Virus record (IMG/VR): IMGVR_UViG_3300042987_002468
Coordinates: 1-40,982 of that record
Length of the DNA: 40,982 nucleotides
DNA from: a virus
Reading direction: 5' to 3' (one strand)
Made by a program: the position numbers and the translations under genes. This document shows, piece by piece, positions 1 through 40,982 of this stretch (the first letter of the stretch is position 1; every line of letters starts with the position of its first letter). The notes below the pieces were generated by a model. The model was not told the origin of the DNA. It saw only the letters and a list, made by a program, of their open reading frames with translations, and ran no database searches.

Positions 1-96
1 AGACTGAAAACAATAGCGATGTGCAAACTTATCTTTGTAGCGATAAGTATCAGTGCCGATCAGATTAAGTTCAGCGAGCCCGAGAAACTTTTGCAT
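1..96 (-). CDS. hypothetical protein, C-terminus cut by window edge
   Basis: An ATG at 96 opens a frame of 32 codons that runs off the left edge. The visible peptide starts MQKFLGLAELNLIG and is rich in Tyr, Lys and Asp. It is probably the last visible gene of the mini-operon begun by the promoter near 700. No Shine-Dalgarno sequence is seen upstream. The function is unknown. Confidence 0.45.
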   Translation of the reverse strand, partial: MQKFLGLAELNLIGTDTYRYKDKFAHRYCFQS

Positions 97-139
97 GACG
101 AGAAAAAAGTGATTGTGAAAATTAAACAGTGAAGAGAAA

Positions 140-343
140 TTAAATCTTGTCTGTAACTTCGTAGTGTCGCTCAATAATCCGAGAGATCACATAATTAGTA
201 AACCCACAAGGTTCAACCTCTTCGTAATTTCTAAGCTCATTGAGCTTTCTAGCGAGTTCAACAATTTCCTCGCGAGTCATGCAATTTGCAAGATCGCTCA
301 CAAAGCAACCTGCATCGTAAATTTGATCTCGAAGTCGTGACAT
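140..343 (-). CDS. hypothetical early protein, 67 aa
   Basis: Small mixed-charge protein with a helical middle (TREEIVELARKLNELRNY). The family is not recognised. It lies 30 nt after the preceding gene. That gap holds a pyrimidine-rich leader ending CTTTCAGAAA just before the ATG, almost the same as the leader of the gene that starts at 3594. There is no Shine-Dalgarno sequence. Confidence 0.6.
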   Translation of the reverse strand: MSRLRDQIYDAGCFVSDLANCMTREEIVELARKLNELRNYEEVEPCGFTNYVISRIIERHYEVTDKI

Positions 344-373
344 TTTCTGAAAGCGAAGGAAAATTAAACAGAA

Positions 374-610
374 TCAGTTGTAAAGACTATCGACTAAATT
401 ATCGACAAGAATGTTAATTGCATAGAGCTGACGATAATCTTCGTAGTCGCCATCAATGTTTGCAGTCAAAGCATTTTTGCAAGCCTCCTGCAAATTGAAG
501 ATTGCGTCTTGAGCTTTCTGACGCGCTTGACACTTTTCAGTTCGCTCTGCAACTTTCAGCGCAGTGCGACATTCTTCAAGCACAGTAAAAACATCATTGC
601 CGTTTGACAT
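374..610 (-). CDS. hypothetical early protein, 78 aa, helical
   Basis: All-helical, acidic protein rich in Ala and Glu (for example ECRTALKVAERTEKCQARQ). It is the first gene behind the promoter at 673-702. The ATG is preceded by ATTTCAGAAA rather than a Shine-Dalgarno sequence. The family is not recognised; it is supported as a gene by the promoter, the leader and tight packing. Confidence 0.6.
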   Translation of the reverse strand: MSNGNDVFTVLEECRTALKVAERTEKCQARQKAQDAIFNLQEACKNALTANIDGDYEDYRQLYAINILVDNLVDSLYN

Positions 611-636
611 TTTCTGAAATCAAATAAAGAACAAAC

Positions 637-702
637 AGACAAGAGAAACTTTCTCTCCCTTGTCTTGCTTCTATTCTACCATACAGCAAATCTGCGTGTC
701 AA
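637..702 (-). promoter_or_regulatory. early promoter P1 with 5' leader hairpin
   Basis: Minus strand: -35 TTGACA (697-702), 18-nt spacer, -10 TAGAAT (673-678), with the A/T-rich block TAAGTTAAAGCTA just upstream of the -35. The transcript would begin near 666 and fold at once into a hairpin (637-665) with AGACAA/TTGTCT outer pairs, GAGAAA/TTTCTC inner pairs and a purine-rich GGGAGAG. It serves the genes starting at 610, 343 and 96. Confidence 0.8.
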
Positions 703-721
703 TAGCTTTAACTTATTTCTT

Positions 722-1207
722 TCACTGTAAATCACTGTATGCTGTTAATTTTTCATAGATCAATTCTTTTGTTCTCGTGTTGTAATAAAGCAGTCTCGGC
801 GCATGATGCAAGCTCCCGAGACAAACTACGCACTTAAATAAAACTTTCTCATGCTTATCAACAAAATACATACATGTAAAACTAAAGAGCTGTTGCAAAC
901 TTGCGCAGAACTCATCAACATACTCACTCAACGCAAAATAATCATACGCATCAACATTCTTAAACAAAGAACTATTCAACGCAACAACTCTTTCTAAATG
1001 CTCTCTATTTAATGCAGACGCACAAACAAAATTGTATTCATCTTCTGAGTCGTAATACTCTAAAACTAAACTGGGGAGTTTTTTATCAGCAGGCGCAAGA
1101 AATCTGACTCTTTGATTTTTATGCTTCGCTAAATACTCTTTGACAGCACGTAATCTTCTTTGCACTTCAATAGCACTGAAGAACTTTGTTGAAATTGTGC
1201 GTGCCAC
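722..1207 (-). CDS. hypothetical early protein, about 161 aa
   Basis: The best start is GTG at 1207, preceded by AGGAA at good spacing. A longer reading to 1279 would cover the hairpins of the intercistronic region. The protein starts with a basic stretch (RRLRAVKEYLAKHKNQ) and continues with aromatic, Cys-containing strands. No family is recognised. It is the last gene of the P2 mini-operon; its stop lies about 20 nt upstream of the P1 -35. Confidence 0.6.
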   Translation of the reverse strand: MARTISTKFFSAIEVQRRLRAVKEYLAKHKNQRVRFLAPADKKLPSLVLEYYDSEDEYNFVCASALNREHLERVVALNSSLFKNVDAYDYFALSEYVDEFCASLQQLFSFTCMYFVDKHEKVLFKCVVCLGSLHHAPRLLYYNTRTKELIYEKLTAYSDLQ

Positions 1208-1351
1208 AGTAATTTCCTGACCCTTGTGAATTTGCCCCGAGAAGGGGCTTGTTTGGGGCGCCGGGTACATTCCCCCCAACGCCCGAAAGAAACGCCCTTC
1301 CAGAAGCTTCCAGGGGGCTCTGAGAGAGTTGCTGAGCGCAGAACTTATCGC
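1208..1351 (-). other. structured GC-rich intercistronic region
   Basis: 144 nt without a convincing gene, more GC-rich than its surroundings. On the minus strand it starts with a 7-bp hairpin directly after the upstream stop (CTGAGCG/CGCTCAG, about 1329-1352), then a GGGCG/CGCCC hairpin and a GCCCC/GGGGC hairpin with a 5-nt loop (about 1231-1247). None has a U-tract, so these are more likely RNA-processing or stability elements than terminators. Confidence 0.5.
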
Positions 1352-1549
1352 TCAGTCGCAAACCTCCTTGATCTGAATGATTTCGTACTCATCAAAAGAA
1401 AACTGCTTTCTGAAAAATTCGATAGCATCCTCATAATCAATACAATCTTCAATTACTGTCCACCCAATCTTTCCTCGATCAGAAACTTTTTCAAACAGAA
1501 CGCGAAAGGTTTTCATCTTTGTGAATGTGTAGCGCTTCATGTTACTCAT
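1352..1549 (-). CDS. hypothetical early protein, 65 aa
   Basis: Starts at ATG 1549 with a clear AAGGAG six bases upstream, one of few early genes with a real Shine-Dalgarno. The beta-alpha pattern (KTFRVLFEKV then YEDAIEFFRKQF, then YEIIQIKEV) suggests a small alpha/beta fold resembling other phage host-interaction proteins, but the family is not recognised. Middle gene of the P2 mini-operon. Confidence 0.65.
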   Translation of the reverse strand: MSNMKRYTFTKMKTFRVLFEKVSDRGKIGWTVIEDCIDYEDAIEFFRKQFSFDEYEIIQIKEVCD

Positions 1550-1569
1550 GATAGTCTCCTTGTTAATTT

Positions 1570-1848
1570 TTATTTGAGATAAAACCCTGCAGACTCCCAG
1601 ACAACAACAGAATCGGGTGAATTAAAATCTGTCTTGATAGAAGCGTGATAGTCACCCTCAAAATCACAGAGCGGGAGATCAATTACAAGCTCACCGCAAA
1701 AATGCTCATTCACCCAGTTTATGACTTGACTCTCAAGATCGAGAATGTCGTCATCTTTCAGCTCCTTGAAAAATTCCTCCCCTGATTTGCAATCGTAGAT
1801 GTAGAGATAAGTTTCGTAGGGCGCAGGGCGATCTTCACAGGGATTCAT
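1570..1848 (-). CDS. hypothetical early protein, 92 aa
   Basis: Acidic protein (DDDILDLESQVINWVNEHF) ending in an aromatic strand. Its start overlaps the stop of the upstream gene as ATGA (1845-1848), so translation is likely coupled. No recognised domain. Confidence 0.65.
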   Translation of the reverse strand: MNPCEDRPAPYETYLYIYDCKSGEEFFKELKDDDILDLESQVINWVNEHFCGELVIDLPLCDFEGDYHASIKTDFNSPDSVVVWESAGFYLK

Positions 1849-2183
1849 TTTTTACCCTCCCATTGATTTGCAAATTCATCAGCAATAGCATCAAGGCGCG
1901 GAAATAAATCCTTTTGCGCTGAATAGTCGCACAGGATCTCAGACTTTTCATTCCCGAGAACAATGAACAAAGATACAAATCCTCCGCACTCTGGAGATTT
2001 CATGAGAACGCTGGATGCATCAACGCTGCAAACAATGTCAACTGCAGCTTTTCTTGCAGCAAGGTCGGAAATTTCGCTATCAATGCCAAACTTGTCAACT
2101 CCATCAAAAACAGAGGCGATGTAAAATCCACCCTTCTGAAATTTGTGCAGCAGCGAAGAAACTGCTTCTTCGTAATTCGCCAT
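1845..2183 (-). CDS. hypothetical early protein, 112 aa
   Basis: First gene behind promoter P2. Alternating strands and helices with Cys residues at about 52 and 65; no known motif. The leader TTTCAGGCAC precedes the ATG without a strong Shine-Dalgarno. Overlaps the next gene by 4 nt. Confidence 0.65.
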   Translation of the reverse strand: MANYEEAVSSLLHKFQKGGFYIASVFDGVDKFGIDSEISDLAARKAAVDIVCSVDASSVLMKSPECGGFVSLFIVLGNEKSEILCDYSAQKDLFPRLDAIADEFANQWEGKK

Positions 2184-2204
2184 GTGCCTGAAAAGTAAGG
2201 GGAT

Positions 2205-2266
2205 CAGCAGGAAAGATGAACCCTCCTGCTGTGTTTCTATTCTAGCAGATAACGGCTAGATGTCAA
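2205..2266 (-). promoter_or_regulatory. early promoter P2 with 5' leader hairpin
   Basis: Minus strand: -35 TTGACA (2261-2266), 16-nt spacer, -10 TAGAAT (2239-2244), upstream A/T block ending AATTAAATCTA. A perfect 8-bp hairpin CAGCAGGA/TCCTGCTG (2205-2231) sits at the start of the transcript with GGG on the 5' side of the loop. Drives the genes starting at 2183, 1848, 1549 and 1207. Confidence 0.8.
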
Positions 2267-2271
2267 TAGAT

Positions 2272-2595
2272 TTAATTTACATCTTGACCCAGATTGTTTG
2301 CAAGTGCAAATTTAACAAGTCGATCTCGATTGTCTTTATAGTCACGCGCAAGATCAGTGATTTGCGAAACTTGTTCTTCTGTCTCAACTCCTGCATCCCT
2401 GCAAACAAGACGCATGATTGAAGAAAACTCTTCTTCGTCGTTGAAAAGAATTTTGCAATAAGAGTCAAGCTCTAGAAAAAAGTCAATTTTCTCTGGTGCA
2501 ATGTGAAATGGAGGATTACAGATGTAGCCAAGATTTGCGAGACGCTCAAGAACACCGAACGCCCAGAAAATTTGCTTGTGCTTTTGCTCAGTCAT
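2272..2595 (-). CDS. hypothetical early protein, about 107 aa
   Basis: The start is placed at ATG 2595 (MTEQKHKQIFWAFG), because a longer reading to 2649 would run into the DUF2786-like gene. Helical, with Cys at intervals (CNPP, YCKIL, LVCRDAG). No family recognised. Last gene of the P3 mini-operon; its stop lies 5 nt from the P2 -35 box. Confidence 0.6.
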   Translation of the reverse strand: MTEQKHKQIFWAFGVLERLANLGYICNPPFHIAPEKIDFFLELDSYCKILFNDEEEFSSIMRLVCRDAGVETEEQVSQITDLARDYKDNRDRLVKFALANNLGQDVN

Positions 2596-2635
2596 TGTAA
2601 AAAACAGAAACGACGAAAAATGATGATTGTGAAAA

Positions 2636-3316
2636 CTACCTGCCAGCAAGATACTTCTGTTGAGAGCCTGAGGCTTGTCGATTCAGGGAAACTTCCCCGC
2701 CGACAGAACTTCCTGCTGCCGCGCCAGAACCTCTCGGGCCGACATTGTTTTTGCCGTGACGGAAACGCATGGTGCTGAGAGCTTTTTTGACAGCTTCTTT
2801 ATCTTCGTGAACTCGATTTTCTTGCTCTTTCATTTCATGCAGACGATCTGTAATTTTTAAGGCAAATGCTTTTCTAAAGTTACTTTTGAAAGAACGATCT
2901 ACTTTTTTATCATGAAGCTCGCTCATAATCTTTTCTGCTGTGTAAGCAATTTCTGCCTCACGCTCCATAACTTGCAGCAGATACTCAGAATAAATTTGCA
3001 CTTGAATCTGCTGAGCCTCGCTGCCAATAATTTTCAGCTCATGACTCCCTGCAGAGTGATAAACATAAGCTTTTGCATCATAGTAATTTGCAACTGCGTT
3101 AATTATTTGATTGTACGCATGATCTGCGCGTTTGTATTCTTTGACCGTCTCGTGCTCAATAATTGTCTCTGACGCTTGCTCAATCGTTACACCGTATTCT
3201 TTGCAGAGTTTGTCAATAAGTTTTGCAGCTGCTGCAGCCTCACCCTCAAATGAAGTTTCTTGCTGCAACTTAAGCATTGCTTGAATCTTTGCAATGATTT
3301 GCTTGCGATCAAACAT
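2636..3316 (-). CDS. DUF2786-like protein, 226 aa
   Basis: The N-terminus (about residues 5-45: IIAKIQAMLKLQQETSFEGE, then AAAKLIDKLCKEYGV) matches the pattern of DUF2786 proteins, which have a small helical N-terminal domain and occur widely in phages and bacteria; their biochemical role is not established. The rest is helical and charged, with a Gly/Ser-rich C-terminus from about residue 190. Preceded by GCAGGAAA before the ATG. Second gene of the P3 mini-operon. Confidence 0.75.
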   Translation of the reverse strand: MFDRKQIIAKIQAMLKLQQETSFEGEAAAAAKLIDKLCKEYGVTIEQASETIIEHETVKEYKRADHAYNQIINAVANYYDAKAYVYHSAGSHELKIIGSEAQQIQVQIYSEYLLQVMEREAEIAYTAEKIMSELHDKKVDRSFKSNFRKAFALKITDRLHEMKEQENRVHEDKEAVKKALSTMRFRHGKNNVGPRGSGAAAGSSVGGEVSLNRQASGSQQKYLAGR

Positions 3317-3351
3317 TTTCCTGCGTTAAAAAAGAACAGAGTGAAAAGTAA

Positions 3352-3594
3352 TCAGTGAGGAAAAGTAACGAAGACGCGAATACATTGCCCTTGCGGATCA
3401 ATGTGGAACTCATCGCCAAAGTTTGTGACGCGGCAGCGATGTCCGCTCAACCCAAGAACATTTTTGACTTTGCGGATAATTGCAAGATCCGACGCATCTT
3501 CTCGCATCCAGATCGTTAATCTATTGACCCAGGAGTAATTTGCTTCGCCACCGTAAGTATCGGTGACTTCGATGCAGACTTCGCGTTCGGGCAT
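3352..3594 (-). CDS. hypothetical early protein, 80 aa
   Basis: Beta-rich small protein (EVCIEVTDTYGGEANYSWVNRLTIW cut into strands) with a His/Cys-containing second half. First gene behind P3. Its leader, TTTTCCTTCACTTTCAGAAA, nearly repeats the leader of the gene at 343. Family not recognised. Confidence 0.6.
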   Translation of the reverse strand: MPEREVCIEVTDTYGGEANYSWVNRLTIWMREDASDLAIIRKVKNVLGLSGHRCRVTNFGDEFHIDPQGQCIRVFVTFPH

Positions 3595-3618
3595 TTTTCT
3601 GAAAGTGAAGGAAAATTA

Positions 3619-3688
3619 GAACAGAGAAAGACAAACATTCTCCCTCTGTTCATGCTTCCATTATAGCATACGCAAAATTGCGTGTCAA
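3619..3688 (-). promoter_or_regulatory. early promoter P3, perfect consensus, with 5' hairpin
   Basis: Minus strand: TTGACA (3683-3688), 17-nt spacer, TATAAT (3660-3665): both hexamers and the spacing are ideal. Upstream block AAAGTAAAACTAC. The hairpin GAACAGAG/CTCTGTTC (3619-3651) lies at the 5' end of the RNA, with GGAGA at the 5' side of its loop. The -35 overlaps the stop codon of the upstream gene. Confidence 0.85.
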
Positions 3689-4029
3689 GTAGTTTTACTT
3701 TCAAGTTCCATGATAATTTTATGACGCTTGTAAATCTTTCTAGCACTGAGCTTGCAAATGCGAATCAGCAAAGACTGACTCGGTGCAACTTTTTTCTCTC
3801 TGAAATCTTTACGAAGAAAAGAAAGAATGTTAGCAGTGCAGGTATCCCACTGGATCAAAGTTATGTCCATGAATTCATCAGGATCCTTACTCCTGATAAT
3901 TTTGTTGTAAGTAGTAGAACGTTCAATCAGCTCGATAACTTCCTCTGTGACAAACTGTTGTGCAATCTTGTCAATTTTGTCGTTAGTAGTTTTTTGATAC
4001 TCTGAGACTTGATGAATCACTTGATGCAA
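3685..4029 (-). CDS. hypothetical early protein, 114 aa
   Basis: Lys/Ile-rich, helical protein with a basic C-terminus (ICKLSARKIYKRHKIIME) that could bind nucleic acid; this is inference only. It overlaps the upstream gene by 13 nt and its stop overlaps the P3 -35 box. No family recognised. Confidence 0.6.
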   Translation of the reverse strand: MHQVIHQVSEYQKTTNDKIDKIAQQFVTEEVIELIERSTTYNKIIRSKDPDEFMDITLIQWDTCTANILSFLRKDFREKKVAPSQSLLIRICKLSARKIYKRHKIIMELESKTT

Positions 4030-4220
4030 AACAAACGCTCCCCGATAAAAGGGTCTTGGACGGTAACAATTTTAGCGCTCGGGCAATTCTCGACAGCCCG
4101 AGCATTTATTGCAGCTTGCAAAAACTTTGCACCTGTGATACCTATAGCGGCCCCGAGAAAAACTGCAGCACAGGACTGAAAAAAACCCTTGTATTTTTCG
4201 ATTGTGTGTTGAAAGCTCAT
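4017..4220 (-). CDS. small membrane protein, about 67 aa
   Basis: The start is placed at ATG 4220 (MSFQHTIEKYKGFFQ), 1 nt after the upstream stop. One hydrophobic segment (SCAAVFLGAAIGITGAKFLQ) is followed by a short soluble tail, so it is predicted to be a single-pass membrane protein with an N-terminal basic side. The role is unknown. Confidence 0.6.
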   Translation of the reverse strand: MSFQHTIEKYKGFFQSCAAVFLGAAIGITGAKFLQAAINARAVENCPSAKIVTVQDPFIGERLFCIK

Positions 4221-4221
4221 G

Positions 4222-4722
4222 TCAGCGACTAAATTCACGAATGGTTGACTTGAGTTCACTTAGCTGACTTTCTAAGCTGCGAATCTTTTTGCGTGTCTCT
4301 GTTACTTCTTCGACAGTGTAATCAATGCGGAACTTGCCTTCGATAAACTTTTCGCAATCTTCTAGTATGACATCACTGATCAACGCGACAGTAAATTCTT
4401 GCTTAACATAAGCCACGCTATGTTCTGAGATTTTATACGTCTTTTTAAGATTAGCAAAAATGCAAGAATGACCGACTGTAAAAGTTAGCACAAACCCCTG
4501 CTCATTCATCCAGTTTTGCAACTTCTGCATTTCTGCATTAACTTTTACGATCCAGCTTCTGTACGGTGTAACTTTTACTATCTTCTTGCCGATGTACGGT
4601 TTGAGAATTTTCACGAAATGCAGGCGAAGTTCATTCGCCATAACATTTACTTGATTCCTTGTCGATACATGTCGAGCAAGATTTTTTTCTTCTGTGTAAT
4701 CAGGATGCGTGCTGGAAAACAT
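4222..4722 (-). CDS. hypothetical early protein, 166 aa, coiled-coil end
   Basis: The start is taken at ATG 4722 (MFSSTHPDYTEEK), since longer readings would include promoter P4. The middle is alternating strands and helices; the last 35 residues form a likely coiled coil (TRKKIRSLESQLSELKSTI). The leader ATCACAGAAA precedes the ATG. First gene behind P4; family not recognised. Confidence 0.6.
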   Translation of the reverse strand: MFSSTHPDYTEEKNLARHVSTRNQVNVMANELRLHFVKILKPYIGKKIVKVTPYRSWIVKVNAEMQKLQNWMNEQGFVLTFTVGHSCIFANLKKTYKISEHSVAYVKQEFTVALISDVILEDCEKFIEGKFRIDYTVEEVTETRKKIRSLESQLSELKSTIREFSR

Positions 4723-4748
4723 TTTCTGTGATGAGATAAAGAACGCGA

Positions 4749-4813
4749 GCATGAACAAAGAATCTCTCCCCTGTTCATGCTTCCATTGTACTACATGCAA
4801 AGTTGCCTGTCAA
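4749..4813 (-). promoter_or_regulatory. early promoter P4 with 5' leader hairpin
   Basis: Minus strand: TTGACA (4808-4813), 17-nt spacer, TACAAT (4785-4790), upstream block TAAGTTAAAAGGG. A perfect 9-bp stem GCATGAACA/TGTTCATGC (4749-4780) with loop starting GGGGAGAG follows immediately. Confidence 0.85.
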
Positions 4814-4818
4814 CCCTT

Positions 4819-5349
4819 TTAACTTACAACTCTTTTGAAATAACCCTCCCACCAGCCTTCAGTTTCCTGCATCTGCTCAAGCATTTTATCGCAGAACAAC
4901 TTTGCTTTCTCTTCTGTAAGTTCCCTAGGGTATTGATCAAATTCATGCACCCCGTAATAATCTACGAGGGCCTTATAAGAAAATGCACGCTCAACAGGAT
5001 CAGAAGTCACGAAACCTCGCATGAGCGAGTCGTAACCTCCGCGCCCTACAAAACTTGTAATTGTCTCAAGACTTGCAAGATTGCCAAACCATTCACAAGA
5101 ATCTGTATGATACAAATTGCTGCCAATTCCTATGATTTGATTATTTTCTTTGACAAGAAAACAACGATCTAGCGTGATTTCATACAAACGATGAGTAAAT
5201 TCCGGGTTGAGCAAGCAAGGTTCAAGAATCAACAGAATAGGTGAGTAGACATTAAATTTGTCTACACAGACAAATGCACCCCCATGCTCAAAAGGATTGA
5301 TGTCATCAATGTTTTCGATGCAGTGATAACAGGGTTGAGTCGTTTTCAT
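4819..5349 (-). CDS. hypothetical early protein, 176 aa
   Basis: Contains an N-terminal CYHC pair and several more Cys residues, then a central region (FVGRGGYDSLMRGF) and an acidic, helical C-terminus. Metal binding is possible but not demonstrated by a known motif. Overlaps the upstream stop as ATGA (5346-5349). Last gene of the P5 mini-operon. Confidence 0.65.
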   Translation of the reverse strand: MKTTQPCYHCIENIDDINPFEHGGAFVCVDKFNVYSPILLILEPCLLNPEFTHRLYEITLDRCFLVKENNQIIGIGSNLYHTDSCEWFGNLASLETITSFVGRGGYDSLMRGFVTSDPVERAFSYKALVDYYGVHEFDQYPRELTEEKAKLFCDKMLEQMQETEGWWEGYFKRVVS

Positions 5350-5612
5350 TTGATGCGCTCCTGAAATTCTTTGGTGTACGAAAAGTGCTCGATCTCTACA
5401 TCTTGATGATTCAGAAGCAATTGATCGAGAATGAATCCTGCAGTAGATTCCTCTACGTTTTTGACTTCCTGTTCAAGTTTTCCCCTGCGTGTTGTTTTGC
5501 GCAGTGTGAAAGGTGTCGGGCCGGGCAGATTAGAAAACGTGTCTCGCGTAAATGTGTACACAAGTTTCTCTTGTTCAGAGAATGTTGTAAATTTGTAGAC
5601 CTTGTTAATCAT
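5346..5612 (-). CDS. hypothetical early protein, 88 aa
   Basis: Strand-rich N-terminus (NKVYKFTTFSEQEKLVYTFT) and a helical end. Coupled to both neighbours by 4-nt ATGA overlaps. No family recognised. Confidence 0.65.
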   Translation of the reverse strand: MINKVYKFTTFSEQEKLVYTFTRDTFSNLPGPTPFTLRKTTRRGKLEQEVKNVEESTAGFILDQLLLNHQDVEIEHFSYTKEFQERIK

Positions 5613-5830
5613 TGTGCTTTGTCAGAATAAATGACAGCGTTGTTTTCAATGCAGCACTCAGGAATTGCCGTGCGAAACTTAAAGTCGATAAACGGCCTGA
5701 GCATGTTTGACGGGCAAGTAAGTTTCAGCATGAAACGAATTGCGTCGTGCGATGAAGCTGTTTTAACGTAAACAGTTTTTACGTCTGACCAGTCAGCATT
5801 TTCCGTCGTTGCAAACTCGTAAAAATTCAT
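5609..5830 (-). CDS. hypothetical early protein, 73 aa
   Basis: First gene behind P5. It begins MNFYEFATTENADWSDVKTV, followed by a segment ASSHDAIRFMLKLT typical of small alpha/beta host-interaction proteins; no specific family. Ends with an ATGA overlap to the next gene. Confidence 0.6.
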   Translation of the reverse strand: MNFYEFATTENADWSDVKTVYVKTASSHDAIRFMLKLTCPSNMLRPFIDFKFRTAIPECCIENNAVIYSDKAQ

Positions 5831-5861
5831 AATTTCCGTGATGATCAGAAAGAATCGACAG

Positions 5862-5924
5862 AGACAGCAAGAGATTTCTCCCCTACTGTCTTTCTATTCT
5901 AAGACATCATGCGCTACGTGTCAA
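5862..5924 (-). promoter_or_regulatory. early promoter P5 with 5' leader hairpin
   Basis: Minus strand: TTGACA (5919-5924), 17-nt spacer, TAGAAT (5896-5901), upstream block TAAGTAAAAACAC. Hairpin AGACAG/CTGTCT with inner GAGA/TCTC (5862-5891) and GGGGAG on the 5' side. Confidence 0.8.
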
Positions 5925-5941
5925 GTGTTTTTACTTATCAG

Positions 5942-6256
5942 TTAATTCACAATTTCTCCGTTTGCATTAACTCGCACACCCTCTGTAAATTCTGCGCCGT
6001 TACGCAAATACCAAACACCTTTTTCCTGATACACAGAAGTAAATGAATAGCTATCAATACGTTTTTTAGTCGTTACCGTTTTGTATCCTCCCGAGAAGAG
6101 AACTTGTGTGTTGTCGGGATAAATTTTGATAATGTCAGTATTATACAGACGAACAACAAAAACCTCATCAACTTGCTCAAGATAAGTGTTGTTGTCAATC
6201 TTACGCTTTTGGCGACCGTTGAGAAGTTCGGCGGCTTTTTTGCAATCAATAGTCAT
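5942..6256 (-). CDS. conserved phage/mobile-element protein, 104 aa
   Basis: Reads as a common but uncharacterised phage protein pattern: LNGRQKRKIDNNTYLE, then VVRLYNTDIIKIYPDN, then SGGYKTVTTKKRIDSY. The even strand spacing suggests an all-beta fold. I recall this pattern from many phages and plasmids, without a known biochemical role. Overlaps the upstream gene by 11 nt; last gene of the P6 mini-operon. Confidence 0.75.
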   Translation of the reverse strand: MTIDCKKAAELLNGRQKRKIDNNTYLEQVDEVFVVRLYNTDIIKIYPDNTQVLFSGGYKTVTTKKRIDSYSFTSVYQEKGVWYLRNGAEFTEGVRVNANGEIVN

Positions 6257-6458
6257 AGTTCTCGTAAAGGTTGTAGTTGAAAAGAAGATCGTTTAGTTTT
6301 CGTGCTGTATCTTTTTCTCTGTCAAGCAATGCCCAGAATTGCTTTCCTTTTTCTCCCCTGTCAATTACAATCGACGTTTTTGTTTCATACAGCAAACGCT
6401 TGAAACGTTGCTGCGAACAAGAAAGAGCGTTCGCCACCCAAGAATGATCTGTTTTCAT
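6246..6458 (-). CDS. hypothetical early protein, 70 aa
   Basis: The start is chosen at ATG 6458 because it overlaps the upstream stop as ATGA (6455-6458). The segment HSWVANALSCSQQRFKRLL resembles a helix-turn-helix, so a DNA-binding role is possible; the rest is charged. No family recognised. Confidence 0.55.
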   Translation of the reverse strand: MKTDHSWVANALSCSQQRFKRLLYETKTSIVIDRGEKGKQFWALLDREKDTARKLNDLLFNYNLYENYDY

Positions 6459-6637
6459 TTTTGCATAAACCAAGAACAAAGGTAGACATCTTCTATGGTC
6501 TCAGCTTCTCTTTTTTTGCGCATGGCAATAGTTGTTGCTTCGCTCAGACTTTGCGCCTCAATGTAGATTCCGCGCCCAATGACGAAATCTTTTTCTTCGA
6601 GATAGCGATAGTCTACGCGATACATTTTTACTGACAT
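6455..6637 (-). CDS. hypothetical early protein, about 60 aa
   Basis: The start is placed at ATG 6637 (MSVKMYRVDYRYLEEK), downstream of the leader hairpin; ATG 6625 is an alternative. Pattern: strand, acidic turn, then SLSEATTIAMRKKREAET helix and a final strand. Small alpha/beta fold, unknown role. First gene behind P6. Confidence 0.55.
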   Translation of the reverse strand: MSVKMYRVDYRYLEEKDFVIGRGIYIEAQSLSEATTIAMRKKREAETIEDVYLCSWFMQK

Positions 6638-6659
6638 GAGAAAAAAGAGCGCTGCACAC

Positions 6660-6718
6660 GACAAAGACTAGCGCCTTTGTCATGCTTCCATTATAGAGCA
6701 CGCAACGTTGAGTGTCAA
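6660..6718 (-). promoter_or_regulatory. early promoter P6, perfect consensus, with 5' hairpin
   Basis: Minus strand: TTGACA (6713-6718), 17-nt spacer, TATAAT (6690-6695), upstream block TAAGTAAAAATAC. The hairpin GACAAAG/CTTTGTC (6660-6681) has an 8-nt loop. The sequence around the -10 also matches P3 (GGAAGCATG just after it). Confidence 0.85.
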
Positions 6719-6742
6719 GTATTTTTACTTACAAGTTTACAA

Positions 6743-7000
6743 TTACTTTTTAGTCGATTTGCCATTTGCACCATTACGCGCTCTATTTTTGCTGCGTGAT
6801 TCAAGTGTCGTTCCCCCGTTTTTTGTATGCGATACATCCTTTCCGCCTTTCCCATAAATCCCACGCTCCCTCCTTTCTTTGTTGAGTTCAGCACGATACT
6901 TTTTGTTTTCAGGTTTTGCGTTCAGCTTTTTTTGATACGCATTGCGTTTGGCGCGAGCTTTTGGGTTCTTTTTGTAGTAGACAGAAGTTTTGCTCGCCAT
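6743..7000 (-). CDS. small basic conserved phage protein, 85 aa
   Basis: Strongly basic protein: YYKKNPKARAKRNAYQKK, then RAELNKERRERGIYGKGGKD, then VSHTKNGG and a C-terminal RNGANGKSTKK. I recognise this pattern from cyanophages and other large phages, where it is annotated as hypothetical. The charge suggests nucleic-acid binding (inference). Its stop is 24 nt from the P6 -35. Confidence 0.75.
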   Translation of the reverse strand: MASKTSVYYKKNPKARAKRNAYQKKLNAKPENKKYRAELNKERRERGIYGKGGKDVSHTKNGGTTLESRSKNRARNGANGKSTKK

Positions 7001-7025
7001 GACAAAAGCGCATCATGAAAACAGA

Positions 7026-7298
7026 TTAGCGCTGACGAAAAGAACGAGGAATGCTAACAGGTATGCGAGATTCGCAAGAATCACAGTGCAGAAACTTATC
7101 TGATCTATTCAATCCATCTGCAACAATCTCCCATGGATCGCTAAGAGCGAATCTTTCACGAAAAACAGAACAGCACTTAGAGCAGCAAATAAAATTGCCC
7201 TTTGTCACAACGTATCTAGACCGAAAGTGATTGTGATTATTCTTGAAAGTAATAGCAAGAAGATCAGCTGTGCGCAGTGAGTAGCTTTTTGACGACAT
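7026..7298 (-). CDS. putative zinc-binding protein, 90 aa
   Basis: Two CxxC pairs (CSKCCS at about 40 and CDSC at about 73) separated by 30 residues form a likely zinc ribbon. Basic C-terminus. It starts the two-gene unit with the 85-aa basic protein. Function unknown. Confidence 0.65.
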   Translation of the reverse strand: MSSKSYSLRTADLLAITFKNNHNHFRSRYVVTKGNFICCSKCCSVFRERFALSDPWEIVADGLNRSDKFLHCDSCESRIPVSIPRSFRQR

Positions 7299-7314
7299 AG
7301 AAAAAATGACTCTG

Positions 7315-7345
7315 AGTATAGATACCTAGCCTCTGTAAGCCTCTG
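7315..7345 (-). promoter_or_regulatory. candidate atypical promoter with direct repeats
   Basis: Minus strand: -10-like TATACT (7315-7320) without a TTGACA at the right distance. Instead the direct repeat AGCCTCTG occurs twice (7328-7335 and 7338-7345, + strand) exactly 10 bp apart, covering the place of the -35. This could be an activator-dependent promoter for the genes starting at 7298 and 7000. Confidence 0.35.
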
Positions 7346-7391
7346 CAGAGCCCGATAAGGCCTGCTACCTGGGCAAGCTAGAGAGCAGGAA

Positions 7392-7423
7392 GAAAAGGCC
7401 CCACAGGGGCAAATCTGCGGGGC
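7392..7423 (-). terminator. likely rho-independent terminator
   Basis: Minus strand hairpin GCCCCGCAG/CTGTGGGGC (one G-U pair, 8-nt loop, 7398-7423) followed by CTTTTC. It lies 11 nt after the stop of the 61-aa gene at 7434 and would end the P7 operon. Confidence 0.65.
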
Positions 7424-7433
7424 TGAGAGAGCT

Positions 7434-7619
7434 TTAGTGGTCGAGTTGCGACCTGATTCGCTTGTGCAGATCCTTATAGATCACTCGCGCTTCCTTCCAG
7501 GCTGCGTCATTTTCCTCTTTTGTCCCATTCTTGAGAAGAGAAACAAAATGCTCCCCAAAGTTGTGCATAAATGAAATTGCACCAAGGAGAGCAAGTTTCT
7601 CTTTTTTACTGAGTGACAT
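7434..7619 (-). CDS. hypothetical early protein, 61 aa
   Basis: Helical protein, Lys/Asp rich (NGTKEENDAAWKEARVIYKD). Its start touches the upstream stop by one base. Last gene of the P7 operon, followed by a terminator-like hairpin. Confidence 0.6.
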   Translation of the reverse strand: MSLSKKEKLALLGAISFMHNFGEHFVSLLKNGTKEENDAAWKEARVIYKDLHKRIRSQLDH

Positions 7620-7945
7620 TAAGTGAATTCCTGCATACGTGAAAGATTATCTTTTATGTCATTCGCTCTTGCTTCTGCAACAAGATGACAAGCAGCAATA
7701 ATTTGTTCTTTTGTAAATTTACTAACGACTTCTATGTTTTTTGGAAAAAAATCATGGAAGCTTTCATCACACTGTTCTAACGCTGCTGCAAGAAGACCTA
7801 TGCCTAAAAACATTAACTCTGTCTCAAATACATAAGCAAGAATACACTCTTGATAACTTGGGGGATCATCGCATTCTTTTGTTTTGATTGAATTCTTAAA
7901 CTTCTTGTACGCAAGAGTGATTGTATTAAAGTCTTGTGAATTCAT
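7619..7945 (-). CDS. hypothetical early protein, 108 aa
   Basis: The start is placed at ATG 7945, which overlaps the upstream stop as ATGA. Helical, with a hydrophobic stretch FLGIGLLAAALEQC near residue 45 too short and too polar at its edges for a sure membrane helix. Family not recognised. Confidence 0.6.
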   Translation of the reverse strand: MNSQDFNTITLAYKKFKNSIKTKECDDPPSYQECILAYVFETELMFLGIGLLAAALEQCDESFHDFFPKNIEVVSKFTKEQIIAACHLVAEARANDIKDNLSRMQEFT

Positions 7946-8241
7946 TTGCGCAGCTCCTGTTTCTGCGCCCATGCCGCACTGTGCATTTCTGCAGCAGTTA
8001 TCGGAGGCTCATAACTAAAGCCCATTTCGTCATCACTGGGCTCCCAGTCAATGTGCTCTGTAATCAATCTGATTACCTCTTCAAGCATTTCTTCACGCCC
8101 AGGCACGGAATGCATCACCTGAACTCTTTGTTCTCGCTTGAGGATTGCTTGAAGCTCATCACGAATAAGTTCAAGCCTCGTGTCATCATAAACGTGAGGA
8201 GCGTAATCTTTGTTTGAGGAAAAGGTGAGAGTTGCTTTCAT
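7942..8241 (-). CDS. hypothetical early protein, 99 aa
   Basis: N-terminal strand, then long amphipathic helices (TRLELIRDELQAILKREQRV and EEMLEEVIRLITEHID). No recognised domain. Coupled downstream by ATGA. Confidence 0.6.
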   Translation of the reverse strand: MKATLTFSSNKDYAPHVYDDTRLELIRDELQAILKREQRVQVMHSVPGREEMLEEVIRLITEHIDWEPSDDEMGFSYEPPITAAEMHSAAWAQKQELRK

Positions 8242-8252
8242 TGTTCTAGAGA

Positions 8253-8513
8253 TCAGGAGACAACAAACATGCCGTCTTCGTAAAGACGCTTTGCCCTTGC
8301 AAGTGCGAGATTTCTAAATTTATAGCTATAGGCAATGTCAAGCAGGGGCTCATGAGCAAAATAAGAGTCAGCCTCTTCTTTGCTAAGGGGATTTTTCTTC
8401 TCCGGTGTAAGATACCTTCCGTCTGAAAACTTTTGATAAATGCACCAACGATCGTCGTGCAGATGAACAAACTCTGCGCTTTTTCCTGTTGTGTAAGTTT
8501 GATTTGTGCTCAT
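8253..8513 (-). CDS. hypothetical early protein, 86 aa
   Basis: Strand-rich N-terminus (SAEFVHLHDDRWCIYQKF) and helical C-terminus. Its start touches the stop of the acidic protein upstream by one base. Unknown function. Confidence 0.6.
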   Translation of the reverse strand: MSTNQTYTTGKSAEFVHLHDDRWCIYQKFSDGRYLTPEKKNPLSKEEADSYFAHEPLLDIAYSYKFRNLALARAKRLYEDGMFVVS

Positions 8514-8896
8514 TAGTCTAGATCGGTTTCGTGGTCAATAAGTTGACGCATCAGGCAAAGATCGCCGTTGTCGTCACTTTGCTCAAGGAAATACTTGTAT
8601 GTATTTCCGCACCCTTCATAGCTAAGGTAATTCCAGTTGTCAAGTACCTCGCTCCATGCATCGTAATAATCATAATTTTCTTCATCAGATTTGGCGTCAG
8701 AATTTGGTCCGCGCCAGCAACGTTCCCAGGCGTATTCAGAAACATCCCCAAGTCGTTCATGCTTTTGCACAAACATTTGAGGAATAAAAATCCCGAAAGA
8801 TCCGTTGATCAGAACTTCATCCACTTGCGTGAAATCTTCGGGTTCATCAGGCGGGGAAAGTGGGCGCGGATCAATAATCGGAGTGTCGTAATTCAT
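8513..8896 (-). CDS. conserved phage protein, acidic, 127 aa
   Basis: Acidic protein with the pattern INGSFGIFIPQMF (about residues 30-42) followed by a Tyr/Asp-rich block (ENYDYYDAWSEVLDNW). I recall this pattern from uncharacterised phage and plasmid proteins. Its low pI would fit DNA mimicry, but that is speculation. Confidence 0.65.
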   Translation of the reverse strand: MNYDTPIIDPRPLSPPDEPEDFTQVDEVLINGSFGIFIPQMFVQKHERLGDVSEYAWERCWRGPNSDAKSDEENYDYYDAWSEVLDNWNYLSYEGCGNTYKYFLEQSDDNGDLCLMRQLIDHETDLD

Positions 8897-8897
8897 G

Positions 8898-9086
8898 TCA
8901 ATTCTTGTTGAATTCGTTCAGATACTTTTCCACGATCTCAGGAAAAGCAACGCACAAGCGCTGAAAGTTAGCGGGATCTGCTGCAATCATTGCCAGCGCA
9001 AGAGCATTGACAAACCTTCCACCGAATCGCTGCATGTTTACCAGCAGCCGAGACTTTTGCTCTGCTGTCAAATTAACTTGATTCAT
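8898..9086 (-). CDS. conserved small phage protein, 62 aa
   Basis: Start at ATG 9086; a longer reading to 9164 would cover the promoter. Pattern LTAEQKSRLLVNMQRFGGRF, then ADPANFQRLCVAFPEIVEKY, which recurs in uncharacterised phage proteins. The leader TTTCTCAGAAAAC precedes the ATG. First gene behind P7. Confidence 0.65.
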   Translation of the reverse strand: MNQVNLTAEQKSRLLVNMQRFGGRFVNALALAMIAADPANFQRLCVAFPEIVEKYLNEFNKN

Positions 9087-9111
9087 GTTTTCTGAGAAAG
9101 AAAGTGAAGAG

Positions 9112-9164
9112 ACGAGCGCCTTGCCCGTTTTTCCATCATAAGACCGAGGCGGCCTGTCTGTCAA
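9112..9164 (-). promoter_or_regulatory. early promoter P7 with short 5' hairpin
   Basis: Minus strand: TTGACA (9159-9164), 18-nt spacer, TATGAT (9135-9140), upstream block TAAATAAAAACAC. The leader hairpin ACGGGC/GCTCGT (9112-9128, one G-U pair) is shorter than in P1-P6. It drives six genes down to 7434. Confidence 0.75.
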
Positions 9165-9177
9165 GTGTTTTTATTTA

Positions 9178-9588
9178 TCAATACAGGTAGACTTTTCCGT
9201 CGTCGGCAACATAAGCATTGATCTCGCCAAAAGATCTAGCGATGTCATTAAGTATCCCAGATACAGCGGGGCACCAGTCTCCGTCCCAAAATCCGGCGCC
9301 TTCCTGATTTCTCGTCAAAACAAAATCGTGCTCCGTTTGATTTTCTATGGGCTGAATAACATCATAAAATTCGTCGATAGAATCCCAGTTATCACCAACA
9401 GCCTCAGTGATTCGTTTTTCAGCCTTTGAGACAAAACCCATAAACTCCTTATAGAGTTTGTTCAAGCAATCTTCATTGATGTCCTCCGCTGAATAGTTTT
9501 TGTAAAGCGGAATTTCTTCATCATCTGAACTTGTCCACAGAATTGTTTCAGCAAGTGCGCGGATGGTTGGGTTCACAGAAGTAAACAT
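9178..9588 (-). CDS. conserved phage protein, about 136 aa
   Basis: The start is ATG 9588, with GAGGTG three bases upstream as Shine-Dalgarno. Pattern: ALAETILWTSSDDEE at the N-terminus, then DFVLTRNQEGAGFWDGDW, then an end resembling YVADDGKVYLY. This arrangement is common in uncharacterised phage proteins. Last gene of the P8 operon. Confidence 0.75.
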   Translation of the reverse strand: MFTSVNPTIRALAETILWTSSDDEEIPLYKNYSAEDINEDCLNKLYKEFMGFVSKAEKRITEAVGDNWDSIDEFYDVIQPIENQTEHDFVLTRNQEGAGFWDGDWCPAVSGILNDIARSFGEINAYVADDGKVYLY

Positions 9589-9599
9589 AATCACCTCTT

Positions 9600-9920
9600 T
9601 CAATTTATCGAACTTGATTGAGCTTGATCATTCTCAAGAATTTTTTCAAGAGTGATAGGAAGCATGTCGCTGTCAACCCCCTCGGAAAGCATGATTTTTT
9701 CACGCAGTCCCTGAATAGCAGAAACATGCTGCGCAAGCATGTCTGCTTTTACTGCAAGCGCCATCCAAATTGAATCAGATTGCCAAGGAACAAGAAAAGA
9801 AGCAATTTGTGCTTTTACCTTTTCTCTTTTGAGAATGTTGACACAATCCTGAACCTGCAAATTCAGCCCATGAAGCATCATGCAGAGTTCTTCGATGTAA
9901 AGCTCAGACTTCAGTTTCAT
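9600..9920 (-). CDS. hypothetical early protein, 106 aa
   Basis: All-helical, with heptad-like spacing (IEELCMMLHGLNLQVQDCVN). Two bases from the upstream gene. No recognised domain. Confidence 0.6.
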   Translation of the reverse strand: MKLKSELYIEELCMMLHGLNLQVQDCVNILKREKVKAQIASFLVPWQSDSIWMALAVKADMLAQHVSAIQGLREKIMLSEGVDSDMLPITLEKILENDQAQSSSIN

Positions 9921-9921
9921 T

Positions 9922-10383
9922 TCAGGTCAGGAAAAGGTTTGCCTTGCCACAGAAAACAAGATCCATGACAGAGTGAAAGTCAGTAGGAACAACAGAATAA
10001 TCGTAGTTACCGAAGCCCTTAGAAATGTAATAAAAGCTACTTGTAGCTCTTGCGATTTTGTTCTGAACATTTCCAAGTGAATCTTCTTTGGCGAAACGAA
10101 GCAGGTGAACCTCGACAGCGGAGAAAGAATAATTTAATTCATTTAGAACATAGTGCTCCGACAGCTTGCAGTAGAGGGGAAGGAGAACGCTTCCAAATTC
10201 ATAGATAATCCATAATCTAACTTCGCCCGGCAGCATTTTATCCAAGATTTTTTTATCATGAATAGCAATGTCTGTCCAGTTATGCTTAACCGTATTTTCC
10301 GCCTCAAAACACATCCATTCATGGAGTGTTTGCTTTTTAGGGGAACGTTTTACTGTTTCCTGCCTTGAGATAATTTGAGACAT
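9922..10383 (-). CDS. hypothetical early protein, 153 aa
   Basis: Basic N-terminus (RQETVKRSPKKQTLHEW), then helical body with aromatic residues. First gene behind P8, with only about 20 nt of leader and no hairpin. Family not recognised. Confidence 0.6.
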   Translation of the reverse strand: MSQIISRQETVKRSPKKQTLHEWMCFEAENTVKHNWTDIAIHDKKILDKMLPGEVRLWIIYEFGSVLLPLYCKLSEHYVLNELNYSFSAVEVHLLRFAKEDSLGNVQNKIARATSSFYYISKGFGNYDYSVVPTDFHSVMDLVFCGKANLFLT

Positions 10384-10404
10384 AGGTGCGCCGAACGCTC
10401 TTAC

Positions 10405-10432
10405 ACAATAGCAGGCGGCGCTGCCCTGTCAA
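10405..10432 (-). promoter_or_regulatory. early promoter P8, weaker -10, no leader hairpin
   Basis: Minus strand: TTGACA (10427-10432) with the same upstream block (TAAATAAAAGCAC) as the other early promoters. The best -10 is TATTGT (10405-10410) at 16 nt. The leader to the gene at 10383 is very short and lacks the hairpin. Confidence 0.6.
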
Positions 10433-10453
10433 GTGCTTTTATTTACAAAGTTA

Positions 10454-10999
10454 CTAGAAAAGCTCAAAACTAAGATCAGGGTAGATCCTTTTGTTCATTA
10501 GACGCGGCAGGATCTTTCTGATTTCTGCATAAGGCAGGAATGGTTCAGTTCTTACAAATCCACCGGCAGAATAAGGACAAACCCAAACAGCAACATTGTT
10601 TGCAACATATATTAACGGGTATTCACTTGCGCTTCCGATCCAAATACATCCTTCGTCTATTGGTTGATGCGAATTGAATCTTGTTCTAACAAAAGGAAAA
10701 AATGCTCCTTCTGCCGATGCAAACTTATCAACATTAAAATATTCGCCCCCCCAGGCACGCTGATAAAGATCCAAATACTTTTCAGTAAACTCGTATTGAG
10801 ATAAATACTTCTTGATGCAGTTTCTCTCTAAATCGAGTTGAGACTCATAAATTTTCTTGATTCTTAAGCTGTATTTCTTTTTGCATGTAAGAGACTCTCT
10901 ACAAAGGGCGAATCTTTTCTTCGTTTGTGCCTCTGTAAATAGCAGCGTCCCAGTCTCTGAAAATTTGAAGTGTAACTTCTGATTGCGTTTTTGATTCAT
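10454..10999 (-). CDS. hypothetical protein, about 181 aa
   Basis: Start uncertain: ATG 10999 (MNQKRNQKLHFKF) is used here; the frame is open to 11038. Basic N-terminal half (KKRFALCRESLTCKKKYSLR) and a strand-rich C-terminal half with WVCPYSAGGF. It overlaps the end of the upstream gene by about 100 nt, unusual for this tightly but neatly packed region; a frameshift joining the two frames is possible. Confidence 0.5.
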   Translation of the reverse strand: MNQKRNQKLHFKFSETGTLLFTEAQTKKRFALCRESLTCKKKYSLRIKKIYESQLDLERNCIKKYLSQYEFTEKYLDLYQRAWGGEYFNVDKFASAEGAFFPFVRTRFNSHQPIDEGCIWIGSASEYPLIYVANNVAVWVCPYSAGGFVRTEPFLPYAEIRKILPRLMNKRIYPDLSFELF

Positions 11000-11444
11000 A
11001 GCGTTGAGTCTCAGAAAGAATTGGGCGCTTCGTAACAAGCAGCCCCTTCAAATATAAATGCAATTTCCATGAGTATTCCTGTTCATCTAAGTTCCAGAGC
11101 CACTGCAGTATCTCAAAGCTTTTCCTCCTGCACCAATACCAGTATTCACGAAATTTTACCGCATCGCTAGGCAGCGACATTGCCGCAACATAAAAAGTAT
11201 CACGACACATAAACTCGCCTTTTCCTGGGACTCCAATTCTTTGTATTGAATAGTTATTCCACCATTTTTGCTTTAGTTTGACATTCGCCTTAAGAACCTG
11301 AAAGTAGAATCTCATTCGCATCTGGCTCAATGCACGCCTTTTCCATGGCATGTGCATGTAACGCGGCTTTGTAACCTTGGCGACAGCGCGATCGGGCGAG
11401 GCAAGCAAAATCCCATGCTTGTTCGGTTTTTGTGCGGCCTTCAC
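10899..11444 (-). CDS. hypothetical protein, 181 aa, basic
   Basis: GTG start at 11444 with AGGGGG six bases upstream; internal ATGs at 11351 and 11321 are alternatives. Very basic and Trp-rich (KLKQKWWNNY, REYWYWCRRK, ILQWLWNLDE). No family recognised. Its last 100 nt overlap the next gene, which may point to a frameshift or a wrong downstream start. First minus-strand gene of the early region. Confidence 0.45.
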   Translation of the reverse strand: MKAAQKPNKHGILLASPDRAVAKVTKPRYMHMPWKRRALSQMRMRFYFQVLKANVKLKQKWWNNYSIQRIGVPGKGEFMCRDTFYVAAMSLPSDAVKFREYWYWCRRKSFEILQWLWNLDEQEYSWKLHLYLKGLLVTKRPILSETQRYESKTQSEVTLQIFRDWDAAIYRGTNEEKIRPL

Positions 11445-11511
11445 GACTTTCCCCCTGGCAAACGAAAAGATAACAAGGTAGGATTGCAGCAGAATTACGG
11501 AGCTTCATGCT

Positions 11512-11682
11512 GTGTCTGTTTTCTTCTACTGCGTAGTGATCCCTTCTGGGGATGGGCAGGAAATTCTTTCTGGAAGGCTGAATAGCGCGAATGCCTACGA
11601 CGCTTCTCTCGCGATTGAAATGCTTCACCCTGACGCATTAGAGATCCGTGTTCGCCGAGAAAGAGTCCTGAATGTTGTTTAA
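11512..11682 (+). CDS. small hypothetical protein, 56 aa, GTG start
   Basis: Starts at GTG 11512, preceded by GGAG at 11499-11502 (9-nt spacing). The hydrophobic N-terminus (SVFFYCVVIPSG) continues into SGRLNSANAYDASLAIEMLH, a helix/strand pattern typical of small phage proteins. It overlaps the next gene by 11 nt. First plus-strand gene after the divergent junction. Confidence 0.55.
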   Translation: MSVFFYCVVIPSGDGQEILSGRLNSANAYDASLAIEMLHPDALEIRVRRERVLNVV

Positions 11683-11959
11683 GATCCCCGCTTCCGAATC
11701 AGAACAATCAAGTGTCTGCGAAGCTGCTGAAAAAACAGTTGAGTCTTTTTGTGTTGCCGCAGATTGCATTCAAGATTTTGTTGCACTACTTGAAAGCGAT
11801 TTCTTAGGAGTTGACAAGGAGTACAAAAAACAACTTGATCGAGAATTTACGCGATTGTCAGCAGCTATGTGGAGACTGAGAATAGCGCAATACAAAACAC
11901 TGGAAAATCAAGAAAGAGTTGTGCAGGTCTCAAAAGTTAACGGCGACGAAAGCATCTAG
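11672..11959 (+). CDS. hypothetical protein, 95 aa, helical
   Basis: Acidic, all-helical protein with three Cys in the first 40 residues and a long charged helix after. No family recognised. Start overlaps the preceding gene, suggesting coupling. Ends 8 nt before the -35 of the next promoter. Confidence 0.6.
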   Translation: MLFKIPASESEQSSVCEAAEKTVESFCVAADCIQDFVALLESDFLGVDKEYKKQLDREFTRLSAAMWRLRIAQYKTLENQERVVQVSKVNGDESI

Positions 11960-11967
11960 TATTTTGC

Positions 11968-11996
11968 TTGACAGGCATCGTTGATGACCTTACACT
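11968..11996 (+). promoter_or_regulatory. plus-strand sigma-70-type promoter
   Basis: TTGACA (11968-11973), 17-nt spacer, TACACT (11991-11996). It lies in the 52-nt gap before the gene at 12012, which has AGGGG as Shine-Dalgarno. The A/T-rich block of the minus-strand promoters is absent. Confidence 0.65.
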
Positions 11997-12011
11997 TAAG
12001 GGGTACTTTGC

Positions 12012-12266
12012 ATGACCGGCATGAGCAAGGGGGCCATGTTTCAGCCGGGCGACACGGTGTTCGCTCGTTGGCACGGCTCGACAGAATTTCTGGTGGTCCG
12101 TCGTCTTGATACGCACCTGCCAATGCCTCACTGGATCTGTAAGGCATGGGGCGGGAAAAAATATGAATACTGGGTATTTCCCGGAATTCAACTGTCAAGA
12201 AAAAAGATAGAGCACCTTATCAAGGAACACAATCGCAAACAGCTTTCACTCAAGTTTCTTCGTTAA
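12012..12266 (+). CDS. hypothetical protein, 84 aa, SH3-like
   Basis: The first half (FQPGDTVFARWHGSTEFLVV) looks like a small beta-barrel of SH3 type, as in many nucleic-acid or protein-binding modules; the second half is a basic helix (RKKIEHLIKEHNRKQ). Start at ATG 12012 supported by AGGGG; ATG 12021 also possible. Function unknown. Confidence 0.65.
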   Translation: MTGMSKGAMFQPGDTVFARWHGSTEFLVVRRLDTHLPMPHWICKAWGGKKYEYWVFPGIQLSRKKIEHLIKEHNRKQLSLKFLR

Positions 12267-12279
12267 TTCACTCAAAAAA

Positions 12280-12633
12280 ATGGCAACATTTCTTACTCGC
12301 AGGGAGGCGCAGGAGCGTGCGCGTGCAGAAAAACAAGAGCGTCGAGAAAAAAAGCTACGCCATCGTGATTTGATGTGGGCCTGCCGACGACGTTATCTTG
12401 ATGATCAAGAGTGGTATGAGCTTCACATGCTTGATCGCACATATGGAAAATGGGGGGCCGAGCAGGCAGAATACGAGTTTGGTATTCTTGAAGAACTACG
12501 CAACTTTTTCAAGCGTCATGAGGTTGGTAGCAAATGTCCGCATCTTAATGCACTTGAGCGACATCTAGCTCTGCACAACGAAAAAGAGCAAAACGAGAAA
12601 AAGCAAAAAACCAAACGCACCGTAAAAGCCTGA
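12280..12633 (+). CDS. hypothetical charged helical protein, 117 aa
   Basis: Strong Arg/Lys/Glu helices at both ends (RREAQERARAEKQERREKK and EKEQNEKKQKTKRTVKA) surround a segment with CxxRRRYLDDQEWYELH. No family recognised. Two-base gap to the next gene, so the two are likely co-translated. Confidence 0.6.
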   Translation: MATFLTRREAQERARAEKQERREKKLRHRDLMWACRRRYLDDQEWYELHMLDRTYGKWGAEQAEYEFGILEELRNFFKRHEVGSKCPHLNALERHLALHNEKEQNEKKQKTKRTVKA

Positions 12634-12634
12634 C

Positions 12635-13633
12635 ATGAGCTTCAATCTCAATCTTCTTGCAAAACCAACAGTAAAGCAGCTTGCCTCACAAATAGACGAA
12701 CATGAAGACTATGTAAAAGCCGCTGAAGAGCAGGAGGGCCTTTACAGATCACCAAGTGAATACCTTTCCTGGAATGTTCAGCTTCGTGCTTGTTTTATGA
12801 GCGGCACCGTCGAAGTTGCAATACGCGGATACGCAAGTAAGGATATTCTTGCTGTCAAAGTTGGGGAGCTTGCGCGTGAGGCAATCCTGCATCGCGCCCC
12901 CGCAAGATACATAACAAAGGAAATGTGCGAGGCATTTATGCAGACGCCCATTCCTGTTCTGTCAAAGGAAATACTTGACGTGCTTCCGTGGATGCATATT
13001 ATTCTTCCGCGTAATTTTGTATTTGATCACGCTGGTGATGAAGTCGTATCACTCCTTGTTCATTGCGGTGTTTTATACCCGGAGAGTATTCCGCAAGAGG
13101 AACTTGGCAGGCAAATAATGAAAGAGTTTTTTCCTGGGGAGGTAGAAACGCCACCCGAATACTTTGGCGCCTCTGGCATACAAGTTGCAACAATAACGCC
13201 AGAAGGATCAAACTTTTGGCAAGAATTTATTGACAAAGATGCAAAAAGCTGGCAAGAGGAGCACATTAAACAACGTGAAAACTCTGGATACGAAAACGAA
13301 AAAACAGAGCAGATTATGCGTATCGCAATCAATTCTTTGCTTGTTCACCTTTATGAGCCAGAGCTGATCACAACCGATCCGGCAAAACCGTTATCAGGCT
13401 CAGGGTTTGGCAGAGGCCCGGGAAAATCCCCTCTAGGGCCAACCTGGATCGGGAAAGGCTTCCGATACCAGCGGGAGAAAACAAAAGCCCCAGGCGGGCA
13501 GGAACAGGGCAGGGGGAACGTTCGGGCGCACTGGCGCCGTGGACACTGGCACACAATTTTGCACGGAAAGGGCAGGCAGGAACGTCGCGTGCAATGGTTT
13601 AAGCCTGTCTTTGTAGGTAGCGGCATGAGCTAG
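12635..13633 (+). CDS. conserved protein with C-terminal HWRRGHW motif, 332 aa
   Basis: Acidic mixed alpha/beta body of about 245 residues, a Gly/Pro/Lys-rich linker (about 250-295), then a conserved C-terminal block AHWRRGHWHTILHGKG followed by RRVQWFKPVFVG. I recall this C-terminal block from many uncharacterised phage and plasmid proteins, where it ends proteins of varied length; its role is not known. The gene closes the plus-strand unit and is followed by a strong terminator. Confidence 0.7.
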   Translation: MSFNLNLLAKPTVKQLASQIDEHEDYVKAAEEQEGLYRSPSEYLSWNVQLRACFMSGTVEVAIRGYASKDILAVKVGELAREAILHRAPARYITKEMCEAFMQTPIPVLSKEILDVLPWMHIILPRNFVFDHAGDEVVSLLVHCGVLYPESIPQEELGRQIMKEFFPGEVETPPEYFGASGIQVATITPEGSNFWQEFIDKDAKSWQEEHIKQRENSGYENEKTEQIMRIAINSLLVHLYEPELITTDPAKPLSGSGFGRGPGKSPLGPTWIGKGFRYQREKTKAPGGQEQGRGNVRAHWRRGHWHTILHGKGRQERRVQWFKPVFVGSGMS

Positions 13634-13675
13634 CACTTTGTACTACTGGCACAAGTACGCTATCTACTTTTTTCT

Positions 13676-13700
13676 GCCCGTCCCAGTGACGGGCTTTTTT
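13676..13700 (+). terminator. rho-independent terminator
   Basis: GCCCGTC/GACGGGC stem with a 5-nt loop followed by six T residues. It ends the plus-strand unit 11512-13633. The minus strand lacks a T-tract here, so it does not also stop the dnaB transcript. Confidence 0.9.
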
Positions 13701-13731
13701 GTATCTGACAACATAAGAATTTTTAAGTAAC

Positions 13732-13762
13732 GCAGCGCAGCAGGGCAGATCACTCGCGCTGC
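13732..13762 (-). terminator. weak terminator-like hairpin after dnaB
   Basis: Minus strand stem GCAGCGC/GCGCTGC with a 17-nt loop, 15 nt after the dnaB stop. The following GTTACTTAAAAATTCTT is only partly T-rich, so this is a weak call. Confidence 0.35.
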
Positions 13763-13777
13763 AGCCGATCTCGGGCA

Positions 13778-15226
13778 TCACATCACAGTGCCGTAAGCCA
13801 GGTTGAAATTTGCATAAGTGGTCCCCAGGGCGCCATGTCGGTTTTTCAGGGCGATCAGCTCCATCCTCTCCCGCTCCTGTTTTGCGCCTTCGATGTCCCT
13901 GTAGAGCCCGATCACAACATCCGAGTCTTCCTCGATTCTTCCGCTGTCTCTGAGATCGCTGAGGGTCGGGCGCTTGTTATCGCGCTTTTCCGATTCTCGA
14001 TTTAGTTGACACATAAGAATAATGTCTAACATAAGATCCGTTGCAAGCTCTTTCAGGCAGCGAGTCATTTCACCGATAGCAAAAGTAAGATTATCGACTC
14101 TGCGCACGCGCAGTAAACCCAAGTGATCAATACAGACGACAGAAAGATTCTCATTGCGTTTTTTCAGCATTCTAACGTGTGCAGCTATCTGTTCTACTTC
14201 ACGCAGTCGATCAGAAATCAAGATGTTTTTACTGATGCTGCCTTGATAGCTAAGAATTCGCTGCTTCTGCGCTTCTGAGAAATTTCTTGACGGGAACTGA
14301 GTAACACGAATCCCATCGACAATTCTTCCAGTCTGCTCAAACTGTGCCGTATAATCATGAATACAAGTAAAGCGCTGCAGTATTTGCCTCTTAGGAACTT
14401 CAAGGGTGTAAAAAGCAGCCAGATGATTTTCTCTTGCAATTCCCTTGACAATTGATGCAGCAAGTGCAGTTTTGCCAACCCCAGGACGAGCAGCGATAGT
14501 AATTAACTTTCCAGCAATCGTATTATCATTGATCGCAATACCCCCAAGCATGTGATCATCGAAAGACTTCAATCCCGACGATGCAAACAACTCTTTAGAG
14601 TCATCACAGGGAGTAAGCAACTCTTTTACAAATTGCTCCTCTGTCAATTCATCATTACTTGTGATTTGATTGATCGACTTGCTCCAAGTTTCTGCAGCCG
14701 CGTGCAGTTTGCTCTCGATCTGCCCAGGAGTGTTAGACGTGAACCTTTTCATGTTCAGCATCGCATCAACCTCGGACAAATGATCCGAGATCACCGCTTT
14801 TGTCTTAACTATACGCCAGAAAGCAACGCAGACGTTTTTGAGCGTGTCAATTCCAAGGACAGTCGATCGCTCTGCGGCAACACAGTCTTGAATACAGAGT
14901 TCAGCCCACGGGGAGAACTCCTTTGATCTTTCCTGTGCGATTACAGAAATCTTGTCCTTAGTTATGATTGCCCCACGCTGATCAGATGTTTCAACAACAA
15001 GATCACTGATTACCTTGTAAATAGTTCTTCTGTTTTCCTCAACAAACCAAGATTCGTCAACAAGACAGATCGCCTCAGCTAAAACAGAACTTTGAAGATT
15101 CGCAAGACACCACCCAAGATAAAGACGTTCATAAGCAGAAGGATCCCATACAGAGATATTACCTACCGATACCTTCGATGTTTGAGAGGAATCCTGCGAG
15201 TCTGTCCATTGCGTCGAGTAGGTCAT
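13778..15226 (-). CDS. dnaB: replicative DNA helicase, DnaB family
   Basis: Hexameric helicase that unwinds DNA at the phage fork. From the chosen start (482 aa; E. coli DnaB 471): N-terminal helical domain (about 30-150, LYLGWCLANLQSSVLAEAI), linker, then RecA-type ATPase with Walker A ARPGVGKTALA (about 246-256), Walker B LSVVCIDHLGLL (about 361-372) and the CQLNRESEKR and DLRDSGRIEEDSDVV motifs typical of DnaB. Start at ATG 15226 is supported by GAGGAA four bases upstream; the frame is open to 15289. The first 68 nt overlap a small gene in another frame. Confidence 0.92.
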   Translation of the reverse strand: MTYSTQWTDSQDSSQTSKVSVGNISVWDPSAYERLYLGWCLANLQSSVLAEAICLVDESWFVEENRRTIYKVISDLVVETSDQRGAIITKDKISVIAQERSKEFSPWAELCIQDCVAAERSTVLGIDTLKNVCVAFWRIVKTKAVISDHLSEVDAMLNMKRFTSNTPGQIESKLHAAAETWSKSINQITSNDELTEEQFVKELLTPCDDSKELFASSGLKSFDDHMLGGIAINDNTIAGKLITIAARPGVGKTALAASIVKGIARENHLAAFYTLEVPKRQILQRFTCIHDYTAQFEQTGRIVDGIRVTQFPSRNFSEAQKQRILSYQGSISKNILISDRLREVEQIAAHVRMLKKRNENLSVVCIDHLGLLRVRRVDNLTFAIGEMTRCLKELATDLMLDIILMCQLNRESEKRDNKRPTLSDLRDSGRIEEDSDVVIGLYRDIEGAKQERERMELIALKNRHGALGTTYANFNLAYGTVM

Positions 15227-15326
15227 CACATTCCTCTGAGTCTTCAAGGTTAAAGGACTTGACGTGCTCAAGATGATCTTCAAGATCAAACTTGTTTCTG
15301 TAGAGATTTTGCAAAAAGCTAGTCAT
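15159..15326 (-). CDS. small acidic protein overlapping dnaB start, 55 aa
   Basis: ATG at 15326 overlaps the stop of the initiator gene by 8 nt, and the frame ends at 15159, inside dnaB. The product (MTSFLQNLYRNKFDLEDHLE and on to LLDAMDRLAGFLSNIEGIG) is acidic and helical. The dnaB Shine-Dalgarno lies within it. Position between initiator and helicase fits a loader-like or coupling peptide, but no homology is recognised. Confidence 0.5.
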   Translation of the reverse strand: MTSFLQNLYRNKFDLEDHLEHVKSFNLEDSEECDDLLDAMDRLAGFLSNIEGIGR

Positions 15327-16332
15327 AGCTGAGTGGGCGATAAGACGGATGAATGTTCATATCAACTGTCGCAGTTCGCTTTTTGCTTGCATCAAGTCCG
15401 TAGCGCTCATAGTTAACAACTCTGATCCCGTGCCAGTTCCCTGCAAGTATTGCTGCGCTTAGCTGTTCGTCAACTGCATCGTCACCATACTTTACTTGTA
15501 ACTTCTCAAGCTCTGTCATTTGCATTTTCCAAGAACGCAATGTTTTTGCACCTTGCTTCCCTTTCCAAAACTCAAATATCTTTTCCTTGTGTTTTTCCAG
15601 TGATTTTGGCAATGGCAATGTTGAAAGTAAATTCCCCTTCCTAGGGGTTTCCTCAGACTCCTTCCCGACACCATCCCCATCCACTTTGGGGGAATCCAAG
15701 AGAGATTTCTGAACAGAGCCTGCAGTTGCAGGGTGCTCAGGAACTTTTGCGTTCCCTGTGTGCTTACTGGTGTTTCCCGCACCGGCACAGCACGCGGGTA
15801 CTGTAGACCCCCTTGTCAAGTCTTTTCCAAGATCCCTGTCCCTGACTGGAGTATTGGCATGTATAGGGGTTTTGGATGTACCGGCGTCGGGATTTCCAGC
15901 GTCGGGATTTCCAGGGCGCCGGTGATACCGATCGGCACTGATCGCCATGTCAGTCACAAGATAGTATTCTCCTGATACACGCCCAGTCTTATCGCATCTA
16001 TCTGTTTTATTTTGCAGATACCCAAAATCTCTGAGTTCCTTGAGCGCTGCGATTACTGCATCGCGCCCCTCTGTTCCGTGATCAATAATCCACTGCTTTG
16101 AAAATTTCTTACCAGAAAGACTCAGGCATCCTGCAAGTATTCCTTTGGCTCTCCAGCTTAATCTGTCATCTTTCAGAGCATCATTTAAGATTAAAGTAAA
16201 TCTTGTGCCAGATGCCTCTGCGAAAAACAGTTTTTCTTCATGGTGTGATGAACTGGTCATGTCTACCGTTGAATCGGTGAGAGTTGTAGGAGTGGGCCCT
16301 GGGGGTGAGATCCCAGGGCTTTTCTTTTTCAT
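15319..16332 (-). CDS. replication initiator-like protein, 337 aa
   Basis: Probable DNA-binding initiator or helicase-loader protein. About residues 40-110 read as a winged helix: FTLILNDALKDDRLSWRAKG, SLSGKKFSKQWIIDH, then DAVIAALKELRDFGYLQ. A low-complexity linker (about 135-250) follows, then a C-terminal domain with ILAGNWHGIRVVNYERYG, a pattern seen at the end of phage DnaD/lambda-O-like proteins. Start overlaps the RHH-like gene as ATGA (16329-16332); a later ATG at 16260 is possible. Directly upstream of the small coupled gene and dnaB. Confidence 0.75.
   Translation of the reverse strand: MKKKSPGISPPGPTPTTLTDSTVDMTSSSHHEEKLFFAEASGTRFTLILNDALKDDRLSWRAKGILAGCLSLSGKKFSKQWIIDHGTEGRDAVIAALKELRDFGYLQNKTDRCDKTGRVSGEYYLVTDMAISADRYHRRPGNPDAGNPDAGTSKTPIHANTPVRDRDLGKDLTRGSTVPACCAGAGNTSKHTGNAKVPEHPATAGSVQKSLLDSPKVDGDGVGKESEETPRKGNLLSTLPLPKSLEKHKEKIFEFWKGKQGAKTLRSWKMQMTELEKLQVKYGDDAVDEQLSAAILAGNWHGIRVVNYERYGLDASKKRTATVDMNIHPSYRPLSYD
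15884..15913. repeat. two tandem 15-bp repeats inside initiator gene
   Basis: GCGTCGGGATTTCCA occurs twice head-to-tail in the linker of the initiator gene, encoding the repeated peptide GNPDA. In lambda the replication origin iterons lie in the middle of gene O; the position here is analogous, though only two copies are seen. Confidence 0.6.
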
Positions 16333-16496
16333 TCACCCATCCTCTGTTCCCAGGTTTTCAGTCCATACTCAATCAGCATGGCGCAAAAGCTTGCCATTGA
16401 TTGTGTGTTCGGCTTATGCGACATCAGTCGCAGTGCTGTTAATTCGTCGATCGTTACTTTGACGATCATTGAATTTTTCTTTTCTTGTTCTTGCAT
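16329..16496 (-). CDS. predicted ribbon-helix-helix regulator, 55 aa
   Basis: Short protein with the strand-helix-helix order of Arc/CopG-type repressors: strand SMIVKVTID (about 9-17), helix ELTALRLMSH, turn KPNTQ, helix SMASFCAMLIEYGLKTWE. Such dimers bind short inverted or direct repeats through the strand. It is translationally coupled to the initiator (ATGA). Its own promoter contains an inverted repeat (16521-16549), suggesting autoregulation and control of the replication operon. The family assignment is by pattern only. Confidence 0.6.
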   Translation of the reverse strand: MQEQEKKNSMIVKVTIDELTALRLMSHKPNTQSMASFCAMLIEYGLKTWEQRMGE

Positions 16497-16504
16497 GATT
16501 ACTC

Positions 16505-16741
16505 ATGAATGAGCCAACGGACCATAGCAGGACCATCGGTCCCTGTCAACGACCAAAGATCTCTCCTGCGCCCAACTGGGTCTCGATTTTCACGAATCGC
16601 CCCGACCTTGACCCGCCGGGCTACAACGAGGCCTTTATCGACATGCAAGAAAACAAAAAGAAAACTCTACGTGAAATTCACGCAGAGCAAATGATAGAGA
16701 AGAGAAAGAAGAAAAAGCTCGGGCGAGGGCAAAAAGCCTAA
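16505..16741 (+). CDS. hypothetical protein, 78 aa, basic end
   Basis: Pro-rich start (MNEPTDHSRTIGPCQRPK), a PPGYNEAFIDMQ segment that I recall from small cyanophage/cyanobacterial proteins, and a basic helical end (EKRKKKKLGRGQKA). Its start is 8 nt from the divergent RHH-like gene and it overlies that gene's promoter. Its end overlaps the convergent gene by 4 nt. Confidence 0.6.
   Translation: MNEPTDHSRTIGPCQRPKISPAPNWVSIFTNRPDLDPPGYNEAFIDMQENKKKTLREIHAEQMIEKRKKKKLGRGQKA
16521..16549 (-). promoter_or_regulatory. promoter of replication operon with operator-like repeat
   Basis: Minus strand: TTGACA (16544-16549), 17-nt spacer, TATGGT (16521-16526). The spacer contains the inverted repeat GGACC-GAT-GGTCC (16531-16543), and a second GGACCAT half-site lies at 16519-16525 over the -10. 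A repressor bound here would block RNA polymerase directly. Confidence 0.7.
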
Positions 16742-17031
16742 AACTCAAAAATATTGCTTTCTTTTTTATCTTCTAGATTGTCTAGCGTTACTTTTTCAAA
16801 GTCAATCGGCGCAACAGGTATCTTTCGCGTCATGCCTTTATTTGTTGAATTTGCGTCCGTACTAATCCCATTGATTTCACAGTATTTCTCGTACCAGCTT
16901 TGCACCATTCTTCTGTCAACAAAGCCTTGCATAAAATTAGCGATTGCCTGAACATCCTCCCCTCTTTCAAAAAGCAAATTAGCCGTTACGCGCAAGATGC
17001 GATTGAGTGAAGTAGCGGCGCGTGTTACCAT
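16738..17031 (-). CDS. hypothetical protein, about 97 aa
   Basis: The start is placed at ATG 17031 (MVTRAATSLNRILR), since the frame open to 17100 would cover the neighbouring promoter region. N-terminal helices (LNRILRVTANLLFERGEDVQ) and a polar C-terminus ending NIFEF. Unknown function. Confidence 0.55.
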   Translation of the reverse strand: MVTRAATSLNRILRVTANLLFERGEDVQAIANFMQGFVDRRMVQSWYEKYCEINGISTDANSTNKGMTRKIPVAPIDFEKVTLDNLEDKKESNIFEF

Positions 17032-17046
17032 TTTGCAACTTGGGGC

Positions 17047-17075
17047 TTGACAAAGCGTACTACGTCTGGTTACGG
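17047..17075 (+). promoter_or_regulatory. possible promoter for the recombination operon
   Basis: TTGACA (17047-17052) with a poor TTACGG (17070-17075) at 17 nt, 25 nt before the gene at 17101. The -35 is perfect but the -10 is not, so this promoter may need an activator or the phage sigma factor. Confidence 0.3.
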
Positions 17076-17100
17076 TGTGCGAGTTGTCACTCGGGATCAC

Positions 17101-17862
17101 ATGACTGACTTTGTTCAGCGCCCCAACCTTGCAGGCGTCATCACTAAAGATGATGTCTCAACAAAAGGGACTGGTAACTTCAAGGCTGATTACGTCAACT
17201 GGGCTCGCATCGCGCATCTGTTACATATTCATGCTCCTGGCTGGGAGTTTCACCTTCGCAGGAGTCCTGATCAGCAGGGCTATGTCTGGAGGGCGCCCAA
17301 TGATACGGGATACGTTGTCGGATACTTTACAGGTCCTGGCAATCAGATTACGCCTGACTTTCCTCAGAGCGTGATGGACAACAGAAATGCGCCGATTGCA
17401 TTTGAGCGAATTTCCGCTCGTGATGTAACTGACACGCATCGCCGTTGTCTTTGCACAACTGCTGCATATACTTTCGGCCTGGCCTATGAGCTGTGGGCCA
17501 AGGAGGAGGTCGAGAACCCCTATCGGGAGGAATCCTCGTCCAGGGCTGCCGCGACCCCTCAGAAGCCCTCAGAGCCAACGCTCTACAAGGATCTCGGGCT
17601 TCACCTGGCAAAGCTCGGCATCACTGACTTTGGGATCAAGACAGTCTTCGCTATCTGCAAGGTAAATGCTCTTGAAGAAATCCCTGATGAAATGGCTAGC
17701 AAACTGATGAAGGTTGGGCCCGATCACATCAAGATGTTCGACCAGGGCAAGAACAGCAAGGGTCAGCAAATCATTGCAGCTCCTGTCAAGGATCAAATCA
17801 ACGAAAACAGTTCAATTGATGAGCTAGCAAAAGCCGCTGAGGAAATGTTCTCTGATGATTGA
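17101..17862 (+). CDS. predicted ssDNA-annealing recombinase, 253 aa
   Basis: Reads like single-strand annealing proteins of the DUF1071 type: an N-terminal VNWARIAHLLHIHAPGWEF, strand-rich GYVWRAPNDTGYVVGYFT, VMDNRNAPIAFERISARDVT, then RRCLCTTAAYTFGLAYELWA. A polar linker and a helix-hairpin-like C-terminal region (LGLHLAKLGITDFGIKTVFA) follow. It would anneal ends resected by the exonuclease at 22564. Start at ATG 17101; the frame is open to 17047. First gene of the long plus-strand operon. Confidence 0.6.
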   Translation: MTDFVQRPNLAGVITKDDVSTKGTGNFKADYVNWARIAHLLHIHAPGWEFHLRRSPDQQGYVWRAPNDTGYVVGYFTGPGNQITPDFPQSVMDNRNAPIAFERISARDVTDTHRRCLCTTAAYTFGLAYELWAKEEVENPYREESSSRAAATPQKPSEPTLYKDLGLHLAKLGITDFGIKTVFAICKVNALEEIPDEMASKLMKVGPDHIKMFDQGKNSKGQQIIAAPVKDQINENSSIDELAKAAEEMFSDD

Positions 17863-17952
17863 CACTGATTCCGAGAAAGGGCGCATCGGTAATTTCTGAC
17901 AGCAGACAGGCCGGCGCCACAAGAGCGCTGGAAATAATCAACGGAAATCACA

Positions 17953-18348
17953 ATGAAAAACAACACTGTTTTCACCATCAGCATCACCCTCGCATCTCTC
18001 GCGGCTCTTGCCTTTGTCCTCTGGGGACTTCCGCAGCTAGGTGTCTACAACCGCACTCTGGCCGGCAAAGCCTCGCTCATGGAGGCAGAAAGCACGCGCC
18101 AAGTAAAAGTGCTCGAAGCAAAGGCGAGAAAAGATGCAGCCTCTCTAGAGGCACAAGCCGAAATCGAACGTGCTAAAGGCGTCGCTGAAGCCAATCGCAT
18201 CATTGGTGACTCACTAAAGGATAATCCACGATATTTGCAATATCTGTACATAGTAGGTTTGCAAGAGGGAAGCGAGAAAGGTAATCGCACGATTTATGTG
18301 CCAACTGAGGGAGGCCTTCCTGTTCCGACACTTGGTATTGAAAAATAA
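17953..18348 (+). CDS. prohibitin-tail-like membrane protein, 131 aa
   Basis: One N-terminal membrane helix (VFTISITLASLAALAFVLWG), then a long Ala/Glu/Lys/Arg coiled coil (EAKARKDAASLEAQAEIERA), then GVAEANRIIGDSLKDNPRYL and TIYVPTEGGLPVPTLG. The last parts match the C-terminal region of SPFH/prohibitin proteins, but the SPFH domain itself is missing. It probably anchors in the cytoplasmic membrane as an oligomer. GGAAATCAC precedes the ATG. Confidence 0.7.
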   Translation: MKNNTVFTISITLASLAALAFVLWGLPQLGVYNRTLAGKASLMEAESTRQVKVLEAKARKDAASLEAQAEIERAKGVAEANRIIGDSLKDNPRYLQYLYIVGLQEGSEKGNRTIYVPTEGGLPVPTLGIEK

Positions 18349-18379
18349 TGCAGGCAAGTTCACACTACGAGGTTCAACA

Positions 18380-18619
18380 ATGACCGACAATCACCCGACC
18401 CCACCGCCGGAGCCGATGATCCCTAATCACTATCGCGGCAACGACATCCGCGTTTACCGAGAAGGCTTCCACGCTGGATACAAGTACGCTGCCGCCCTCC
18501 GCCCCGAGCCTCCGAGCCTCAAGCAGCAGGCGCTACATGCGTTGCTTCACATTGATCAAGGGCAACACAACGAGCGCTACCACATCATCCGCCGCGCATT
18601 GGAGCAACTCAATGACTGA
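18380..18619 (+). CDS. small accessory protein, 79 aa
   Basis: ATG 18380 with GAGG seven bases upstream. Begins MTDNHPTPPPEPM, ends EPPSLKQQALHALLHID and IIRRALEQLND. It is a paralogue of the next gene, sharing both ends. This type of protein is common in picocyanobacterial and cyanophage accessory regions; function unknown. Confidence 0.7.
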   Translation: MTDNHPTPPPEPMIPNHYRGNDIRVYREGFHAGYKYAAALRPEPPSLKQQALHALLHIDQGQHNERYHIIRRALEQLND

Positions 18620-18983
18620 CAACCACCCGATCACCCCACCGCCGGAGATGGTTGAGCAGTGGCACAACGAAGCCATGTTGAAAGGTTTCCGTAACAAAGG
18701 CAGTTACTACGGGCACGAACTCGCCATTCAAGCCGCCCGCTGGGGAGCCGACCAGGAGCTGGAGGCGTGCCTAAGGCTGGTTGAGATTGACGCAGGTGAG
18801 GATGCTTATGACTTTGCTCGCTACATCCGCGCCGCCCGCCGCCCCAAGCCGCCGAGCTTGAAGGAGCAGGCGCTGAAAGCACTAGATGAAGCCCTCTTCA
18901 TGGCCGATGACGTTCCACCAGAAGGGATCTGCTCAGACCAAGTAGACATCATTCGCCGCGCTCTGGAGCAACTCGATGACTGA
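18612..18983 (+). CDS. small accessory protein, 123 aa, paralogue of upstream gene
   Basis: The start at ATG 18612 overlaps the upstream stop. Shares MTDNHPITPPPEM, the segment PPSLKEQALKALDEAL and the end IIRRALEQLDD with the gene before it, with an inserted helical part (AIQAARWGADQELEACLRLV). Function unknown. Confidence 0.7.
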   Translation: MTDNHPITPPPEMVEQWHNEAMLKGFRNKGSYYGHELAIQAARWGADQELEACLRLVEIDAGEDAYDFARYIRAARRPKPPSLKEQALKALDEALFMADDVPPEGICSDQVDIIRRALEQLDD

Positions 18984-19227
18984 CCCCACCCCCGAATACG
19001 TTTGGGAAATCAGCGGCCCATGTCGCCAGCACGACTCGTACATACTGCCGCATGACGACGACGCTAGATGGGTGTCAGCAAGGGATTTTGCGCTTGCTTG
19101 GCTTGAAGAACTCATGGATCAAATGCAAGTCGGTGGCCCTGTGTTGGGCATCGAAGTTCAACTTAGGACAGCAACAGAATCCGACTTAGCAATCTTGCGC
19201 GGAGAATCAGATGAACTTGATGACTGA
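18976..19227 (+). CDS. small accessory protein, 83 aa
   Basis: Overlaps the upstream stop. MTDPTPEYVWEISGPCRQHD, then a helical part (ARDFALAWLEELMDQMQ), ending RGESDELDD. No family recognised. Confidence 0.6.
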   Translation: MTDPTPEYVWEISGPCRQHDSYILPHDDDARWVSARDFALAWLEELMDQMQVGGPVLGIEVQLRTATESDLAILRGESDELDD

Positions 19228-19426
19228 CTTCACCCCGCTAAGCCCCGCCGCGCAGGCGGTGCTGGATGCAGTTCGTGAGATCTACCCTGCGCTAGCCCAT
19301 GAGATTGCCGCCGCCGCCCTGCGAGCTGCTGTTGCTCACACCCAGCAGCACCATGGCTATGACGTGTGGGAGTGCGACGCGGATGAACTCCTTACCATCG
19401 CCGCTGAACTAGAGAACAACCAATGA
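19220..19426 (+). CDS. SPAAQAV-type small protein, 68 aa (module copy A)
   Basis: Pattern LSPAAQAVLDAVREIYP, then AAALRAAVAH, ending LLTIAAELENNQ. It has two paralogues here (genes starting at 20632 and 21067). Such proteins are frequent in cyanobacterial plasmids and phages without a known role. First gene of a repeated three-gene module. Confidence 0.7.
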   Translation: MTDFTPLSPAAQAVLDAVREIYPALAHEIAAAALRAAVAHTQQHHGYDVWECDADELLTIAAELENNQ

Positions 19427-20139
19427 CACTCACTAAGAACATCAGCACCATGGCCACCGAGGTGGCTGAACACATCGCTGCTGATGCAGTGATTCAAGGA
19501 ACCTACTGGGACCAGGATAAGCATAAAGGTTGCTTCATTGGCTGCCTTGGGCATAGCTGGGATCCTGGTATTGCTGCTGAGCGCTTTGGTCTGACATTGC
19601 CGCTGCTGCGTATTGCAGAGAACATCTTTGAAGGACTACCAGCAGATGAGGCTCGTGCGTTCTTCGCTGCGTTTCCTGGTGCCATTGGCTGCGATGGTCG
19701 TGATCTCAGTCTGGTGCATTGGCAGTTCTTGGCTGCTGAGCTACGGGCGTTGCCTGCTGTGCCCGCCGAGATCCAGGCAGTTATTGATCCGGTCATCGCT
19801 GGCATGGATCTGCTAGCCAGTGGCCAGGAATGGCCGACGGCTGCTGCCGAGGCTGCTGCCAGGTCTGCTGCCAGGGCTGCTGCCTGGGCTGCCAGGGCTG
19901 CCGAGTTTGCTGCCTTGGCAGCCAGGTCTGCTGCCAGGGTTGCTGCCTGGGCTGCTGCTGGGGCTGCTGATGCTGCTGCTCGGGCTGCTGATGCTGCTGG
20001 GGCTGCTGCTTGGGCTGCTGCTGATGCTGCTTGGGCTGCTGCCGAGGTTGCTGCCGTGGCTGTTACTCGCTGCCGACAGCGGGACACGTTGCTGGCACTG
20101 ATCAGTCAAGCGCCGGTGGTGGAGGGCGGTGATGACTGA
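19423..20139 (+). CDS. KGCFIGCL-type protein with Ala-rich tail, 238 aa (copy A)
   Basis: The N-terminal domain (about 1-130) has the pattern KGCFIGCLGHSW, then LRIAENIFEGLPADEARAFF, then WQFLAAELRALP, recalled from uncharacterised bacterial and phage proteins. Residues about 140-215 are an Ala-rich segment with regularly placed Trp, Arg and Asp, encoded by GCTGCT-rich DNA. The end is a basic RCRQRDTLLALIS. Start overlaps the upstream stop as ATGA. Confidence 0.75.
   Translation: MTLTKNISTMATEVAEHIAADAVIQGTYWDQDKHKGCFIGCLGHSWDPGIAAERFGLTLPLLRIAENIFEGLPADEARAFFAAFPGAIGCDGRDLSLVHWQFLAAELRALPAVPAEIQAVIDPVIAGMDLLASGQEWPTAAAEAAARSAARAAAWAARAAEFAALAARSAARVAAWAAAGAADAAARAADAAGAAAWAAADAAWAAAEVAAVAVTRCRQRDTLLALISQAPVVEGGDD
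19835..20065 (+). repeat. GCTGCT-rich Ala-coding repeat, copy A
   Basis: Imperfect tandem GCTGCT/GCCTGGGCTGCT units in frame with the Ala-rich tail of the 238-aa gene. Prone to length change by slippage; spurious long frames arise on the other strand. Confidence 0.8.
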
Positions 20140-20635
20140 CTTTCGATCGCTGTGCGCCCGCATGGCGGACGAGCTGGATCATTACCGCCAGCTCCTGATG
20201 GATGATCGCCGCGAAACTCATGCGTTGGCGACTGAAGCCCGCGCCGCTTTGGCCCAGCCCGAGCCGCAGAGGCCGACGGATGAGGAGCTAAAGGCCGCCT
20301 ACTGGGAAGCGTTCAAGAATGCAGCTCCTTGCGGCGCCGACGAGAGTTGGCTTGCAGGGCTGCGAGCGGTCGCTTGCTGGAACCGCCCCGTCATCGCGCC
20401 AGATGGACCGGCTGTGCCTGATGGCAGGGAACCGGCCTCTGTCGCTGATCAGCCTACCGATAAAGAGCTGCTAGAGCTGATGCCCGAAACCATGCGGGAT
20501 GAGTTTGCCGCTGTCTCTGACGTGTACTCCACGGCAACCGGTGGGCAAGTTGCGCCAGGTCTTTTCCGCACGGTGCTCAACACCGTCGCCCTGGAATACG
20601 CCCGCGCCGTCCTTGCCCGATGGGGGAACCAATGA
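20132..20635 (+). CDS. accessory protein, 167 aa (module copy A)
   Basis: Begins MTDFRSLCARMADELDHYRQ; contains ARAALAQPEPQRPTDEEL and ends YARAVLARWGNQ. The 95-aa gene at 21932 carries the same landmarks and is its shorter paralogue. Contains a helical segment ELKAAYWEAFKNAAP. Unknown function. Overlaps the upstream gene. Confidence 0.65.
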   Translation: MTDFRSLCARMADELDHYRQLLMDDRRETHALATEARAALAQPEPQRPTDEELKAAYWEAFKNAAPCGADESWLAGLRAVACWNRPVIAPDGPAVPDGREPASVADQPTDKELLELMPETMRDEFAAVSDVYSTATGGQVAPGLFRTVLNTVALEYARAVLARWGNQ

Positions 20636-20862
20636 CTAACGACTCAATGTCCCCCGCCGCGCAGGCGGTTTGGGACGCCTTCAACGAGGACGAAGCCGGC
20701 GTGTTTGTGGACTACGGCGACAAGCTCGCCGCCGCCCTGCGTGCTGCTGCGGATCTTGAGCGCCAAAGCCCCTGGCCCACAAGCATTGAAGGTTGTGGCG
20801 CTAGGTGGATGCGAGATCAGATCCTCGCCATCGCCGCCGAGCTGGAGGGTAGTAATGCCTAA
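20632..20862 (+). CDS. SPAAQAV-type small protein, 76 aa
   Basis: MSPAAQAVWDAFNEDEAG, then AAALRAAADLERQSPWPT, ending ILAIAAELEGSNA. Paralogue of the genes starting at 19220 and 21067. The start overlaps the upstream stop as ATGA. Confidence 0.7.
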   Translation: MTNDSMSPAAQAVWDAFNEDEAGVFVDYGDKLAAALRAAADLERQSPWPTSIEGCGARWMRDQILAIAAELEGSNA

Positions 20863-21070
20863 ACGCATAGACCTAACAGACGAATGGGGTCATTCAGGTA
20901 TTGACATAACCTGGACTCCAGCAGCCCACCGTCTAGATATTGGCGGTTGGTACGACAATTTTGTTGGCATAGAAACACACAGTCTTCAGTTGCGCGAGTT
21001 TTTTGATAAACTTGGCATTACTGAAAAGGATTGCATAAAAGCGTTCAAACAAACTTCTGGAAAACAATGA
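20855..21070 (+). CDS. conserved phage/mobile-element protein, 71 aa
   Basis: Pattern ITWTPAAHRLDIGGWYDNFV then LREFFDKLGITEKDC, which I recall from many uncharacterised mobile-element proteins. Overlaps the upstream gene by 8 nt and couples to the next by ATGA. It is less GC-rich than its neighbours, suggesting separate arrival. Confidence 0.7.
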   Translation: MPKRIDLTDEWGHSGIDITWTPAAHRLDIGGWYDNFVGIETHSLQLREFFDKLGITEKDCIKAFKQTSGKQ

Positions 21071-21264
21071 CTGAATTATCACCGCAAGCGCAGGCGGTGC
21101 TGGGTGCCTACCTCAATGCACCATGCGGAAAGCCGCCTAAGACTTGGATTGCCGCCGCCCTGCGTGCTGCTGCAAATCAAATGGCGGCCTGGGCTGATGA
21201 AGATGGCCGAATTGACCTAGTCGACATTCTCGCCATCGCCGCCGAGCTGGAGGGTGCGCAATGA
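21067..21264 (+). CDS. SPAAQAV-type small protein, 65 aa (module copy B)
   Basis: MTELSPQAQAVLGAYLNAP, then AAALRAAANQ, ending DILAIAAELEGAQ. Paralogue of the genes at 19220 and 20632. Start and stop both overlap neighbours by 4 nt. Confidence 0.7.
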   Translation: MTELSPQAQAVLGAYLNAPCGKPPKTWIAAALRAAANQMAAWADEDGRIDLVDILAIAAELEGAQ

Positions 21265-21935
21265 CACTCACCAAAAACACTGACAAGCTCCGCCGAGAGG
21301 TCGCTGCACACGTTGCAGCGGACTCTATTACTCAACGCATTTACTGGGACGAGAAAAACAGCAAAGGGTGCTTCATTGGTTGTTTAGCTAAAGGCGATGA
21401 CCCGGCAATCAATGAAGCAACCTATGGCCTGCCTGTAATGCTGCAGCGGATTGCTGAAAGCATTTTCGAGGGACTGCCTGCTGACGACGCCAAAGTGTTC
21501 TTTGCAGTGTTACCTGATGCAGTGAGATGCGATGGTAAGGATTTGACCAAGGTTGGATGGCAGTTTTTAGCTGCTGAGCTGCGTAGCCTGCCTACGCAGC
21601 CTGCCGAGATCCAGGCAGTTATTGATCCAGTGATCGTAGGCATGGATCTGTTGGCCAGTGGGCAGAAGTGGTCTACTGATGCTGCTTGGGCTGCTGCTGC
21701 TCGGGCTGCTCGGGCTGCTCGGGCTGCTGCTGCTGATGCTGCCTGGGCTGCCTGGGCTGCTCGGGTTGCTGCTGCTGCTGCTCGGGCTGCTGCTGATGCT
21801 GCTGCTGCTGCTGATGCTGATGCTGCCTGGGCTGCTGCTGATGCTGCTGCTGCTCGGGCTGATGCTCGCCGGCGGCAGCGTGATCTACTGCTGCGCTTGA
21901 TTTCTGAAGCTCCCGTGATCGGAGGTGCGCAATGA
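21261..21935 (+). CDS. KGCFIGCL-type protein with Ala-rich tail, 224 aa (copy B)
   Basis: Paralogue of the 238-aa gene: KGCFIGCLAKGDDP, RIAESIFEGLPADDAKVFF, WQFLAAELRSLP, and the stretch around residue 118 nearly identical also at DNA level (AGATCCAGGCAGTTATTGAT in both). The Ala-rich tail (about 134-210) differs in length and order, as expected for slippage. Ends ARRRQRDLLLRLIS. Confidence 0.75.
   Translation: MTLTKNTDKLRREVAAHVAADSITQRIYWDEKNSKGCFIGCLAKGDDPAINEATYGLPVMLQRIAESIFEGLPADDAKVFFAVLPDAVRCDGKDLTKVGWQFLAAELRSLPTQPAEIQAVIDPVIVGMDLLASGQKWSTDAAWAAAARAARAARAAAADAAWAAWAARVAAAAARAAADAAAAADADAAWAAADAAAARADARRRQRDLLLRLISEAPVIGGAQ
21675..21865 (+). repeat. GCTGCT-rich Ala-coding repeat, copy B
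   Basis: Imperfect units of GCTGCT, GCTCGG and GATGCT in frame with the Ala-rich tail of the 224-aa gene, more homogeneous than copy A. Confidence 0.8.
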
Positions 21936-22219
21936 CCACTGACTTCCGCGCATTAACTGATGAAATCTTACAGCTCTTGGATTACTACATCCCCGAAGAT
22001 GACCGCCCGACTTGTTGGGATCCGTGGAGGCAACGCGCCCGTGCCGCTCTGTCCGAGCCAGAGCCGGAGGGGCCGACGGTCATGGAGATCATTGAGCTTG
22101 CAGACGAGATTGAAGCAGCCGAGCTGGGGCAGGTTGATCTAGTTCGAGCAGCACTCGCCCGCTGGGGCCACCAGCCCGCGCCGCTGCCTGCGGGGGAGGT
22201 GGAGCCTAACGCCGAGTAG
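21932..22219 (+). CDS. accessory protein, 95 aa (module copy B)
   Basis: MTTDFRALTDEILQLLDYYI, then ARAALSEPEPEGPTV, then VRAALARWGHQ and a Pro-rich end. Shorter paralogue of the 167-aa gene at 20132. Last gene of the GC-rich accessory block. Confidence 0.65.
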   Translation: MTTDFRALTDEILQLLDYYIPEDDRPTCWDPWRQRARAALSEPEPEGPTVMEIIELADEIEAAELGQVDLVRAALARWGHQPAPLPAGEVEPNAE

Positions 22220-22334
22220 ACGCACTCTCTACGAGGCCCCGGAAGGGGTGCGCGATTAGCGAGACGCGCCCCTCGGCACCCGTCGAGCCCTAGTGTTTAG
22301 GCGGGTGCTCTTTACTGTAATCACTCCACCTTGA
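22220..22334 (+). terminator. GC-rich hairpins with weak terminator after accessory block
   Basis: No gene. Hairpin AGGGG-TG-CGCG/CGCGCCCCT (about 22235-22273), then GCACCCG/CGGGTGC (22276-22308) followed by TCTTT. The second may be a weak terminator separating the accessory block from the exonuclease operon. Confidence 0.4.
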
Positions 22335-22538
22335 ATGAAATGCCCAAAATGCTTCAGTTGTCTGACAAGAGTTGTTTTAACAAGGGAAACGCTAGATGGT
22401 AAGTACATAATAAGGAGAAGGGTGTGCAGCTCGTGCAATCATCGCTGGTATGCAGCCCAAACGACAGAACAGGGCATTGACGCAAAGCAGTTGACATGGA
22501 GCAAAAAACATGGTGTAATGTTGTCTAACTGGTCATAG
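22335..22538 (+). CDS. zinc-ribbon protein, NrdR-like, 67 aa
   Basis: Two CxxC pairs (CPKC at 3-6, CSSC at about 31-34) around a strand-rich region, with IIRRRVCSSCNHRWY resembling the zinc ribbon of NrdR-type regulators and phage Ogr-like activators. No ATP-cone domain is present. A role as small DNA-binding regulator is inferred. Confidence 0.6.
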   Translation: MKCPKCFSCLTRVVLTRETLDGKYIIRRRVCSSCNHRWYAAQTTEQGIDAKQLTWSKKHGVMLSNWS

Positions 22539-22563
22539 CAAACAACAGTCACGCAGAAAACCA

Positions 22564-23325
22564 ATGGCACACCCGAAATCAGGGTTTTACGAAAAAGACG
22601 ATCAAGAGTACGTTTCCGTCAGCTCGGTTCTGGGGAGAACAGGTGAACTCTTCAATCCAAACAAGTCAAAGGGTCTGGAAATTTGGAGACAAATGGAGCC
22701 TGACTGGGAAGATATAATTTCTCGCGCTCAGCGAAGGGGCACGATTATACACTCTGAAATTGAAATGTCTTTTTTTGGGGAGGCAGAAAAGCACAAGCTT
22801 GAAGATGCCAGCATGGAAGAAATCATGCAATACAACATACATGAGTACATTGCGCATCTTTCCCCTGTGCTTGATTTGATAAAAGAAGAAAACTTTGTCG
22901 CTGGAGAACCAAGCAGAGCATTCATACCGGAAGAGGTTTTATTTTGCGATCACGGATATGCGGGCACGCCCGACCTGAGACTTTCCTGGTGCGGGCAGTA
23001 CAGCATCTGGGACTGGAAAACAGTGCGCTCGTATAAAGAAAAGAACGTTAAGAAAAAAGCAAAGTCAATGTCTCACTACAAAGAGGCATTCGTCCAGATT
23101 GGAGCCTATGCCCTTGCCCATAACCTTGCAGTCCGCAAAGGAGAACTTGACAAAGAGATTACACAGGGAGTAATCTGTGTTTGCTATGACTGGCGCGAAC
23201 CCCATGTTCACGTTCTAGACAGGCAGGAGCTTAAAGCTGCTGCGCTTGAGTTCATCGAGCGTTTTCAGGCTTACTGCTCACTTGAAAACACCTCATTCCC
23301 TCGCGCTACCGAAGTAGCAATTTAA
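22564..23325 (+). CDS. PD-(D/E)XK exonuclease, RecB/Cas4-like, 253 aa
   Basis: Nuclease of the PD-(D/E)XK group: RGTIIHSEIE (about 59-68, with the conserved His), then EEVLFCDHGYAGTPDLRL and IWDWKT (the PD...D-x-K core, about 124-153), then QIGAYALAHN. Such phage enzymes resect DNA ends and partner with annealing proteins, here probably the gene at 17101, with SSB directly downstream. Confidence 0.8.
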   Translation: MAHPKSGFYEKDDQEYVSVSSVLGRTGELFNPNKSKGLEIWRQMEPDWEDIISRAQRRGTIIHSEIEMSFFGEAEKHKLEDASMEEIMQYNIHEYIAHLSPVLDLIKEENFVAGEPSRAFIPEEVLFCDHGYAGTPDLRLSWCGQYSIWDWKTVRSYKEKNVKKKAKSMSHYKEAFVQIGAYALAHNLAVRKGELDKEITQGVICVCYDWREPHVHVLDRQELKAAALEFIERFQAYCSLENTSFPRATEVAI

Positions 23326-23327
23326 TC

Positions 23328-23702
23328 ATGCTTTCTTTGACTGCAAGTGGCTACGTCACAGGAGAAGTGAAAATTCAGGACGGCGATTACGGAAGGACCG
23401 GCGTCCTTGGCATTCGCTGTAAATCCGCCAACGGCAAACAGAGTCATTTTGTTAACGCTGTTTTTTACGGCAAGAAGATTGAGGTTGCGCAAAAGTACAT
23501 GGAAGACGGGCGCCAAGTTACTGTTGTTGGCAGCGTCAAAAACATCATCCCCAAGGAAAAGAAAGATGGCACAAAGTATGTGTCTATCTATATGGATGTT
23601 TCTGAGTTCACCCTTCCAGAAGTCAAGTCGAGCGAAGAAAGCTACTCCGCAGCAGCTCGTTCACGCAAAAACGTAGACGAGATTGATGATGTAGCGTTTT
23701 GA
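23328..23702 (+). CDS. ssb: single-stranded DNA-binding protein, 124 aa
   Basis: OB-fold pattern: ASGYVTGEVKIQDGDYGRTG, VNAVFYGKKIEVAQKYMEDG, then QVTVVGSVKNI and VSIYMDVSEFTL. The C-terminus EIDDVAF resembles the acidic tip through which bacterial SSB binds partner proteins. Two bases after the exonuclease gene. Confidence 0.8.
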   Translation: MLSLTASGYVTGEVKIQDGDYGRTGVLGIRCKSANGKQSHFVNAVFYGKKIEVAQKYMEDGRQVTVVGSVKNIIPKEKKDGTKYVSIYMDVSEFTLPEVKSSEESYSAAARSRKNVDEIDDVAF

Positions 23703-23985
23703 TTGCTTGGCAGAACACGGCGAGGATTGATCCCTGTTAGCCGTTTTGCCTCCCCAAGCGCCAACGCCTTCACTGCTCGGGCCAAGCGGTGAGTACGCAA
23801 TGTTGTGACATTCATTGCCAGGAAACAGCGCACGCAGCAAGTTCGGGGTCTCGTCAGTGAGCAGAGCGGTTCCAGCCCCTCCATGGCTTCTGGGCTCTGT
23901 TAAGGCAAATCGTTCGTAAGCCCAAGACTTGAAAGCCCCCGAAAGGGGGTTTTCTTGTATCCTTCTACAGTCAAGATTTTGACTA
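23703..23985 (+). ncRNA. 283-nt gene-free stretch ending in a terminator, possible small RNA
   Basis: No convincing coding frame with a ribosome site on either strand. GC-rich compared with its neighbours, with several short inverted repeats (for example CGGC/GCCG near 23720-23745), and it ends in a strong terminator at 23932-23953. It may be a transcribed RNA, an origin or merely a 3' untranslated region. Confidence 0.25.
23932..23953 (+). terminator. rho-independent terminator
   Basis: CCCCC-GAAA-GGGGG hairpin, extended by AAG/TTT pairs, followed by TTTTCTTG. It separates ssb and the gene-free stretch from the dNMP kinase gene. Confidence 0.85.
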
Positions 23986-24531
23986 ATGGAACGACTGATT
24001 GGCATCTATAGCCCAGCCCCCGGGTCTGGCAAGACATTTGCAGCAACTGTTCTTGCGCACAAGGGCTATCAGCCACTGAGCTTTGCGGAACCAGTCAAGA
24101 GAATGGCTATCGAGTTTTTTGTCAGCCTTGGGTACAGTAAAGATAAAGCCGTGAGTCTTGCCTGGGTCAACAAGGGAGAGATAATCCCTGAAATTAACGC
24201 AAGTGCTCGCTTTGTTCTGCAAACTATAGCGACTGAGTGGGGCAGGAATTACATGGCGAAAGATATTTGGGTGACGTGCTTGTGCGCCCGCGCTCAGCAA
24301 TTCTCTCATGTTGTCGTAGATGATGTTCGCTTTGAAAACGAGGCAGAAGCTATAAAATCAATGGGAGGCGAAGTATGGTGCATCAAACGCCCGTCAGCAA
24401 CGAACAACTTCAATCATGTCTCTGAGGGCGCACTTGATGACTGGGACGGCTTTGATCATTTTATAAATAACAGTGGTACGCTGGAAGAATTCAGGAGCGC
24501 GATTGATCTGCTAGTGCAAAATGCTTGGTGA
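23986..24531 (+). CDS. deoxynucleoside monophosphate kinase, 181 aa
   Basis: P-loop kinase: GIYSPAPGSGKTFAATVLA (about 6-24), LSFAEPVKRMAIEFF, then the pattern VVVDDVRFENEAEAIKSMGG (about 109-128) typical of phage dNMP kinases such as T4 gp1. It would phosphorylate dNMPs from host DNA breakdown to dNDPs. Just after a terminator; overlaps the next gene by 11 nt. Confidence 0.75.
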   Translation: MERLIGIYSPAPGSGKTFAATVLAHKGYQPLSFAEPVKRMAIEFFVSLGYSKDKAVSLAWVNKGEIIPEINASARFVLQTIATEWGRNYMAKDIWVTCLCARAQQFSHVVVDDVRFENEAEAIKSMGGEVWCIKRPSATNNFNHVSEGALDDWDGFDHFINNSGTLEEFRSAIDLLVQNAW

Positions 24532-25249
24532 TACGCACGACGACTTTTACGGCGCTCGCCTGGTTGCTGACGCAAGACTGCACCTATCGACAATTATGAA
24601 CGGACAATATTCAGAGCCGTTCTTCGTGACAATGTGCAAAATAATGTCTCATGAGGTTTATCTTGGGTATAAGACATTCAAGGGTAAAGAGATAAAGCTG
24701 AAAGGTATCAAGGATTTCTTTTACAGCACTTTGTACGGGCTTGGGCTTCGTCCGGCTACAATCAATATCTTTTTAGCTAATTGCTCAAAAGCTGCCGTCA
24801 ATGATAAAACGCAAACTCAGTATTCAATGCGCTTCATCAAATGGCTGCGCGAGCAAGACCCTGTGTTCAAGTTTCCGCAGGAGCTTTTTGAGCTAAAGAG
24901 AATCAGATCTTATATTGCAATCAGATACAAAAATAACAAAAGAAGAAGATGGCTGATGTTTGGATTTCTTGAGGCAATATATGTTCAAAAGCCACACCTG
25001 CTTCAAGACATAGGGGCTGGGCGCAAATACAAAGACGTTGCTCAGTGCTGCGAAGAAAATGATATAGCAGAAATGATGCAAACACTGAAACCAATTAAGC
25101 TATACAAGAATCCCACAATAGAGCAAGTAAGACAGCTTGCCGTTCTTCTGAGCCAAAGGCTTGACAAGCTTGAAAGACGCACGCTCATTGCTAAGCTTAT
25201 TGAGCTTTACAAAGCGGACAATGACAGCAAGCCTGATTGCGACGCTTGA
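24521..25249 (+). CDS. hypothetical protein, 242 aa
   Basis: Basic, helical protein; a central RYKNNKRRRWLMFGFLE and a C-terminal KLERRTLIAKLIELYKAD. It lies between dNMP kinase and the RusA-like gene and overlaps both, which suggests a DNA-metabolism role, but no family is recognised. Confidence 0.65.
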   Translation: MLGDTHDDFYGARLVADARLHLSTIMNGQYSEPFFVTMCKIMSHEVYLGYKTFKGKEIKLKGIKDFFYSTLYGLGLRPATINIFLANCSKAAVNDKTQTQYSMRFIKWLREQDPVFKFPQELFELKRIRSYIAIRYKNNKRRRWLMFGFLEAIYVQKPHLLQDIGAGRKYKDVAQCCEENDIAEMMQTLKPIKLYKNPTIEQVRQLAVLLSQRLDKLERRTLIAKLIELYKADNDSKPDCDA

Positions 25250-25760
25250 TCAGTGCTCTGCTCATCGCTTTTCCTTTTTCGTCTCCGGCAAGCCTGAAAC
25301 ACAGGGCAGCAAAAGCGCGTTTGGGCGCATCTACACAGACAAGACGGGTAGGCAGCGTGTAGCTGTTGCAATGACTGAGCAATCGAGCGGCGTTTACGCC
25401 TGGAGAAGCGCGATTGGCAAAGTTGCCGTTTTGATGAGACCGAAGAACTGGGAGACAAACGGAATTTATCTTTTGTCAATCATTTCCTACATGCCTCGCC
25501 CAAAGGCCCATTTCAACAGTCGGGGGGAATTGAAACCGAGCGCCCCTGTTTTTCATGCTAAGCTCGGGGATGCGGATAAATTGCTTCGCGCCTGTGGAGA
25601 CGCTCTTACAAAGATTTGCTACGACGATGACGCCTTGATTGTTGCCGCCTCATCAATCAAGGTGTTTTGCGACCCAAGCGACGGGCCTGGGGTTTACATC
25701 AGTGTCACAAGACTCGATGAAGCAGCGGCCTCTGCCATGGCCCTTGCCTTAAAACCCTGA
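25221..25760 (+). CDS. RusA-like Holliday junction resolvase, 179 aa
   Basis: Start placed at ATG 25221 (29-nt overlap upstream). Patterns of RusA: FFVSGKPETQGSKSAFGRIY near the N-terminus, then AKLGDADKLLRACGDALTKI and CYDDDALIVAASSIKVF, matching the KPD.DN.xK..xDAL...xDDxQI core with a diverged first part. It would resolve branched DNA before packaging. Confidence 0.7.
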   Translation: MTASLIATLDQCSAHRFSFFVSGKPETQGSKSAFGRIYTDKTGRQRVAVAMTEQSSGVYAWRSAIGKVAVLMRPKNWETNGIYLLSIISYMPRPKAHFNSRGELKPSAPVFHAKLGDADKLLRACGDALTKICYDDDALIVAASSIKVFCDPSDGPGVYISVTRLDEAAASAMALALKP

Positions 25761-25768
25761 CTGATCAC

Positions 25769-25797
25769 TTGCAAAGTCGCCATCAGCGTGGTAACTT
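25769..25797 (+). promoter_or_regulatory. possible promoter of the cyAbrB-like gene
   Basis: TTGCAA (25769-25774), 17-nt spacer, TAACTT (25792-25797), 25 nt before the ATG. Only partial matches to consensus; supported by the gene having its own terminator. Confidence 0.35.
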
Positions 25798-25822
25798 GTA
25801 CGAGTCAACCACAGACGCCAGC

Positions 25823-26356
25823 ATGGCACGCAAAAAACAGGGCGCGGAAGCCGTCCTTGATTCCCCCGAGACCGACCAAATGTCTACCGAAGCAACGATC
25901 GAAGCCACCGAAACTACCGAAACTGCAAAAACCGTGAAGGTTCGCGGTGAGAAGAAAGTTGGGCAGGAACTGCTCGACTTTGTGAAAGCCAACGAAGGGA
26001 TGCCCGTTGAGGATCTCGCCTTCAACGCTGGTTACTACACCAAAACGACCAACGTCGAAACTGGTGAAACCAACACGACTCCCCACAAGCAGGAGTTCTT
26101 CAAGGCTGTCACCGAGGCCTCCACCGGCATCGCTTTTACCCCCGCCAAGCGTGCCTATAGCTCGCGCAAAGGCCGGGCACCGGTGATCACCGTTGGCAAG
26201 CTTGGCAACTGCGTGGTCGGTATGCGCCACAGCTCGATTGCTGGATTTGAGCCTGGCAGCAAGGTGCAAGTCACTTCCGAGGCCGGGAAGATCATCCTGA
26301 CCCCTTACGAAGGAGCCGACGCCCCTGCCACCGACGACGACGATCTCGATCTCTGA
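25823..26356 (+). CDS. cyAbrB-like transcription regulator, 177 aa
   Basis: The body follows cyanobacterial cyAbrB proteins: GQELLDFVKANEGMPVEDLA, AFNAGYYTKT, KQEFFKAVTEASTGIAF, then SSRKGRAPVITV and GNCVVGMRHSSIAGFEPGSK, ending GKIILTPYE. The N-terminal 40 residues (Thr/Glu rich) are extra and the C-terminus is very acidic. cyAbrB factors repress or tune nitrogen and carbon genes in cyanobacteria. Codons are more GC-rich and uniform than in neighbours, and the gene stands alone before a strong terminator, so expression is probably high. Confidence 0.8.
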   Translation: MARKKQGAEAVLDSPETDQMSTEATIEATETTETAKTVKVRGEKKVGQELLDFVKANEGMPVEDLAFNAGYYTKTTNVETGETNTTPHKQEFFKAVTEASTGIAFTPAKRAYSSRKGRAPVITVGKLGNCVVGMRHSSIAGFEPGSKVQVTSEAGKIILTPYEGADAPATDDDDLDL

Positions 26357-26372
26357 TCAAATGATCATCTGA

Positions 26373-26396
26373 GGGGGCACGTCCCCCCTTTTTTTT
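26373..26396 (+). terminator. strong rho-independent terminator
   Basis: GGGGG-cacgtc-CCCCC hairpin followed by eight T residues, 17 nt after the cyAbrB-like gene. Confidence 0.9.
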
Positions 26397-26412
26397 GTTT
26401 TTTTGACATCAC

Positions 26413-26793
26413 ATGAAATCACTTCAAGAGCAGGCGCGGGAATGGAGACAGGCCTTTGAGGTCGAAAACGATCCAATCAAAGGAAATATTCAGTTCAATC
26501 TGCAGGCAAAGCTAATTGTTGAAGAGTACACGGAAGTCATTGACGCCTTGTGTCTTTTTGATCAAGACAACAAGCAAACTCACTCTGACCTGCTAAAAGA
26601 GCTAGCCGATCTTGTTTTTGTCTGTTATCAAGCGGCTGAAAACATGGGATGGGATCTCGACGAAACAATGCATCGAGTGTTTCAAAGCAATATGAGTAAA
26701 CTTGACGAAGAAGGCAAGCCAATTCGCAATGAGGATGGCAAGATTCTTAAAGGGGCAAACTATCAAGCGCCAAACCTACTTGATCTAGTATGA
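26413..26793 (+). CDS. MazG-like nucleotide pyrophosphohydrolase, 126 aa
   Basis: All-helical NTP-PPase: metal-binding VEEYTEVIDA (about 36-45) and LLKELADLVFVCYQAA (about 59-74), then FQSNMSKLDEEGKP and KGANYQAPNL. Phage enzymes of this type hydrolyse dNTPs such as dCTP or dUTP to monophosphates, which would feed ThyX downstream. Confidence 0.8.
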   Translation: MKSLQEQAREWRQAFEVENDPIKGNIQFNLQAKLIVEEYTEVIDALCLFDQDNKQTHSDLLKELADLVFVCYQAAENMGWDLDETMHRVFQSNMSKLDEEGKPIRNEDGKILKGANYQAPNLLDLV

Positions 26794-26978
26794 CGACTTC
26801 TTTTGATGCTGAAATCTTCATGCAGTGCTGTGAAAATTGCAGGTACTACATGAATACAGAATGTCACAAAGCCCCCCCTGTTTGTGCTCAGGGCTATAAA
26901 GGGCGCTGGGTGACAGTCGAGCCAGAAGACTGGTGCGGCGAATGGGTTTTGCACCCAGACCAATCACTGCTCCCATAG
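26790..26978 (+). CDS. Cys-rich small protein, probably zinc-binding, 62 aa
   Basis: CCENCRYY then ECHKAPP, and WVTVEPEDWCGEWV: a four-Cys arrangement common in small phage proteins. ATGA overlap with the MazG-like gene. Function unknown. Confidence 0.7.
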   Translation: MTTSFDAEIFMQCCENCRYYMNTECHKAPPVCAQGYKGRWVTVEPEDWCGEWVLHPDQSLLP

Positions 26979-26994
26979 CCATCGGAGCACCCCA

Positions 26995-27150
26995 ATGACC
27001 GACGCTGAAGCCGATGCCATCATTGATTCCGTCTGGTGCTCGGAGGCCACCCTGAGCGCCAATCTGCGGGCTCTGGCGCGTGCTGCTGCTGTCTATGGCT
27101 GGCGGTGCGCCCAGGCGGCCCGCTGGCTTGAAAAACACTCTTCTCGTTAA
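26995..27150 (+). CDS. small hypothetical protein, 51 aa
   Basis: ATG 26995 with GGAG seven bases upstream. MTDAEADAIIDSVWCSEATL, then an Ala/Arg helix (LRALARAAAVYGWRCAQAAR). GC-rich like the accessory block. Unknown function. Confidence 0.6.
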   Translation: MTDAEADAIIDSVWCSEATLSANLRALARAAAVYGWRCAQAARWLEKHSSR

Positions 27151-27152
27151 TC

Positions 27153-27302
27153 ATGACCGACCCGATCGAAGAACAGAAAAGGCAAGAGCGCTTAGAAAGC
27201 TGGTACGAAAAAGACGGGCGAAATGAAAAGAGTCACCCGATGTATTCTCTGTACACTGGGCTTGCTGAAAAGTACATGAACAAGGAAGAGAGCAATGCGT
27301 GA
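27153..27302 (+). CDS. small hypothetical protein, 49 aa
   Basis: ATG 27153, two bases after the upstream stop. Highly charged helix (EEQKRQERLESWYEKDG) and an aromatic end. Overlaps the next gene by 8 nt. Confidence 0.55.
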   Translation: MTDPIEEQKRQERLESWYEKDGRNEKSHPMYSLYTGLAEKYMNKEESNA

Positions 27303-27453
27303 GTTTCTTGACATCGAAAAACTCTTCCAAAGCTACTGGAAAGACTCTTTCCCGATGGCGCCTGCTAACAAGCAATCTGCTGCATCGCATGTAGCCTTTG
27401 CTAAATACGTGCTGCTGCAGGTTGAAGCACTTCGCGCACAGGATGAAGCATGA
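27295..27453 (+). CDS. small hypothetical protein, 52 aa
   Basis: Overlaps both neighbours (ATGA with thyX). MREFLDIEKLFQSYWKDSF, then a helical end (FAKYVLLQVEALRAQ). Unknown function; position suggests translational coupling to thyX. Confidence 0.55.
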   Translation: MREFLDIEKLFQSYWKDSFPMAPANKQSAASHVAFAKYVLLQVEALRAQDEA

Positions 27454-28076
27454 AAGTTGACTTTATTCACTGCACGCCTGATGCTGAGCGCCTGATTGTC
27501 GAAATGGCGCGGGTTAGCAACCCAGCCAATAAAGACAACTGGGAAACAGGACCGAAGCTTATCAAGTATTTGATTAAGCACAAGCATTGGTCGCCATTTG
27601 AAATGGCAAGCATGTGCGTAATGATCAACACTGAGCGTGATATTGCCGCTCAGATCTTGCGACATAGAAGCTTTAGTTTCCAGGAGTTTTCTACTCGCTA
27701 TGCCGTAACACAGCCCGCCGAAGTTCCAGCATTTCGTCGTCAAGACGAAAAAAACAGGCAGAGCAGTCATGACGACATCCCCGAAGAGGATGAAATTAGA
27801 TTTCGCTCTGCTGCTGCACAAGTAATCGGCAAGGCTTTTGGTGTGTACGAGGCAATGCTTACGCAGGGTGTTGCAAAAGAAACGGCGCGAAGGATTCTTC
27901 CGCTATGCACACCAACAACTTTGTATATGCACGGCACGATTAGAAGCTGGATACATTACATTCAGCTTCGATCTGACAATGGTACACAGCTTGAGCATCA
28001 GGAAATAGCAAAAGCCTGTAGGAGTATCTTCATTCAGCAATTCCCTGTCATTGGAGAGGCTGTTTTCTGTGACTAA
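27450..28076 (+). CDS. thyX: flavin-dependent thymidylate synthase ThyX, 208 aa
   Basis: Makes dTMP from dUMP using FAD. The ThyX signature RHRSFSFQEFSTRY is complete (about 71-84); also HWSPFEMASMCVMIN (46-60) and the C-terminal QLEHQEIAKACRSIF. The length fits the family (about 200-250). Couples upstream by ATGA and is followed at once by the dCTP deaminase gene. Confidence 0.92.
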   Translation: MKVDFIHCTPDAERLIVEMARVSNPANKDNWETGPKLIKYLIKHKHWSPFEMASMCVMINTERDIAAQILRHRSFSFQEFSTRYAVTQPAEVPAFRRQDEKNRQSSHDDIPEEDEIRFRSAAAQVIGKAFGVYEAMLTQGVAKETARRILPLCTPTTLYMHGTIRSWIHYIQLRSDNGTQLEHQEIAKACRSIFIQQFPVIGEAVFCD

Positions 28077-28611
28077 TCAATCAGGTCAGGGTGCAATTCT
28101 TCCTGATCACGAAATCGAGCGTCTGTCGCAAGAACAAGCGATGATCGTTCCGTACAACCCAGATCAACTCAACCCAGCCAGCTACGACGTTCGCCTGGGT
28201 GCTGAGTTGATGATCGAGTCGGTCGTATCCCCTGAGTACGTCAGGACTCCGATCAAGGGATTTACAGCGGAGAACCCCTGGATGCTGAAGCCTGGGCAGT
28301 TCTGCCTGGCAAGCACAGAGGAGATCCTGAACATGCCTGAGGATGTTGCGGGGCACTTCGCTCTCAAGTCAAGTCGCGGACGGGAGGGGTATTCTCATGC
28401 ACTAAGCGCATATATCGACCCCGGCTTTTATGGCAGTCGATTGACGCTAGAGTTGCACAACATTAGGCAAGTGCATCCCGTTCCGCTCTACCCCGGAATG
28501 TTGATTGGACAGATTGTTTTTCAACGCATGGAAAACAAGCCGCGCACAAGTTACGCGGAAAAGGGACACTACAATAACAATTTAACTGTGATGCCAAGTA
28601 TTTGGCAGTAA
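28069..28611 (+). CDS. dcd: dCTP deaminase, 180 aa
   Basis: Converts dCTP to dUTP (or dUMP in bifunctional types). QLNPASYDVRLGAEL (about 27-41), FALKSSRGREGYSHALSA and IDPGFYGSRLTLELHN with the catalytic Glu in LEL. The start is GTG 28069 with GGAGAG upstream, overlapping the thyX stop; TTG at 28051 is less likely. With MazG and ThyX it completes a dCTP-to-dTMP path. Confidence 0.85.
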   Translation: MTNQSGQGAILPDHEIERLSQEQAMIVPYNPDQLNPASYDVRLGAELMIESVVSPEYVRTPIKGFTAENPWMLKPGQFCLASTEEILNMPEDVAGHFALKSSRGREGYSHALSAYIDPGFYGSRLTLELHNIRQVHPVPLYPGMLIGQIVFQRMENKPRTSYAEKGHYNNNLTVMPSIWQ

Positions 28612-28619
28612 ATGTTCAT

Positions 28620-28692
28620 GCCCGAGTAGCCCAGCGGCAGAGGCAAAGACCTTAAAAGTCTTCAAGCGTGGGTTCAAGTCCCACCTCGGGTA
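28620..28692 (+). tRNA. tRNA with UAA anticodon (Leu?), short variable loop
   Basis: Cloverleaf: acceptor GCCCGAG/CTCGGGT (G1-U72), D arm, anticodon stem AAGAC/GTCTT with loop CTTAAAA (anticodon UAA, reads UUA), 5-nt variable loop CAAGC, T arm GTGGG-TTCAAGT-CCCAC, discriminator A. No CCA encoded. Leucine tRNAs normally have a long variable arm; this one does not. Confidence 0.88.
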
Positions 28693-28699
28693 TCGACAA

Positions 28700-28771
28700 G
28701 GGTCCGTTGCTTATTGGTTAAAGCCGTCGCCTTATAAGCGGCAGAACCGAGTTCAATTCTCGGCGGACCTA
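28700..28771 (+). tRNA. tRNA-Ile (UAU anticodon)
   Basis: Cloverleaf: acceptor GGGTCCG/CGGACCT (G1-U72), anticodon stem GTCGC/GCGGC (one G-U) with loop CTTATAA (anticodon UAU, reads AUA), variable AGAA, T arm CCGAG-TTCAATT-CTCGG, discriminator A. No CCA encoded. Its last 3 nt overlap the stop of the minus-strand gene at 28769. Confidence 0.9.
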
Positions 28772-29014
28772 TTCATTCAGCACTTCTTCGATCATTTTCT
28801 CGTATTTATCAAGCGAGAATTCTGCTGCCATGTTCTTCGCCGCTTCAAGCAATGCCCAGTGCGCTCTGCTGTTATTGAATGATGCCTGATGATTTAACAA
28901 AAGAGCCAGATCAAGCAAGCCTTGATAATCGCTTCTATTAAACAGCTCTTTCAGTCTTTCTGCGTTTAGTCTTTCCTGAAACTGATCCTCGGTGCGATAG
29001 CTTGGAATTGACAC
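28769..29014 (-). CDS. conserved cyanophage-type protein, 81 aa
   Basis: GTG start at 29014 (SIPSYRTEDQFQERLNAERL). Core pattern LKELFNRSDYQGLLDLALLL then NHQASFNNSRAHWALLEAAK, recalled from uncharacterised cyanobacterial and cyanophage proteins. An ATG at 29068 or the frame open to 29263 would overlap the plus-strand gene. Function unknown. Confidence 0.55.
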   Translation of the reverse strand: MSIPSYRTEDQFQERLNAERLKELFNRSDYQGLLDLALLLNHQASFNNSRAHWALLEAAKNMAAEFSLDKYEKMIEEVLNE

Positions 29015-29031
29015 GATCAAGGCAACTTGTG

Positions 29032-29229
29032 ATGACCGAGCATAACGAGCCCTGGTTGCAAGTGCCATGTAAAGAAAATGGATACATGTGGCGCGTTTAC
29101 GGAATGGGGACCATGTGGGATCATGCACAGGAATGGCAGGCGCTCTGGAAACTCCACTACCTACAGGTAGCCGCCGGCACAACCCACGAAAATGTCCCCA
29201 CGCGATTCGATCCAGGCCTATCTGAATGA
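29032..29229 (+). CDS. hypothetical protein, 65 aa
   Basis: MTEHNEPWLQVPCKENGYMW, then RVYGMGTMWDHAQEWQALWK. Trp-rich. Divergent from the 81-aa gene; overlaps the sigma factor gene by 38 nt. A TTGACA lies at 29010-29015 but without a clear -10. Moderate support only. Confidence 0.45.
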   Translation: MTEHNEPWLQVPCKENGYMWRVYGMGTMWDHAQEWQALWKLHYLQVAAGTTHENVPTRFDPGLSE

Positions 29230-30079
29230 GATAGGGCGCTATCCCCTTCTGACGAAGGCTCAAGAGGTTGTGCTGGGCACTCAGGTTCAGGCCTGGTTGT
29301 CGATTGAGGAAAAGGACGAATCTTTATATTCGGACGAAGAAAAAAGAATTGCGCGTGTCGGCAAAAGAGCTAAGGCTAAATTTATTAATTGCAATTTAAG
29401 GCTTGTCGTAAATATCGCAAGAAAGTATGTCAGGCAGTGCAAGACTCTCGACTTCATGGATTTGATACAAGAGGGGAATCTTGGACTTATGCGTGCTGTT
29501 GAGAAATTTGATCCGACGCGCGGATATGCAATGAGCACTTACGCGTACTGGTGGATAAGACAATCAATACAGCGTGCAATGCAAGCAACAGATCACTGCA
29601 TTCGATTGCCAATCGGAATGCACGATGCAATCTTGAAAATCAACAGAACAATAGAAAGAATGTCAAAAGAACTTGGGCGCGACCCAACAATTGAAGAGGT
29701 AGCAGAAGATGCAGGAATGAACCCAGAGGAAGTCAAAACGGCAATAGGTGTCCCCAAAATAACTATCAGTCTTGACAAGGTAACAGGTGTTGACGAGGGC
29801 TCGCTTCTGATTGATATTATTGCAGACTCCAGAAATTCAAATACAATAGAAGACGCTGAAATAAGAATCAACACAGAGGAAATATATCTAGCTATAGATA
29901 AATACCTTGACAATCAAACTAAGTTCATCATTCTTGAGCGAACGAAGGATCCGCCGACATCATGGCGAGAACTTGCATCGTCAATGAAGATGTCAAAAGC
30001 TAGATTGCAGGCAATGGAGCAAGATGGCATAAAAAGGTGCGCAATGATACTCTCCATAAAGAACAGAATGTCTATGTAG
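29192..30079 (+). CDS. RNA polymerase sigma factor, cyanobacterial sigma-70-like, 295 aa
   Basis: Region 1.2 at residues 3-30 (RDSIQAYLNEIGRYPLLTKA) reads like cyanobacterial sigma factors. Region 2 (about 64-130: NLRLVVNIARKYV, DFMDLIQEGNLGLMRAVEKF, YAMSTYAYWWIRQSIQRAM) is well kept, including the -10 recognition and melting parts. Region 3 (about 137-205) has RLPIGMHDAILKINRT and GRDPTIEEVAEDAGM. Region 4 is short and diverged: SWRELASSMKMSKARLQAME replaces the usual TRERVRQIE helix, so -35 recognition is probably different or lost. Likely controls middle or late phage promoters. Confidence 0.88.
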   Translation: MSPRDSIQAYLNEIGRYPLLTKAQEVVLGTQVQAWLSIEEKDESLYSDEEKRIARVGKRAKAKFINCNLRLVVNIARKYVRQCKTLDFMDLIQEGNLGLMRAVEKFDPTRGYAMSTYAYWWIRQSIQRAMQATDHCIRLPIGMHDAILKINRTIERMSKELGRDPTIEEVAEDAGMNPEEVKTAIGVPKITISLDKVTGVDEGSLLIDIIADSRNSNTIEDAEIRINTEEIYLAIDKYLDNQTKFIILERTKDPPTSWRELASSMKMSKARLQAMEQDGIKRCAMILSIKNRMSM

Positions 30080-31159
30080 TTATTTTGGTTTTGGGCACGT
30101 CCCAAGTCCGTAATCAACAAAAAGATCTCTCGGATTTGCATCCCTCAGCCAGGTGACAAATTTGCGATAGTCGCTTTCATTTGCAATGCCGATACACCCT
30201 GCGGTGCCTGGTGAAGTTCGCGCATTGCTATCAATGTGAATCTCGATCGCGCTGCGCTCTGTTGCGCCCGGCCCCAGATACCTCAGTGGTGTGGACACGG
30301 GTCCCAACCCAGGGCCCCAGTTCCCCGAGTAGTTGTCCTTGCCCGCTGCCCAGGCAACATCCTCGATGCCCCAGCGGCCCTCAGGGAGGGGCTCAAGGCT
30401 GCCGGAGCGACTGCGACTGCCAATCCTGAACTGCTGGGCGCCAGGGGCCCCAGAGACGACGAGAAGCGACCCTGACGACTGCCCGCCCTTGACGTACTCA
30501 AGCTTGAGAAGCTCAAGTCCGACAGCATTTGTTTTGCCTGTCCTTGTCAATTTGAGATATGGCTTGATTGGAGTTTCGGGAGCCGGAGCTTTCATCGGGC
30601 TTTTGTCATTCATTATTTTGATCAGCTTATCTGCGTAGCTTGGGTCTGTTGCGTACTTTTCCTTGATAAGCCACTGTGCTGCTTCGTCCCTGTTTTTTGC
30701 ATTGTTGGCCCCCTTGAAATCCTTCCAGTCCCTGTGCCAACGATCAACTAGATATTCAACGGATTCAGCAAGACTGCGAAAATCAATAAACTCATCTTGA
30801 ATCGTGATTGTTTTTCCATTCACGATTTCTTGAGTCGTTACAAGTGAGCCTGGCCCCTTAACGCCAAAGTAATTATTCTTGCCAGATGTTTTCTTGCCCC
30901 AATCGGACTCAAGCGCCCATTGAGCAGCAACAAGTTCTGGATAAAGGGCGCCCGAGGCTGTTGCTGCTGCCTTTACGCCATCCCAGGAGTTTTCAAAGTT
31001 GACAACATTTGCATTACTTGACGCAGCTCTAAACATTGAGAGGAATTCAAGCTGCTGCTCTTTTGACAACTTGCCCCAAGCCCAGTTCCATGCCGCAATC
31101 TGATGCGGCTCGGGATGCTTTTTATCAGTCCACTTCGCTGCTGATAAAAAATCGCTCAT
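30080..31159 (-). CDS. endolysin: glucosaminidase plus L,D-transpeptidase-like domain, 359 aa
   Basis: N-terminal domain about 50-195 reads as a GH73-type glucosaminidase: PELVAAQWALESDWGKKTSG with probable catalytic Glu84, NYFGVKG, then RSLAESVEYLVDRWHRDW and ATDPSYADKLIKIM. C-terminal domain about 205-355 resembles YkuD-like enzymes: EIHIDSNARTSPGTAGCIGI with His308 and Cys322, as in the His...Cys active site. No signal peptide is visible, so release would need a holin. Its stop is directly against the sigma factor stop. Starts with an ATGA overlap. Confidence 0.8.
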   Translation of the reverse strand: MSDFLSAAKWTDKKHPEPHQIAAWNWAWGKLSKEQQLEFLSMFRAASSNANVVNFENSWDGVKAAATASGALYPELVAAQWALESDWGKKTSGKNNYFGVKGPGSLVTTQEIVNGKTITIQDEFIDFRSLAESVEYLVDRWHRDWKDFKGANNAKNRDEAAQWLIKEKYATDPSYADKLIKIMNDKSPMKAPAPETPIKPYLKLTRTGKTNAVGLELLKLEYVKGGQSSGSLLVVSGAPGAQQFRIGSRSRSGSLEPLPEGRWGIEDVAWAAGKDNYSGNWGPGLGPVSTPLRYLGPGATERSAIEIHIDSNARTSPGTAGCIGIANESDYRKFVTWLRDANPRDLFVDYGLGTCPKPK

Positions 31160-31431
31160 CGCGTTAAGCGCTGTGTACGCTCGGCGTTCTTGATTGGATC
31201 GTACAGGGAAACGACGAGATCAGAAACGGATTGAGTAACTGGCTGACCTGTTACTTGCCCAATGATATGTTCGATCTCGCACCTGATAACCCTGGGGGGC
31301 GCACCGTTGTTGATCGCTAACGGAATCCTGTGATCTATTTTGTCAAAGATTTTGGGTAGTGCTTTTTGTAGCGTGCGATCAATTGCCAGCTTAAGAAGCA
31401 GCTTGCTGAGATAGATCAGGACTGCCTGCAT
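31156..31431 (-). CDS. lysis-cluster hypothetical protein, 91 aa
   Basis: Amphipathic or membrane-associated N-terminus (QAVLIYLSKLLLKLAIDRTL) and a soluble C-terminal part. Lies between the endolysin gene (ATGA overlap) and the holin candidate, so a role in lysis is likely from position; no family recognised. Confidence 0.6.
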   Translation of the reverse strand: MQAVLIYLSKLLLKLAIDRTLQKALPKIFDKIDHRIPLAINNGAPPRVIRCEIEHIIGQVTGQPVTQSVSDLVVSLYDPIKNAERTQRLTR

Positions 31432-31438
31432 GGTTGGG

Positions 31439-31693
31439 CTACTCGGCTCTCCTGCTCAGGCTAATCAGAGTCGTCAGAACGCCCATCATTACAGTTATTG
31501 TTCTCGCGTCTACGTCATTGCAACCCATGGGCTGAGGATCTATTGTCTTGCCATCCTTGTTCAATGCACCATTGACATAGATTGGCCATATAGCAGGAAG
31601 AACGTAGAACCTGCAAGATGCCCACTGACTAATTGCAAGAAAAGAAATCGTGAGCGAGGTAGCAATAATTGATCTCCAAAGCCAATTTGGCAT
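31439..31693 (-). CDS. putative holin, two membrane helices, 84 aa
   Basis: Helix 1 WRSIIATSLTISFLAISQWA (about 6-25) and helix 2 around ITVMMGVLTTLISL (about 66-79), ending SRRAE, a charged tail as in holins. DVDARTITVMMGVL resembles cyanophage proteins annotated as holins. Adjacent to the XhlA-like gene. Confidence 0.6.
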   Translation of the reverse strand: MPNWLWRSIIATSLTISFLAISQWASCRFYVLPAIWPIYVNGALNKDGKTIDPQPMGCNDVDARTITVMMGVLTTLISLSRRAE

Positions 31694-31695
31694 GA

Positions 31696-31959
31696 TTACT
31701 TTAACTGCGTCGATGGAGTACTGTGGTCAAAGTGTACCTTTGGAGAAGTGGCATTAACGATAATAGGAATCAACAGGCTAAGTGCAATCGCAATTCCTAC
31801 GCCCATCGACAGCTTGCTTTCTATCTCGCGCAATCTTGAAAATACGCCGCTAATGTCAGCTCTTTTTTCGGTGAGCTGAATCACTACGGTTTCAAGCTTG
31901 CCCTCAAGGCTTCCTAGCTTGTGGTATATGTCGCCATGCGACACGTCATCAGCTGCCAC
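31696..31959 (-). CDS. XhlA-like holin-associated protein, 87 aa
   Basis: Coiled coil (YHKLGSLEGKLETVVIQLTE and on to SRLREIESKL) followed by one membrane helix (MGVGIAIALSLLIPIIVNA), the layout of XhlA/hemolysin-type phage proteins that assist lysis. It starts at GTG 31959, only 3 nt after the T-tract of a terminator, with no Shine-Dalgarno; a GTG at 31944 is an alternative. Confidence 0.6.
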   Translation of the reverse strand: MAADDVSHGDIYHKLGSLEGKLETVVIQLTEKRADISGVFSRLREIESKLSMGVGIAIALSLLIPIIVNATSPKVHFDHSTPSTQLK

Positions 31960-31962
31960 AAC

Positions 31963-32004
31963 AAAAAAGCGGTCTTTCGATAGGGTAGCAATCGAAAAAA
32001 CCGC
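31963..32004 (-). terminator. minus-strand terminator before lysis cluster
   Basis: Minus strand: GCGGT...TTCGAT/ATCGAA...ACCGC stem (31969-32004) with a 9-nt loop and small internal bulge, followed by TTTTTTG. It ends the fibre/tail transcript but sits directly upstream of the lysis genes, so some read-through or a regulated switch is expected. Confidence 0.7.
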
Positions 32005-32024
32005 AAGAATTGTTAAGTTATGTT

Positions 32025-32162
32025 TTATCGGCCCTGGCCGCGCATTTTCTTTTTGCCTCGGCGTTCAGGGCGAGAATGCTGCCCCTGGCCGATTGATGTC
32101 GTCTTGGGGCGCCCGGCTTTGTGCTCAATGCGCCCGAGAGCGGTTTTTGATTTAACGGCCAT
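32025..32162 (-). CDS. small basic conserved cyanophage protein, 45 aa
   Basis: MAVKSKTALGRIEHKAGRPK, then HSRPERRGKKKMRGQGR. I recall very similar tiny basic proteins from cyanophages, uncharacterised. ATG 32162; 44 nt after the fibre gene; ends just before the terminator. Confidence 0.75.
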   Translation of the reverse strand: MAVKSKTALGRIEHKAGRPKTTSIGQGQHSRPERRGKKKMRGQGR

Positions 32163-32206
32163 TGTGGCAATGGGGATGCATCGCTATCTTAATGCAGGTG
32201 ACAAGC

Positions 32207-33052
32207 TTATGCTCGTTTGTAAATTTCCACTGTTGCGTAAACTTCTATATTCCCGGTCCAGTTTGTTTCAACTCCAAAACCGTTGCTACTTCTGGATGTC
32301 TGACACTGGTGTTCAATGCGAAAAACTGTAGGAGAGGCAATAGTTACCTCAGTAATAAGATAGGCATTGTTGGTCACGCCAGCGTTTTCATTGGCATACG
32401 CATTTATGCCGTATGCGGCAGCCGTAGACTGAGACACATTGTATAGTCTTGTTTGATGCCTGTTGCAATCATGAGCAGAGCAATTTGCAACGATTAAATA
32501 AGTTCCAGCAATTACAGTAAATTGATTCGATGAAAGACTTGTTACTATCGTGCCGGAATTTGCAACGATCGTGTTAAGCGTTCTTGTCCTCCATGCGCCA
32601 GACGTAAATGTCCCGCTCAGCACTCCATCCGCTTTTTGATCTTGAAGAATGGCATACCCAGAGCTTCCAGCGCTACCTGCACCCCAGCTAACGTTTGTGC
32701 CATTTGTTGTCAGCGACTTGCCAGACTGTCCGGTTTGAGATGGAAGTAGCGCATTGATGGCAGCCGTAGCGGTTGTCTGCCCAGTGCCTCCGTTTGCGAT
32801 AGACGTGACACCCGAAAACTGAAATGTCGCAGCATCAATCAAGCCAACAGTTACCCAGTTATTATTTGCAGCATTTCTGATTTTCCAAACAGCGGGGGAG
32901 CTGCTTGTATCTATCCATGGCTGAAACGGAACAGTGACAGCCGGAGCACTTGGCCCGCTGCTTTGACTGAATAACGCAGCAAAGTTATCATTTATATCAG
33001 ACCTTACGGCTGGAAAGGTTGAGTTTTGAATTACCTGATCAGACTGTGCCAT
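32207..33052 (-). CDS. tail fibre / receptor-binding protein, 281 aa
   Basis: The N-terminal part binds the tail (VIQNSTFPAVRSDINDNFAA), then the collagen-free stalk motif IANGGTGQTTATAAINALLP typical of phage fibres, then a C-terminal head (about 140-281) whose strand pattern (ILQDQKADGVLSGTF, WRTRTLNTIV, FTVIAGTYLIVANCSAH) looks like a C1q/TNF-type jelly roll. It overlaps the J stop by one base. Confidence 0.75.
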   Translation of the reverse strand: MAQSDQVIQNSTFPAVRSDINDNFAALFSQSSGPSAPAVTVPFQPWIDTSSSPAVWKIRNAANNNWVTVGLIDAATFQFSGVTSIANGGTGQTTATAAINALLPSQTGQSGKSLTTNGTNVSWGAGSAGSSGYAILQDQKADGVLSGTFTSGAWRTRTLNTIVANSGTIVTSLSSNQFTVIAGTYLIVANCSAHDCNRHQTRLYNVSQSTAAAYGINAYANENAGVTNNAYLITEVTIASPTVFRIEHQCQTSRSSNGFGVETNWTGNIEVYATVEIYKRA

Positions 33053-36000
33053 TAGACGACCCTTCCATAACCTGTAGCAGTATAGTAATAGCTCTTGGTG
33101 ATGACGGTTGCGCCAGAGTAAAAGGTGACGTCGAACCCATCCCTATCGAAGTTTGACAAGACATACCTTTCAGTAGTCTGAAGATCAATTGGCGTAATGT
33201 TCAGCGATCTTGCCTCGTAGAAAGCTGGCGAGAAGCTTACACTTGAGCTTGTGATAGAAGAATTGCTTGAGGTTACTCTTCTGGTAAGTTCGGGAATAAC
33301 GCGCAACTCCTCAACTGCAATACTCACCGCTTCAGAGCTTGTACCAAAGAGGCACTTAATTTGAAATGCTCTGCCTTGAACAACGCAGTTAATCATTTCA
33401 CTCCACGGCCCCCAGACTGGGCTGCCAGACGGATCGTCGTTCGTGGCGCGAATGTAAGTAACTGCGTTTACTGCTTCGATGGACGTGCCATCAAAGTAGC
33501 CAGTGTACGAATCGAACTCACCGGGAATTGAGTCAAACGGCAAATTCAGAGAAACCGGACGAATCCTTACATATCTCCTGAAATTGACATCGTAAACTGC
33601 GCCCATATCAAGCGTCTCATCGAAGTAATACTCAGCATCCATATCCCCCTCAACATAAACATCACTCCAGTAATCGTGAGCGACATAGGGATCCAGATTA
33701 AGAACAAGTGCCGTTTCTGCTATGTCATAGGAAGCATTGACAGCAGTTCCACTAAATGGTGGAACAAGATTCTCTTCCTCCCACTGAACAAGATCAATAA
33801 CAAGCCTTGATTCATACTGAGGGAGCTTTGCTTCAACGCCAGTTGCGTTGACAGAGCGATTGCCGAGATAGTCTTCAAATTTAACAAAGTAAGTACCAGG
33901 CAGCAACGGTACTTGCTTTTGAGTTGCACTACCAACAACCGAATCAACGATTTTTGTAGTTGCCTCCCATTCGGCTGTGTCGATGCCCCTTGGGTCGTGG
34001 CGAATAATCACCTTCCCGCCAACACGAACGTCAAGCTCGTCAGACTCGTTCCAGGTCAACAAGGCAAGGTTCTCGCTGAGTGGAACAAGACTCAGGCCGG
34101 AAACATCAAGCGGAGCAGCGTTTAGCCCTTGCGCGGTATAAGAAGCGATGGCGGGTTCGCTAAAAAGGGTGCCACTAGCACTTATGCTGCTAACTTGTAT
34201 TTCGTAGACGCCTGGTGAAATATCTTCTATGTCAAATGTATTGCCTTGCACGGTAACGGTTCTAAAGTTATCATCCTCCCCTCTGTACTTCACCCTGAAG
34301 TTCTTGATTCCACTGGGCGCAAGCCATCCAAATGTTATCTTTACAGCAATGCGCCCATTCAGCTCATACTGAACCTCTTTGAGTGTTGCGCCTGACAATT
34401 GAGGCAGATCGAGAACCCTGAGATCACTTGGCGGACTTGGTATATCGTTCAGATTGCTAATGTCACGGAACTGAAGCTGCTCACCATTTTCAATGTAATC
34501 ATACTTGCTTTCATTGTGCGATACAGCCGTTATCGAATAGCCAACACCTTCCTGTTCTTGGACGGAAATGATTCGCCAGGTTGACGCCTGAAGGCCTGGG
34601 CTTTCAAGTATCCACAGGCTATTGGCGGCTGGGGTAATACTAAAAGGAGTTGATACGGTAATCGTTGCATCTTCAACTGTTAAAACCTCTCTTGTCTCTA
34701 CTCTGCCATCTGGCAGCATTACATGAAGCAGTGATCCGGTTTCAAAGCCAAGATCTGTGTCAGTGCTGTCGTCAACAACAATTGCCTGTGTTCCTGCGGC
34801 TGCTATTCGCCCGGCGCGACGAGAGCCAGCCTTCATTGGATCAGAAATTAAAATAATCTGCCCTGGGCGAACCTGCTGCCCAGCCTCAAGACTTGAATTG
34901 AAAGAACAGACTTCTTTTTCGTATCGTTCTGAGAATATTAACCATTTCCCAATCCTGCTTGCCTGTCCTCTACTTGTGCAAGCAAATGCGCTGATTTCTG
35001 TACGAATTGCGCCATACTTGTCTATTGCTTCCGCATCTTCTACAACCTCATAGGCAGTGTCTCTCAGTGTTAAATCAAGGTATCCAACAACTGCGACATT
35101 CGGCCTCGCCTTGAGGCTGCTTCCAGAATAATTAAACCCTTCAGCGGATACGTTAGATTGATTGAATAGATAGACAGGATCAGAGGGTCTGTCTTGCGCA
35201 ATTGTAAAACTACCAACACTCCAAAAGCCTTGGCATCGCATTACAGAGAGTAAATCATTTACAACCTTGTAGGCGTCTTCAGAAGTCTGAATCGTTGTGT
35301 TGCAGGAAAATCTTGCCTCCTGACCACCAAAGCCATCATCCACAAGTTCATTGGAATATTTACTTGCGGCAAAAAACGCCCACTTGTCAAGCTGTGACGT
35401 ATCAATGTGATCACCAAACCCATATCGACTGCTCGTCAGCAAGTCCCACAAGATCCAGGCAGGACAGGATGTCCAGACTGCAGCACTGAAAGTACCATTC
35501 CAGATATAGTTTTCTGGATAGATAATTCTTCCAGTATCCTGGTCAACAGTGACTCCCGTTGGGATTCGTACCTTGACACCTTTAACAAGATAAGAACGAG
35601 TGGGAATACTATTGAACTGTTCTGCGTCAAGCCTAATTCCAACTAATGCACTATTGGGATAGGTTAGTTTCGCCCAAATGATCTCAGTGTAACTGCTCCA
35701 TGTGAAATCATTGCTTAGCAACAGCGGAGATTCGCTGTCATCTGTTATTCTGGTAACACGAATATCTACTATGTCACCTGGATTTGGTCGATTCAGTTCA
35801 ATCAAGTAGTCCTTTTTGTATTCGTCGCCAGTCCTACCAGAAATCAGATCTGCAACGACTGTCGTAAAGCCACCGCCAGTATATTGAACAGAAATCTCAA
35901 GTTCGACTGACGTGCCCTTAATGTCGCCAGTTTTTCTTTTGATTTTCTGTAACTGTGGGATTCCTATTGTTACACGAACTGCGTCAACGTTCAGATCGGT

Positions 36001-36339
36001 AATTGTGCGAACAACTGGAACATCCTTCCTTACGGTCAGTCCAACTGGCTTTTCATCTTCAACGCTCGGAGTAAAAGGAATTTGCTCCTGAGACTGTGTT
36101 CCGTTTCTTGTGTAAATTTCTACATCTTCAAAATTGAACGATCCGTCTGGGTTTTGAAGTGGGGTGTTGTTGAGAAAGATTGACTCAAGGCCATCGGCAA
36201 GTCCTTCGATCTCTCCCTCTGAAATCAGGTCAATGACATTGGCGTATTGACGAGAATCCAGACTGTCTTTTGCCGTCTTGGGAGTCCGCGAACTCCCTCC
36301 ACCGCCCTTGCCACCGCCACCAGCGCCAATAATCGTCAT
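33052..36339 (-). CDS. tail tip / host specificity protein J, 1095 aa
   Basis: Lambda J homologue (lambda J 1132 aa) forming the central tail tip. Signature at about 30-60: YANVIDLISEGEIEGLADGL then ESIFLNNTPLQNPDGSFNF. The large middle contains the hub domains (DLLTSSRYGFGDHID, VVNDLLSVMRCQGFW), then fibronectin-III-like repeats (about 640-850) and a C-terminal part likely facing the receptor. Starts as ATGA over the I stop. Confidence 0.9.
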   Translation of the reverse strand: MTIIGAGGGGKGGGGSSRTPKTAKDSLDSRQYANVIDLISEGEIEGLADGLESIFLNNTPLQNPDGSFNFEDVEIYTRNGTQSQEQIPFTPSVEDEKPVGLTVRKDVPVVRTITDLNVDAVRVTIGIPQLQKIKRKTGDIKGTSVELEISVQYTGGGFTTVVADLISGRTGDEYKKDYLIELNRPNPGDIVDIRVTRITDDSESPLLLSNDFTWSSYTEIIWAKLTYPNSALVGIRLDAEQFNSIPTRSYLVKGVKVRIPTGVTVDQDTGRIIYPENYIWNGTFSAAVWTSCPAWILWDLLTSSRYGFGDHIDTSQLDKWAFFAASKYSNELVDDGFGGQEARFSCNTTIQTSEDAYKVVNDLLSVMRCQGFWSVGSFTIAQDRPSDPVYLFNQSNVSAEGFNYSGSSLKARPNVAVVGYLDLTLRDTAYEVVEDAEAIDKYGAIRTEISAFACTSRGQASRIGKWLIFSERYEKEVCSFNSSLEAGQQVRPGQIILISDPMKAGSRRAGRIAAAGTQAIVVDDSTDTDLGFETGSLLHVMLPDGRVETREVLTVEDATITVSTPFSITPAANSLWILESPGLQASTWRIISVQEQEGVGYSITAVSHNESKYDYIENGEQLQFRDISNLNDIPSPPSDLRVLDLPQLSGATLKEVQYELNGRIAVKITFGWLAPSGIKNFRVKYRGEDDNFRTVTVQGNTFDIEDISPGVYEIQVSSISASGTLFSEPAIASYTAQGLNAAPLDVSGLSLVPLSENLALLTWNESDELDVRVGGKVIIRHDPRGIDTAEWEATTKIVDSVVGSATQKQVPLLPGTYFVKFEDYLGNRSVNATGVEAKLPQYESRLVIDLVQWEEENLVPPFSGTAVNASYDIAETALVLNLDPYVAHDYWSDVYVEGDMDAEYYFDETLDMGAVYDVNFRRYVRIRPVSLNLPFDSIPGEFDSYTGYFDGTSIEAVNAVTYIRATNDDPSGSPVWGPWSEMINCVVQGRAFQIKCLFGTSSEAVSIAVEELRVIPELTRRVTSSNSSITSSSVSFSPAFYEARSLNITPIDLQTTERYVLSNFDRDGFDVTFYSGATVITKSYYYTATGYGRVV

Positions 36340-36983
36340 GCCTTCACCTGTTCTGTGTCAACACCAGCACTGATAACAATGCTACCCGTCAGCGTTTTTC
36401 CGTAAACGATCGGAACCGGAACCCCTTGTCTCGACGTTTGCTGAATTCCAGAAAAGTTGTAAGTTTTTCTTGGGTCGTTATCGCTTCCAACCCCTTGCGG
36501 GAGTTTTGGGACTGGGCTTATGAGTTGCGCGATACCACCAAAAACAAGACTCAATCCAACAAAGCCAATTGCGGATGCAAAAGCGCCACCGACAAGACCC
36601 ATGCTTACTGCGGCTCCAGCGCCAGTAGCGCCCCCAAGGCCGGCCCCGAGCCCCAAGAAGCCGCCGGCAGCAGGCCCGAGCACAATCGCAGCAGCAATCA
36701 ATGCAACACCTGCAAGAATCTTGCCAACTGCACCACCGGCGCCAACAACAACTGGAATGATCCTGATTTCTTGTTGACCAATCGGATCATGCAATTCATC
36801 AAGTGCTAAATCATACACACCAGCACTGACGACATAGTGCTGATCCGCCATGTGTTTTTCAACAGAAGGAAAATTCGCAATCAAGAAACGAATTGCTTCT
36901 GCTGCAGAACTTATTTCCGCCTCAAGGGTGCGAATACCAATGAAGTCAGACAGTTTTCCGTAGAGCCTAATCTTGCGAAGCAT
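36336..36983 (-). CDS. tail assembly protein I, 215 aa
   Basis: Lambda I homologue: ubiquitin-like N-terminus ([18 protein letters not shown]), [17 protein letters not shown], a Gly/Ala-rich hydrophobic middle (about 97-165) and [20 protein letters not shown] at the end. Needed for tail-tip assembly in lambda. Overlaps K by 17 nt and J by 4 nt. Confidence 0.85.
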
Positions 36984-37671
36984 GGCGAAGCCTCCTGCCA
37001 GTGCATTTTAATAGCCATCCGCCATAAAGGTCGCGGCTTGACAATCTGCCCTGGAGGTGATGCAGCAGCATTCCATCGCCCAGGTAAACGCCACAATGAT
37101 TCAAGCCTGGTGAATTTATTGACAACAACAACAGATCCCCGCAAACAACACCCTCAGATTCTTTCAGCTCACGAAATCCCGTCTCTGCCCAGCATCTATC
37201 AAACATCGGGGATGCAATAAAGTCGTCTGGATTGATCGGCCTTTCCCAGTCGCGCAGCTCAATTCCATTTTCTGCATACCAGTCACGAGCAAGGGTCCAG
37301 CAGTCCTGGGCTGCCCAGACCCATTGCCGCCCGATCAAGGGGGAGCGATAGCCACACGGCACGTAGGTGCCCCATGAAGCCGTCTTGGGGTTGACGATGT
37401 GCCAGGGCAGGCCTGTCTTCTCTGCAGCCACCTTGTCGGCCTCGCTGGGTATCGCTGGCGTGATCGGGTGGCTGTGAACGATGGCAACGATCTCGCCGGC
37501 ATCCTCCGCTCTGGCGTAGTCAACAGGCGACAGCACAAACATTTGATTCGGCGCCGTTGCAAGATTTGCGCACGCAAAATATTCCTCTTTTCCTTTTATT
37601 ACTACAAGAACACCGCAGGATTCTTTTGGATCTTCAGTCTGCGCGTGTTGAAGCGCTTTGTCTTTCCACAT
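36967..37671 (-). CDS. tail assembly protein K, JAMM plus NlpC/P60, 234 aa
   Basis: Two domains. JAMM/MPN metalloprotease: Glu17 in ESCGVL, HSHP (66-69) and S76...D79, a complete zinc-binding set. NlpC/P60: Cys124 in [11 protein letters not shown] and His192 in [10 protein letters not shown]. In lambda-like tails this protein cuts tail-tip components and/or peptidoglycan. Overlaps the L stop by one base (TAATG). Confidence 0.88.
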
Positions 37672-39131
37672 TACACAAAATAAGTGCCAATGCCAGGGAA
37701 TCCGCCAAACGGTAGGACTCCATCGCTGATCTTAAAGCTATAAGAATCTGACGAGGTGAATGAATACGAAGCTTCGGCTGGGGCTGATGGCATAAAATAG
37801 AAAAGCATTTTTGCTTCTGGCACATCATTTAACCTTCCGTAGGCCGCAAGAGATACGGAGCTAGCGTCTACTGCAATAATCTCGGTATCTACATTTTTGG
37901 GCCCAAAAACCTTCATGCCAACAGATAAACCGGTGGTATCAATTTCTATTTTTGCTGGAATTTGCACTCTTTGATTGACAAGTGGATCATAAACGCTGCG
38001 TGCTCTTTTGAACAAACCAGACCTTGAAATACTATAAGGCCTGGATGAAATGTAGATTGTTGTATCGGAAACTTGTCTAACTGTTGTCCCCAGTGGAATA
38101 TACGGACCAGTAATTAAATGTCCAGCTCCAAGTCCAGCTGCGCTAGCGGTAATTATTTCCGCAGCAATTGCAGAAGGTGTGGCAAGAGTCGTAACAGAAG
38201 ATGTCGCTGTAGCGGGGAGACTCATTGTCAGCGACGTTGAGTCAATAATGCTTAGCGCAACAGTGCCAGGTGGAACACCAAATCCAGAGATTGGAAAACC
38301 AGAGGCGCCAACCTCTATTCCTGCCGTGCTGCTTATGGCAAGAACATCACTACCCGCAACAACGCCTCCAGTGCGGACAGATGCATTGAATCGACTTTCG
38401 CAGCTAGTTAGTCTTTTGCCGCAGACATCTTGTTTTGGATCTGAAACTGGAACATCATTTACATCGTAATAAACAGTTCTATTGTATCCACATTCCGCAG
38501 AGCGATAGATCCACTGACAACGAGTGACACACTGCCGCTTGGGTGCTCTTACGCCAACCAAGTCGAATGCACTAGCAAGCTCAAACTCTATTACGTCTCG
38601 CGTTTCCAGTGTCTTTCTGTCAACATAAAAAATTTCTCTTGGGAATTCAGCGGTTGGGTCTGCGGTTGGATTTTCGGAGACGTAGTTAAGGTCAGCATAT
38701 CCAGTCTCTACATAGGGAAGTGAAAAATTCTCTTCGTCGAGAAAACGCCCAAGTGTGCGAATGCGCGTAACCTTTGCGCCTTCAAGCCCATCTGGCAATG
38801 TCAGCAGAAGCGCAGTAATTGCACCAAGAATATTGCTAACTCTTATTTTAGGACGTGGAAGCGTTCCTTCTCCTGCATACTCAAACCCCTCTGCTTCTAT
38901 CGGAAATGGTTGATAGGCCTGTCCCGCCCACACAACATCCGACAGTAATTCATTGACGCCAGCGTGAAAATAATATGTTTCGCTGACGCCATGCTGCTTC
39001 TCATTTAGCTCTATCTGAAACAGCTCGATCAGTGCGCCTGGGGCGACCTCCTGAAGGGCGCCGGTCAGCGCCGCCGAGGCGTCCCCAATCGCATATCCGT
39101 TAACCCAATAATTGGATAGAACGTAATTCAT
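37671..39131 (-). CDS. minor tail protein L with about 200-aa insertion, 486 aa
   Basis: Lambda L homologue (lambda L 232 aa). The N-terminal part (about 20-200) fits the family ([33 protein letters not shown]). The Cys set C201, C205, C214, C237, C244 corresponds to the iron-sulfur-binding region of L. The usual end LPFGGFPG appears only at about 473-480. Between residues 250 and 455 lies an insertion with three similar strand-rich units (AGIEVGASG...[19 protein letters not shown]...[19 protein letters not shown]...). Confidence 0.85.
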
Positions 39132-39134
39132 GCT

Positions 39135-39557
39135 TTATGCCGTGACAGCTTTGATCACAACAAAGCCAATTACAATCGCTTCGGAAAGCGGCGATGCAGT
39201 TACGTTTCGCACGTCAATCGTTGCACTTCCGCTTCCTGCTCGTGCGTTAAGCAGATAAGCGCCAGCAGTACCCGCACTGACGTGATTAAGCACAAGAATA
39301 TCCGTAGAGGCGACAGTATTATTTGTCAGCACAAAAGAAACTGTTGTGTCCGCCGCAAGCGAAGCTGCGTTGAGTGTAATTTGACCGCATTTCTTATCAA
39401 GAGTCACCCCGGTACTCTTGCTGGTTGCTTGCGTAACGGCGCCCCCCTCGCCGGTGACATAACCGGCCTTGTCGCTGTTGAGATTGCTGAAATTAGCATC
39501 AAGCTCTGCGTGAGTCAGGGGAGTGCCCTTGCCGGCGCGGGTGACGATCGTGCTCAT
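39135..39557 (-). CDS. small virion/tail structural protein, 140 aa
   Basis: N-terminal pattern STIVTRAGKGTPLTHAELDA then NFSNLNSDKAG, common at the N-terminus of phage fibre and structural proteins. The rest is strand-rich, Ala/Ser/Val/Thr rich. Probably part of the virion between the LamG protein and L. Confidence 0.7.
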   Translation of the reverse strand: MSTIVTRAGKGTPLTHAELDANFSNLNSDKAGYVTGEGGAVTQATSKSTGVTLDKKCGQITLNAASLAADTTVSFVLTNNTVASTDILVLNHVSAGTAGAYLLNARAGSGSATIDVRNVTASPLSEAIVIGFVVIKAVTA

Positions 39558-39577
39558 GGAAAATCTCGCTCTTTAGG

Positions 39578-39607
39578 ACTTTAGCAAAGAAATTAAACTG
39601 CGTTCAA
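39578..39607 (-). promoter_or_regulatory. weak promoter candidate before tail-tip genes
   Basis: Minus strand TTGAAC (39602-39607), 18-nt spacer, TAAAGT (39578-39583) in the 58-nt gap before the gene at 39557. Only a partial match. Confidence 0.25.
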
Positions 39608-39615
39608 TTGGCGTG

Positions 39616-40982
39616 CTAGCTATTTGGGAATCTAGCGGTCGGAGGGGCGAAGTTTGACGTATAGCGAGCAACCCTCGTCAGCCTGAAGTCATCAATGAAG
39701 TTGCCGACGCTGCCGCCGCTACCACCAGAAAACGAATAAGTGAATCCTCCAGACCTTCCCCTTGCTACATAAAAAGTTGAAGATGGAGCAATTGTGTTTG
39801 TGTAACTACCGCTTGCCTCCAGTGAGCCATTTATAAACAGATACACGTTTGTACCAGATTTAACAAAGGCGACGTGATACCAGGTATTCAGGGAAAGCGA
39901 AGCTGTTGATGTGAACGAAATCCCCGTGCCGGCGCCGGCCTGCAGTAAACCACTAATCGTTCCAGACGGATTCACATGAACCTGTACGCGATCATTGTCG
40001 CTTGATGGATTGCCAGAAAAAGCAAGACCGCTTATTCCACTGACTGGCAGCGCAGCCATTCTTACCCACGACTCGATCGTGAAATCAATTGCAGCTATGG
40101 CAACAAGCGATGAAGTAACCGATAGCCATTGACTGGAGAGGGCAGATACACCACTAGCAGTACCAAATTTCTTTTGAGCCGTACTAAGCTTAAACTGATT
40201 ATTGCTATTGTTTACGGCGAAAGCATTACTGCTGCTGTCATAAATTACTGTGCCATTGTTCCCGCCATCCATGTGCAGCAATAGGCTAACGCTGCTAAAG
40301 CTGGGATCCTGTGCGGTATCAAGGTCTTGGTCGTATGGGAAAGCGGCTGCAGGCGGAATGAAGTTAGACGTATATCTTGCGACCCCATTCGTGATTCGAA
40401 ACGTATCAAAGTAGCCCTTAAATCTTCCGCCACCGCTGTCATCTCTGAGTATTCGCCAATTCTGATAGCCATTGTGATCCAACACGTAAACACTGCCGGT
40501 ATTGGTATCAACTCCATTGAGATACAATTTATATTGATTTGAGTTTTTAACAACGGCAAAGTGCGTCCATTCGTCATAGTTGATTTCTGTGCTAGTGGAG
40601 GGGCTTACGACAAAAGCTTTGCCGCCAATTCCATTTGTCGTTATTTCAACTGCAAGCTGAATTTTTGAAAGCGTTGATCCATGCCCCCTGAGTTCAAGTC
40701 CACCAGCATCAGCGCCGCCAACCCTTAATTGAAATACACTTGGCTCCTGCCCATTCATCGCTGAAGCATAGGCAGAGTTTGGCCTTACCCAGCCCTCGAT
40801 TGTGTAATTATTCGCCCCGAGCGGTGCCGGGGCATCCCAGTAGATATACGGCCCGGTTGCGCCAGGCGCCAACAGGGTCGAATCGAAAGACCCCGTACCG
40901 TGCCTATACACACTTGTTGAAATCTGGGGAGAATCTTGCTGACCTACATTCAGGTTGTAGGAACTGCGATCATAGAAATCTC
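39616..40982 (-). CDS. LamG / concanavalin-like protein, N-terminus beyond window
   Basis: The frame stays open to the right edge (40982) with no in-frame stop, so the N-terminus is missing. Two LamG-type lectin-like domains: the first (about 40911-40300) with NYTIEGWVRPN and EWTHFAVVKNSNQYKLYLNG, the second (about 40260-39630) with DFTIESWVRMAALP and TWYHVAFVKSGTNVYLFING. Each ends VARYTSNFxPP. Likely a tail or virion-surface protein that binds sugars of the host envelope. Confidence 0.8.
   Translation of the reverse strand, partial: DFYDRSSYNLNVGQQDSPQISTSVYRHGTGSFDSTLLAPGATGPYIYWDAPAPLGANNYTIEGWVRPNSAYASAMNGQEPSVFQLRVGGADAGGLELRGHGSTLSKIQLAVEITTNGIGGKAFVVSPSTSTEINYDEWTHFAVVKNSNQYKLYLNGVDTNTGSVYVLDHNGYQNWRILRDDSGGGRFKGYFDTFRITNGVARYTSNFIPPAAAFPYDQDLDTAQDPSFSSVSLLLHMDGGNNGTVIYDSSSNAFAVNNSNNQFKLSTAQKKFGTASGVSALSSQWLSVTSSLVAIAAIDFTIESWVRMAALPVSGISGLAFSGNPSSDNDRVQVHVNPSGTISGLLQAGAGTGISFTSTASLSLNTWYHVAFVKSGTNVYLFINGSLEASGSYTNTIAPSSTFYVARGRSGGFTYSFSGGSGGSVGNFIDDFRLTRVARYTSNFAPPTARFPNS

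Follow-up and report, generated by a model that had tools for sequence, protein, structure and literature searches.

Hairpins of free sequence at the predicted 5' ends of early transcripts in a probable cyanophage lineage

The first 10 kb of the virus contig IMGVR_UViG_3300042987_002468 raise the question of why seven predicted transcripts of one phage should each begin with an inverted repeat, when the arms of those repeats have no sequence in common. A preliminary description of the window (by which we mean the whole IMG/VR record of 40,982 bases) had placed these repeats after seven promoters, P1-P7, and had offered protection of mRNA from decay, a ribosome standby site or a GGA-binding regulator as possible functions. 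We report here that the hairpin observation is real, and stronger than that description could show.

We judged the virus to be a siphovirus by its J-like tail protein; it also encodes a DnaB helicase, ThyX, a sigma factor and two tRNAs. Prochlorococcus phages MED4-184 and MED4-117 were among the best matches of the J protein (about 32%), and the terminase of an overlapping relative, L057, shares 40% identity with its counterpart in Synechococcus phage KBS-S-2A. Since the closest isolated relatives by these sequences are cyanophages, the host is probably a cyanobacterium. A photosynthesis gene or NblA, sought as a host marker among nine records, gave no match, and no prophage or genome contig with a relative of the terminase was found. 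P8g and two other early genes had no match in isolated phages, and P3g matched only phages of other hosts.

All seven repeats were found on the minus strand, in the places and with the arms originally given. Each immediately follows a near-consensus sigma-70-type promoter (TTGACA / TANNNT) that is preceded by an A/T-rich AAGTWAAA-like stretch (Table 1). The repeats begin 7-9 nt past the -10 hexamer, or a few bases closer to it if the stem reaches back past +1, and the hairpins start at predicted +1 to +3. While position and register relative to the promoter are directly visible in the DNA, the transcription start sites and the early timing of these operons are what we infer from it. Promoter position favours a start at the hairpins, as had been supposed, and not downstream of them. 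When hairpins were listed over the whole window without regard to promoters (perfect stems of at least 9 bp, at or below -11 kcal/mol), the first 12 kb, both strands included, yielded seven strong ones; six were the P1-P6 leaders and the seventh was terminator-like (7398-7423). Counted from the promoters, a perfect stem of at least 9 bp starting 6-9 nt past the -10 hexamer followed six of the ten TTGACA promoters in the window, against a chance rate of 0.78% of random positions (P = 5e-11).

Table 1. Promoters and leader hairpins in the first part of the window, with stems folded by RNAfold from the predicted +1
Feature	Position	Strand	Sequence (arm-loop-arm)	Stem from predicted +1 (bp)	Predicted +1	ATG	Remarks
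P1 promoter	673..702	-					-35 TTGACA 702-697, -10 TAGAAT 678-673
P1 hairpin	637..665	-	AGACAAGGGAGA-GAAAG-TTTCTCTTGTCT	12	666	610	ATG 26 nt downstream
P2 promoter	2239..2266	-					
P2 hairpin	2205..2231	-	CAGCAGGAGGG-TTCAT-CTTTCCTGCTG	11	2232	2183	
P3 promoter	3660..3688	-					consensus, 12/12
P3 hairpin	3619..3651	-	GAACAGAGGGAGA-ATGTTTG-TCTTTCTCTGTTC	13	3653	3594	
P4 promoter	4785..4813	-					
P4 hairpin	4748..4781	-		12	4778	4722	inverted repeat 15 bp once 3 nt ahead of +1 are included
P5 promoter	5896..5924	-					
P5 hairpin	5862..5891	-	ACAGTAGGGGA-GAAA-TCTCTTGCTGT	11 (13)	5889	5830	
P6 promoter	6690..6718	-					consensus, 12/12
P6 hairpin	6656..6685	-	GACAAAGGC-GCTA-GTCTTTGTC	9 (13)	6683	6637	core 6660-6681
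P7 promoter	9135..9164	-					
P7 hairpin	9112..9128	-	ACGGGC-AAGGC-GCTCGT	6			stem from predicted +1
P8 promoter	10405..10432	-					15-nt leader, no terminal hairpin; drives gene 9922-10383 (153 aa)

Used as queries against IMG/VR, the proteins of the window gave almost no matches. A search with the promoter and leader pattern led to L057. The end of this relative is colinear with the window's start, and it bears an eighth instance of its own. Leaderless genes accounted for part of the chance matches in this first scan (for example in L013). With the L057 terminase as query we obtained 39 related loci, and with the P8 gene family 20, and early regions were drawn from these. Across 20 contigs, 89 of 113 distinct early-strand TTGACA promoters were followed by a terminal hairpin under a fixed folding rule (a single terminal hairpin in a 46-nt folding window) that 13.6% of random positions satisfy; the nominal P of 5e-55 overstates the evidence, the sequences being related. 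None of the 13 opposite-strand promoters in the 20 contigs had such a hairpin. A stricter rule (a perfect stem of at least 9 bp with a fixed start) was satisfied by 29 of 55 promoters in seven contigs, against 0.78% of random positions (nominal P = 2e-46, again from related sequences that are not independent). A single promoter, P8, accounts for 14 of the 24 cases without a hairpin. The other ten include two whose hairpins exceed the 46-nt folding window and a few whose stems are short or imperfect; the rest are weak sites elsewhere that resemble promoters. Four distantly related isolated cyanophages had no such hairpin or one weak candidate at most, so that the leader hairpins, as far as seen, appear to belong to the present phage lineage and not to cyanophages in general.

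The frequency of stems plotted against position showed a sharp peak at the predicted start. The first paired base fell at +1 in 63 of the 89 hairpins, at +2 in 12, at +3 in 13 and at +4 in one, and the predicted +1 base was a purine in every case, as expected of a transcription start. The median stem is 12 bp and the loops are mostly 4-6 nt. No stem exceeds 19 bp among the 46 leaders that the first seven contigs supplied; such stems are short for RNase III. We also noted a weak excess of dyad symmetry in the promoter spacer, seen when all promoters were pooled.

Compared by sequence, it is the pairing and not the letters that is conserved among orthologous leaders. The P7-gene leaders of six phages contain six different stems (ACGGGC/GCTCGT, AGCAGC/GCTGCT, AGAGCGGC/GTCGCTCT, GTACAGC/GCTGTGC, GTACAGC/GCTGTAC and CGCTCG/CGAGCG), the 6-bp stem of the window being replaced in the five others. 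In another orthologous set of 12 leaders (eight distinct), all seven pairs were kept throughout (56 of 56 cells paired), two of them with double compensatory changes; only 3 of 500 shuffles reached such pairing. Among eleven close leader pairs, a comparison in which 44 of the 46 leaders counted as true leaders, 13 of 16 altered base pairs were still paired. The suggestion that pairing is kept while sequence changes, made originally from one window, is thus borne out in its relatives.

P8 is an early promoter of the same series, outside the preliminary list, and it is the exception: it lacked a terminal hairpin in all 14 contigs in which it was found. Its leader is 15-31 nt long where it could be read. 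A rightward promoter near 11968 likewise has a short leader and no hairpin. The rule is that a long leader has a hairpin at +1 and a short leader has none. A hairpin would not fit into a leader as short as that of P8, whose 5' end would be shielded by the ribosome itself. The product of the P8 gene is a conserved protein with no match to any family of known function, and its AlphaFold model is poor (pLDDT 52).

These results are best explained, in our view probably correctly, by 5'-terminal stem-loops that block 5'-end-dependent decay regardless of their sequence, working like the leaders of ompA and T7 gene 10; of the functions first offered, protection of the 5' end now has the best support. 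Each early operon would begin with an RNA hairpin whose first pair lies at, or no more than 3 nt from, the transcription start, and which would act through its shape, leaving the letters of the arms free. The paired 5' end would deny single-stranded entry to RNase E, with its 5' sensor, and to the 5'-3' exonuclease RNase J, and as a result the early mRNAs, made by the host, would persist longer. A 5' hairpin stabilises bla mRNA, and in E. coli the pyrophosphohydrolase and RNase E, like RNase J in Bacillus, are impeded when the 5' end is paired (PMC3997798). The mRNAs of ompA and T7 gene 10 are protected by 5' stem-loops described as 'sequence independent' (PMC2254391), which fits leaders with free arm sequence. 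Cyanobacteria possess RNase E and also RNase J, which they have in common with B. subtilis; since no close RppH homologue is known there (PMC10989914), it is uncertain which decay step the hairpin would block. Some mRNAs decay by direct entry, and for these a 5' hairpin brings no gain (PMC3997798). Against protection, the U-rich linker downstream of the hairpin could itself be open to cleavage by RNase E.

Several known systems resemble these leaders in part. The phi10 leader of T7 gene 10 is likewise a phage mRNA leader with a stem-loop, which has 8 bp, comes from a 21-bp phi10 promoter fragment, and both stabilises the mRNA and increases expression when placed in unrelated hosts (PMC2254391, PMC6146998). 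In contrast to the present phage, with its sigma-70-type promoters, unrelated stem sequences and no Shine-Dalgarno, T7 relies on a polymerase of its own, and its leader has a single conserved sequence with a Shine-Dalgarno. The E. coli ompA 5' UTR and the hairpins engineered onto bla and papA share the 5'-end position and the sequence-independent effect (PMC3997798, PMC2254391), but concern single host genes, whereas the present set recurs across a virus lineage, in front of almost all its early operons. As in leaders of the ompA and T7 gene 10 kind, the stem here lies about 0-3 nt from the predicted 5' end and pairing takes precedence over sequence. In the aprE and glpD leaders of Bacillus subtilis, an RNase J host, stability is conferred on long stretches downstream by a 5' hairpin, a ribosome binding site or a bound protein (PMC3997798); unlike the hairpins described here, these stabilisers act with ribosome binding sites or bound proteins, and in a Gram-positive host. 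PhotoRC-II, manA and wcaG of Rfam are RNA structures of cyanophages, some of them in possible 5' UTRs (PMC2864571), but they are candidate riboswitches or defined motifs associated with genes for metabolism or photosynthesis. A search of positions 1-10500 against Rfam, including PhotoRC, wcaG and manA, gave no match at E up to 1, and the Rfam covariance-model search of the window returned two tRNAs and no other match.

The linker between hairpin and ATG could point to a role in translation instead. Over the 46 leaders from the first seven contigs it has a median length of 25 nt (10-90%: 20-34) and contains 45% U and 10% G; its first 13 nt are U-rich and the remainder A-rich, ending in CAGAAAATG-like starts, with a Shine-Dalgarno-like sequence in just one leader. 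This U-rich stretch may be the standby site proposed at the outset. A hairpin acting in translation would stop the 5' part of the leader from pairing with the linker, and so keep a standby or S1-dependent landing site free, to the gain of ribosome loading and not of mRNA lifetime. The constant spacing, the U-rich and then A-rich order of the linker and the lack of a Shine-Dalgarno agree with this, as does the S1-dependent, Shine-Dalgarno-independent translation reported for rbcS in cyanobacteria (Mutsuda and Sugiura 2006, cited in PMC6847405). The linker is also more open than coding sequence (0.57 versus 0.44), yet this follows from composition alone (0.58 when shuffled); and a standby hairpin needs no exact start at +1, yet the +1 register is the sharpest feature of the set. 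We therefore regard a purely translational role as unlikely. Under 5'-end protection, the hairpin would end just behind the position of the initiating ribosome, the U-rich linker would be a possible landing site, and with a ribosome on it little of the leader would remain exposed.

The upper stem raises a second alternative. A loop of GGGAG type had been described for P1, P3, P4 and P5; in fact most of the run belongs to the 5' arm, where it pairs, often through G-U, with pyrimidines of the UUUCUC kind, while the loops read GAAAG (P1), AUGUUUG (P3), GAGA (P4) and GAAA (P5). The T7 gene 10 leader begins with GGGAGA. Among the 89 hairpins GGGAG occurs in 18, mostly paired, and relatives have GAGAGA instead. 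From the seventh pair inwards the 5' arm is 89% purine, and pairs with G on the 5' side of a G-U make up 26% (126 pairs) against 0.4% (two pairs) for U-G, a bias that a model based purely on shape leaves without explanation. Such a purine-rich upper 5' arm (GAGAGA), facing a U/C-rich 3' arm, could be the target of an RNA-binding protein, from the phage or its host, through which the early operons are regulated together. GAGA is present in 49 of the 89 hairpins, but no motif is invariant, GAGA being absent from the CAGCAGGAGGG, ACGGGC and ACCGCTC hairpins, and the loops differ in length and sequence. We consider recognition of this kind quite improbable. Only marginally less doubtful is the broader idea that the purine:pyrimidine upper stem with its one-sided G-U pairs is a recognised element setting the early operons jointly, such that the hairpins would be more than passive locks and the hairpin-free P8 gene an exempt master regulator. 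The CsrA/RsmA-type regulator put forward in the preliminary description is unlikely, since GGA lies wholly in the loop in just 2 of 89 hairpins (within one base of it in six), is not conserved, and the run sits in the stem. T4 RegB requires the unpaired GGA of a GGAG in the translation initiation region (PMC3014915); here GGGAG is mostly paired and lies at the 5' end and away from the start codon, which does not fit a RegB target.

Least probable, and very unlikely, is a promoter-proximal attenuator in which the hairpin and U-rich tract would terminate transcription near +40 unless an antiterminator, perhaps the P8 product, acted: leaders average 5 T in the 8 nt after the stem, 17 of the 89 hairpins weakly pass an intrinsic-terminator score and P8 is the sole early promoter consistently without a hairpin, but none of the seven window leaders passes (-25 to -68, far under the threshold, with 2-5 T of 8), other sites of this phage that resemble terminators reach +4 to +47, and the P8 protein offers neither a family of known function nor a good model.

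Three further readings were set aside. A DNA operator is unlikely, the arms having no common sequence. Leaderless starts at the ATG that opens some stems do not account for the set, as several stems have no ATG. An N4-type promoter hairpin lies upstream of +1 and itself serves as the promoter; the hairpins here lie downstream of a sigma-70-type promoter, from the predicted +1 onward.

We found no description of such leader hairpins in a phage in the openly accessible literature. The principle of stabilising 5' hairpins is already known from single genes and vectors; what is new is that a virus lineage appears to apply it systematically, to almost all of its early operons, with a constant register and unconstrained sequence. 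Some ninety natural variants under strong promoters, together with the built-in exception of P8, make the rules of 5' protection directly testable, namely stem length, free 5' bases, G·U content and distance to the start codon. Such tests would probably be made in cyanobacteria, a group in which little is known of decay from the 5' end and for which these leaders would be ready expression parts.

The early promoter P8, conserved among relatives together with the 153-aa gene that it drives, had no leader hairpin in any relative carrying both. The gene product, with 52-64% identity across relatives, matched a single family, a PHROG of unknown function, and its AlphaFold model was poor (pLDDT 52).

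At P1-P7, the seven early promoters with leader hairpins, an A/T-rich AAGTWAAA-like stretch resembling an UP element lay 4 nt upstream of each -35. Promoter spacers frequently contained an inverted repeat (CGCAATTTTGCG, CACGTA-N6-TACGTG or ACCACT-N3-AGTGGT), the half-sites of which differed from promoter to promoter. These repeats are possible operators; in a pooled promoter test they showed no more than a weak excess, at one centre. A recurrent start context, TTTCAGAAAATG, was found at leftward early genes, without a Shine-Dalgarno sequence.

The window and relatives shared a conserved rightward promoter whose leader is very short; in some relatives the first ATG falls ~5 nt past the predicted start, which would make the transcript nearly leaderless. 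The apparently unrelated phage contig L013 contained many consensus promoters with an ATG at or adjoining the predicted +1, and their mRNAs are therefore probably leaderless.

The left end of the window (1-600) aligned colinearly with the terminal part (9537-10179) of the relative L057, which carries the terminase and a portal-like gene, and the window is therefore probably an incomplete genome.

Finally, two leaders, one in L172 and one in L179, had longer hairpins, in which an extra inner stem was added while the outer pairs were retained, suggesting that insertions inside the structure are tolerated.

Coordinates of promoter, leader and start-site features
Feature	Position (strand)	Remark
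P8 and its gene	window 9922-10432 (-)	conserved among relatives
AAGTWAAA-like stretch, example	window 6723-6732	upstream of a P1-P7 promoter
Spacer inverted repeats	window 3671-3682; promoters of L167, L189	
TTTCAGAAAATG start context, examples	window 343, 610, 3594, 4722	leftward early genes
Rightward short-leader promoter	window 11968 (+); L004 3824 (-); L171 12881 (+)	conserved
L013 promoters	4030, 6806, 7771, 9738 (+)	ATG at or adjoining predicted +1
Extended leader hairpins	L172 11604 (+); L179 13042 (+)
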